43,887 bases of DNA from Syntrophobacterales bacterium (lineage in GTDB: Bacteria > Desulfobacterota > Desulfobaccia > Desulfobaccales > 0-14-0-80-60-11): NCBI GenBank assembly GCA_023512475.1, contig JAILZL010000024.1, positions 1-43,887 of the forward strand, given 5' to 3'. Shown piece after piece: positions 1 to 43,887 of the stretch. The notes under the pieces are model-generated. The model did no database searches, was not told the DNA's origin, and saw only the letters and a list, made by a program, of their open reading frames with translations. Numbering within the stretch: the first letter of the stretch is position 1; every line of letters begins with the position of its first letter. Both the position numbers and the translations under genes were made by a program.

Positions 1-130
1 GGGATTAAGGGGGCGGGGGGCCCCCTGACTCTTTTCATGGCCCCCATCCAGGGGGCAGGGAGGGTGAGGGGCGGGCGGCGGACCCACCGGGCCCCCGGTC
101 CTCCCCTCAGCTAGGTCTGCGGGAGCGGTG

Positions 131-1306
131 ATGTCAGGCGTAGTCTCCGGATTGGAGGTCTTCCTCACCCAGCCGCCGGGGTGGGTGCAAGGGGCGCGGC
201 TGGGGCTGCTCAGCCACCCCGCCAGCGTGGACCGGCGCTACCGCCCCGCCCGGGAGCTGATGGCCGCCCGTTTCCCGGGGCAGCTCAGGCGCCTCTTTTC
301 CCCCCAGCACGGCCTGGGCGGGGAAAAGCAGGACAACATGGTGGCCTCCCCGGACTGCGTGGATCCGCACCTCAAGCTCCCGGTGATCAGCCTCTACGGC
401 CCCCGCCTGGCCCCGCCGCCGGAGGCCCTGGCCGACCTGGATGCGGTCCTGGTGGACCTGATGGATGTGGGCACCCGGGTCTACACCTACCAGGCCACCC
501 TGGCCGCACTCATGGCCGCGGCCGGCCGGGTGGGGGTGCGGGTGGTGGTCCTGGACCGCCCCAACCCTGTGGGGGGGCTGCAGGTGGAGGGCAATCTTCT
601 GAAACCGGCCCTGGCTTCCCTGGTGGGTCCCTACCCTCTCCCCATGCGCCACGGCCTCACCCTGGGGGAGCTGGCCCGCTTCTATCAGGGGGAATACGGG
701 CTGGCCTGCGAGCTGGAGGTCATCCCCGCGGCGGGCTGGCGCCGGGGCATGTACTTCGACGCCACCGGTCTGCCCTGGGTGCTCCCCTCCCCCAATCTCC
801 CCACCCTGGAGGGGGCACTGGTCTATCCCGGACAGGTGCTCCTGGAGGGCACCAATCTCTCGGAAGGCCGGGGCACCACCCGCCCCTTTGAGATCTGGGG
901 GGCGCCCTTTCTGGAACCCCGGCGCCTGCTGGCGGGGCTGGACCCGCCCCCGGCGGGGGTGGTCTTCCGGGAGGTGGTCTTTGAGCCCACCTTCCACAAA
1001 TGGCAGGGGCAGCCCTGCCGGGGCTTCCAGCTTCACGTCACCGACCGGGCCGCCTTCAAACCCTACGCCACCACCCTGGCCCTCCTCCGGGCGGTGCTGC
1101 GGCTCCACCCCGACGCCTTTGCCTGGCGGCAGCCGCCCTATGAATATGAAACGGAGCGCCTCCCCTTTGACCTGCTCACCGGGGATGTGGCCCTGCGGGA
1201 GGCCCTGGAGCGGGGGGTGCCGGTGCCCGAACTGGAGGCTGCCTGGCAGGGGGAGCTGGCGGACTTCCTCGTCCGGCGCCGCCCCTATCTCCTTTACCCC
1301 CAATGA
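131..1306 (+). CDS. NamZ-like exo-beta-N-acetylmuramidase (DUF1343 family)
   Basis: The 391-residue protein matches the DUF1343 family throughout, including an N-terminal LLSHPASVD stretch, the FSPQHGLGG motif, DLMDVGTRVYTY, DRPNPVGG, and a C-terminal domain beginning near CRGFQLHVTD. The family's characterised member NamZ removes terminal MurNAc from peptidoglycan fragments, so a role in cell-wall turnover is likely. I see no clear signal peptide. GTG at 128 directly precedes ATG at 131. The GGGAG at 121-125 is better spaced for the ATG. The gene converges on mnmE and is not part of its operon. Family assignment is firm; the exact substrate is inferred. Confidence 0.88.
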   Translation: MSGVVSGLEVFLTQPPGWVQGARLGLLSHPASVDRRYRPARELMAARFPGQLRRLFSPQHGLGGEKQDNMVASPDCVDPHLKLPVISLYGPRLAPPPEALADLDAVLVDLMDVGTRVYTYQATLAALMAAAGRVGVRVVVLDRPNPVGGLQVEGNLLKPALASLVGPYPLPMRHGLTLGELARFYQGEYGLACELEVIPAAGWRRGMYFDATGLPWVLPSPNLPTLEGALVYPGQVLLEGTNLSEGRGTTRPFEIWGAPFLEPRRLLAGLDPPPAGVVFREVVFEPTFHKWQGQPCRGFQLHVTDRAAFKPYATTLALLRAVLRLHPDAFAWRQPPYEYETERLPFDLLTGDVALREALERGVPVPELEAAWQGELADFLVRRRPYLLYPQ

Positions 1307-1382
1307 GCCGCGGCCGGGGGAACCGGAAACCTTCTTTGCACGACGGGGCAGGGCACGGCCGGGGCTGAGGGCGGGGCCGGGA

Positions 1383-2765
1383 CTACTTGCCGATGCAGAA
1401 GCGGGAGAAGATCTCCTCCAGGAGGTCATCCCCGGCGGTTTCGCCGGTGAGGCGGCCCAACTCCTCCCGGGCGCTCCTGAGGTCCTCGGCCACCAGCTCC
1501 CAGAGCGGCGAACCCCTAAGGTGCGCCACCGCCGCCTCCAGGTGGGCCGCGGCCGCCTCCAGGTGCTCCTTATGGCGGGCCTGGGTGATGATCTCCCCGG
1601 CGCAGGGCACGCCCCCCTCCAGGACCGCGGCCACCATCCTGTCTTTGAGCGCCTCCACCCCCGCGCCGGTGAGGGCCGACAGCTTCAGGACCGGGAAGGG
1701 GGCGACCTGGGCGAGTTCCTCCTCGTCCAGGCCCCGGGGCAGATCCGCCTTGTTCACCACCACGAAGCCCCGCCGCCCGGCCAGCTCCACCAGGTGCTGG
1801 CGGTCCTCAGCCGCCAGGGGCTGGCTGTGGTCCACCAGATACAGGATGAGGTCGGCTATGGCCAGGCGCTCCCTGGTCCGGGCCATGCCCAGCTCCTCCA
1901 CCACATCGCCGCCCGACCGCAGGCCGGCAGTGTCGGTCAGCCTCAGCAACACCCCCTGCCAGCTCACCGCCTCCTCGATGAGGTCCCGGGTGGTGCCGGG
2001 GATATCCGTGACGATGGCCCGCTCCTCTTCCAGCAGGCGGTTGAGGAGGCTGGACTTGCCCACATTGGGCCGCCCGGCCAGCACCACCCGAACCCCCTCC
2101 TTCAGGAGCCGCCCTTCCCGGTAGGTGGCCGCCAGGCGGGCCAGGTCCGCGGCCACCGGGGCCAGCTCCCCGGCCAGGGCGTCGGGGTCCAGTTCCTCCG
2201 CCTCCTCCGGGAAATCCAGGGCCGCCTCCACCCGGGCCAGGACGGCGAGGAGGCTCTCCCGGAAGGCGGCCAGCCGCCGTCCCAGGCCTCCGGCCAGATG
2301 CTCCTGGGCCACCCGCAGGGCGGCCCCGCTTTGGGCCTCGATGACCTCCAGCACCGCCTCGGCCTGGGAGAGAGAGAGCCGCCCCGACAGGAAGGCCCGG
2401 AGAGTGAATTCCCCTGGCCGGGCCAGGCGGGCGCCCTCCTTAAGGACCCCGGCCAGAATCTCCCGGAGCACCTGGGGCCCGGAGTGGCAGTGGATCTCCA
2501 CCACGTCCTCCCGGGTATAAGAGTGGGGGGCCCGCATGAGGGTGAGGAGCACTTCGTCCACCACCCGGCCCTCGGCGTCCAGGAAATGCCCGAGATAGAG
2601 GCGGTGGGACTGAAGCCGGGGCCTCTCCCGCCGGGGCCGGAAGCGGCGCCGGGCGATGGCCTCCGCCTTCGGCCCGCTGAGGCGCACCACCCCGATCCCC
2701 CCTGCCCCCAGGGGGGTGGCGATGGCGGCGATGGTGTCACTGAGGCCGTCAGGCGGCAGGGGAAT
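1383..2765 (-). CDS. mnmE: tRNA uridine-5-carboxymethylaminomethyl modification GTPase MnmE
   Basis: MnmE, with MnmG, modifies the wobble uridine of certain tRNAs. The N-terminal folate-binding domain is followed by a helical domain and a G domain with GRPNVGKSS (G1), DTAGLR (G3) and NKAD (G4). The protein ends in the invariant CIGK, whose Cys is catalytic. It is the last gene of the rpmH operon and its frame overlaps the 3' end of jag. The start is odd. The conserved N-terminus (SDTIAAIATPLGAGGIGVV) is encoded in frame from 2741, but no ATG, GTG or TTG lies in frame between the stop at 2832-2834 and GTG 2690. I give ATT 2765 as a tentative start because AAGGAG at 2776-2781 precedes it by 10 nt; CTG 2759 is an alternative. 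GTG 2690 would delete conserved residues. Confidence 0.93.
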   Translation of the reverse strand: MPLPPDGLSDTIAAIATPLGAGGIGVVRLSGPKAEAIARRRFRPRRERPRLQSHRLYLGHFLDAEGRVVDEVLLTLMRAPHSYTREDVVEIHCHSGPQVLREILAGVLKEGARLARPGEFTLRAFLSGRLSLSQAEAVLEVIEAQSGAALRVAQEHLAGGLGRRLAAFRESLLAVLARVEAALDFPEEAEELDPDALAGELAPVAADLARLAATYREGRLLKEGVRVVLAGRPNVGKSSLLNRLLEEERAIVTDIPGTTRDLIEEAVSWQGVLLRLTDTAGLRSGGDVVEELGMARTRERLAIADLILYLVDHSQPLAAEDRQHLVELAGRRGFVVVNKADLPRGLDEEELAQVAPFPVLKLSALTGAGVEALKDRMVAAVLEGGVPCAGEIITQARHKEHLEAAAAHLEAAVAHLRGSPLWELVAEDLRSAREELGRLTGETAGDDLLEEIFSRFCIGK

Positions 2766-3435
2766 TGTCGGGGGACTCCTTCTTTTTCGCCGGATAGACC
2801 ACCACCTTCTTGTAAAGGCCCTCGCCCCGGCTCATGGTCTTGAGCTCGCTGTCGCCCTGCAGGGCCAGGTGGATGATGCGGCGGTCGTGGGGATTCATGG
2901 GGGTGAGGGTAACGGGCTTGCCGGTGCGCTTGACCATCTCGCCGGATTTCAGGGCCAGCTGCACCAGGGCCTGCTCGTGCCGGGCCCGGTAGGATTCGAT
3001 GTCGATCATCACCCTGAGCTTCTTTTTGCTCTGCCGGGCCAGGATCTTGGTGAGGAGATACTGCAGGGCCTCCAGGGTCTGACCCTGCTTGCCGATGAGC
3101 AGCCCGGCATCCGGGGAGTCGATGGTCAGAGAGAGGCGGTCGCCCTCCAGGGTGGCCTGGACCTGGGCGGCCTCCCCCATGAGGGAGAGGAGGCGGGAGA
3201 GGATCTCTTTGCCCCGGGCCGCCAGGTCCGCATCCATGCCGGGGGCCTCCGAAAGCTCCGGGCCGGAGCGGAGAGCCGCCCGGATTTTGGCCTTGCGGCT
3301 GCCCAGGCCGAAGAGCCCGGGAAAGCCCACGGAGATGATCTCAATCTCCAGGTTGTCGGGGGGCTGCTGAAAATGCTCACAGGCGTGCTGAATGGCCTCC
3401 TCGGTGGTCTTGCCTTCAAATTCGAGAAATTCCAT
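2749..3435 (-). CDS. jag: Jag/KhpB-type KH-R3H RNA-binding protein
   Basis: The 228-residue protein has the three Jag parts: a Jag_N domain (MEFLEFEGKTTEEAI, with GFPGLFGLG), a KH domain (GLLIGKQGQTLEALQYL) and a C-terminal R3H domain containing the HDRRIIHLAL segment. Jag/KhpB binds RNA and is linked to cell elongation and membrane protein biogenesis. ATG 3435 is chosen because the Jag_N motif begins exactly there; the frame stays open further upstream but only as a shadow of yidC. It lies 17 nt after yidC and its stop falls inside the mnmE reading frame, so translation of the two may be coupled. Confidence 0.93.
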   Translation of the reverse strand: MEFLEFEGKTTEEAIQHACEHFQQPPDNLEIEIISVGFPGLFGLGSRKAKIRAALRSGPELSEAPGMDADLAARGKEILSRLLSLMGEAAQVQATLEGDRLSLTIDSPDAGLLIGKQGQTLEALQYLLTKILARQSKKKLRVMIDIESYRARHEQALVQLALKSGEMVKRTGKPVTLTPMNPHDRRIIHLALQGDSELKTMSRGEGLYKKVVVYPAKKKESPDNSPAA

Positions 3436-3452
3436 AGGGTGTCCCCACGAGG

Positions 3453-5126
3453 TCAGGCGAGATACTTGTTGGTGATATGCTGCTGGATAATGGCCAGGAC
3501 ATTGTTCACCAGCCAGTAGATCACCAGCCCGGCGGCGAAATTGAGAAAGAGAAAGGTGAAGATGACGGGCAGAAACATCATCATCTTGGCCTGGGTGGGA
3601 TCGCCGGCGCTGGGGGTCATCTTCTGCTGGATCACCATGGAGGCCCCCATGATGATGGGGGTGATGAGGAGCGGATCCTTGGCGGAGAGGTCCGCCAGCC
3701 AGACGATGTCCGTCCCGGGCAGGGTGGGGATGAAGGCCGCATGCCTCAGCTCGATGGCGTAGCTGAGAATATTGTACAAGGCAATGAAGACCGGTAGCTG
3801 CAGGAGCATGGGCAGGCAGCCGCCCAGCGGGTTCACCTTGAAGGTGCGGTACAGGGCCATGAGCTCCCGGTTCATGGCCTCCCGGTCGTCTTTGTATTTC
3901 TCCCGGATCTGGGCCACCCGGGGCTGCAGGCGCTGCATCTCCTTCATGGATTTGAAGCTTTTGTGATTGGGCCACAGGAAGACCAACCGGGTGAGGAGGG
4001 TCAAAAGGACCAGGGACCAGCCGTAGTTGTGGCAGAGGCGGTCGATGAATTTCAGCAGATACAGCAGCGGTTTGGCCAGGATATCGAACCAGCCGAAGTG
4101 CACCAGGCGCTCCAGCCCCAGCCCGGCGGCGGTCAGGGCGGCCGTTTCCTTGGGGCCGGCGTAAAGGGTGAAGGCGGCCTGGGTGCTCTGGCCGGGGGTC
4201 ACGCTGAAAGGCAGGCTGACCTGGGCGGCCAGGGCGGCGGCGGCCGGCTGGCGCAGGTGCACCGTGCCCTGGGCCTGCTGCGCCGGGGCCAAGGCCAGGA
4301 GGAAATAGCCTTCGTCCAGGACGGCCCAATCCAGTTTGCCGGCAAAGCTCACCGGCGCCTTCAGCCCGGCATGGGTCTCCTCCAGGCGGCGGTTGATCAG
4401 GGTATGGGCCATAAGGTAGCCCTTGCGGTCCGCCGCCTCGCTGGCACTGAGGCCCACCTCCAGCTGGCCTTCCCCGCCCTGGGGGGCGCGGCTGTGGGCC
4501 TGCACCTCCAGGTCCACCACGTATTTCCGGGCGTGGAAGCGATAGGTGCGGGTGAGGGTGACCCCCTGGGGGGTGACGGCGGTGAAGCGGAGGGTGGCGC
4601 TCTGGTCGCCCTCCAGGGTCAGCTCGGCCCGGTCGGCCTCATAATGGAGGTGGGCCGGCACCTGCAGGGTGGGCCCGCTGAGGCTGAGGGTGAGGGGCAG
4701 GTCCTGGCCCGGGGCCGGCCGCACCAGCTCCTTTAAGGGCGCCTGGGAGGTTTCCGGATCCCGCCAGCGCTCCAGTTCCAGGCTGAAAAACCCCAGGGAG
4801 AGGGTGTAGACCCTCTCGAAGGGGAGCCGGTCCCGGTATTTTTTCAGGCGAAAGCTCTTGAGGGCCGCGCCCTGCTCGGTGAAGACCGCCCGGTACAGGG
4901 GGGTGTCCACCACGATGTCCCGGGCCGGGCGGACGGCGGCCCGGACCGGGGGCCCGGGGGGCGGCTCCGGCACCGGGGTGAGGGCCACCGGCGGGGAGGG
5001 CGCCGCGGGTGTGGTCTCCGGCACCGGCGCCGGAGGCAGGGTCTTTTTGGTCTTCTCCCCCAGATACATGAAGAACATGAAGATGAGAAAACTGAGGGTC
5101 AGGGCAAGCAAAGCCCGTTTTTCCAT
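3453..5126 (-). CDS. yidC: Membrane protein insertase YidC (Oxa1 family)
   Basis: The 557-residue protein has the Gram-negative YidC plan: an N-terminal membrane segment (ALLALTLSFLIFMFFMYLG), a Pro-rich linker, a large periplasmic domain to about residue 330, and five C-terminal membrane segments with the 60KD_IMP signature (NPLGGCLPMLLQLPVFIALY). YidC inserts and folds inner-membrane proteins with or without SecYEG. A Lys/Arg-rich cytoplasmic loop follows TRLVFLWPNHKSF, as in other family members. The C-terminus is short and ends in NKYLA. It sits between yidD and jag in the standard order. Confidence 0.96.
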   Translation of the reverse strand: MEKRALLALTLSFLIFMFFMYLGEKTKKTLPPAPVPETTPAAPSPPVALTPVPEPPPGPPVRAAVRPARDIVVDTPLYRAVFTEQGAALKSFRLKKYRDRLPFERVYTLSLGFFSLELERWRDPETSQAPLKELVRPAPGQDLPLTLSLSGPTLQVPAHLHYEADRAELTLEGDQSATLRFTAVTPQGVTLTRTYRFHARKYVVDLEVQAHSRAPQGGEGQLEVGLSASEAADRKGYLMAHTLINRRLEETHAGLKAPVSFAGKLDWAVLDEGYFLLALAPAQQAQGTVHLRQPAAAALAAQVSLPFSVTPGQSTQAAFTLYAGPKETAALTAAGLGLERLVHFGWFDILAKPLLYLLKFIDRLCHNYGWSLVLLTLLTRLVFLWPNHKSFKSMKEMQRLQPRVAQIREKYKDDREAMNRELMALYRTFKVNPLGGCLPMLLQLPVFIALYNILSYAIELRHAAFIPTLPGTDIVWLADLSAKDPLLITPIIMGASMVIQQKMTPSAGDPTQAKMMMFLPVIFTFLFLNFAAGLVIYWLVNNVLAIIQQHITNKYLA

Positions 5127-5138
5127 GACTGAGGCTCC

Positions 5139-5348
5139 TTACGGCACGGGATCCCAGCCGCCGGCACTGAAGGGATGACAGCGGGCCAGCCGCCGGAGGG
5201 TCAGGGCCAGACCCCGCCCGGGGCCGTGCCGGGCCACGGCCTCCAGGGCGTACTGGGAACAGGTGGGGCTGAACCGACAGCAGGGCGGCAGCCAGGGCGA
5301 GAGCAGGATCTGGTAGGCCCGGATCAGGGCCAGGATGATGGCTGTCAT
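5139..5348 (-). CDS. yidD: Membrane protein insertion efficiency factor YidD
   Basis: This 69-residue protein carries the YidD core: an amphipathic N-terminal helix ([14 protein letters not shown]), [16 protein letters not shown], and a terminal [13 protein letters not shown] segment. YidD is a small peripheral membrane protein that assists YidC-dependent insertion. The ATG at 5348 overlaps the 3' end of rnpA (stop at 5345) by four bases, which suggests translational coupling. The short spacing to yidC and conserved order make the call secure despite its size. Confidence 0.95.
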
Positions 5349-5731
5349 GCACCTTGGGTGCGGGAGGCGAGGAGAATCCGGGCCAACTCCCGCGTCACGT
5401 CATCATATGTCAGGGTCTCCGCCCCCTTTTTGGCCAGGATGATGATATCCTGAGGGGGCAGCGCCTCCCGGTGGCGGCGGAAAAATTCCCGCAGCAGCCG
5501 TTTCACCCGGTTGCGCCGCACCGCCTTCCCCAGACGGCGGGTCACCACCAGCCCCAGACGGGGCCGGGGCTCTCCCCCCGGTGGCGCCAGGATGACGGTA
5601 AAATGGGGGGCCTTCAGCCTCCTGCCGGAGGCCTGGGCGGCGAGGTATTCCCGGCGGCGGCGGATGCGGTCCGCCTTGCGGAAGCGCGCCCGACCCCGGG
5701 CGGGGGCCGCCGCGGCGGGGGCCTCCCCCAC
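5345..5731 (-). CDS. rnpA: Ribonuclease P protein component
   Basis: RnpA binds the RNase P RNA and helps it cut 5' leaders from pre-tRNAs. The core starts at [15 protein letters not shown] and includes the RNR motif in [19 protein letters not shown]. From GTG 5731 the protein is 128 residues, close to family length, but has no well-spaced ribosome-binding site (GGAGG lies only 2 nt upstream). The same frame remains open upstream through all of rpmH, with further starts at GTG 5938 and ATG 5956. ATG 5956 lies upstream of the predicted transcription start, so a form starting there is unlikely from that promoter. The Ala/Pro-rich N-terminus is weakly conserved, which leaves the start uncertain. 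Confidence 0.92.
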
Positions 5732-5766
5732 CCCTCCGGGCCCGGGAGGAGACCCTTCCGGGGCGG

Positions 5767-5901
5767 CTACACCGTCAGACGTTTGCGTCCTTTGGCGCGG
5801 CGGCGCTGGAGAACCCGGCGGCCGCCTTTGCTGCTCATGCGGGCCAAAAAGCCATGGGTGCGGGCCCGCCTGAGCCGGCTGGGCTGGTATGTTCGCTTCA
5901 T
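5767..5901 (-). CDS. rpmH: 50S ribosomal protein L34
   Basis: This 44-residue gene is too short to be obvious. It begins [18 protein letters not shown], continues [20 protein letters not shown] and ends KRLTV, which is canonical L34. AAGGA lies 9 nt upstream of ATG 5901, and the stop is TAG at 5767-5769. It is the first gene of the operon and starts about 39 nt downstream of the predicted transcription start. The whole gene is overlapped out of frame by the open upstream extension of rnpA. Confidence 0.97.
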
Positions 5902-5946
5902 GAGACCGATTCCTTGTGTCCTGGCCGATTTGACTCACAAACTGTT

Positions 5947-5975
5947 TATAAATCATGCCGGCGGCGTTTTGTCAA
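5947..5975 (-). promoter_or_regulatory. Promoter of the rpmH-rnpA-yidD-yidC-jag-mnmE operon
   Basis: On the minus strand a perfect TTGACA (5975-5970) is followed after exactly 17 nt by TTTATA (5952-5947). The predicted transcription start is near 5940, about 39 nt before the rpmH ATG. The match to the vegetative sigma consensus and its position at the operon head make this a strong prediction. Confidence 0.75.
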
Positions 5976-6125
5976 GGCGCCGCCCGGCCACCGGGGCCTT
6001 AAGGGAGGCAGGGCCCCCAGGGCCGGTGCGGCACGCTCCCGGCGCGGCCGGGAAAGGCCGGCGTCGCCCCCGCCACCGCCGCCTCGCGCCGAGGAGGCAA
6101 ATTTCCCTTGTAATTTTGGGAAAAA

Positions 6126-6155
6126 TTGACAAAATGAGCCCGAGACCGCTGTCAC
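6126..6155 (+). promoter_or_regulatory. Possible mreB promoter
   Basis: A perfect TTGACA at 6126-6131 stands about 105 nt before mreB, in the 335-nt divergent interval between rpmH and mreB. The -10 region at the expected spacing (around 6149-6154) is poor, so only the -35 element is convincing. The rest of the interval is GC-rich with no other gene. Confidence 0.35.
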
Positions 6156-6206
6156 TCTCGCCTGAACGAGCGCGCGCCTGAAGGGGGCTTAACCCCACCG
6201 GTCTGA

Positions 6207-7268
<1,062 letters not shown>

Positions 7269-7278
7269 CCCCTCCCCG

Positions 7279-8109
7279 GTGCGCACCCGGTCCCGCTTCC
7301 ATCGACCTTTGCTTGTGGCCGCCGGGGTGATGGCGGTGTTCGCCCTGCTCTCCTTGAGTCTGCAACGCTCCCCGGTGGTCCGGCGCCTGGAAGGTCTCCT
7401 TTTGTCCCTCACCGCCCCCGGCCTGCAGGTCCTGCATGCCGGCGGCGACGCCGTGAAGCGGGTGTGGCGCGGCTACGTCTGGCTGGTGGGGGTACAGCGG
7501 GAAAACGAGCTCCTGAAAAAGCGCCTGGCCGAGGCGGAGCAGATGGAGGCCCGCTACCAGGAGGCCCTGAAGGCCCTGCAGCGGCTGGAGGCCCTGCTGG
7601 ACCTGAAGCGCCAGCTGGCCCTGCCGGTCATCGGGGCCCGCATCATCGCCTACGACCCCTCCCTGTGGTCCCGGGCGGTGATCATTGATCAGGGGCGGTC
7701 CGCGGGAGTGGAGCCCGGTCAGGCGGTGGTGGCCCCCGCGGGCATCGTCGGCCGGGTGGTGGAGGCCTACCCCAGGCATGCCAAGGTCATGCTCATCGTG
7801 GACCGCTTGAGCGGGGCGGACGCCCTGATCCAGCGCACCCGCATCCGGGGCATCCTGCAGGGCCGGGGGGCCAATCGCAGCGCCCTGGAATATGTCCCCA
7901 AAAGCGCCGACGTCCAGGTGGGGGACGTGGTCATCTCCTCGGGCCTGGGGGGCGTTTACCCGGCGGGGTTGGTCTTCGGCAAGGTGAGCGCGGTGAACAA
8001 GCGGGGCGCCGGGGTCTTCCAGGAGGTGGAGGTGACCCCGGCCGTGGACCTCTCCACGGTGGAGGAGGTGCTGGTGGTGAAATCGGCCAAACTGGCCCTG
8101 ACTCCCTGA
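7279..8109 (+). CDS. mreC: Rod shape-determining protein MreC
   Basis: The 276-residue protein has one N-terminal membrane segment (about residues 10-30), a coiled coil (about residues 70-115, ENELLKKRLAEAEQMEARYQ) and the periplasmic beta-rich MreC domain with ARIIAYDPSLWSRAVIIDQG and GVEPGQAVV. MreC links MreB filaments to the periplasmic wall synthesis machinery, including PBP2. The start is GTG 7279, eleven bases after the mreB stop. The next gene, mreD, begins four bases after its stop, as expected for one transcript. Confidence 0.95.
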   Translation: MRTRSRFHRPLLVAAGVMAVFALLSLSLQRSPVVRRLEGLLLSLTAPGLQVLHAGGDAVKRVWRGYVWLVGVQRENELLKKRLAEAEQMEARYQEALKALQRLEALLDLKRQLALPVIGARIIAYDPSLWSRAVIIDQGRSAGVEPGQAVVAPAGIVGRVVEAYPRHAKVMLIVDRLSGADALIQRTRIRGILQGRGANRSALEYVPKSADVQVGDVVISSGLGGVYPAGLVFGKVSAVNKRGAGVFQEVEVTPAVDLSTVEEVLVVKSAKLALTP

Positions 8110-8113
8110 GACC

Positions 8114-8623
8114 ATGCTGGCGCCCCTGACTCTCCTGCTCCTCCTGGGCTTGGCCCTCCTCTATTTCCAGAACCTCATCCTGCACCCCTACGTGCAGGTG
8201 CGGCTGTTGAGCCTCCTCACCTTTGCCGCGGCCTTGCGCCAGCCCCTGGCGGTGGCGGTGGGCGTGGCCGTGTTTCTGGGTCTCCTCCAGGACGCCTTTG
8301 CCCTGACCCCCATGGGCCTGCACCTGGCGGGGGCCGTCCTGTTGGTGGCGGCGGCCCGGTTTCTGAGCCGGCGGCTGCTTCTGGCCGGCCCCGGGGCCCA
8401 GATTGCCGCAGTGGCCCTGGTGCTCCTCCTGGAGGAGGTGGGGGTGCGCCTGATTATGGCCTTTCTCGGCCTGCCCCCCCTCCCCTGGCAGGACTGGGCG
8501 CGGCAGCTGGCGGTGGAGATCCCGGCCACCGCCCTGCTGGCTCCCCTCATGTTCGCCGGGCTGGAGCGTCTCCATGCCTGTCTGTGGCGCCTGGGCTGGC
8601 GCCCCCAGCGGGAGGCGCGCTAA
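8114..8623 (+). CDS. mreD: Rod shape-determining protein MreD
   Basis: The 169-residue protein is almost wholly hydrophobic, with about five membrane segments and the MreD signature region LGLLQDAFALTPMGLH. MreD is an inner-membrane partner of MreC and the elongasome. Sequence similarity in this family is low, so the call leans on topology, size and position between mreC and PBP2. The C-terminus is basic. Confidence 0.92.
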   Translation: MLAPLTLLLLLGLALLYFQNLILHPYVQVRLLSLLTFAAALRQPLAVAVGVAVFLGLLQDAFALTPMGLHLAGAVLLVAAARFLSRRLLLAGPGAQIAAVALVLLLEEVGVRLIMAFLGLPPLPWQDWARQLAVEIPATALLAPLMFAGLERLHACLWRLGWRPQREAR

Positions 8624-8624
8624 C

Positions 8625-8780
8625 ATGAGGCGGGGGCTTCCGGCAGAGATGAAGGATCCGGGCGCCCGCTCCCGCCCCAGGAGGAGGACACCCCCGCCAT
8701 CCCGCCGGCGTCCCCGCCACCCGGGGGCCGGACCGTTAAGACTCTGGGAACCGTCAGGGGGGGAACCACCGGCTCTATGA
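8625..8780 (+). CDS. Possible small Arg/Pro-rich linker ORF between mreD and PBP2
   Basis: An ATG one base after the mreD stop opens a 51-codon frame whose TGA (8778-8780) overlaps the PBP2 ATG as ATGA. It therefore fills the gap between two elongasome genes exactly. The product is very rich in Arg and Pro, has no recognisable domain and resembles what GC-rich sequence gives by chance. No clear ribosome-binding site is visible. It could be a coupling leader rather than a functional protein. I do not recognise it. Confidence 0.2.
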   Translation: MRRGLPAEMKDPGARSRPRRRTPPPSRRRPRHPGAGPLRLWEPSGGEPPAL

Positions 8781-10651
8781 TCACGCTGGACACTTCCCGC
8801 AAAACCCCGGACTACCTGGAACCGCCCCTGGTACGGGCCATGCCGCCCGAGGAGCAGGAGCGCAGCCGCCGGGCCCTGGCCGCCCTGTCCGCTGTGGTGC
8901 TGGTGCTCTTCGGGGTGCTGCTCCTTAGGCTCTGGTCCCTGCAACTGGTCCAGGGGGAACTTCTGAAGGTGCGCTCCGAGAGCAACCGGCTGCGCACCCA
9001 GGACCTGCCGCCCTGGCGGGGCATGATCCTGGACCGGCACGGCGAGGTCCTGGTCTCCAACCGGCCGAGCTTCGATCTGGTGGTGCAGCTGGAGGACGTC
9101 ACCGACCCGGGCCCCCTGGCGGCCCGCCTGGCGGCCCTCCTCAAGCTGGATCAGGCCCAGACCCTGGAGGTGCTCCAGGCCGCCCGCCAGGCCAATCAGT
9201 CCCAGGTGCGCCTCAAGGGGGATCTCACCTGGGAGGAGCTGGCGCAGGTGGAGAGCCACAAACCGGAGCTGCCCGGCGCCGCCATCGTCATCCAGCCCAA
9301 ACGGGAGTATCGCCACGGCTCCCTGGCCTGTCATGTTCTGGGGTATCTGGGGGAGATCACCGAGGCCCAGCTCAAAAGCGGGCGCTACCCCCAGCACAAA
9401 ATGGGGGATTTTCTGGGACGCTGCGGCATTGAGGCGGCCTGGGAGGATTACCTCCGGGGCCGGCGGGGCTTCCGCCGCATCGAGGTGGATGCCTACGGCC
9501 GGGAGCTGGGCCAGTTGGAGGTGCAGGATTCGCTCCCCGGAGCCAATGTCTTCCTCACCCTGGACGCCCGCCTGCAGCAGGAGGCCGAGGCCTGCCTGGC
9601 GGGGCAGCACGGCGCCATCGTGGCCCTGGAGGCCAAAACCGGGAAGATCCGGGCCCTGGCGTCCTCCCCCAGTTATTCGCCGGAGGCCTTCGAGCGGGGT
9701 CTGAGCGCCGCCGAATGGCAGCGCCTCAGCCAGGACCCGAGCCATCCTTTGGAGAACCGGGCCCTCAAGGGCCAATATCCCCCGGGCTCCACCTTCAAGA
9801 TCGTCATGGCCCTGGCGGCCCTGGAGGAGAAGGTGGTGACCCCCACCAGCGTCATTTACTGCAGCGGCGCCATGCCCTTGGGCAACCATGTCTTCCGCTG
9901 CTGGAAGAAGGGGGGCCATGGCGGCATGAACCTGCACTCCGCCCTGGTGCACTCCTGCGACGTCTATTTCTACCAGGTGGGGCGGCGGCTGGGAATTGAG
10001 CGCATCGCCAAGTGGAGCCGCCGCTTCGGGCTGGGCGCGCCCACCGGCCTCAAGCTGGACAAGGAGCTGCCCGGGCTGGTGGCCTCCAGCCACTGGAAGC
10101 AGGCCCGCTTCGGCTTTCCCTGGCAGGAGGGGGATACGGTGAGCGTCTCCATCGGCCAAGGCTACAATCTGGCCACGCCCCTGCAGATGGCGCTGGTGGC
10201 CGCGGCCGCGGCCAACGGTGGGCTGATCCTGGAACCGCAACTGGTGGAGAAGGTGGAGAGCCCGGCGGGGGAGGTCCTTTATCAGGCCGCCCCCGTGGTC
10301 AGGTCCCGCCTGGAGGCCAACCCCCGGCACCTGGCCCTGATTCAGAAGGCCCTCGCCGACGTGGTGGCCCAGGGTACCGGCAAGGCCGCCCGCCTGCCGC
10401 ACCTCCACGTGGCCGGCAAGACCGGCACCTCTCAGGTGGTGTCGCTGGAAAAGGAGAAGCGGGCGGGCAAGGGGGCCAAAAAATACCAGAACCACGCCTG
10501 GTTTGTGGCTACCGCGCCGGCGGAGGATCCCCAGCTGGCGGTGGCGGTGCTGGTGGAGCACGGCGGCGGCGGCGGGGCGGTGGCCGCACCCCTGGCCAAG
10601 CGGGTATTGGCCGCGGCCTTTCCGCCACCCGCGGTGGCCAGCGCCCCTTAG
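8777..10651 (+). CDS. mrdA: Penicillin-binding protein 2 (elongasome transpeptidase)
   Basis: The 624-residue class B penicillin-binding protein crosslinks peptidoglycan during elongation. It has a cytoplasmic N-terminus and one membrane anchor (about residues 35-58). A dimerisation/pedestal region begins at RLRTQDLPPWRGMILDRHG. The transpeptidase domain contains STFK (active-site Ser), HSCD (SxN-type motif) and VAGKTGTSQVV (KTG). It closes the mre cluster. No rodA follows, so the partner SEDS polymerase must lie elsewhere. Confidence 0.95.
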   Translation: MITLDTSRKTPDYLEPPLVRAMPPEEQERSRRALAALSAVVLVLFGVLLLRLWSLQLVQGELLKVRSESNRLRTQDLPPWRGMILDRHGEVLVSNRPSFDLVVQLEDVTDPGPLAARLAALLKLDQAQTLEVLQAARQANQSQVRLKGDLTWEELAQVESHKPELPGAAIVIQPKREYRHGSLACHVLGYLGEITEAQLKSGRYPQHKMGDFLGRCGIEAAWEDYLRGRRGFRRIEVDAYGRELGQLEVQDSLPGANVFLTLDARLQQEAEACLAGQHGAIVALEAKTGKIRALASSPSYSPEAFERGLSAAEWQRLSQDPSHPLENRALKGQYPPGSTFKIVMALAALEEKVVTPTSVIYCSGAMPLGNHVFRCWKKGGHGGMNLHSALVHSCDVYFYQVGRRLGIERIAKWSRRFGLGAPTGLKLDKELPGLVASSHWKQARFGFPWQEGDTVSVSIGQGYNLATPLQMALVAAAAANGGLILEPQLVEKVESPAGEVLYQAAPVVRSRLEANPRHLALIQKALADVVAQGTGKAARLPHLHVAGKTGTSQVVSLEKEKRAGKGAKKYQNHAWFVATAPAEDPQLAVAVLVEHGGGGGAVAAPLAKRVLAAAFPPPAVASAP

Positions 10652-10823
10652 CAGGGTGTTGAAAAAGGTGATACGGGGAAAGGGCCAGGGGTCGCAGACA
10701 CCTGCCTGTCCCCTTCCCCGAACCCATAAGTGGGATGTGGCTTCGCCAAACCGGCAAAATCGGGTCAACTTGTCCCAGCGGATTTCGGGGAAGGGGTTTT
10801 TTCAACCGCCGGACAGGCGGCGC
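10652..10823. other. Convergent intergenic region with an imperfect terminal inverted repeat
   Basis: No gene is visible between the PBP2 and pcm stops. GTTGAAAAA at 10658-10666 is mirrored by TTTTTTCAAC at 10797-10806, so the gap is flanked by short A/T-rich inverted repeats about 130 nt apart. This may be a remnant of a small non-autonomous element or chance. No T-run terminator is evident. Confidence 0.3.
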
Positions 10824-11498
10824 TCAGTCCTCCTCCTCCATCTGCCAGCCCTGGGCCCCGATGAGTTTCACAAAGCGGCACCCCCCCAGGTACTCGGTCT
10901 TCAGCTCGCCGGTGGGCAGGCGGCGGATACGGGTGAGGGTCTGATTCCAGCGGTCCCCCACCGGGATGACCAAGCGGCCGCCCAGGGCCAGCTGCTCCAC
11001 CAGGGCCGGGGGCACCTTGGGGGCGCCCGCGGTGACGATGATGGCGTCGTAGGGGGCCTGGGGGGGCCAGCCCAGGGTGCCGTCCCCCACGAGGACGTGC
11101 ACGTTACGGTATCCCAGGCGGTGGAGGAGCTCCTCCGCCGGCCGGGCCAGGGAGGCCAGGCGCTCGATGGTGTACACCTCCCGGGCCAGTTCCGCCAGGA
11201 TGGCGGCCTGGTAGCCGCTGCCGGTGCCCACCTCCAGTACCTTCTCCGGGCCGGTGAGCTCCAGGGCCTCGGTCATGAGGGCCACCATGTAGGGCTGGGA
11301 GATGGTCTGGCCGTCCCCGATGGGCAGGGGATAGTCATTATAGGCCTGATCCCACAGGTGCCGGGGCACGAAGAGGTGACGGGGCACCCGCTCCAGGGCC
11401 TGAAGCACCCGGGGATCCCGGATGCCCCGGCGCCGGATCTGGCTCTCCACCATCAGGTGGCGCTCCTGCTCGCGCTCTTTCTCCGAGGGGTCACTCAT
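10824..11498 (-). CDS. pcm: Protein-L-isoaspartate O-methyltransferase
   Basis: The 224-residue protein repairs isoaspartyl residues in aged proteins by S-adenosylmethionine-dependent methylation. Family marks include the N-terminal MVESQIRRRGIRDPRVL, GDGQTISQPYMVALM, and the SAM-binding VLEVGTGSGYQAAILAEL. The C-terminal region has LGGRLVIPVG. Length is normal. It starts at ATG 11498 and appears to be a single gene converging on PBP2. Confidence 0.94.
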   Translation of the reverse strand: MSDPSEKEREQERHLMVESQIRRRGIRDPRVLQALERVPRHLFVPRHLWDQAYNDYPLPIGDGQTISQPYMVALMTEALELTGPEKVLEVGTGSGYQAAILAELAREVYTIERLASLARPAEELLHRLGYRNVHVLVGDGTLGWPPQAPYDAIIVTAGAPKVPPALVEQLALGGRLVIPVGDRWNQTLTRIRRLPTGELKTEYLGGCRFVKLIGAQGWQMEEED

Positions 11499-11634
11499 GG
11501 CCGATCCTTTCCGGCACCGCGGGCCTGGGGAAGCACCACGCCTGGGAGGTCAGGGGCGGCTAGCCCCCGCCCTCCCGCCAAAATCATCTCTGCGTCCTTA
11601 ATGTAATGCATCCACCAGAGGAGGGAAAGGGGAG

Positions 11635-11835
11635 ATGGGGTGTCGCTTTCACCCGGAGCGGGAGGCCCCCTACCGGTGCGACAAGATGGACTATGCCTAC
11701 TGTGAGGAGTGTCTGTGGGAGTGCCGGGCCTGCACCGATCCGTGCAATTTCTGCAAGGCCCGCCCCGCCTGCGTCATCTGGGCGCGGTGCGGCAAGGAGG
11801 CCAAAAAGCGCTGCCGGGAGGGCAGAGAGGATTGA
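11635..11835 (+). CDS. Cys-rich, B-box-like small zinc-binding protein
   Basis: This 66-residue protein has about twelve Cys residues. It starts MGCRFHPEREAPYRCDKMDY and then has CEEC, CRAC and CNFC pairs before a basic, charged tail. The opening Cys/His spacing resembles B-box-type zinc fingers, so metal binding is likely. I do not know its partner. A GGGGAG just upstream suits ATG 11635. It lies alone between pcm and the hexulose-phosphate genes on the opposite strand. Confidence 0.65.
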   Translation: MGCRFHPEREAPYRCDKMDYAYCEECLWECRACTDPCNFCKARPACVIWARCGKEAKKRCREGRED

Positions 11836-11895
11836 CGCTCTGCAGACCCCGCCGCTCCGCTCCGGCCGCCCCCGGGGACTGGGGCAGGGGTTTGG

Positions 11896-13185
11896 TCAGA
11901 CCTTCTTTTCCCAGCGCAGCAGATCCGTCACCTGGGCCAAGGTGCGGCCTTCCTTGATCTCCTCCCGGATGCGGTTCTCCTTCTCCAGCACGTCCATGGC
12001 CCGGTTGGCGTATTCCACCGCCAGGCGCTGGGGGAGGACGGTGATGCCGTCATCATCCCCTACGAGGTAGTCGCCCGTCTCCACCCGGGTGGCGCCGATG
12101 CGGATGGGCACCCCGATCTCCCCAAAGCCCCGGGGCTCCCCGGCGTTGGGCATGACCAGGCGGGTGAAGACCGGGAACCTGAGCCGCATGATGTCCCCGG
12201 CGTCCCGGATGGCGCCGTCCACCACCACCCCTGCCACCCCTTTCTGCAGGGCGGAATGGGTGGCCAGCTCCCCCCAGATGGCGGGCCCGACGCCGCCGGC
12301 GTCGATGACCAGCACCTCCCCGGGCTGGGCAGCGTCGATGGCCTCCACCGGCTTGGCCCAGTCCCCGGGGTAGGTGCGCACCGTCAGGGCCCGGCCCACC
12401 AGGCGGATGCCGGGAAAGAGGGGCCGGATGCCCTCCAGCACCCCGGCCCGATGCAGGGCGTCAGAGAGGTTGGCCGCCGACACCTGGCTGAGGACCCGTA
12501 AGATCTCCGCCTCCCCGGCCCGCTTGAAGAGGTCGGTGGGGATCACCGCGCCTTCATCCAGGGCCCGCCTCAGGTCCCGGGTGGCGGCTTCGGGGTCCTT
12601 GGCCTTGGTGATGGCTCCGCCCACAATGACATAGGAAGCGCCGTGGGCCACCGCCTGGGCAGCGGTCTCGGAGTTGATGCCCCCGGCCACCCCTACCGGT
12701 ATGGATACCGCCTCACTCACCGCCTTCAGGGTGGCGAAGGGGTCCTTGGCCCGCATCTGCTCATCGATGGGCACATGCACGGTGATATAATCCACCCCCA
12801 GGGCCTCCACCTGACGGGCCCGGGCCACGGGGTCGGCCACCGCGATGAGGTCCACCACGATCTTGGCGCCGTAGTTCTTGCCCGCCTGGACGCACTCCAG
12901 GATGGTGGCGTCCGAGGCCGCGGCCAGCACGTCAATGAGGTGCGCCCCGGCCTTGGCCGCGGCCTCCACCTCGATGCGGCCGGCGTCCATGACCTTCATG
13001 TCCGCCACGATGATCTTGTCCGGAAAGCGCCGCTTCAATTCCCGGACCGCATCCAGGCCCTCGCTCTTGATGAGGGGGGTGCCCGCCTCCACCCAGTCCA
13101 CGCCGGCGGGCACCGCCTTCTCCGCCACCAGCAGGGCCCGGTGCAGGTCCACAAAATCCAGGGCCAACTGCAGCTTCACCGTCAT
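11896..13185 (-). CDS. Fusion of 3-hexulose-6-phosphate synthase and an RraA-like domain
   Basis: The 429-residue protein joins two domains. Residues 1 to about 215 are 3-hexulose-6-phosphate synthase (MTVKLQLALDFVDLHRA, then VADMKVMDAG carrying the catalytic Asp/Lys/Asp set), which condenses formaldehyde with ribulose 5-phosphate or runs in reverse. Residues from about 225 are RraA-like, with GGVGPAIWGELA, VVVDGAIRDAGD and PVFTRLVMPN. Such fusions are known in archaea. The RraA part could be a regulator or an aldolase-like enzyme. AAGGAA about 7 nt upstream favours ATG 13185 over GTG 13191. The isomerase gene lies directly upstream. Confidence 0.9.
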   Translation of the reverse strand: MTVKLQLALDFVDLHRALLVAEKAVPAGVDWVEAGTPLIKSEGLDAVRELKRRFPDKIIVADMKVMDAGRIEVEAAAKAGAHLIDVLAAASDATILECVQAGKNYGAKIVVDLIAVADPVARARQVEALGVDYITVHVPIDEQMRAKDPFATLKAVSEAVSIPVGVAGGINSETAAQAVAHGASYVIVGGAITKAKDPEAATRDLRRALDEGAVIPTDLFKRAGEAEILRVLSQVSAANLSDALHRAGVLEGIRPLFPGIRLVGRALTVRTYPGDWAKPVEAIDAAQPGEVLVIDAGGVGPAIWGELATHSALQKGVAGVVVDGAIRDAGDIMRLRFPVFTRLVMPNAGEPRGFGEIGVPIRIGATRVETGDYLVGDDDGITVLPQRLAVEYANRAMDVLEKENRIREEIKEGRTLAQVTDLLRWEKKV

Positions 13186-13251
13186 GAGCACTTCCTTGGG
13201 TCACAGCTCCCCCCGCCTCCCGGCCCCAGGCTCGGGGGGCGTTCCCGGCCC

Positions 13252-13866
13252 TCACTCCACATCGGCGTGCCGGGAGAGGACGGCGCCGGGGCTGAGGCCC
13301 AGGCGCTGCTGGTACAGGATGAGGACGACGCTCTCCAGAAACAGAAACGCGGCCTGCTCAAAAAGGCTCCCGGGACATTGGGCCGAGGCCGGCTCCCCGG
13401 CCTGGGTGAGTTTGGTGGTGCCCGGAATTCTCAAAGTCACCTGGGCCTCCCGGCCGATGCTGGACTCCGGCGAGGCGGTGAGGGCCACGGTGCGGGCCCC
13501 CACGGCATTGGCCCGCCGCAGCACCTCCCGGGGCTGGGGCGTCTCCCCGGAGCCGGACAGCACCAGGAGCAGGTCCCCCGGGGCCAGCCGGGGGGTGATG
13601 GTTTCGCCCACCACATACACGGTGAGCCCCAGATGCATGAGGCGCATGAGGAAGCCCCGGAGGATGAAGCCGGAGCGGCCGGTGGCGCAGCCGAAGATGC
13701 GGGGGGCGAGTTCCAGTTCGTGGATGAGGGTCTCGGCCAGATGCGGCGGCAGGCGCCGGAAGACCTCCTGCAGCTCCTTCAGCATCTGGTCCAGGGCCCC
13801 GGTGAGGGTGGCGTTTTCGGGAGACTCCATGAAAAAAGCCTCCCGGGCCGCAGTCGGAAGGCACAT
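13252..13866 (-). CDS. hxlB: 6-phospho-3-hexuloisomerase (SIS domain)
   Basis: The 204-residue protein has a SIS sugar-isomerase fold with IFGCATGRSGFILRGF, HLGLTVYVVGE and LLLVLSGSGET. Next to hexulose-6-phosphate synthase it most likely interconverts hexulose 6-phosphate and fructose 6-phosphate. The pair then fixes or detoxifies formaldehyde, or makes ribulose 5-phosphate in the reverse direction. AAGGAGG five nt upstream fixes ATG 13866; the frame is open further upstream but without support. It precedes the synthase fusion by 66 nt in the same direction. Confidence 0.9.
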   Translation of the reverse strand: MCLPTAAREAFFMESPENATLTGALDQMLKELQEVFRRLPPHLAETLIHELELAPRIFGCATGRSGFILRGFLMRLMHLGLTVYVVGETITPRLAPGDLLLVLSGSGETPQPREVLRRANAVGARTVALTASPESSIGREAQVTLRIPGTTKLTQAGEPASAQCPGSLFEQAAFLFLESVVLILYQQRLGLSPGAVLSRHADVE

Positions 13867-14241
13867 GGCTCCCTCCTTCGGTCCCGGTCCGCGCTCCCGG
13901 GCGGATCCAGGCCATGTGGGGTGTACTTCTGATTTCTCTTTAGCATAAAAGAAGGCCGGTGCGGAAGCGTTTTTTGCAGGGAGGGCCGGAGGAAGGCGCC
14001 TGGTCCTGGCCCTCACCCCTTCCTCCGGCGGAATATCAGCGAGGACCTCACCACCCCGGGACGGTGGGGTCGGGGGAGAGATGGCGCCGGCCTTTGACTT
14101 GCGCCCTCCCCTGCCTTCTTTTCCGCCTCGGGGCGGCCGAGGGGGGATGAAATTTTCACCGTCCTGGGTGACAATGCCGGTATACTGTTTTTATCTTATG
14201 AGTGATCTCACCTGACGCTCACCACCAGCGAGGATGGCCGC
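13867..14241. other. Divergent intergenic region, no gene seen
   Basis: This 375-nt interval separates the hexuloisomerase (minus) from the zinc-ribbon gene (plus). A good -10-like TATACT lies at 14181-14186 on the plus strand, without a convincing -35. On the minus strand an A/T-rich patch near 13935-13955 contains TATGCT. I see no RNA gene or repeat. Confidence 0.4.
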
Positions 14242-14763
14242 ATGGGACGCTATCAGGAACGGAAATGGAGCGGCGAAAAAGGAAAGAAATTCGGCCATGC
14301 CGGGCGCACCGAGGACCCCTATTTGCCCGCGGAGGGCCAGGAGGCCTCCTTGTGCACCTCCTGCCGGGCGCTGTACCAGAACAAGCGTTGGTTTTTTGAT
14401 GAGAAGCTGGCGGCCCGCCTGGCGGGCACCGACCAGGTGCGGGAGGTGATCTGCCCCACCTGCCGCAAGATCCGGGACCGCTACCCCGAGGGGGTCCTCA
14501 CCCTCAGCGGCGAGTTCTTTAACGACCGGCGGGAGGAGATCCTGGGCCTCATCCAGAAGGAGGCCGCCAAGGTCGCCGCCCGCTCGGTGGCCGACCGCAT
14601 CATCCAGATTCTCCCCGAGGGGGAGGACAAAGTGGTGGTGGAAACCACCACGGAAAAGCTGGCCCAGCACCTGGGACGCACCGTGTACCGGGCCTACAAG
14701 GGGGACCTGGACTTCCGCTGGTCGGAGATGAACCGCTTTGTCCGGGTCTACTGGAAGCGGTGA
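14242..14763 (+). CDS. Conserved zinc-ribbon protein (BCAM0308/Nmd3-like type)
   Basis: The 173-residue protein has two CxxC pairs, SLCTSCRALYQNKRW and EVICPTCRKIRDRYPEG, that would form one zinc ribbon. A mixed alpha/beta C-terminal half follows, containing VVVETTTEKLAQHLG. The arrangement resembles the conserved bacterial BCAM0308-type proteins and the zinc ribbon of the ribosome export factor Nmd3. A role in RNA or ribosome binding is inferred from that likeness and from the neighbouring RNA-binding genes. No function is proven. Confidence 0.65.
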   Translation: MGRYQERKWSGEKGKKFGHAGRTEDPYLPAEGQEASLCTSCRALYQNKRWFFDEKLAARLAGTDQVREVICPTCRKIRDRYPEGVLTLSGEFFNDRREEILGLIQKEAAKVAARSVADRIIQILPEGEDKVVVETTTEKLAQHLGRTVYRAYKGDLDFRWSEMNRFVRVYWKR

Positions 14764-14830
14764 GGTAGCGGTGGAGTCGGCCCCGGAAGCGACGGCGGGC
14801 GGTTTTCCGGAGCCGCAGGCGGGATAAGTC

Positions 14831-14858
14831 TTGACAATGCCGGGAAATCAGCTACACT
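14831..14858 (+). promoter_or_regulatory. Promoter of the leader RNA upstream of the cold-shock gene
   Basis: TTGACA (14831-14836) is followed after 16 nt by TACACT (14853-14858). The predicted transcription start is 14864-14866, which places the sequence TTTAGCAT at the very 5' end of the RNA. The next strong signal is the intrinsic terminator ending near 14940. Confidence 0.65.
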
Positions 14859-14864
14859 GAAGCT

Positions 14865-14940
14865 GTTTAGCATGTCAGACCGCAGGGCGGCATAGTCCTG
14901 GCTGTAATCGGAGGGATGCTAAATGCCCTCCGATTTTTTG
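14865..14940 (+). ncRNA. Candidate 75-nt leader or small RNA with pseudoknot potential
   Basis: The interval between the predicted start and the terminator codes for nothing obvious. Its first eight bases, TTTAGCAT (14866-14873), are exactly complementary to ATGCTAAA (14916-14923) in the terminator loop, with two possible flanking G-U pairs. Between them lie weaker hairpins such as CCGCAGGGCGG. It could be a free small RNA or an attenuator in the leader of the cold-shock gene. I cannot match it to a known family. Confidence 0.45.
14906..14939 (+). terminator. Intrinsic terminator upstream of the cold-shock gene
   Basis: AATCGGAGGG (14906-14915) pairs perfectly with CCCTCCGATT (14926-14935) around a 10-nt loop, followed by a run of six T. 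This is a textbook rho-independent terminator. It lies between a consensus promoter and the cold-shock coding region, so transcription must read through it, or start again, to express that gene. Confidence 0.85.
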
Positions 14941-14999
14941 TTTGACTGCTGGCGCCCTGCTGATGGGCAGGACAAGTTTTCATGGAGGTCCTTTTCGTG

Positions 15000-15203
15000 A
15001 TGAAGGAACGTGGTCGAGTAAAGTGGTTTAATGATTCCAAGGGGTTCGGGTTCATCTCCCGGGAGAACGGCCCCGATGTCTTCGTGCACCACACCGCCAT
15101 CCTGGGCGAGGGTTTCAAAACCCTGGCGGAAAACCAGGAAGTGGAGTTTGAGGTGGTGCAGGGCCCCAAGGGGGCCCAGGCCCAGAACGTGGTGAAGCTG
15201 TAA
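15000..15203 (+). CDS. Cold-shock domain protein (CspA family)
   Basis: The 67-residue protein is a single cold-shock domain with the RNA-binding motifs KGFGFI (RNP1) and VFVHH (RNP2). Such proteins bind single-stranded RNA or DNA, melt secondary structure and can act as transcription antiterminators. GGAGGT at 14984-14989 serves GTG 14997 or ATG 15000. I chose the ATG because [11 protein letters not shown] is the usual beginning. The upstream terminator suggests regulation by readthrough. A short GC hairpin without a T-run follows the stop. Confidence 0.93.
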
Positions 15204-15270
15204 AACCCCGCCGGGCGGGGCTGCGGGCCGGGTCCTCCCGCCCCGCCCCGCCCACGTCCCGAGGTGGCCC

Positions 15271-15417
15271 GTGGCACGCAATCGCTATGGCTGGCAAAAA
15301 CGGGCCAAAGAGCTGGCCCGGCGCCAGAAGAACGAAGAAAAGATGAAGCGCCGGCAGAACAAAAGCGCCAAGCCGGCCCCCCCGACGGAGGAGACTCCGG
15401 ACTCCCCCCGGGAATAA
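15271..15417 (+). CDS. Small basic protein preceding the RRM gene
   Basis: This 48-residue frame begins at GTG 15271, with GAGG 6 nt upstream, and ends at TAA 15417. The product starts MARNRYGWQKRAKELARRQK and is dominated by Lys, Arg, Gln and Asn, predicted to be one charged helix followed by a Pro/Glu tail. Similar short basic proteins occur beside RNA-binding genes in related bacteria, from memory. It ends 11 nt before the RRM gene and is probably cotranscribed with it. Function is unknown; RNA binding is a guess from charge and context. Confidence 0.6.
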   Translation: MARNRYGWQKRAKELARRQKNEEKMKRRQNKSAKPAPPTEETPDSPRE

Positions 15418-15428
15418 AAGGATACCTG

Positions 15429-15716
15429 ATGCCTATGAAATTGTACGTGGGGAACCTGCCCCACGAAATGACGGAGGAGGAGCTCCGCAGCCTGTTCTCT
15501 GAAGCCGGGCACGTAATGTCGGCCAAAATCGTCCTGGACCGCCAGACGGCCCAGCCCCGGGGCTTCGCCTTTGTGGAGATGGAAAGCAAGGCCGGCGGCC
15601 AGCGGGCCATCAGCATGTTCAACAGCAAGATGGTGGCCGGCCGCACCCTGGCGGTCAACGAAGCCCGGCCCAAAGCCAAGGGCGCCTTCGGCGGCCGCAG
15701 CCGGGGCTACCGCTAA
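15429..15716 (+). CDS. RRM-domain RNA-binding protein
   Basis: The 95-residue protein is a single RNA recognition motif with RNP2 LYVGNL and RNP1 RGFAFVEM, ending in a Gly/Arg/Lys-rich tail. Small single-RRM proteins of this type are found in cyanobacteria and proteobacteria and some are cold-induced. AAGGA at 15418-15422 fits ATG 15429; a second in-frame ATG is at 15435. The gene follows the basic microprotein and a cold-shock gene. Confidence 0.92.
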   Translation: MPMKLYVGNLPHEMTEEELRSLFSEAGHVMSAKIVLDRQTAQPRGFAFVEMESKAGGQRAISMFNSKMVAGRTLAVNEARPKAKGAFGGRSRGYR

Positions 15717-15942
15717 AAAGCGGCGGTCGCCGCCGGCGCCAGATGGGGGTGAGCGCCGCTCCCCGTCCGTTACCGGCCTCGCCGACGAGACCGGCACCGA
15801 ACCGTCGGGAGGGCGGGGGCGGACCAGGGATGACCCCCCTGCCCCCCCTCCCGCCATCCCGGTGACCAGGGGAGGCGGTCCAGGCCTCCCAGCCCGCCGC
15901 ACCCCTTCCGTGTCAGCCCAAAGTGCTCGGCGTCCCCGCCGC

Positions 15943-16317
15943 TTACCGGCCCACCAGCAGCCGGCGGCGCAGGGCCTCGATCTCCTCCAGCAATTCCTGT
16001 TCCCGCCGGGCGAAGCGGCGTTCCATCTCCTCCACCCGGGCCATGAGTTCCTCCATCTGCTCCCGCAGGTGCAGCACCACCTCCACCGCCGCCAGATCCA
16101 GCCCCAACAGCTCATGCAGCCGCCGGATGCGGGCCAGGCGCTCGATGTCCCGGGCGCTGTAGCCCGGCTCCCCGCCGGGGGTGGTCCGGGGGGTCAGGAG
16201 GGCCTCGGCCTCCACCAGCTCCAGGAATTCCAGGGGCACCCTAGCCATCTGGGCCGCCATGCTGCGGGAAAAGAGCACCGCCCCGCCGGGGTTGTCCTCC
16301 TCAGGCCGTCTCGGCAT
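15943..16317 (-). CDS. MerR-family regulator or CbpM-like J-protein modulator
   Basis: The 124-residue protein has an N-terminal MerR-type winged-helix segment (SARDIERLARIRRLHELLG, with LDLAAVEVVL) and a C-terminal coiled coil. It sits just downstream of a CbpA-type J-protein gene on the same strand, which is the arrangement of CbpM (a CbpA modulator) and HspR (a heat-shock repressor). Sequence alone does not decide between them. The usual first MerR helix is weakly matched. GGAGG seven nt upstream supports ATG 16317. Confidence 0.75.
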   Translation of the reverse strand: MPRRPEEDNPGGAVLFSRSMAAQMARVPLEFLELVEAEALLTPRTTPGGEPGYSARDIERLARIRRLHELLGLDLAAVEVVLHLREQMEELMARVEEMERRFARREQELLEEIEALRRRLLVGR

Positions 16318-16336
16318 GCAGAATCCTCCCACTCCC

Positions 16337-17287
16337 TCAGGCCGCGCCCCTCAGCCGGCGCCACTGGCTGAGGAGCTCCTTTTCCTGGTCGCTCAGATGC
16401 TCCGGCAGCACCGCCTCCACCTGCACGTACAGGTCCCCCCGCTCCTCGGGGTGGTGGAGCCGGGGCATGCCCAGCCCCTTGAGGCGGAAGACCCGGCCGT
16501 TTTTGGTCCCCGGGGGGATGTCCAGGCGCACGGTGCGGTCCAGGGCGGGGACCGTGACCTTGCCCCCCAAAAGCAGGGTGAAGAGGTCCACCGGCAGGGT
16601 CAGCCTAAGGTCATCCCCCTCCCGCCGGAAGCGCTCATGGGGCTTAACCTCGATGTGAAGGAGCAGGTCCCCGGGCTCACCGCCGCTGAGGCTGGGCTCC
16701 CCCTGACCCTTGAGCCGCAGCTTGGAGCCGGTCTTCACCCCCGGGGGAATCCTGGCCTCGATTTTGCGGCCGCCGGGCAGCTCCAGGATGCGGCTGCTGC
16801 CCCGGAAGGCCTCCTCCAGGGTGATGGTCAGGGGAAATTCCACGTCCCGGCCGGGCCGCGGCCGGGGCCGGAAGAACTCCGCCTCGGCAAACCCCCTCCC
16901 CGGGCCCCCGAACAGGGTTTCAAAAAAGCTGGAAAAATGGCCGCCCCCGAAGAGCTCGGCAAACTCCTCGGGGCTTAAGGTGCGGAAGGTGTAGGTGGTG
17001 CCGGGTCCCGCCTGCCATCGGGCCCAGTCGAAGTCCTCGGGCCGCCCGCCGCTTTGGGTGAACTGCTGCCACTGGGAGCCGAACTCGTCGTACTTCTTCC
17101 GTTTGTCCGGATCGGAGAGGACCTCGTAGGCCTCGCTGATCTCCTTGAACTTCTCCGCCGCCTCGGGTTTGCCGGGGTTGACGTCGGGATGGTATTTGCG
17201 GGCCAGCCGGCGGAAGGCCTTCTTGATCTCCTCCGGGGAGGCGTTTCGGTCCACCCCCAGGATCCGGTATTAGTCTTTATACTCCAT
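16337..17287 (-). CDS. cbpA: CbpA-type J-domain co-chaperone with a stop at codon 6
   Basis: The protein has an N-terminal J domain with the HPD motif ([12 protein letters not shown]), a Gly/Phe-containing linker and the two C-terminal substrate-binding domains of type II DnaJ proteins. It lacks the zinc-finger region. J-proteins stimulate DnaK ATPase. The expected start ATG 17287 gives MEYKD, then TAA (17270-17272), then [11 protein letters not shown] in the same frame, exactly where family members have Tyr. Translation from GTG 17254 would yield 305 residues lacking the start of J-domain helix I. It is either a nonsense mutant, a consensus error, or restarts internally. It lies three bases after the RNase R stop. 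Confidence 0.88.
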
Positions 17288-17290
17288 GGC

Positions 17291-19498
17291 TCATTTTCGG
17301 GAGGCGGGCTGCTCCTCGGCCACAGGCGCCGCCCGCCGCGCTCGCCGGCGGCCGGAGACGGCCTCCGTCACTGCCCCGGCTTCCTCCTCCACCAGCACCA
17401 GGCTCACATGGCGCCGTTTCAAGTCCACCTGGGAGACCCGCACCATCACCCGGTCCCCCAGCCGGAAGGTCCGGCGGTGGCGCCGCCCCACCAGCATCTG
17501 CCGGGCTTCATCAAACTTATAGTAATCATCCGGCAGATCCACCAGCCGCACCAGGCCGTCGGCGTAGATCTCCTCCAGGGAGACGAAAAAGCCGAAGGGG
17601 GTCACCCCGGTGATGCGGCCGTGGAAGACCTCCCCCAGCCGCTGGGCCAGGCAGCGCACCTGCATGCGGGCCAGCATCTCCCGCTCCGCCTCGATGGCCC
17701 GCCGTTCCCGCTGGGAAAGATACCGGGCCTCCTCGTCCAGACTGTCCGGATCCAGGGCCACCGGCGGCCGCTTCCCCTCCAGTTTGGCGGTGAGCAGCCG
17801 GTGGATCAGGAGGTCGGGATACCGCCGGATGGGGGAGGTGAAATGGGTGTAGTAATCCACCGCCAGCCCGTAATGCCCCAGATTGACGCCGGCGTAGCGG
17901 GCCTGTTTCAGGGAGCGCAGGAGCATGAGCTGCACCATGTCCGCATAGGGCGTCTCCTGGACCTGGGCCAGAAAGTCCCTAAGGACCCGGGGGTCCCGGT
18001 TGGCCTCCCGGGGGAGGGTGAAGCCCAGGTACTTGACGAAGGTGCGGAAGGCCTCCATCTTCACGGCGTCGGGCCGCTCATGCACCCGGAAGAGGGAGGG
18101 CTCCCCCAGAAAGGCAGCCACCGCCTCATTGGCCGCCAGCATGAATTCCTCGATGATCTGGTGGGCCAGGAGGTGGTCCACCCGCAGGATGTCGGTGGGC
18201 CAGCCCCGGTCGTCCAGCACCACCTCGGCCTCGGGGATGCTCAGGAGCAGGCTGCCCCGCTCCCAGCGGCGCTCCCGCAGCAGCCGGGTGAGCTCCGCCA
18301 TCCAGGTGAACATCTTGAGGAGCGGGCGGTATTGGGCCCTGAGCTTCCGGTCCCGGCCGTCCAGGAGGCGCTGCACCAGGCGGTAGGTGAGGCGGGCCTG
18401 GTTGTGCACCACCGCCCGGCTAAAGGCGCTCCGCCGCAGATGGCCGTGGCGGTCGTAGGTGAGGCTCACCACCACCGCCAGGCTGTCCTCCCCGGGGGTG
18501 AGGCTGCAGATGCGGGTGGAGAGGGCCTCGGGGAGCATGTGCACCGCCCGTTGCGGAAAATAGACGCTGGTGCCCCGGAAATGGGCCTCCCGATCCAGGG
18601 CGGTGCCGGGGGGCACATAATGGCTGACATCGGCGATGGCCACATAGAGGGTGTAATGGCCCCCGGGTTTCTTCACCACGCACACCGCGTCGTCGAAGTC
18701 CCGGGCGGCCTCCGGGTCGATGGTGATGAAGGGCAGATGCCTCAGGTCCTGGCGCCGGGCCAGTTCCGCGGCGGGGATGGTCTCCGGCACCAGGGCCGCC
18801 TCCGCCAGCACCTCCGGGGGAAAGACGTCCGGCAGGCCGTATTTGCCGATGACGATGAGGGTCTGGACCTCGGCGTCCTCCACGGGGCCCAGCACCTGCA
18901 GGATCTCCCCCTGGGGATTGAGGTGGGCGGTGGGGTAATGGGTGATGCGGGCCCGGACCACCTCCCCCACTTCAGCCCCGTTGAGCTTGGCTGGCGGGAT
19001 CACCAGGTTGAAGAGGAGGTGCTCATCCTCCGGCTCCACATAGTAGGTGTCCTCGGCCCGGCAGAGCAGCCCCAGCACCTCGGTGAGGCGGCGCTCCAGG
19101 ATGCGGATGATCTTGCCCTCCCGGCGCTTGCCCCGGCGGCCCTCCAGGCGCACCACCACCCGGTCTCCGTGCAGGGCCCCGGAGAGATCCGCGGCGGTGA
19201 TGAAGATGTCCTTGCCGCCTTCCTCCGGGGTGACGAAGCCGAAGCCGTCGGGGTGCACCGAGAGCTCCCCCACCACCAGGTTCATCTGGTCGGTCAGGCC
19301 GTAGCGGTTGCCCTTGATGAGGACCACCTCGCCCCGGGCCACCAGGCGGTGGACGCCCTCCTCCACCCAGGTGGCCTGCTCCGGCGGCAGCCGCAGCCGG
19401 TCCTTGAGTTCGGCCAGCGTCAGGGGCTTGCCGGCCTGGCGGAAGGCCTGCAGCAGTTTCTTCTCCCCGGGGGGACGTTTCCGTTTTCTGGGGCTCAT
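17291..19498 (-). CDS. rnr: Ribonuclease R (VacB)
   Basis: The 735-residue exoribonuclease degrades structured RNA 3' to 5'. Domains in order are a basic N-terminal winged helix, cold-shock-type OB folds (HPDGFGFVTPEEGGKDIFI), the RNB catalytic domain with the Asp cluster IDPEAARDFDDAV, and a C-terminal S1 domain (GRITGVTPFGFFVSLEE). A short basic tail follows. AGGAGAG five nt upstream supports ATG 19498. The next gene downstream is the J-protein. The family call is secure. Confidence 0.95.
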   Translation of the reverse strand: MSPRKRKRPPGEKKLLQAFRQAGKPLTLAELKDRLRLPPEQATWVEEGVHRLVARGEVVLIKGNRYGLTDQMNLVVGELSVHPDGFGFVTPEEGGKDIFITAADLSGALHGDRVVVRLEGRRGKRREGKIIRILERRLTEVLGLLCRAEDTYYVEPEDEHLLFNLVIPPAKLNGAEVGEVVRARITHYPTAHLNPQGEILQVLGPVEDAEVQTLIVIGKYGLPDVFPPEVLAEAALVPETIPAAELARRQDLRHLPFITIDPEAARDFDDAVCVVKKPGGHYTLYVAIADVSHYVPPGTALDREAHFRGTSVYFPQRAVHMLPEALSTRICSLTPGEDSLAVVVSLTYDRHGHLRRSAFSRAVVHNQARLTYRLVQRLLDGRDRKLRAQYRPLLKMFTWMAELTRLLRERRWERGSLLLSIPEAEVVLDDRGWPTDILRVDHLLAHQIIEEFMLAANEAVAAFLGEPSLFRVHERPDAVKMEAFRTFVKYLGFTLPREANRDPRVLRDFLAQVQETPYADMVQLMLLRSLKQARYAGVNLGHYGLAVDYYTHFTSPIRRYPDLLIHRLLTAKLEGKRPPVALDPDSLDEEARYLSQRERRAIEAEREMLARMQVRCLAQRLGEVFHGRITGVTPFGFFVSLEEIYADGLVRLVDLPDDYYKFDEARQMLVGRRHRRTFRLGDRVMVRVSQVDLKRRHVSLVLVEEEAGAVTEAVSGRRRARRAAPVAEEQPASRK

Positions 19499-19610
19499 GC
19501 ACTCTCCTGACGCGACCGGGGGCCGGAAGGTTGGTCGCCCCCCGGCCCCGGTCAGACCCGCGGCCGGGAAGCGCCGGGGCGTTGGCTTTGCCCCGTGCGG
19601 ACGCAATCCT

Positions 19611-19638
19611 TTGCGTTTTTTGGGGCTTATTATATACA
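19611..19638 (+). promoter_or_regulatory. Likely hisD promoter
   Basis: TTGCGT (19611-19616) and TATACA (19633-19638) are separated by 16 nt in an A/T-rich island, about 45 nt before the hisD start. The same island read on the minus strand contains a perfect TATAAT (19634-19629) suitable for rnr, although its -35 is weak. The two divergent promoters may overlap. Confidence 0.5.
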
Positions 19639-19681
19639 ATTACGGCAGCAGGACAGACTTTTTCCCAGGGGAGGGGCGAAA

Positions 19682-20989
19682 TTGGGCACCGTGGCGCTTA
19701 AGGTGGAGCATCTCGAGAGTTTGACCCCGGCCAGACGGGAACAGTTGCTACAACGCTCCCATACCGAAGTGACCGATGTCCTGGAGGAGGTGCGGGGGAT
19801 TTTGGCCGCCCTGAAAAGGGAGGGGGATGCCGAAACCCTGCGCTGGCATCGCCAGTATAAGGCCGATCTCACCGTCGCCGAGCTGGAGGTGTCCCAGGCG
19901 GAGATCGAGGCGGCCTATGCCCGGGTGGATCCCGAGGTGCTGGCGGCCCTGAAGCAGGCCGCGGTCCAGATCGAGAAGTTCCACGCCGCCCAGCGGGAGC
20001 GGGAGATCCAGGCCCTGGAGGTGGCCCCCGGCATCCTGGCCGGCCGCCTCATCCGGCCCCTGGAGCGGGTGGGCTGCTACATCCCCGGCGGGCTGGCCAG
20101 CTACCCCTCCAGCGCCCTGATGACCATCCTCCCCGCCAAAGTGGCGGGGGTGGAGGAGATCATCGCCTGCACCCCGCCGGGCCCGGAGCTGGCCGTCAAC
20201 CCGGCCACCCTGGCGGCGGCGCACCTGGCCGGGGCCACCCGCATCTTCAAGATCGGCGGTCCCTGGGCCATCGGCTCTCTGGCCTACGGCACCGAGCTGG
20301 TCCCCAAGGTGGACAAGATCGTGGGCCCGGGGAACAAATGGGTCACCGCCGCCAAACTCCTGGTCTTCGGCGAGGTGAACATCGACTCCCCCGCCGGTCC
20401 CAGCGAGGCCCTCATCCTGGCGGACGACTCGGCGGAGCCCCGCTATGTGGCGGCGGATTTCCTCTCCCAGATCGAGCACGACGCCGATGCCGCCGCGGTG
20501 TTGGTCACCACCCACGAACCCCTGGCCCGCCGGGTGGTGGAAATCCTTGCCGCCGAGCTGCCGTCCCTGCCCCGGCGGGAGATCCTGGAGGCCGCCCTGG
20601 CCGGCGCCTGTGCCTTCCTGGTGGCCCGGGACCTGGAGGAAGCCATGGAGTTCACCAACGCCTACGCCGCCGAGCACCTGCAGATCCTCACCCGGGAGCC
20701 CTTTGCCCTGTTGCCCCGCATCCGCCACGCCGGCTCCATCTTCCTGGGAGCTTATGCCCCGGTGCCGGTGGGGGACTATGCCAGCGGCACCAACCACGTG
20801 CTCCCCACCGGGGGCTGCGCCCGGCGCTTCTCGGGGTTGAGCGTGGACGATTTTCTCAAGAAGCCCACCTTCCAGCATCTCACCCGGGAGGGCCTGGCTG
20901 CCCTGAAGGATACGGTGATCCTCCTGGCGGAGGCCGAGGGCCTGCCCTTGCACGCCCGGGCGGTGGCGGAGCGCTTCCGCTACGCCTGA
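19682..20989 (+). CDS. hisD: Histidinol dehydrogenase
   Basis: The 435-residue enzyme makes the last two oxidations of histidine synthesis, L-histidinol to L-histidine with NAD. Family motifs are [34 protein letters not shown], the zinc-ligand segment QIEHDADA, the catalytic AAEHLQI and the terminal [18 protein letters not shown] 19682 is chosen because GGGGAGGGG lies about 6 nt upstream; GTG 19691 is possible. No other his gene is nearby. The radical SAM gene follows after 12 nt. Confidence 0.95.
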
Positions 20990-21001
20990 GAGCCCCGTGG
21001 C

Positions 21002-21844
21002 ATGAACTGGCGGGAGATCGAAACCACCCGGCGGCATCTGGGCGCCCCCCGGGGCGGCTATTATTTTTACGCCCTCACCCGGGAGCTCCTCCGCCGGGGG
21101 CGGTTCTTCCTCCGCCGGCGTTTGAGCCGGGGCGAGTTCATCTCCGTCAACCTGGAGACCACCGCCTACTGCAACCGCGCCTGCCCCTTCTGCTTCAACC
21201 ACCCCCGCTTCCCGCCCCGGGAGCGGGGCCTGATGGCGCCCGACCTGTTTCACCACCTCGTGGCGGAGCTGGCGGCCCTGAATTTCCGCGGCCGCCTGTC
21301 CCTGTACTTTTACGGGGAACCGCTCCTGGACCGGCGCCTGCCGGAGTGGGTGCGCCACCTCCGGGAGAAGCTGCCCCGGGCCTACCTGCACCTGGCCACC
21401 AACGGGGACCTGCTCACCGAGGAATTGTTTCTCGCCCTCATCCGGGCGGGGGTGGAGATGTTTTTCATCACCGATTATGCGGAGGAAGCGCAGCCCCACT
21501 TGATCCGCCTGCGGGAAAAATACCCCTTCCATGTGGAGCTGCGGCGGATGGGGGAGGCCCGCCTCACCGACCGGGCCGGGATGATCTTCGGCCGGGGCCG
21601 GGAGCTGGCGCAGCCCTGCCTGCGGCCCGCCAGCCAACTGGTGATCAACTGGCGGGGGGAGGTGCTCCTCTGTTGCCATGACTTTTATGGTCGGTATAAA
21701 ATGGGACAAGTGGGGGAGAAGAGCCTGAAGGAGATCTGGCACAGCCCGGAGTTCCGCCAGTACCGGGAGCTTCTGGCCCAGGGGCAGCGGTCCCGGCTGC
21801 CCTTGTGCCGCCATTGTGACGACACCGGCGCCGTGGCTTTTTAA
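21002..21844 (+). CDS. Radical SAM/SPASM-type protein, substrate unknown
   Basis: The 280-residue protein has the radical SAM cluster motif CNRACPFC (Cys57, Cys61, Cys64), followed by LYFYGEPLLD and HLATNGDLLT. A C-terminal Cys-rich region (QPCLRP, LLCCHDFYG, LCRHC) could hold an extra Fe-S cluster as in SPASM proteins. The pairing of a start 12 nt after hisD suggests cotranscription, but no link to histidine is known. It could modify a peptide or act on a lipid or sugar. Function is not inferred further. Confidence 0.85.
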   Translation: MNWREIETTRRHLGAPRGGYYFYALTRELLRRGRFFLRRRLSRGEFISVNLETTAYCNRACPFCFNHPRFPPRERGLMAPDLFHHLVAELAALNFRGRLSLYFYGEPLLDRRLPEWVRHLREKLPRAYLHLATNGDLLTEELFLALIRAGVEMFFITDYAEEAQPHLIRLREKYPFHVELRRMGEARLTDRAGMIFGRGRELAQPCLRPASQLVINWRGEVLLCCHDFYGRYKMGQVGEKSLKEIWHSPEFRQYRELLAQGQRSRLPLCRHCDDTGAVAF

Positions 21845-21944
21845 CCCATAAGGGCGCGGCGACGGCCTCGGGAGGCAGGGGGCACAAGACCCCACCCCGG
21901 AGGCCGACCGCGCAGTCCGGCGGCCGCAGCACGGACAGGACGCC

Positions 21945-22760
21945 ATGAGCACCCCCAAAAGCGCCACCTTGGACCTCGGCGACATCGCCGACGTCCAGAC
22001 CCAGCCCAGCCCCCACACCATCGACATCGACAAGGTGGGGGTGAAAAACATCTCTTATCCCATCGTGGTGCTGGACAAGTTCAACGGCACCCAGCACACC
22101 GTGGCCCGCATCAACATGTATGTTAACCTCCCCCACCGGCACAAAGGCACCCACATGAGCCGCTTCATCGAGATCCTCTCCGAGTGCCGGCGGGACATCA
22201 GCATCAAGAACATCGAGTCCATCCTGGAGGAGACCCGGCGGCGCCTCAACGCCCAGAGCGCCCACATCGAGATGACCTTCCCCTATTTCATCGACAAGCC
22301 GGCCCCGGTCACCAAGGCCCGGGGGCTGATGGAATACATCTGCAGCTTCAAGGGCTCCCTGGACGAGAACGGCCGCATGGACCTGGTGGTGGGCATCACC
22401 GTGCCCATCACCACCCTGTGCCCCTGCTCCAAGGAGATCAGCAAGGCGGGGGCCCACAACCAGCGGGGCGAGGTGCGGGTGCAGGTGCGCTTCAAAAAGT
22501 TCTTCTGGATTGAGGACCTCATCCGCCTGGTGGAGGAGTCCGCCTCCTGCGAGGTCTACGCCCTGCTCAAGCGCCAGGACGAAAAGTACGTCACCGAACG
22601 GGCCTACGCCAACCCCATGTTCGTGGAGGACGTGGTGCGGGAGATCGCCCACAAGCTGCAAAAAGACCCCAACTTCACCTGGTATGCGGTGGAATCGGAA
22701 AACTTCGAATCCATCCACAACCATTCCGCCTACGCCTATATCGAGTCCCGGTCGAAGTGA
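21945..22760 (+). CDS. folE2: GTP cyclohydrolase FolE2 (type IB)
   Basis: The 271-residue enzyme converts GTP to dihydroneopterin triphosphate, the first step of folate and queuosine-type pathways. Key features are HRHKGTHMSRFIE, the active-site Cys in CPCSKEIS, AHNQRGEVRV, and the C-terminal ERAYANPMFVEDVVRE. The Cys spacing differs from FolE1, and FolE2 is known to work with metals other than zinc. A GGACAGGA precedes ATG 21945. The gene ends at a clear bidirectional terminator. Confidence 0.95.
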   Translation: MSTPKSATLDLGDIADVQTQPSPHTIDIDKVGVKNISYPIVVLDKFNGTQHTVARINMYVNLPHRHKGTHMSRFIEILSECRRDISIKNIESILEETRRRLNAQSAHIEMTFPYFIDKPAPVTKARGLMEYICSFKGSLDENGRMDLVVGITVPITTLCPCSKEISKAGAHNQRGEVRVQVRFKKFFWIEDLIRLVEESASCEVYALLKRQDEKYVTERAYANPMFVEDVVREIAHKLQKDPNFTWYAVESENFESIHNHSAYAYIESRSK

Positions 22761-22823
22761 GGGCCGGAAAAGGGGCCAGGGCCGCCACGCTTTGCCTTGC
22801 TTTCCCCCTCCGGGCAAAAAACG

Positions 22824-22860
22824 AGGGATGCGGCCTCATTCAAGCCGGCATCCCTTTCCT
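22824..22860. terminator. Bidirectional intrinsic terminator
   Basis: AGGGATGC...GGC (22824-22834) pairs with GCC...GCATCCCT across a nine-base loop. On the plus strand a T-rich tail follows (TTTCCTTTTTC), ending folE2. On the minus strand the hairpin is followed by CGTTTTTTG, ending the Lon-like gene. The position between convergent stops supports both roles. Confidence 0.75.
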
Positions 22861-22913
22861 TTTTCTGCCCCGGTCGGGGCCAGGGGCCGCCGCTTCGGGC
22901 CCCCGGCCGCGCC

Positions 22914-25355
22914 TCACTGGCCGCAGCTGCAGGGGGGTGAGGAAGTGGCGCCGCCCTTTTTCTCCTCCTCCTCCTTCATCAGTTCCCGGGCGGTTTCCAT
23001 GAGGCGCCGCAAGGTCTGGTCCACCTTGTAGTTGATGGTGTCGGGCTCCCAGGTGCCGTCGGGCAGACGCCTGCCGGCGGGGATGCCGGTGAAAAGCTCC
23101 ACCGCCTCGTCGATGTGACCCACGGCATAGACATGGAATTTCCCCTGGCGCACCGCCTCCACCACTTCCTTGTCCAGCATCAGGTCCTTGAGGTTGGCCC
23201 GGGGGATGACCACGCCGTGGCTGCCGTCCAGGCCCCGGGCCTTGCAGACCTTGTAGAAGCCTTCGATCTTCCAGTTGACCCCGCCGATGGGCTGGGCCTC
23301 GCCCCGCTGGGACACCGAGCCGGTGATGGCCAGGTTCTGCTTTAAGGGCACATCGGCCAGGACGGAGAGCAACGTGAGGAGCTCCGCCATGGAGGCACTG
23401 TCGCCCTCCACCAGGCCGTAGCTCTGCTCAAAGGTGAGGCTGGCGGACAGGGTGAGGGGCTTGTCCTGGGCGAAGCGGCTCTTGAGGAAGCCCGCCAGGA
23501 TGAGGACGCCCTTGTTGTGGATGTTGCCGGCCATCTGGGCTTCCCGGTCAATGGCCACCACCCCCTCCTTGCCCAGGGAGTAGGTGGCGGTGATGCGGCT
23601 GGGGCGCCCGAAGGTGTGGTCCCCCAGGGCATAGACGCTCAAGCCGTTGATCTGGCCCACCACCGCCCCGGAGGTCTCGATGAAGAGCATGCCGTCTTCA
23701 ATGAACTCCTGGAGCTTTTCCTCCGGCAGGTCGCAGCGGTGGATCTTCTCCCGGATGGCCTTCTCCACATCGGAGCCGAAGATGACCTCATGGGCGTTGG
23801 TCTTGGCCCAGTGGTGGGCCTCCTTGACCACGTCCAGGATCTCCTTGAGCTGCAGGGTGAGCTTCTCCTGGCGGCCGGCCAGCTCCCGGGCGTGCTCGAT
23901 GAGGCGGGCCACCCCGGTCTTGTGCACCGGCATGAGCTTCTCCTCCTTGCAGTAGGAGGCCACCAGTCGGCAGAAGGCGTCCAGATGCTTAGGGGTCTCT
24001 TTCATCACCGAGTCCAGATGGGCTTTGACCTTGAAGAGCTTCTGGAAGTCCTCGTCGTAAATATACAGGAGCTGGTAGATGTACGGGTCGCCCAGCAGAA
24101 TGACCTTGATCTTCAGGGGGATGGGCTGGGGCTGCAGGGTGCGGGCGGCGATGAAGCCCAGCTGCTCCGCCAGGTCCTCGATCTTGATGACCTGCTCCTT
24201 GAGGCAGCGCTTCAAGGCCTCATAGGAGAAAAACCAGCGCAGCAGATCGATGACGTGGAGGATGAGGTAGCCGCCGTTGGCCCTATGGATGGCGCCGGCC
24301 CGGATGAGGGTGAAGTCGGTGACCAGGGCGCCGAACTGGGCCCGGCGCTCCACCCCGCCGAAGAGGTTGGAGTAGTTGGGGTTGTTCTCCAGGATGACGG
24401 GCGCGCCTTTGGTCTCGGAGTTGTCCACAAAGACGTTCACCTGATACTGGGTGAAGCTGGGCTCGGGCACGGGAAAAGGAAAGGGCCCGGGCCCGGGGCG
24501 CTTTTTGAAGTCATCCAGGTTTTTTAAGATCTCCCTCTCCACCTCCCGGAGGTATTCCGTCACCTGAGGGTAGAGGCGGTATTTGTCCACCAGCTCCTCG
24601 ATGTAGTGGCCCACCGCGGCCAGGGCCATGTCCTGGTCCAGCTTTTTCTCCGCCTCGGCGAACTCCTTTTCCATCCGGCGGATCTTGCGGATGGCTTCAT
24701 TCATCTGTTCATGCAGGATGGCGGAGCGCTGGCGCAGGGCCTCCCGCTCCTCTTCGGTAAGGGCCTTGAGCTCCTCCTCCGTGAGGGGCTTGCCGTCCTT
24801 GCCCGGAAAGATCATCAGGCCGGTCTGGGAGATGTTGAGGATGAAACCCTCTTCCGTGGCCTTGGCGTCCAGCTCCTGGAGGATGGCGTTGCGGGCCTGG
24901 GTGAACTGGCGCATGAGCGCTTCCCGGCGGTTGGCGTACTCCTCGCTTTCGAAGACCTCCGGGATATGCTGGCGCAGGCTGGTGATGAGGTCCTCCATAT
25001 CCGCCTTGAGGCCGCGGCCCATGCCACTGGGGAGGGTCAGGGAGCGGGGCTTTTCCGGCTCCTTGAAGTTGTGGACATAGAGGTAATCAGGGGGCGAAGG
25101 CTCCCTGGCGGCCAACTCCTGGATATAGGCCCGCACCATTTCGGTCTTGCGGGACAAGGGCGGCCCGGCCACAAAGATGTTGTATTCCGGGTCCTTGATG
25201 CCCAGACCGAACTCCAGGGCCCGCCAGGCCCGCTCCTGGGCCACCACCTTGACCCCGTCGGTGGGCAGATCCAGGGTGGTCTCAAATCCCAGGGTGTTGG
25301 GATCGCATTCCGCCCGCAGACTCTCCGGTTTCAGTTCCCACGCCTGTGTGGTCAT
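22914..25355 (-). CDS. Lon-related protease of the LonB/YcbZ type (AAA and Lon domains)
   Basis: The 813-residue protein has an N-terminal AAA-like region, a long coiled-coil insertion (about residues 175-270), and a C-terminal Lon protease domain with VEGDSASMAELLTLLS (catalytic Ser) and the Lys in GGVNWKIEGFYKVCKARG. It would degrade proteins in the cytoplasm. The Walker A region reads AGPPLSRKTEM, where the usual Gly before the Lys is Arg, so ATP handling may be altered. AAGGAGG six nt upstream fixes ATG 25355. The tail is acidic, then Lys- and Cys-containing (CSCGQ). Confidence 0.9.
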   Translation of the reverse strand: MTTQAWELKPESLRAECDPNTLGFETTLDLPTDGVKVVAQERAWRALEFGLGIKDPEYNIFVAGPPLSRKTEMVRAYIQELAAREPSPPDYLYVHNFKEPEKPRSLTLPSGMGRGLKADMEDLITSLRQHIPEVFESEEYANRREALMRQFTQARNAILQELDAKATEEGFILNISQTGLMIFPGKDGKPLTEEELKALTEEEREALRQRSAILHEQMNEAIRKIRRMEKEFAEAEKKLDQDMALAAVGHYIEELVDKYRLYPQVTEYLREVEREILKNLDDFKKRPGPGPFPFPVPEPSFTQYQVNVFVDNSETKGAPVILENNPNYSNLFGGVERRAQFGALVTDFTLIRAGAIHRANGGYLILHVIDLLRWFFSYEALKRCLKEQVIKIEDLAEQLGFIAARTLQPQPIPLKIKVILLGDPYIYQLLYIYDEDFQKLFKVKAHLDSVMKETPKHLDAFCRLVASYCKEEKLMPVHKTGVARLIEHARELAGRQEKLTLQLKEILDVVKEAHHWAKTNAHEVIFGSDVEKAIREKIHRCDLPEEKLQEFIEDGMLFIETSGAVVGQINGLSVYALGDHTFGRPSRITATYSLGKEGVVAIDREAQMAGNIHNKGVLILAGFLKSRFAQDKPLTLSASLTFEQSYGLVEGDSASMAELLTLLSVLADVPLKQNLAITGSVSQRGEAQPIGGVNWKIEGFYKVCKARGLDGSHGVVIPRANLKDLMLDKEVVEAVRQGKFHVYAVGHIDEAVELFTGIPAGRRLPDGTWEPDTINYKVDQTLRRLMETARELMKEEEEKKGGATSSPPCSCGQ

Positions 25356-25434
25356 GAAGCCTCCTTAGGCGGCAGATAACCGAGGTGCATAATACCGCTG
25401 CCAGCATATCATCGGGGCACGGGAAAGGCAACGG

Positions 25435-26373
25435 TCAGCGGCGGGCGGAGAGATGCGGAAGGGAGCAGATGCAGGGGTTGTGGTAGCCCGGGCCCTCCAC
25501 CTGCAGGGTGGTGTGCTCCAGGCCGAAGCGCTGCCGCAGGAGTTCCTCCAGCTCCCAGATGAGGCAGTCCCGGTCCTGGCGGTCCTGCACCACCACATGG
25601 GCGCTCAGGGCATAGAGGCCGCTGGCGATGGTCCAGATGTGCAGATCGTGGATGCCGGCCACCCCGGGATGGGCCCGCAGGGCCGCCTCCACCTCCTCCA
25701 GGTCCAGGTGCCGGGGGGTGGCTTCCATGAGGATGTCCGCCGCATCCAAGACCAGGCGCCAACTCCCCACCAGGATGAGCACCGCCACCATCACCGCCGC
25801 CAGGGGATCAAACCAGTACCAGCCCCGCCAGAGGATGGCCACCGCCGCGGCGATGGCGGCCACCGAGCCCAGGGAATCCGCCGCCAGGTGCAGAAAGGCG
25901 GAGCGCAGGTGCAGGCCCCGCTCCCGGGTGGGGTACAGCACCCAGGCGCCCACCAAGTTGACCCCGAGGCCCAAAGTGGCGATGATGAGGAGAGGCAGAC
26001 TCTTGACCGGCGGGGGGGCGAAGAAGCGGGTGTGGGCCTCCCAGAGGATGTAGCCCGCCATGGCCCACAGGGCGATCCCGTTCACCAGGGCCGCCAGGAT
26101 CTCCAGCCGGTGGTAGCCGTAGGTCTTCTTGGCGGTGGGGGGCCGGGTGGCGACGTGGAGGGCCACCAGGCTCAGGCCCAGGGCGGCCACGTCGCTGAAC
26201 ATGTGGCCGGCGTCGGCCAGGAGGGCCAGACTGTTGGTGAGCCAGGCGCCCACCACCTCGGCCACAAAAAAGGCGGCCTGGGTGAGAAAGGCGAAGAGCA
26301 GGCGCCAGCGGCTGCTGAAGTAGCGATGGTCGTGGATGTGGGGCTGACAGGGGAGGGAGGGGGCCTCACTCAT
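25435..26373 (-). CDS. Cation diffusion facilitator (CzcD/ZitB-like)
   Basis: The 312-residue protein has six membrane segments and a cytoplasmic C-terminal domain. The two metal-site motifs are intact: LADAGHMFSD in segment 2 and HLAADSLGS in segment 5. Such carriers export Zn, Cd or Co in exchange for protons. The His-containing start (CQPHIHDHRYF) may bind metal. ATG 26373 overlaps the greA-like stop as ATGA, so the two are translationally coupled. Metal specificity cannot be read from sequence. Confidence 0.92.
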   Translation of the reverse strand: MSEAPSLPCQPHIHDHRYFSSRWRLLFAFLTQAAFFVAEVVGAWLTNSLALLADAGHMFSDVAALGLSLVALHVATRPPTAKKTYGYHRLEILAALVNGIALWAMAGYILWEAHTRFFAPPPVKSLPLLIIATLGLGVNLVGAWVLYPTRERGLHLRSAFLHLAADSLGSVAAIAAAVAILWRGWYWFDPLAAVMVAVLILVGSWRLVLDAADILMEATPRHLDLEEVEAALRAHPGVAGIHDLHIWTIASGLYALSAHVVVQDRQDRDCLIWELEELLRQRFGLEHTTLQVEGPGYHNPCICSLPHLSARR

Positions 26374-26858
26374 GCCAGGTCCATCTCGATGTCCACGATG
26401 AGATAGGCCCGGCGCCCCCCCGGGGTGTGGAGCTCCACCCGCTCCCCCCTCAGGCGCCCCATGAGGGCCTGCCCCAAAGGTGAGCCGATGGAGAGGCGGC
26501 CGTTTTGGGGATCGGCCTCCACCGGCCCCACCAGACGATACCGCACCTCCTCGCCGCTGGCCAGGTTGCGGATGCTGACGGTGGAGTTGAAGCGCACCCG
26601 ATCCGGGGGGAGATTGCTCCCCACCAACACCTCGGCGTTGGCCAGGATGCGTTTGAGCTCCAGAATGCGGGCGTCCACCCACTGGCGCCGGGCCAGGGTG
26701 TGCTGCAGGTCCCAGCCAGGCTCAGAGAGGCCGTCCTGGGCGCCCTCCAGGATCTCCTGGAGCAGACGGGGGCGCTCCACCCGGCTTAGGAGGTCCAGCT
26801 CCCGCACCAGCTTCTCGTAGCCGGTGCGGGTGAGGAGGATTTTTTCTTCCGGCGCCAT
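26370..26858 (-). CDS. GreA/GreB-family transcript cleavage factor, atypical
   Basis: The 162-residue protein has the Gre coiled-coil N-terminus and a C-terminal FKBP-like domain (SIGSPLGQALMGRLRGE). Gre factors enter the RNA polymerase secondary channel and stimulate cleavage of backtracked RNA through acidic residues at the coiled-coil tip. Here the usual SENAEY tip reads DGLSEPGWDL, which keeps acidic residues but loses the Asn-Ala core. Activity could therefore differ from GreA. It is followed by the CDF gene with an ATGA overlap, an unusual pairing. Confidence 0.85.
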   Translation of the reverse strand: MAPEEKILLTRTGYEKLVRELDLLSRVERPRLLQEILEGAQDGLSEPGWDLQHTLARRQWVDARILELKRILANAEVLVGSNLPPDRVRFNSTVSIRNLASGEEVRYRLVGPVEADPQNGRLSIGSPLGQALMGRLRGERVELHTPGGRRAYLIVDIEMDLA

Positions 26859-26890
26859 GTTGCCTGAGGCCCTGTTGTCCAGATACTGTA

Positions 26891-26919
26891 TTTGTATCCC
26901 AAAAACCGGCCCCGGTCAA
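26891..26919 (-). promoter_or_regulatory. Promoter of the greA-like/CDF operon
   Basis: On the minus strand TTGACC (26919-26914) is followed after exactly 17 nt by TACAAA (26896-26891). The predicted start, about 26884, gives a 26-nt leader to ATG 26858. Confidence 0.55.
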
Positions 26920-26945
26920 CGGCCCGGCCCGGGGAGGGTGGGCTG

Positions 26946-27584
26946 ATGTTTGTGCGCCTGGGTCCCGACCTCTGTGTGCGCACCCGCCTCCGGCCGTACG
27001 TGCCCCGGCGGGGGGAACGGGTCCTGGTGCTTCAGGCTCCCCGGGTCTTTCCCCCGGGGCATCCCACCACCCGGATGTGCCTGGAATTTCTGGCGGAGCT
27101 GGTGCCGGCCCTGAGGCCCCGAGCCTTCCTGGACCTGGGCACGGGCTCCGGCGTCCTGGCCCTGGCCGCCGCGGCCCTGGGGGCCCGGGAGGTCCTCGGG
27201 GTGGACCCCTGCCCCCGGGCGGTGAGCACTGCCCGGGCCAACTCCCGGCGAAACGGCCTGGAGAAGGCCATCCGGGTGGTCAGAGGGACCGCCGCCTGTC
27301 TGCGGGGACCCTTTCCCCTTCTGGCCGCCAATCTGCCCTTTGTCGTGTTGTGCGCCGAGGCCGGGAGCCTAAGCCGCCTGGCCGGCCCAGCCGCGACCCT
27401 GGTCCTGTCGGGCTTCCGGGAGGTGCAGGAAGAGGAGCTCCTCGCCCGTTTCCAGCCCGCCGGCTGGCGGCTCACGGCCCGCCGCGTCCGGGATGACTGG
27501 CCCCTGGTGCTGCCGCCGGAAGGCAGCTTCACCTGGGTGGCCTGGGTCCTCAGACGGCCGGGGGGAGAAATCCCGGCCCTCTGA
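26946..27584 (+). CDS. PrmA-like class I methyltransferase
   Basis: The 212-residue protein carries the S-adenosylmethionine fold, with FLDLGTGSGVLALAAAALGA (motif I), VLGVDPCPRAV and the LLAANLPF catalytic-type loop. It resembles the catalytic half of PrmA, which methylates ribosomal protein L11, and has the usual HPTTRMCLEFL lead-in. It lacks a full N-terminal recognition domain, so the substrate may differ. GGGAGGG about 8 nt upstream supports ATG 26946. The following PPC gene is 121 nt away. Confidence 0.85.
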   Translation: MFVRLGPDLCVRTRLRPYVPRRGERVLVLQAPRVFPPGHPTTRMCLEFLAELVPALRPRAFLDLGTGSGVLALAAAALGAREVLGVDPCPRAVSTARANSRRNGLEKAIRVVRGTAACLRGPFPLLAANLPFVVLCAEAGSLSRLAGPAATLVLSGFREVQEEELLARFQPAGWRLTARRVRDDWPLVLPPEGSFTWVAWVLRRPGGEIPAL

Positions 27585-27705
27585 GGCGCGCCGGGGTTCT
27601 GCGGCGTGTGCGCGGCCGGATCGTGACCACCGACGCACCGGCAGCCCGCAGGGAGAGGCCCGGACCGGGCCCATCTTTGCCTGCCGCCCCTTTCCGGAGG
27701 ACAGC

Positions 27706-28155
27706 ATGGAATACGCCCAAGGCAGCATCGGCCGCGTCTTTGTGGTGCGGCTCCTGGACGGGGAGCGCCTGCCCGAGACCCTGGAGGCCTTTGCCCGGGA
27801 GCAGGGGATCCGGGAGGCGGTGGTATTGTATCTCGGCGGCGCCCGGGACGGCAGCCGCCTGGTGGTGGGCCCGGATGCCGCCCGGCCGGACGCCATCGTG
27901 CCCTTGATCCACACCTTGGCGGGCATTCAGGAGGTCCTGGGGGTGGGCACCCTTTTCCCCAACGAGGCGGGGGAACCGGTGCTGCATCTGCACGCCGCCG
28001 CCGGCCGGGAGGGCGGCGCCACGGTGGGCTGCACCCGGGCCGGGGTGGAGGTCTGGCTGGTGGGGGAGGTGATTATCCTGGAGCTTCTGGGCACCGGCGG
28101 GGTCCGACAACCCGAATCTCCCAGCGGCTTCCAGCTGCTGCGTCTGACCAGGTGA
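27706..28155 (+). CDS. PPC/DUF296 domain protein
   Basis: The 149-residue protein matches the PPC (DUF296) fold with FVVRLLDGERLPETLEAF, GTLFPNEAGEPVLHLH and GVEVWLVGEVIILEL. These trimeric proteins occur in bacteria as stand-alone units and in plants fused to AT-hook DNA-binding domains. Their function in bacteria is unclear. GGAGG six nt upstream fixes ATG 27706. It is likely cotranscribed with the methyltransferase, but the selenoprotein that follows has its own promoter. Confidence 0.85.
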   Translation: MEYAQGSIGRVFVVRLLDGERLPETLEAFAREQGIREAVVLYLGGARDGSRLVVGPDAARPDAIVPLIHTLAGIQEVLGVGTLFPNEAGEPVLHLHAAAGREGGATVGCTRAGVEVWLVGEVIILELLGTGGVRQPESPSGFQLLRLTR

Positions 28156-28189
28156 GGCCGCCTGTGGGAGCAGGATGAGCCCGGCGAAC

Positions 28190-28218
28190 TTGACGGCCCC
28201 GGCCAGGTGCCTTATGTT
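28190..28218 (+). promoter_or_regulatory. Promoter of the selenocysteine peroxiredoxin
   Basis: TTGACG (28190-28195) and TATGTT (28213-28218) are 17 nt apart, about 150 nt before the coding region. The predicted leader is GC-rich with several possible hairpins, but I see no recognisable riboswitch. Confidence 0.5.
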
Positions 28219-28376
28219 CTGGGGGAACGAAGCCAAAGGTTCCCGGGGACGCGCGGCAGGAACCCGGTCTTTCTCCGGCGCCGGCCGGCCGGGGAACAGA
28301 GGCCTCTTTGAGACCCAGGCCGTCCGGCGTGTGATATCCCCCGGAGCTCATCCATCCATCCGAAGGAGGGTTGCAG

Positions 28377-28979
28377 ATGGCGATACAAGTGGGCAAACCG
28401 GCTCCGGAGTTTGAGGCCCAGGCCTATGTCAACGGCGAAATCAGGAAGGTGAAGCTCTCCGACTACCGCGGCAAGTTTGTGCTCCTTTATTTTTACCCCG
28501 GCGATTTCACTTTTGTCTGACCCACGGAGCTGACGGCGGTCGCCGTCAAGTATAAAGACCTCCAGGCCATGAACTGTGAGGTCCTGGCCATCAGCGTGGA
28601 CAGCCCCTACACCCACAAGGTCTGGCAGGAGACCGAGCTCTCCAAGATGGTTCCCGGCGGGCTCCCCTATCCCATGCTGTCCGATCCGGCCGGCACCATC
28701 GGCCGGCTGTATGGGGTCTATGACGAGGACACCGGGGTGGATGTGCGGGGCCGCTTCCTCATCGATCCGGAGGGCAATCTGCAGGCCTATGAGGTCCTGG
28801 CGCCAGCCATCGGCCGCAATGTGGGGGAGATGATCCGCCAGGTGAAGGCCTGCAAGCATGTGCTGGCCACCGGCGAGGCCACCCCCGCCGGCTGGGAGGA
28901 GGGCAAAAAGGCCCTCCGGCCCGAACCGGGTCTGTCCGGCCGGGTGTGCGAGATCTGGAACCCCGAGATGGCTTTCTGA
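28377..28979 (+). CDS. Selenocysteine-containing peroxiredoxin (AhpC/Prx type)
   Basis: The 200-residue peroxiredoxin is interrupted by an in-frame TGA at codon 48 (28518-28520). Reading it as selenocysteine restores GDFTFVUPTEL, where the UGA replaces the peroxidatic Cys of FVCPTEL. AAGGAGG seven nt upstream fixes ATG 28377, and homology is continuous on both sides of the TGA ([16 protein letters not shown] before, [16 protein letters not shown] after). A SECIS-like hairpin follows. It would reduce peroxides in the cytoplasm. The usual resolving-Cys motif GEVCPAGW reads GEATPAGW, so that Cys is lost; Cys159 and Cys191 remain. No sel genes are in the window. Confidence 0.93.
28518..28548 (+). 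promoter_or_regulatory. UGA codon and bacterial SECIS-like hairpin
   Basis: After TGA (28518-28520), TGACGGC (28531-28537) pairs perfectly with GCCGTCA (28542-28548) around a GGTC loop. The first loop G lies 17 nt after the UGA, in the known range for bacterial SECIS elements, which need a G early in the apical loop. It lies inside the coding region and would bind SelB. Confidence 0.8.
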
Positions 28980-29048
28980 CCCCAGGGGCGGCTTTCAAAC
29001 CCGGGGGAGGACAGGGAGCCCCGGCCCTCCCCCCCACACCTGGTGCTT

Positions 29049-29321
29049 TTACGGGTAGGTTCTGGTTTGCTTGGGCTGCTGAGGTTGCCTCGACTGAGTC
29101 GCCGGAGGGGCTGGGGGTTTCTGAGGGGTGAGGGCCTGCTGCCGCCGTTTCTCCTCCAGGAATTGGCTCCGCTCCTCCATGGCCTTTTGGGTTTGCGCCC
29201 CCATGCCCCGCCATTTGACGGTGTCCCCGGGGCTGTAGTTTTGCGCCCCCACCGGGCCGTGCGCCAGGATGAGGCCGCAGACTGCCGCCACCACGAATGC
29301 TCCGAACCTAAAGATGCGCAT
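29049..29321 (-). CDS. Small exported protein with a Gln/Pro-rich tail
   Basis: The 90-residue protein starts with a signal peptide (MRIFRFGAFVVAAVCGLILA, likely cut after VGA). The mature part begins QNYSPGDTVKW, has a charged helix rich in Glu and Lys, and ends in a Gln/Pro/Thr-rich tail that looks disordered. AGGAGG seven nt upstream fixes ATG 29321. I do not recognise a family. It stands alone between the peroxiredoxin and the PEBP gene. Confidence 0.65.
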   Translation of the reverse strand: MRIFRFGAFVVAAVCGLILAHGPVGAQNYSPGDTVKWRGMGAQTQKAMEERSQFLEEKRRQQALTPQKPPAPPATQSRQPQQPKQTRTYP

Positions 29322-29493
29322 CCAGGTTCCTCCTGTGAGTTTCCCTGATCTATCGGCAGGAGGAACCGAATGAGTGAATTTCTGGTGGGCGGGGGGAGCA
29401 TCCGCTTCACCGGGACAGCGCCCTGACCTCTGGGATTCCGGGCCCGGGCGGCAGGCACGGCAGGGGACGACAGGCGGATTGGGGGGCTGTCTG

Positions 29494-30096
29494 ATGCGAC
29501 ACCCGGGAAGGCTCATGCACCTGCTTGACTTTGGCGGAAAACAGGGGATCATCCGGCATCCGGCCGCCTGGCTGTGGCCCGGGCTGCCGGTGATACTCCT
29601 CCTCATCCCGGCAGTGGGAGGCCTGGCCATGGAACTGAAATGTCCCGCTTTTCCTGACGGCGGCCGAATCCCCCAGATCTACACCATGCCGGGGGCCGGC
29701 GGTCAGAACCGCTCTCTCCCCCTCATCTGGTCGGGGGCGCCCACCGGTACCCGCTCTTTTGCCCTGTCCATGGTGGATCCCCACCCGGTGGCCCGCAACT
29801 GGGTCCATTGGCTGGTGATCAACCTGCCGCCGGAGACCACCGCCCTGCCGGAGGGGGCCTCCGGCCGGGCCCTGCCCCCGGGGGCCATGGAACTGCATAA
29901 CTCCTGGGGCACGCCCGGCTATGGCGGCCCCCAGCCGCCCCCGGGCACCGGGGATCACCCCTATGTCATCACCCTGTACGCCTTAAGCGTCCCCTCCCTG
30001 GATCTGAAGCCCGCCACCAGCCTGGGCGAATTTGAGCGGGCCTTGGCCGGCAAGGTCCTGGAGCAGGCCCGCATCACCGGCTATTACGGGCGCTGA
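29494..30096 (+). CDS. PEBP family protein (YbhB/YbcL-like)
   Basis: The mature region is a phosphatidylethanolamine-binding-protein fold, with RSLPLIWSGAPTGTRSFAL, VHWLVINLPPETTALPEG, and the terminal [19 protein letters not shown] and TLYALS. The N-terminus contains a hydrophobic stretch (WLWPGLPVILLLIPAVGGLA), so it is probably exported or anchored. Roles of bacterial PEBPs are mostly unknown. The start is uncertain: ATG 29494 and ATG 29515 are both possible and neither has a strong ribosome-binding site. Confidence 0.88.
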   Translation: MRHPGRLMHLLDFGGKQGIIRHPAAWLWPGLPVILLLIPAVGGLAMELKCPAFPDGGRIPQIYTMPGAGGQNRSLPLIWSGAPTGTRSFALSMVDPHPVARNWVHWLVINLPPETTALPEGASGRALPPGAMELHNSWGTPGYGGPQPPPGTGDHPYVITLYALSVPSLDLKPATSLGEFERALAGKVLEQARITGYYGR

Positions 30097-30215
30097 AGGA
30101 CTGCCTCCCGGCGGCTGTCAGCCAAGGAACAGGGCCCCGGGCTTCGGGCGCAGGAGGCCCAAACGCCGCCCAGCACTCTGGCCGCGCCCTCCGGTGACCT
30201 GGCCCGGGCCGCACC

Positions 30216-30656
30216 TCAGGAAAAGAAACGGGACAGCTCCTGTTTGAAGCGGCGCACCTGGTCTTCCACCTGGAGGCGGTGGCGCTGGAGGATGGCCTCC
30301 CGGATCTTGCGCACCATTTCATCCAGGCTCAGGGGTTTGACCACCACCTCGGTCTGCTCAAAATAGGTGTAGGAGAAGGATTGCGCCCGACGGTTCAGCA
30401 TCAGGATAATGCGCACGCCGGGAAAGCGCTGCCGGACGTTCTCCAGGAGCTGTTGTGCCTCGGGGTGGTTCAGATCAGTGATCACCAGATCAAATTTTTC
30501 CCTCTGGATGATCTCGGAGGCCTCAGGGATCGACGAGGCCAGCCGGAATTCCTGAATGCCCAGGAGTTTGAACACCTGGGACAGAAAGTCCCGGCACCAG
30601 TCGTCTGCATCCACCACCAGGATCCGGCCCCGGATCTGCGGGTTCCTGCTGTCCAT
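30216..30656 (-). CDS. Stand-alone response-regulator receiver protein
   Basis: The 146-residue protein is one receiver domain. Acidic residues at 16-19 (VVDADDW), the phospho-acceptor Asp61 in VITDLNHPE and Lys107 in VVVKPLS are present. A C-terminal helical tail replaces any output domain. GAGGAGG seven nt upstream fixes ATG 30656. No histidine kinase is adjacent, so its partner is unknown. It could pass phosphate on or act by protein contact. Confidence 0.88.
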   Translation of the reverse strand: MDSRNPQIRGRILVVDADDWCRDFLSQVFKLLGIQEFRLASSIPEASEIIQREKFDLVITDLNHPEAQQLLENVRQRFPGVRIILMLNRRAQSFSYTYFEQTEVVVKPLSLDEMVRKIREAILQRHRLQVEDQVRRFKQELSRFFS

Positions 30657-31383
30657 CCGGCTGCCTCCTCATCAGGGTGGCCTTGGGGGAATGAATCTCG
30701 GGGGAAAACCGGCGAGGCTCAACCGGGCTTGCACCTGCCGGCCACCAGGAGGTGAAGGCCGGGCCGGGTGCCTGTCCTCACCCCGTCTCCATATTGTATT
30801 GCAAGCGCCTCCAGGGGGCAAGAGGCACCCCGGGGGGCCCGCCGCCAGAGGCGCTCTACCGACCCCCCCCGGGGCAAAGGATGGCAACCTGGTTCCTTTG
30901 CCACGCCGTGTCCTTGGGGCCCCGGGGGGCTGCCTCTTAGGCGGCCGAGCGTCATAAGATTCCGGGACCCACCGGGGTGGCGCACGCCCCGCCGGGAACG
31001 GCTGGGTGACTGATGCAGGGAAAGTCCCTGAGTCTCCCGGCCCTGGACCCTTCGGAGCTTTCCGGGTTTGCTGCGCCCGTAAAAAAACCTGGCCGGGAGG
31101 GGGAGGCCCGGCCAGGCTCGGAGAAAGGAGAAATCGGTATGGGATTTCGGGGGTAACCTTTGATCTCTATTTTTGCAGGAAGGATGCCAAAGGCGCTGGT
31201 AGGGATAACTATCATTTATTCCTATGATTTTCGAATGCTTTCCCCGGCCCCGGTGTCGCCGCGGTTCAATTTTTTATACGACCCTCCTCCCCCCTCCCCG
31301 GCACCCCCGAGGAGAGCCACCCCATTCCTGCCTCTTACGCCGGTTTAAAAATCTTGCCCCTGCGGGAGAGAGGACAATAATTT
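30657..31383. other. 727-nt region without a recognisable gene
   Basis: Both strands show only short shadow frames. The left half is GC-rich with several possible hairpins (for example GCGCCTC near 30806 with GAGGCGC near 30850). The right part (about 31150-31280) is distinctly A/T-rich for this window, and no codon bias stands out. A strong minus-strand terminator lies in it. I see no tRNA, known riboswitch or repeat. Confidence 0.5.
31081..31116 (-). terminator. Strong intrinsic terminator for the minus-strand glycosyltransferase unit
   Basis: On the minus strand CCTGGCCGGG (31116-31107) pairs perfectly with CCCGGCCAGG (31097-31088) around a nine-base loop, followed by seven T (31087-31081). 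It lies about 270 nt beyond the glycosyltransferase stop, so that transcript would carry a long 3' tail or a further unrecognised RNA. Confidence 0.8.
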
Positions 31384-32328
31384 TTACCGGCCCGCCCACA
31401 ACTGCCGGGCCGTCTCCAGCACCCTCCCGGGGCGCAGCTCCCTCAGGTCACCGGCAGGGGCCCGCAGCACCGTGACCCCCTCCCCCTGAGGGGCCCAGAC
31501 CACCGGATCGGTGGGGCCGAACAGGGCCAGCACCCGCCGGGCCCCCGCCGCCGCCGCCAGATGGGTGAGGCCGCTGTCGTTTCCCAGATACAGCCGGGCT
31601 GCGGCCAGAACCCGGGCCACCTCCGGCAGGGGGCGGTCATGCAGCAGATAATGGCCCTGGGCCCGGGCCAGCCCTTCCAGATACGGCTGCCAGACCGCCT
31701 CCGCCGGCCCCGTCACCCAGACCACCGCCCGAGGGCTTTCCCAGGACAGGGTCCGGGCCACCTCATAATAATATTTTAGGGGCCAGTTTTTGGCGGGGCT
31801 GCCGCTTCCCGGGGCCACCGCCAGGAATTCTGCTTGCGCCGGCAGCTCCTCCGGCCAGGGGGCCGCCCCGTCCACGGAAAGGCGAAAAGGGGAAAGGGGC
31901 TCCCTCACCCCCACAGGTGCCAGCTGCCGCAGCTGGAGCCCGGACAGAGGCTCCCGGGCCGCCCCCGGGGCGCTGGGAAGCCACACCACCCGGGGGATAC
32001 CCGCCTGCCGGAGACGCCGGGCCAGGGTGTCCGGCGGCCGGGGGCGGAAGACCACGGCCAAGTCCAGTCCCTTAAGGCGCCGCCTCACCTCCGGGGGCAG
32101 GGGGCCGCCTTCACAGTGCAGCCAAGCCCAGAGGGCCTAATGGCCGTTCCAGACCTCCTCCAGGCCGAGGGTGGGGGCCAGGAGGCGCCAGCGTTCCGGA
32201 TGCCCCACCGCCAGAAGCCGGGCCCGGGGAAAGCGCCGTCGCAGCGCCTGAAGGGCCGGCCCCGCCAGGAGCAGGTCCCCCAGCGCCCCCTGATGCCAAA
32301 GAAGGATGCTTTCCGGGGCCTCGCGCAT
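31384..32328 (-). pseudogene. Glycosyltransferase family 9 (heptosyltransferase-like), split by an amber codon
   Basis: The frame encodes a GT9 protein: an N-terminal LLWHQGALGDLLLAGPALQAL and a C-terminal half with VAPGSGSPAKNWPLKYY, YLGNDSGLTHLAAAAGAR and LALFGPTDP. Such enzymes add heptose or related sugars to lipopolysaccharide core. A TAG at 32137-32139 interrupts it after GLEEVWNGH, and the same frame continues ALWAWLHCEGG. A CAG to TAG change would explain it. The two halves have separate starts (32328 and an internal one near 32088). Pyrrolysine is not supported: no pyl genes are in the window and the site is not catalytic. No ribosome-binding site is evident for ATG 32328. Confidence 0.8.
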
Positions 32329-32413
32329 TGGTATTCTTATAAAAAATCATGAGGGGCCGGGTCTCCCCCGCCCCGCCGCCGGGAAAAGGATTGCGCCTGC
32401 CATAAGGAGAGAT

Positions 32414-32731
32414 TCAGGATTCCCCCCTCTGGTCCCGGCGGAGTCCCAGACCCCGGAGGGCCGGGATGTGGTCCAGGAGGGCAAAGGGGGTCATCACCGC
32501 GGCCACGGGTTCCCCCACCTGGAGGATGGCCGCCTCCCTCACCGGCCCCAGGCGGCCGTCGGCCCAGGCCAAATAGCTCACCTGCCAGAGCTCCGGCGCC
32601 GCGCCGGCCTGCCGCAGAGCCAAAACCGCCCAGGCGGTGGCGTCGCTCCGGTAGCCGCCCCGCACGCCGCTCCGAAACCCCCCGTCCGGCAGGGCCCGCT
32701 CCCGGAGCGAAAGCACCGCCTCAGCCAGCAT
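32414..32731 (-). CDS. Short squalene-cyclase/prenyltransferase-repeat-like protein, possibly truncated
   Basis: The 105-residue protein contains LPDGGFRSGVRGGYRSDATAWAVLALRQAG split over two phrases, LPDGGFRSGV and YRSDATAWAVLALRQ, typical of the alpha/alpha repeats of terpene-cyclase-like proteins, and ends TPFALLDHIPAL. Full family members are several hundred residues, so this is probably a single repeat unit or a remnant. GGAGGG six nt upstream supports ATG 32731. It precedes the broken glycosyltransferase by 85 nt. Confidence 0.45.
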   Translation of the reverse strand: MLAEAVLSLRERALPDGGFRSGVRGGYRSDATAWAVLALRQAGAAPELWQVSYLAWADGRLGPVREAAILQVGEPVAAVMTPFALLDHIPALRGLGLRRDQRGES

Positions 32732-32801
32732 CGGCACCCTCCAGGGCTATTATGGCAGGGGAGGCGGCGGCTGACAAGCGGCACCCCTGGGGCGGCAGGG
32801 G

Positions 32802-33401
32802 TCAGCGCCGGGCGGCCAGCTTCCGGCCGGTGGTGGTGGCGAGGGCCTCCGGCGGAGCACCGGTCAGCAGGGCCTGCACCTCCTCGAAGAGGCGCCGGTT
32901 GAGGTCAGCGGCCGGGGCCGCCCCGGTGAGGACGGCCAGAATCTGTTCGGCGATCTCCGGCTCCGTCCCCAGCTCGGTGAGCAGCCCCGCCGCCTCCTCC
33001 CGGGGCACCTCCGCCAGCAGCACCGCGGCAAAGACCACCTTGGGGTCGCCGCCTTCGGCCTTGAGGAGATCCGCGGCCAGCCCCAGGGCCTGCTCCAGAC
33101 GGGGGGCGGCCTCCGGCCCCAGGCGGGCGCTCACCCGCTCCTTCAGGCGCTCCCGGAAAGTGGCCATGGCCCGGCGCTCCGCCATGAGCTCCGGCACGCA
33201 CTTGTCGGCATACTGGCAGTATTCGGCGCAGCCCAGCTCGATTTTGGGGTTGTAAAAGAGATGGCCGCACCAGGCGCAGCGCCGCCGGGTGTCGTCCTTG
33301 AAGAACTCGATCTCGGCGCCGCACTTGGGGCATTCCACCGTGAAGATGTCCTCCGCCTTCCAGAAGCGGGTGTCCTGGCCGGGGCATTTCACCTGTTCCA
33401 T
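32802..33401 (-). CDS. Zinc-finger protein related to HD-domain phosphohydrolases, HD motif lost
   Basis: The 199-residue protein begins with a double zinc ribbon: TVECPKCGAEIEFFKDD, CAWCGHLFYNPKIELGC and YCQYADKC. This N-terminus resembles proteins annotated as HD phosphohydrolases in sulfate reducers. The C-terminal helical half keeps the surrounding helices (LLKAEGGDPKVVFAAVLLAE), but the expected His-Asp pair is absent (VLLAEVPREE). It may be structural or regulatory. It is cotranscribed with the upstream Fe-S protein gene, whose stop is 13 nt before its ATG. Confidence 0.65.
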   Translation of the reverse strand: MEQVKCPGQDTRFWKAEDIFTVECPKCGAEIEFFKDDTRRRCAWCGHLFYNPKIELGCAEYCQYADKCVPELMAERRAMATFRERLKERVSARLGPEAAPRLEQALGLAADLLKAEGGDPKVVFAAVLLAEVPREEAAGLLTELGTEPEIAEQILAVLTGAAPAADLNRRLFEEVQALLTGAPPEALATTTGRKLAARR

Positions 33402-33414
33402 GGCCTCCCCCTCC

Positions 33415-34134
33415 TCAGGCCGCCTTGACCCGCTGCTGCTGTACCACCTGGCCGGTGGGGCTCAGGGTGCAGATGGTGACCGGCAGGCGTTTGCCCGCCG
33501 CCTGCATGGCCTCCCGCACCGCCTGGATGAGCCCCTGGCAGCAGGGCACCTCCATATTGACGATGGTGATGCCGGTGATGTCGTTGCGCTTCAGGATCTC
33601 GGTCAGTTTGGCGGCCTGCTCGTCCAGGTCTTCAAACTTGGGGCAGCCGCAGACCACCGCCCGGCCCGCCAGGTAACGGGCGTGGAAATCCCCGGCGGCG
33701 AAGGCGCTGCAGTCCGCCGCCACCAGGAGCTCCGCGCCCTGGAGAAACGGGGCCTGGGGGGAGACCAGCTTCAGCTTCACCGGCCAGTGGCTCAGGGCCG
33801 AGGCCCCGGCCTCCGGGGTCCCCTGGGGGGCAAACTGGCGCATCCGGCTCCCCGGACAGACAAAGGCCGGCTCCGCCTCGGGGGCCGCCTCGGGGTGATG
33901 CCCCTTTGCCCCCGGGACCGGGCCCACAAACTCCTCCGCCTCCCGCTCCTCGACGATGAGGGCGCCCTGAGGGCAGGCCCCCAGGCAGGCCCCCAGGCCG
34001 TCACAGTATTTTTCCGCCACCAGCACGGCCTTGCCCTCGATGATCTGCAGGGCCCCCTCGGCGCAGGAGGGGACGCACAGGCCGCAGCCGTCGCATTTTT
34101 CCTGATCGATACGGATGATGTGCCGCTTGGGCAT
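33415..34134 (-). CDS. Two-cluster ferredoxin-like Fe-S protein
   Basis: The 239-residue protein has an N-terminal ferredoxin region with CDGCGLCVPSC and the variant CDGLGACLGACP, each able to hold a [4Fe-4S] cluster. The rest is an alpha/beta domain with Cys-containing loops (VCGCPKFED, VPCCQGLI) that may bind another metal or cofactor. Electron transfer in the cytoplasm is likely. AAGGAG five nt upstream fixes ATG 34134. Proteins with this layout are common in anaerobes but not functionally defined. Two dyads precede it. Confidence 0.85.
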   Translation of the reverse strand: MPKRHIIRIDQEKCDGCGLCVPSCAEGALQIIEGKAVLVAEKYCDGLGACLGACPQGALIVEEREAEEFVGPVPGAKGHHPEAAPEAEPAFVCPGSRMRQFAPQGTPEAGASALSHWPVKLKLVSPQAPFLQGAELLVAADCSAFAAGDFHARYLAGRAVVCGCPKFEDLDEQAAKLTEILKRNDITGITIVNMEVPCCQGLIQAVREAMQAAGKRLPVTICTLSPTGQVVQQQRVKAA

Positions 34135-34206
34135 GATCTCTCCTTTTCCCCGGTGATCCCTCTGATGGGGGCTCACACGAAATGCCGCCCCAGATGCGGC
34201 TCTTTC

Positions 34207-34252
34207 TTATCATGATAACCGGGGAAATCGGGGATACCCTGACGTAAGTCAA
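34207..34252 (-). promoter_or_regulatory. Dyad symmetry upstream of the Fe-S protein gene
   Basis: TTATCATGATAA (34207-34218) is a perfect 12-bp palindrome. TGACGTAAGTCA (34240-34251) is an inverted repeat with TGAC and GTCA arms separated by four bases, overlapping a TTGACT -35-like hexamer. Spacing resembles FNR/CRP-family sites, but neither matches a consensus I can name. They may be operators for the Fe-S/zinc-finger operon. Confidence 0.4.
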
Positions 34253-34286
34253 GGAGGACGGAATTTTTTCCCGCCCCCCGGGGAGC

Positions 34287-35006
34287 TCACCCGAAAGAGG
34301 CGGGCAGGAGCAGCTCGGCCAGATAGTGAAAGCTTACGGGCAGATGTGCGGCGGCGGCCAGGGGCTTTAAGTGCAGGAAACAGCCCCAGTCCGGGGACAC
34401 CAGCCCGGTGGCGCCGGTGGCCAGGACGGCTTCCAGATACGCCTCGCCGATGACCCGGGCGGTGTGAGGATGCTGGCGGTGAAACACCCCGCCGAAGCCG
34501 CAGCAGGAAAAGGAGGGGGGCACCTCCGTCACCCTCAGGCCCTCCACCCGGGAGAGGAGCCCGCGGGCGGCGGGGAGCACCCCCAACTGCCCTGCCTTGC
34601 AGGAGCGGTGCAGGGCCAGGGTGCCGGGGTGCCGCGTCTGCCAGGGGAGAGGACCCTGGGCGGCCAGAAACTCCCCCAGCTCCCAGGTGCGGTCGGCCAG
34701 GGCCCGGGCCAGCCGGCTTTCCTCCCGGCTTTCGGCCAGCCGGGGGTAATGGTGCCGCACCATCAGAGTGCAGGAGGCGCTGGGGGAGAGAACCGCCTCC
34801 GCCCCGCCGAAGACCCGGAAAAAATGGCGCATCAGCCGCCGGGCGGCGGGGACATTGCCGGCGGTGAGGGCGAACTGGCCGCAGCAGGTCTGCTCCTCAG
34901 GGTAGTACCAGGAGACCTCCAGGTGGTCCAGGAGGCGGGCCACGGCCAGACCCACCTCCGGGGCCCATTGATCCACCACGCAGGGGAGAAAGAGTGCCAG
35001 ACGCAT
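34287..35006 (-). CDS. LutA/YkgE-like CCG-domain Fe-S oxidoreductase
   Basis: The 239-residue protein has two CCG-type halves with the Cys motifs LFLPCVVDQW, EEQTCCGQFAL, SPSASCTLM, LHRSCKAG and FSCCGFGG, as in the LutA subunit of lactate oxidation and in heterodisulfide reductase B-like proteins. LutB and LutC partners are not nearby. ATG 35006 is chosen because MRLALFLPC is the family start; an in-frame ATG 35087 would add an unrelated extension. No good ribosome-binding site is visible. Its own electron partner is unknown. Confidence 0.8.
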   Translation of the reverse strand: MRLALFLPCVVDQWAPEVGLAVARLLDHLEVSWYYPEEQTCCGQFALTAGNVPAARRLMRHFFRVFGGAEAVLSPSASCTLMVRHHYPRLAESREESRLARALADRTWELGEFLAAQGPLPWQTRHPGTLALHRSCKAGQLGVLPAARGLLSRVEGLRVTEVPPSFSCCGFGGVFHRQHPHTARVIGEAYLEAVLATGATGLVSPDWGCFLHLKPLAAAAHLPVSFHYLAELLLPASFG

Positions 35007-35080
35007 GGGAGGCGACGGGAAAAGGGGACCGGCGGCACGACCCGGCAGGCCGGGGGAGGCCCGGGATCCCCCAGTCCGCC

Positions 35081-35110
35081 TTGACATTGTCGGGCAAAGT
35101 GGCCTAAAAT
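35081..35110 (+). promoter_or_regulatory. Promoter of the NtrC-type regulator
   Basis: TTGACA (35081-35086) and TAAAAT (35105-35110) are separated by 18 nt. The predicted start near 35117 gives a leader of about 37 nt. Confidence 0.6.
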
Positions 35111-35153
35111 GAAAGAAATTTGTGCTTCTTTCGGGAGTTGAGCCTCAGCCTCC

Positions 35154-36515
35154 ATGCCGTCGGTTGCGCCTGACTTTTCCGCCCAGATCCTGGTGGTGGA
35201 CGATGACAAGGCCATGCGGGAGGCCTGCTGCCAGATCCTGGCCCGCCAGGGGTTCCAGGTGGAGGCCGCCGCCGACGCCCGCCAGGGGCTGGCCCTCCTG
35301 GAGGACCGCTCCTTCGACGTCATCCTCATGGACCTGGTGATGCCGGATGTGGACGGCCTGGAGGCCCTCAAGCGCATCAAGGCCCTGGACAGCACCTGCG
35401 AAGTCATCATCATCAGCGGCTACGGCACCATCCCCTCGGCGGTGGAGGCCATCAAATCCGGGGCCTTCCACTTCCTCTCCAAGCCCTTCGCCCCCGACGA
35501 CCTGCGCCACCTGGTGGCCCGGGCCCTGGAAAAACGGCGCCTCAACCTGGAAAACCTGGCCCTGCGCCAGGAGCTGAAAAGCCACGAGGACCGGGGGGAG
35601 ATCATCTATCAGAGTGCGGCCATGGCCCGGGTCATGGAGATGGTGGCCCGGGTGGCGGCCACGGACAGCACCGTGCTCCTCACCGGGGAATCCGGCACCG
35701 GCAAGGGGCTGGTGGCCCACCAGATCCACCAGCTGAGCCGTCGGGCCCGGCGCCCCTTCGTCACCGTGGACTGCGGCACCCTGGTGGAGACCCTGTTCGA
35801 AAGCGAGCTCTTCGGCCACGTCAAGGGCGCCTTCACCGGCGCCGACGCCAACAAGATCGGCAAATTCGAGCTGGCCCAGCACGGCACCCTCTTCTTCGAC
35901 GAAATCAGCAACATCAGCCTGGAGGTCCAGGCCAAGCTGCTGCGGGCGGTGGAGGAGCGCAAGGTCTGCAAGGTGGGCAGCCACCGGGTCATCACCGTGG
36001 ACGTGCGCCTCATCGCCGCCACCAACAAGGACCTGACCCAGGCCATCCGGGAGGGCACCTTCCGGGGGGATCTCTTCTACCGCCTCAACGTGGTGAACCT
36101 GCATCTGCCCCCCTTGCGGGAGCGCAAAGAGGATATCCCCCTGTTGGCGCATCACTTCCTGGCCAAATACACCCACCGGCTGCGCAAACCCATCCGGGGC
36201 ATCTCCCCGGAGGTCCTGGAGCAATTGGTGCAGCATGACTGGCCGGGGAACGTCCGGGAGCTGGAGAACACCATCGAGCGCCTGGTGGTGCTGAGCACCG
36301 GTCCGGAGCTGGAGCCGGCCGATCTGTCCTATGCCGGGTTCTTCCAGGGCCCGGCCCCGGATTGCCCCCCCTTGGCCCTGCGGGACCTGGAGCGGGAACA
36401 CATCCGCCGCATCCTCGTGCGCTTTCCCCATAACAAAAGCGAGGTGGCCCGGGTTTTGGGCATTGATCGCAAGACCCTGCGGGAAAAGCTGCGGCGCTAC
36501 AACCTGGACTCCTGA
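35154..36515 (+). CDS. Sigma-54-dependent response regulator (NtrC family)
   Basis: The 453-residue protein has a receiver domain (acidic DDDK at 16-19, phospho-acceptor Asp60, Lys near 110), a central AAA+ domain with Walker A GESGTGKG and the sigma-54 contact loop GAFTGA, and a C-terminal Fis-type helix-turn-helix (NKSEVARVLGIDRKTLREKL). It would activate sigma-54 promoters after phosphorylation. No kinase is adjacent. The ribosome-binding site is weak. Targets are unknown; the short genes that follow have their own signals. Confidence 0.95.
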   Translation: MPSVAPDFSAQILVVDDDKAMREACCQILARQGFQVEAAADARQGLALLEDRSFDVILMDLVMPDVDGLEALKRIKALDSTCEVIIISGYGTIPSAVEAIKSGAFHFLSKPFAPDDLRHLVARALEKRRLNLENLALRQELKSHEDRGEIIYQSAAMARVMEMVARVAATDSTVLLTGESGTGKGLVAHQIHQLSRRARRPFVTVDCGTLVETLFESELFGHVKGAFTGADANKIGKFELAQHGTLFFDEISNISLEVQAKLLRAVEERKVCKVGSHRVITVDVRLIAATNKDLTQAIREGTFRGDLFYRLNVVNLHLPPLRERKEDIPLLAHHFLAKYTHRLRKPIRGISPEVLEQLVQHDWPGNVRELENTIERLVVLSTGPELEPADLSYAGFFQGPAPDCPPLALRDLEREHIRRILVRFPHNKSEVARVLGIDRKTLREKLRRYNLDS

Positions 36516-36660
36516 GCCCCCGGCCGGACGCCGGCCACCACCGCCTCCCCCTCCCCGGCCCCCTCCTCCCGGCCCGGCTTGCATCGCCGGCAAACATGCT
36601 TATGTTCATAACAGACAGGGATCTTCTCCAGCTGCCACCCCTCACCCAAGGAGGCCTGCC

Positions 36661-36828
36661 ATGGTTCTGGAGCTCAACGAACAGGAAAAAGAGATCCTGA
36701 AACACGCCCTGGAAGTGTATCTGGGCGATCTGAGGGAGGAAATCGTCAAGACGGAAGCCCATACCTGGAAGCGGCCGCTCCATGAGGAAGAGGAGGTCAT
36801 CAAGAAGATCATCGCCGCCCTGTCCTGA
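36661..36828 (+). CDS. Small conserved-looking helical protein
   Basis: The 55-residue protein starts MVLELNEQEKEILKHALEVY and is predicted to be two charged helices. A perfect AAGGAGG six nt before ATG 36661 supports it as a real gene. Similar short proteins occur in related bacteria, from memory, without known function. It is separated from the regulator by 145 nt. Confidence 0.65.
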   Translation: MVLELNEQEKEILKHALEVYLGDLREEIVKTEAHTWKRPLHEEEEVIKKIIAALS

Positions 36829-36868
36829 GCTGGCCGCCGCTTTTTCGGCCTCCTCCCGCCTCCCTCGC

Positions 36869-36905
36869 CGGGCCCCCATCTCCCTGGGGGCCCGCGGTGG
36901 TTTTA
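36869..36905 (+). terminator. Possible terminator after the small helical gene
   Basis: CGGGCCCCC (36869-36877) pairs with GGGGGCCCG (36886-36894) around an eight-base loop, followed by a short TTTT a few bases later. The stem is strong but the T-run is weak and displaced, so efficiency is uncertain. Confidence 0.45.
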
Positions 36906-36957
36906 CGGCCTTGCTGTGCGGCCCCCAAGGTCGCCTGGGCCCGCCTCCCGGCCCGGC

Positions 36958-36986
36958 TTGACGGGGTCCCCTTGACTCCTTACCTT
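36958..36986 (+). promoter_or_regulatory. Possible promoter of the 77-residue gene
   Basis: TTGACG (36958-36963) and TACCTT (36981-36986) are 17 nt apart, about 45 nt before ATG 37031. Confidence 0.4.
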
Positions 36987-37030
36987 GGAGGAAAACCGGG
37001 ACCGTCCGGGTCCCCGGGCAGGAGGGTGCC

Positions 37031-37264
37031 ATGGCCAACCTGAAAGCCGTCAAAGCCTGGGCGGTGAGTCTGGATCCGTCCGGTATCATCGAGATGTCCG
37101 AGGAATACGGGCCCGACGCCCTGGAGTTCCTGAACGAACACCTGGCCAAGGGCGATTTCCAGGTGCTCACCCGGGACACCCAGGGCTACGAAGGGGACAT
37201 GATCATCGATTTTCCGGTGAGCGGCGGGGAATCCTATCGGGCCCTGGTCCTCCTGGAGAAATGA
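37031..37264 (+). CDS. Small protein of unknown function
   Basis: The 77-residue protein begins MANLKAVKAWAVSLDPSGII and ends RALVLLEK, with a likely alpha/beta fold and no membrane segment. AGGAGGG four nt upstream of ATG 37031 supports translation. I do not recognise it. Its 3' end overlaps the convergent LEA14-like gene by 62 nt, so one of the two ends may be misjudged. Confidence 0.6.
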   Translation: MANLKAVKAWAVSLDPSGIIEMSEEYGPDALEFLNEHLAKGDFQVLTRDTQGYEGDMIIDFPVSGGESYRALVLLEK

Positions 37265-37775
37265 GCTCCCGGCCATAGAGGCGCCACAGCTCCCGGCCCT
37301 CCTCCAGGCCGGCCTGGCCCTGGAACTGGAAGGGCACCCGGATGAGTCCGGCCATGACCTGACCCAGGCGGATGCCGCCGCTGAGGCGGTAATGCACTTT
37401 CTGGCGATCCAGCAGCCGGGGCGCCAGGTTCAGGGCGGCGGGCAGATCCACCAGCACCGGGAACTCCACCCTGGCCTGGCCGAAGGGCGGCAGGTGCACC
37501 GGCCGGGAGCCGGCCCCCCGGGCCACGCTCCTCCCTTCCAGCCACAGGTCGTAATCATAGCCGTGGACATCCAGAGGCGCAGGGTTGGGATTGGTGAGCC
37601 TGAGGACCGCAAAGACGGGCAGCCGGCCCCCCTGGGGGAGGCCCACCGTGACCCCCTCCACCTCCACCCGGGGGGCCTCGAAGTCGCCCCGGGCCAACTG
37701 CTGCACGCCGCAGCCCCCGTGGGCCAGAAGCAGCCCCAGGAGGGCGATCAGGGAAAAAAGGGTGCGGCCTGTCAT
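37203..37775 (-). CDS. LEA14-like (WHy domain) exported protein
   Basis: The 190-residue protein has an N-terminal signal segment (LFSLIALLGLLLAHGGC), with Cys22 suggesting a lipoprotein although the lipobox is imperfect. A WHy/LEA type 2 beta domain follows (PVFAVLRLTNPNPAPLDV, RPVHLPPFGQARVEF). Such proteins are linked to desiccation or envelope stress. The C-terminal tail (GGPGPDRIPRRSPENR) is low-complexity and overlaps the convergent small gene. Confidence 0.85.
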   Translation of the reverse strand: MTGRTLFSLIALLGLLLAHGGCGVQQLARGDFEAPRVEVEGVTVGLPQGGRLPVFAVLRLTNPNPAPLDVHGYDYDLWLEGRSVARGAGSRPVHLPPFGQARVEFPVLVDLPAALNLAPRLLDRQKVHYRLSGGIRLGQVMAGLIRVPFQFQGQAGLEEGRELWRLYGRELISPGGPGPDRIPRRSPENR

Positions 37776-37838
37776 CCTCGGTTCCTCCCTCGCGGCAGGG
37801 TGGCTGCGGCCATCCCTCCTCTGATTAGAGTTTTGGTC

Positions 37839-37869
37839 TTGACACGACCGTTAACTTTCTCGTTAAAAT
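37839..37869 (+). promoter_or_regulatory. Promoter of the nrfHA operon
   Basis: TTGACA (37839-37844) is followed by TTAAAA after 18 nt, or TAAAAT after 19 nt (37864-37869). A repeated CGTTAA lies between the elements (37850 and 37861 regions) and could be an activator site. The start would be near 37876, giving a 45-nt leader. Confidence 0.6.
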
Positions 37870-37920
37870 AGGGCACCTTTACCTCACAAGTTCCAGGTTT
37901 TGCCGAAAGGAGGGGCCGGC

Positions 37921-38373
37921 ATGCGGAGGGTGAGCATTGTGGTGGTCGTTCTGGGCCTCGGCCTCCTGGCCGGCCTCTTTGCCGCCTTCGGCCCGCCGGG
38001 GTTATACGCCAAATCCGAGACCCCGGAATTCTGCGCCGGCTGCCACAACATGGCCCCGCAGTATGAGGCCTGGTTCCACGTGGGGGCCCACCGGGGCATT
38101 ACCTGTGTGGACTGCCACCTGCCCAATGAGAATTTCGCCGTGCACCTCACCTGGAAAGCTCTGACCGGCATGCGGGACCTGATGGAGTGGCACCTGGGGC
38201 TGGTCTCCGAGGACCCCCGGGCCTCGGAGCGCACCCGCACCTGGATCCAGGCCAACTGTCAGCGCTGCCACGGCGAGATCATGGCCCGGATCAACGAGGA
38301 CCGCTGGTGCTGGACCTGCCACCGGCAGTTCCACCATAAAACCACCGGGGCCGTCATGGCCCAGATCCCGTAA
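37921..38373 (+). CDS. nrfH: Tetrahaem cytochrome c NrfH, membrane quinol dehydrogenase
   Basis: The 150-residue protein has an N-terminal membrane anchor (SIVVVVLGLGLLAGLFAAFG) and four CxxCH haem sites: CAGCH, CVDCH, CQRCH and CWTCH. NrfH takes electrons from menaquinol and passes them to NrfA in the periplasm. The first haem segment (ETPEFCAGCHNMAP) and the HVGAHRGITCVDCH spacing are typical. AAGGAGG 6 nt upstream fixes ATG 37921. nrfA follows after 24 nt. Confidence 0.95.
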   Translation: MRRVSIVVVVLGLGLLAGLFAAFGPPGLYAKSETPEFCAGCHNMAPQYEAWFHVGAHRGITCVDCHLPNENFAVHLTWKALTGMRDLMEWHLGLVSEDPRASERTRTWIQANCQRCHGEIMARINEDRWCWTCHRQFHHKTTGAVMAQIP

Positions 38374-38397
38374 TCGAGGCGCGGGAGGGCGTCAAGC

Positions 38398-39927
38398 ATG
38401 AAACGGAGCATGGTGCTGGTCGGTGTGGTGGTGGCCTCCTTCCTGGGGGCCCTGAGCTTCTCCCTCTCCTGTGCGCCCCCCAAGCCGGAGCCGGTAAAGA
38501 CCGGCACCATCCCCGACGGCGAGATCAATCCGGCGGTCTGGGGCCAGGTCTATCCCCTGGAATACGACCGCTGGAAGATGACCAAGGATCCCAAGCCCGC
38601 GGGGATGAGCAAATACAAGCGGGGCTACGACACCGATAAGGTCATCTATGACAAGCTGAGCCAGTTTCCCTATCTGGCCCTCCTGTACCATGGCTGGGGC
38701 TTCGGGATCGAATACAACGAACCCCGGGGCCACTGGTACATGGTCATCGACCAGCTGGAGATCGACCCCTCCCGGCTGGGGGCCGGGGGCGTCTGCCTGA
38801 GCTGCAAGACTCCATATGCCGTTCCCCTGGAGAAACAGCTGGGGCCGGAGTACTTCAAAATGAAGTACATCGACGCCCACGCTTTGATCCCCCAGGAATT
38901 CCAGGAGCTGGGGGTGGCCTGCATTGAATGCCACGACAACCGGACCATGGGCCTCAGGCTCTACCACCCCGCGGCTCTGAAATCCTTCCGGTTCATCGGC
39001 CAGGACCCGGAGAAAATGACCCGCCAGGAGCTGAGGTCGGCGGTCTGCGGCCAGTGCCACGTCACCTACATCATCCCCCGGGACCAGGACATGAAGTCCA
39101 TGGACCTCTTCTTCCCCTGGCAGGGCAGCAAACCCGGAGACATCTCCATTGAGAACATCATCAGGGTGATCAAAAAGGAGCCCGGTTATTATCAGAGTGA
39201 GTGGGGCACCGGGGAATGGGTCCAGAAGGTGACGGGCTTCAAGGTGGCCTTCATCCGCCATCCGGAATATGAGTTTTATACCAAAAACAGCGTGCATTAC
39301 CAGGCGGGGGTGGCCTGCGCCGACTGCCACATGCCCTATATCCGCGTCGGGGCCAACAAGATCTCCGACCACGATGTCACCAGCCCCCTGAAGACCAACA
39401 TGCGGGCCTGCCAGCAGTGCCACACCGAATCGGCCCAGTGGCTCAAGGACCGGGTCCTGGCCCACCAGGACCGCACCGTGTCCCTGATGCTGCGCTCCGG
39501 TTATGCCACCGCGGTGGCGGCCAAACTCTTTGAAAAGGTGCACGCCGCCCAGAAAGAGGGCAAACCGATCGACCCCCAGCTCTATGAGCAGGCCAAGGAC
39601 CTTTACCTGGAGGCCCTCTACCGGGTGATTTACATCAATGCCGAAAATTCGGTGGGCTTCCACAATCCCAGCGAGGCGGGCCGCATCCTGGGGGATGCCC
39701 TGGCCTTTGCCGGCCGCAGTGAGGCCCTCCTGCGCCAGGCCCTGGCCCAGGCGGGGGTGGCGCTGCCCGCGGTCATTGACCTGGAGCTGCACAAATATCT
39801 CAACAACCGGGGCAAGAAGCCTTTGAACTACAAGCCGGAGCAGCTCTTTACCGACCCTTATGGCAACCAGGAGAAGCTGACCCCCACTCCCTCGCTGGGG
39901 ATCACCGCGGCCGCCGCCCCGAAATAG
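38398..39927 (+). CDS. nrfA: Pentahaem cytochrome c nitrite reductase NrfA
   Basis: The 509-residue enzyme reduces nitrite to ammonium in the periplasm, taking six electrons. The catalytic haem is bound by CLSCK (Lys ligand), and four further haems by CIECH, CGQCH, CADCH and CQQCH. The signal region (VVVASFLGALSFSLSC) may give a lipoprotein or a cleaved product. GGGAGGG 8 nt upstream fixes ATG 38398. The C-terminal Ala/Pro tail is short. With NrfH it forms the standard ammonification complex; nitrite detoxification is an alternative role. Confidence 0.96.
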   Translation: MKRSMVLVGVVVASFLGALSFSLSCAPPKPEPVKTGTIPDGEINPAVWGQVYPLEYDRWKMTKDPKPAGMSKYKRGYDTDKVIYDKLSQFPYLALLYHGWGFGIEYNEPRGHWYMVIDQLEIDPSRLGAGGVCLSCKTPYAVPLEKQLGPEYFKMKYIDAHALIPQEFQELGVACIECHDNRTMGLRLYHPAALKSFRFIGQDPEKMTRQELRSAVCGQCHVTYIIPRDQDMKSMDLFFPWQGSKPGDISIENIIRVIKKEPGYYQSEWGTGEWVQKVTGFKVAFIRHPEYEFYTKNSVHYQAGVACADCHMPYIRVGANKISDHDVTSPLKTNMRACQQCHTESAQWLKDRVLAHQDRTVSLMLRSGYATAVAAKLFEKVHAAQKEGKPIDPQLYEQAKDLYLEALYRVIYINAENSVGFHNPSEAGRILGDALAFAGRSEALLRQALAQAGVALPAVIDLELHKYLNNRGKKPLNYKPEQLFTDPYGNQEKLTPTPSLGITAAAAPK

Positions 39928-39980
39928 CTTCCGGGCGCGACCCGGGAAAACCGGAGCCGTCCCATTCCCCGGGGGGGGCT

Positions 39981-40018
39981 GGGAGAGGGGCAGGAGGCGA
40001 TGCCCCTTCCCCTCTCCC
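39981..40018 (+). other. Strong hairpin after nrfA, no T-run
   Basis: GGGAGAGGGG (39981-39990) can pair with CCCCTCTCCC (40009-40018), with an inner alternative GGGGCA/TGCCCC pairing. No T-run follows, so it may stabilise the nrfHA 3' end or be processed rather than terminate. Confidence 0.4.
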
Positions 40019-40142
40019 TCCAGGGGCAACGCCTCACCTCAGGGGCCGCTGGGCTGCCGCCCGGCCCCTCTGGCGGGCTTGACCGCATCCGGGCTCCCGA
40101 TTAAACTGTTCCTGTTTTCATTCCCCCGAAAAAAGGTGACCC

Positions 40143-40526
40143 ATGCAACGTCCCTTGTGGCTGACCCTTACAGTCCTGGCGGTGGCCGCCGGCCTGGCTC
40201 TGGCGCAGCCCCTTTCCGACCTGGCGGCGAAAGGGAAGAAAATTTACGAAGACAACTGCGCCGACTGCCATCGCAGCAGCGGCGAGGGCCTGCCGGTGAA
40301 GTTCCCGGCCCTGAAAGGCAACGCCTTTGTCCAGGGGGGCCCGGACGGCGTCATCCAGGTGCTTCTGAACGGCCGCCGGGGCAAGATGGGCCGCATGCCC
40401 GCCTGGCGGGAGTATCTGAGCAATGAGGAGATCGCCGCGGTGGCCAGCTACATCCGCACCGCCTGGGGCAATCAGGCCCCGGCGATCACGCCGGAGCAGG
40501 TGGCCGCGGCCCGGAAGACCAAGTAA
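40143..40526 (+). CDS. Class I cytochrome c, periplasmic
   Basis: The 127-residue protein has a signal peptide (LWLTLTVLAVAAGLALA, cut near AQP) and one haem site, CADCH, with the axial Met likely in GRMPAW and a C-terminal helix NEEIAAVASYIRTAW. It is a small electron carrier. An A-rich AAAAAAGGTGA precedes ATG 40143. It lies 215 nt after nrfA in the same direction and may serve nitrite reduction or another periplasmic route. Confidence 0.9.
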   Translation: MQRPLWLTLTVLAVAAGLALAQPLSDLAAKGKKIYEDNCADCHRSSGEGLPVKFPALKGNAFVQGGPDGVIQVLLNGRRGKMGRMPAWREYLSNEEIAAVASYIRTAWGNQAPAITPEQVAAARKTK

Positions 40527-40579
40527 GCGGCGGCTGGAGGGCTAAACGCCTCCCGGGGCCGCCCGGGCGCCGAGGCGCT

Positions 40580-42979
40580 TCACCGGGGTGCCGGCGGTTT
40601 GCGCTTCGGGGTCACCGCCTCCCCCCAGAGGCACAGTTGCCGGGGCGCGGCCGGGAGCCGGGGCGCCCGGGGGTGTTTCTCCTCCCTTTTCCCCACCCCG
40701 TACAGTCCCTCCTCCACCTCCCGGAGCGCCCGCCCCAAAAGCTCCAGATAAAAGCCCGCGTCATAGTCTTCCAGGCCCTCCAGGAAGGGCGCGGCCACCA
40801 CCCGGAGTTCCGGAGGGCCGCCCGTGGGCTCCCGGTGCACATAGCGCACCTTCTCCCCCGGCACCAGAGTGATCCCAGCGTCCTGCAGCTGCCGGGCCGC
40901 CTGGGCCACGGCCGTCCTGACCCGGAAGTCCTCCGGCGCCTGGGAGAGCACCCGGGTGATCACCAGTTCCTGGGGGAGGAGCCCCCCCTCCTGAAGGCGC
41001 TGGCGAAAGCCCCCGGCCACCTCCCGGAGACGGGATCGCACCGCCGCCAGCTCCGCGGGGGTGCCGGCCCGGGCCGCTTCCGCCAGCACGGCCTCCTGGG
41101 CCCGCCGGATGACCGGGGGGGTGTCCCGCCGCCGGCAGAGCAGGCCCCGTACCTTGAGGGTGCCGTCCTCAAAGACCCCGAAATAGCGGGTGGCCACCGG
41201 CCGGGTGGGCTCCTGCCTCGAGGGCAGAAACGCCAGCCAGCGGTAGATGCCCTCCAGGGCCAGGGTCACCCCGGTGACCCGGGAGATCCGGTCACAGAGT
41301 TCCTCCAGCTCCGCCCGGGTCATGCCCGGCTTCTGGATCCACAGACAGTCGGTGAGCCCGTGCAGCACCCGGAAGCCCGCGGCTTCCGCCATCTCCTTGG
41401 CGGTGAGGAGCTTGTCCCGGCCATGGGCGGTCACCGCCTCATGGGCCTCAATGCGCCCGAACCGGGCATTTTTGTACCCCAGATAGCCGAAGCAGGTGAC
41501 CAGCATCCACTTCAGGGCATTCTGCCGCTCCCGGTAGGAGGCGGCCCACTCGGGGGGCACCTCCCGGGCCCGGGCCTTGAGGCGGGCCCGCAACTCCAGA
41601 ATCGGCCGCAGCGTCCGGGGCACCAACCCCTCCCGCCGCCCGCAGAGACGATACCCCGCCTCGGGAACGGCTGCCGGGGGGAAGGGGCCAGGGACCTGGG
41701 GTTCCTGCCCCTCCCCCGGGCCCCTTAAGGATGGGGGGAGGGGGCGTGGGGCAGGGGGTAAGGGGCTGCGCCTCTGAGCCCCCTTTCCCGCACAGCACCC
41801 GCAGTTCACCGTTTCGGGGGAGAGGTTGTGGGTGGTCATGATGGTGGGGTACATGGAGGCGAAGTCCAGTTCCGCCACCTGCCAGTGCAGGCCCACAGGG
41901 GGCATGAAAGTGAGGCCGCCTTTGTCGATGGTGAGGAGGTCGCCGGCGGTTTTGAAGTCCTCCGGGGTGCCCTTGCGCCAGGGGATGAGGATGCCGTCGG
42001 CCACGGCCCGGGCCAGCTGCATGGAGGTGATGAGGGTCCCGGGGCTGGCCCGGGCGGCCTGCTGCAGGGGGAGCTGGCCCAGGCGGCTGATCTGCACCAG
42101 GCCGGCCAGGCCCGCCTCCCGCCAGAAGAAGGAGTTTTTCCGGTCCACGTGCCAGCGGCCGTAGAAGGGGGTGGAGGGGCCCTGATAGACGATGCGGCCA
42201 TAGGAGAAATAGGTGCGGCCGCCCCGGCCCCGGCGGGACGGCGGGGCGGGCTCCCGGTCCAGGGGGAGGGGCACGCGGTGGCGGCGGCTCAAGCGCAGCA
42301 GGGGCGGCAGGATCTCCTCATCCCCCCAGTCGCTCACCACCAGGTCCGGGTCCACCTGGCGCAGGATGCGGGCCACCTCCCGGAGGGCCTGGGCCGGAGG
42401 GGCCCCCTCCAGCTCCAGGGTGCGGCCTTCGAAGCTCACAGCCAGGCCGTTGCCGGCCTCCAGGGGGATGAGGGGATCCCGGGTGAGGGAGAGGTGCAGG
42501 GTCACCAGAGGCGGCAGGGAGAGCTCCAGGGCGAACTGCTCCTCCAGGGGCGCCAGGCCCCGGAGACGGTTGCCGGTGAGCTCCAGCTCATACCAGGCGC
42601 AGGGCCACACCTTCCGGGAGTACAGGTAAGAGGCGGCCACCTCCAGGTCGGCGTTGTAGACCCCGATCCTGTCCCCCAGGCGTCCCAGCCAGGCCTGCAG
42701 CCGGGGGAGATGGGCGTAGGCCGCGAGCTCCACCCCCACCACCGGCAGCTCCGCCCCGGACCACAGGTCCCGGCCGCGGGCGGGAAAGACCCGGCGCACC
42801 CCGGGCCGGCCGGCCAGGGCCCGGGCCAGACGCCGGCGTTCCTCCTCCCCGCCCCCCAGATAGAGGCGATAGAAAAACTCGTCCTCCACCCGCAGGCGGG
42901 CCCCCTCCGGGGTGAGGAACCAGAGGACCATCCGGTCCCTGAGGGGATAGAGGTCGAAGAGCCAGCCCCGGGCGACCAT
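40580..42979 (-). CDS. Divergent B-family DNA polymerase with degenerate exonuclease site
   Basis: The 799-residue protein has an N-terminal exonuclease-like domain and a B-family palm. Motif A is [10 protein letters not shown] (about 371-380), motif [21 protein letters not shown] (about 483-502) and motif C HGLTDCLW (about 539-546). The Exo I site reads [11 protein letters not shown] (about 156-166), where the usual DxE is HxS, so proofreading is probably lost. In motif C the first Asp of DTD is Leu but the catalytic second Asp remains. A Pro-rich insert (about 394-433) interrupts a Cys-rich segment. It follows the coiled-coil gene with adjacent stop and start. A DNA-repair or translesion role is inferred. 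Confidence 0.85.
41748..41788. repeat. GC-rich repeat copy A, inside the polymerase gene
   Basis: GGGGCAGGGGGT begins a stretch similar to copy B (43264-43306), both ending GAGCCCC-TTTCC. It encodes part of the Pro-rich insert of the polymerase, starting Lys-Gly-Ala-Gln in both copies on the minus strand. Identity is estimated by eye at about three quarters. Confidence 0.5.
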
Positions 42980-43243
42980 TTATTCCGTCCGGCCCTCCAG
43001 GCGGCGCACCTGCTCCCTGAGCTCCGCCAGGGCCTTTTCATGCTCCAGGAGCATGGACAGGAGCATGGACTCCAGGGGCCAGGGGTTGGCGGCCGCCACC
43101 CCGGCCTGGAGATGCCGCCGGGCCGCCTCAAAGAGCCGGTCCAGATACACCTGATCCTCCCGGCGCAGGGCCCGGCGGAACTTGAGCCAGCGCTGCCGCT
43201 CCGCCTCCCACACCTGACTGTAGGGCACTACCGTCCGTCCCAT
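42980..43243 (-). CDS. Small coiled-coil protein in the polymerase operon
   Basis: The 87-residue protein has a basic start (MGRTVVPYSQVWEAERQRWL) and a leucine-rich helix (LLSMLLEHEKALAELREQV) likely to form a coiled coil. I do not recognise it. GGGAG eight nt upstream fixes ATG 43243. Its TAA is followed at once by the polymerase ATG, so translation is coupled and a complex with the polymerase is plausible. Confidence 0.7.
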   Translation of the reverse strand: MGRTVVPYSQVWEAERQRWLKFRRALRREDQVYLDRLFEAARRHLQAGVAAANPWPLESMLLSMLLEHEKALAELREQVRRLEGRTE

Positions 43244-43256
43244 GGCGATCTCTCCC

Positions 43257-43814
43257 TCAGGGCGGGGCAGGGGGTCCGGCGGCTGACGTCCCCTGAGCCC
43301 CTTTCCTGATCTCCCCCACCACCTCCACCAGCGCCCGGAGCCGGCGGCCGAAATGCAGCGGGGCGGCCCCCCGGGGCCGGGGCGGCTGCAGGAGCACAAG
43401 CGGGGCCCGGGCTTTGGCCGCCGCCAAGGCCCGCAGAAGCTCCCCGAACAACCGCCGGCGCTCCGGCAGCGGCACCTGGTCATCATAAAACAGACTCACC
43501 GGCCCCAGAATCACCACCAGCGTGCCGGGCCCCACCACCGCCGGCAGTCTCTCCCGCGCCAGCCGGACCAGCTGATGGCAGGTGAAGGCCCGGGCCACCC
43601 GGACCCGGCTCAGGGCCTCCCCCACCCCCACCCCGCGGAGCGCCGCCTCCCGCCCCAGGGCATAAGGGTCAAAGAGATTGGCCCCATCCACCACCACCAC
43701 CCGCGCCCCCCGGGCCACCCCCCAGGCCGCCGCCTGGGCCGCCAGCTCCCGCACCCCCGCCCCCCAGACCAACACCGCCCGTCCGGGCCGCAGGTGGAGG
43801 CGAGACCAGAGGGG
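43257..43814 (-). CDS. RecA/KaiC-like protein, 5' end cut by the contig end
   Basis: At least 186 residues are present. The segment ARVVVVDGANLFDPYALGREA and VRVARAFTCHQLVRL match the RecA/RadB/KaiC-like ATPase fold, and LVVILGPVSLFYDDQ sits where Walker B is expected. No Walker A (GxxxxGKT) is visible in the sequenced part; it may lie in the missing 5' end or be absent (WGAGVRELA). The frame runs open into the poly-G. The C-terminus (KGAQGTSAAGPPAPP) is made of repeat copy B. It begins the operon with the coiled-coil and polymerase genes. Confidence 0.7.
   Translation of the reverse strand, partial: PLWSRLHLRPGRAVLVWGAGVRELAAQAAAWGVARGARVVVVDGANLFDPYALGREAALRGVGVGEALSRVRVARAFTCHQLVRLARERLPAVVGPGTLVVILGPVSLFYDDQVPLPERRRLFGELLRALAAAKARAPLVLLQPPRPRGAAPLHFGRRLRALVEVVGEIRKGAQGTSAAGPPAPP
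43264..43306. repeat. GC-rich repeat copy B, end of the RecA/KaiC-like gene
   Basis: Similar to copy A (41748-41788) with a few substitutions and a short gap. It supplies the last codons of the RecA/KaiC-like gene and overlaps the spacer before the coiled-coil gene. It suggests a small dispersed element. Confidence 0.5.

Positions 43815-43887
<73 letters not shown>

Follow-up and report, generated by a model that had tools for sequence, protein, structure and literature searches.

Genes and features at the locus

The window, as the stretch of 43,887 nucleotides analysed here is called, is the entire contig C63 of a 2.78 Mb genome that is 99.99% complete. Close to its end, a set of three genes on the minus strand (40580-43815) codes for a DNA polymerase of the PolB2 (G2) group, the small protein PPB2 (partner of PolB2) and a RecA-fold protein referred to as iRadA, for which only the 3' part of the gene is present. 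All features within these genes are on the minus strand. An earlier sequence-only reading had listed three open reading frames for a polymerase, a small protein and a RecA-fold protein, and all three are indeed there. The PolB2 gene (40580-42979) is full length with an ATG start and encodes 799 aa; it was assigned based on PF00136, PRK05761, a phylogenetic tree and a structural model. The stop codon of the PPB2 gene (42980-43243; 87 aa with the N-terminus MGRT, assigned by homologue alignment) abuts the ATG of PolB2 with 0 intergenic bases. A frame at 42980-43486 is merely the longest open frame around PPB2, and the gene itself is 42980-43243. Upstream, the stop codon of the iRadA frame (43257-43815; about 184 aa) is separated from the PPB2 start by 13 nt. 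The contig ends in a 72-nt poly-G run (43816-43887; G on the plus strand).

Based on the PolB2 sequence, the closest relatives are metagenome genomes that carry the labels Desulfobacca, Deltaproteobacteria and Syntrophales; the bacterium, therefore, most likely belongs to the Desulfobacca family or stands near it. Convergent to PolB2, the region 37900-40526 on the plus strand contains an NrfH-like cytochrome ORF, a cytochrome c552 of the NrfA type (PF02335, E 1.6e-139) and a small c-type cytochrome, which suggests a nitrite reductase cluster.

The PolB2 polymerase

PolB2 matches DNA_pol_B in Pfam (PF00136, E 8e-23) and archaeal-type models in NCBIfam, up to PRK05761 (E 6e-113), and the top PDB match of its AlphaFold model (pLDDT 85) is the archaeal Pyrobaculum PolB (E 6e-42). 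In a maximum-likelihood tree that had three intact PolBs of the same phylum as outgroup (Pol II, PolB1 and PolB3 were left out) and that, because long branches were flagged at the outgroup, is taken for PolB2 membership alone and not for the direction of transfer, the window polymerase joins the PolB2 of archaea and bacteria with a support of 100/100 and is separate from canonical PolB. Within PolB2, it falls into a starred 100/100 group of seven close relatives.

The motif states were read against three exonuclease-intact PolBs from the same phylum. In this alignment, LDIET of Exo I in the intact PolBs corresponds to LSLT in PolB2, and there is no DxE at Exo I in either alignment register, the placement of this motif shifting by one residue with the reading. 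At Exo II, HNLFNFD corresponds to DWGDEEI with Ile in place of Asp, and Exo III of the intact PolBs falls in a deletion in PolB2. In other words, the alignment yields no intact exonuclease site, and the loss of the exonuclease claimed from the sequence is borne out. So is the alteration of motif C (41345-41359; residues 541-545), which reads GLTDC compared to (V/L)DTDG, with Leu542 replacing the first Asp and Asp544 being kept. Motif A (41843-41866; residues 372-379, DFASMYPT) is intact, and each of the 12 PolB2 rows compared has retained Asp372 of motif A, Lys490 of motif B and Asp544 of motif C. Primer-independent PolBs also lack the first Asp of motif C; for the window polymerase, the gene context and the best matches point to an archaeal-type PolB. 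The intact Exo I-III of a canonical proofreading PolB (Pol II, G3) are absent from the window polymerase, and its motif states match the published B2/G2 signature, i.e. an unconserved ExoI, a missing ExoIII and a single MotifC Asp (PMC7544198).

Asp279-Arg280 (42140-42145) represent a candidate for the D(K/R) motif, whose described role is to contact the PPB2 arm (PMC11791011). Asp279 is invariant in alignment A4, from which one locus (L058) with a stop codon was left out. We considered that the Asp of this motif could be the former Exo III Asp and rejected this idea; the alignment points to another conserved Asp (in GRxVxDT) and places Exo III in a gap.

The C-terminus of PolB2 (RQLCLWGE) contains the beta-clamp-binding-like motif QLCLWG (40622-40639; residues 781-786). 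Two PolB2s from the same genus have QLRLWG at the same place, so that a clamp-like tail is present in each of the three genus members for which the C-terminus is readable, and several Bacteroidota-type PolB2s have QLDLF, QGSLF or QQELF there. A beta-clamp motif has been reported on bacterial PolB2 or iRadA, and the motif described here agrees with the reported pattern (PMC11791011).

In the fingers of PolB2, an in-frame dispersed-repeat insert (41681-41782) takes up about residues 400-433; it is preceded by a CxCC cluster and followed by a YxxC. The DNA of this insert is similar to 21 other places in the same genome (E 2e-10 to 0.009), and residues 400-433 have a pLDDT under 50 and are predicted to be disordered. 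At the same site, relatives outside the Desulfobacca family have a short linker (e.g. CRCCENHRVPEAGYTIC), while family members have different, longer in-frame inserts (for instance, L005:7189-7356 and L009:7189-7352). Two of these family inserts also match dispersed repeats in their own and in sister genomes with tens of matches. Judged from these sequences, this looks like recurrent repeat capture at a tolerant loop in the fingers. These inserts can be seen as a natural experiment, on a small scale, on the amount of foreign sequence that a polymerase can accommodate. We also considered the more far-reaching idea that the tip of the fingers is, in the Desulfobacca family, a recurrent landing site for lineage-specific in-frame repeats, and that the disordered inserts tune the polymerase or its contacts with the partners; we regard this as improbable. 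At a second site in the fingers, after RAWLKR, repeat-like inserts of the PSPLVGEGEG type are present in the PolB2 of two loci (L013 and L016) from Syntrophaceae/Deltaproteobacteria.

Partner proteins, lexA and gene order

PPB2 begins with MGRTVVPYSQ. Among 22 aligned PPB2 homologues from several phyla, M1, G2 and R3 are invariant, and 21 have MGRT, the remaining one, which is archaeal, having MGRS. An N-terminal MGRT arm is the published signature of PPB2 (PMC11791011).

A profile of 33 iRadA homologues matches Pyrococcus RadA (E 1.5e-11), and the PDB recombinases matched by this profile are only archaeal RadA and RadB and eukaryotic Rad51/DMC1, with no bacterial RecA among them. The structural model of the window iRadA (pLDDT 91) aligns with Rad51, RadA and DMC1 over about 175 residues with VIA-align Z scores of 18-19, and Foldseek gave a similar result. 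In Pfam, the window iRadA on its own has no match, and nine of the 33 family members match PF08423. Walker A is absent from all 33 aligned homologues. Moreover, LLIVDSLTS of RadA aligns to VVILGPVSL of iRadA and, therefore, the Asp of Walker B is replaced by Gly. The RecA-fold protein, thus, fits iRadA, an inactivated paralogue of RadA/Rad51, with its N-terminal part outside of the window. The sequence-only reading had described a RecA/KaiC-like protein; because both the profile and the fold matches are to Rad51/RadA, the KaiC-like nature finds no support.

That reading had also proposed to extend the contig to obtain the full gene. On contig C36 of the same genome, lexA is directly followed by the 5' part of iRadA, in which the contig ends. 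The ends of C36 and of the window overlap by 49 nt with 42/49 identity (7 mismatches), after which the window enters the 72 G. With the gene divided between two contigs that overlap at 42/49, the iRadA junction is unproven. In our reading, both are low-quality assembly ends within one iRadA gene. Up to position 43000, other G/C runs reach at most 8 nt, and homologous iRadAs do not contain a stretch like the poly-proline encoded by the poly-G run (43816-43887). This run is probably an assembly or sequencing artefact, and its poly-proline is probably not part of the protein. The 5' part of iRadA on C36 (L122 1-208) is proline-rich, and its DNA resembles a GC-rich repeat.

In a genome from the same genus (L010), lexA (4382-5014) and the start of iRadA overlap by 4 nt. 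The orthologue in the genome under study (C36:205-816) is 92% identical and lies directly before the 5' part of iRadA. Because C36 ends in this part right after lexA, the operon is probably lexA-iRadA-PPB2-PolB2, as in the same-genus genome. More broadly, lexA is upstream of iRadA in 13 of the 33 loci with at least 3.5 kb of upstream sequence, and the loci from Bacteroidota, Ignavibacteria and Acidobacteria have no lexA upstream of iRadA. The lexA promoters have in common a TTGACA followed downstream by a TGTATAGTAT-like element. In the genome under study, the perfect palindrome GTTTAGTATTTTAAAC is present upstream of lexA (L122 819-834, contig C36). This LexA-box-like palindrome occurs once in the genome; therefore, a function as operator is plausible but unproven and, with no second perfect copy, no regulon is shown. 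When the same genome was searched for a LexA regulon with GTTTAN6TAAAC and two less strict promoter patterns, no second target stood out clearly; one match to a regulon pattern is at the very end of contig C40, where the downstream gene is missing.

The association of the three genes is highly conserved. Where at least 700 nt upstream of PolB2 are available (44 bacterial loci), PPB2 is found there in 42; where at least 2 kb are available (36 bacterial loci), iRadA-PPB2-PolB2 are present on one strand in every case, i.e. the genomic association on which the sequence-only reading had staked its proposal is found in every eligible locus. This order is also the only one reported for bacteria (PMC11791011). 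In one complete genome (G024), an IS200/REP-associated-transposase-like ORF was seen by eye upstream of PPB2 in the place expected for iRadA (L126 7857-8453); lexA is several kb further upstream and the operon may be interrupted there.

A probable PolB2 mutasome and its possible function

Based on the homology, motifs, gene order and fold reported here, and with the activity taken from relatives, we suggest that the locus is very likely a bacterial PolB2 (G2) mutasome operon for LexA-controlled, proofreading-free lesion extension. The sequence-only reading had considered the system to be poorly described. It is, in fact, already described as the PolB2 mutasome, and the window locus adds an example: the complex was predicted in detail in silico in 2025 (PMC11791011) and appears by name in a survey of bacterial polymerases from 2026 (PMC12926913). 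The locus shares with the described bacterial system the three genes, their order and orientation, the motif states, the MGRT arm, the inactive RadA fold, the lexA neighbour and a clamp-like motif, and nothing fundamental is different. Local traits are that lexA is joined to the operon by an overlap in the same-genus genome, that the fingers carry a dispersed-repeat insert, and that the clamp motif is in PolB2 and not in iRadA. The relative that has been studied experimentally is Dpo2 (PolB2) of Sulfolobus islandicus (PMC7390963, PMC8764526), which together with its PPB2 and iRadA shares the family, the single Asp in motif C, the lack of an exonuclease and a damage-linked operon. By contrast, this system is archaeal, and its clamp is PCNA and not the beta clamp. 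Also, archaeal PolB2 neighbourhoods are enriched in Orc1/Cdc6 and not in LexA (PMC11791011). For archaeal PolB2, biochemistry has been published (PMC8764526) and genetics is reported in PMC11791011; a literature search found no report of an assayed bacterial PolB2 or its mutasome, and the complex is known solely from AlphaFold models (PMC11791011).

In the mechanism that we envisage, DNA damage would relieve repression by LexA, and the three subunits would be co-expressed. They would form the predicted heteropentamer of PolB2, iRadA and three PPB2 (PMC11791011), in which, according to the published model, the PPB2 trimer would place the MGRT arm next to the DNA, in the cleft between PolB2 and iRadA, and PolB2 would hold iRadA via a Rad51-like oligomerisation motif. 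Tethering of the complex to the beta clamp would rely on the QLCLWG tail of PolB2. Mismatched or lesion-terminated primers would then be extended without proofreading, giving damage tolerance with mutations as the cost. Here, the polymerase activity, the role as an extender, the architecture of the complex, the induction by damage via LexA and the binding to the beta clamp are all carried over from relatives; in particular, we expect primer extension past lesions because of the homology to Sulfolobus Dpo2.

The loss of one of the two Asp in motif C and of all Exo motifs could also mean that PolB2 is catalytically dead and a structural or scaffolding subunit only, an idea first put forward for this family in 2008 (PMC2527604). 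However, Asp372, Lys490 and Asp544 are kept in every PolB2 row compared, and Sulfolobus Dpo2, which lacks the same Asp, has robust polymerisation activity and no exonuclease activity, and extends mismatched as well as lesion-terminated primers (PMC8764526), making a dead enzyme very unlikely. If the dead exonuclease is instead read together with the disordered repeat insert in the fingers and the gene cut by the contig end, the operon might be decaying and non-functional, and several family members do lack a detectable PolB2. Yet, the 799 codons are open with the motif A, B and C residues kept, several relatives also have repeat inserts that are in frame, the identity of PPB2 within the family is about 70-80%, and what cuts iRadA is the end of an assembled contig. 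Decay is, therefore, exceedingly improbable.

The sequence-only reading had drawn an analogy to the ImuA-ImuB-DnaE2 mutasome, and the general part of it stands: a translesion system with a B-family polymerase, a small helical protein and a RecA-fold partner, and like ImuA-ImuB-DnaE2 a multi-protein, error-prone complex under damage control. The part that does not stand concerns the third protein, which is not RecA, KaiC or ImuA. More strictly, the locus could be a mutasome of the ImuA-ImuB-DnaE2 or Pol V type in which a B-family enzyme replaces the usual polymerase. The logic of a damage repressor, a RecA-fold partner, a small accessory protein and an error-prone polymerase is the same, and the parallel to the Pol V mutasome (UmuD'2C-RecA), which likewise combines a polymerase with a recombinase homologue and a small oligomeric subunit bearing an N-terminal arm, is drawn in PMC11791011. 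However, the Pol V mutasome has a Y-family polymerase, an UmuD' dimer and an active RecA, while here the polymerase belongs to the B family and the RecA-fold protein matches RadA, RadB, Rad51 and DMC1 and no bacterial RecA among the PDB recombinases. Similarly, the cassette has no C-family DnaE2, no Y-family ImuB as the inactive subunit and no RecA-derived ImuA, and the small protein is PPB2 by its MGRT-type arm and length and not ImuB or UmuD. Thus, this assignment is almost certainly wrong.

The genome under study has a single match to a Y-family polymerase, on contig C13 and outside the PolB2 cassette. No Y-family polymerase was detectable in 13 of the 23 genomes searched, mostly from the same family or order. 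Because several genomes of the family have no detectable Y-family polymerase, PolB2 may serve there as a main bypass polymerase. The family also offers compact operons with lexA directly before the genes and a clamp motif that can be tested.
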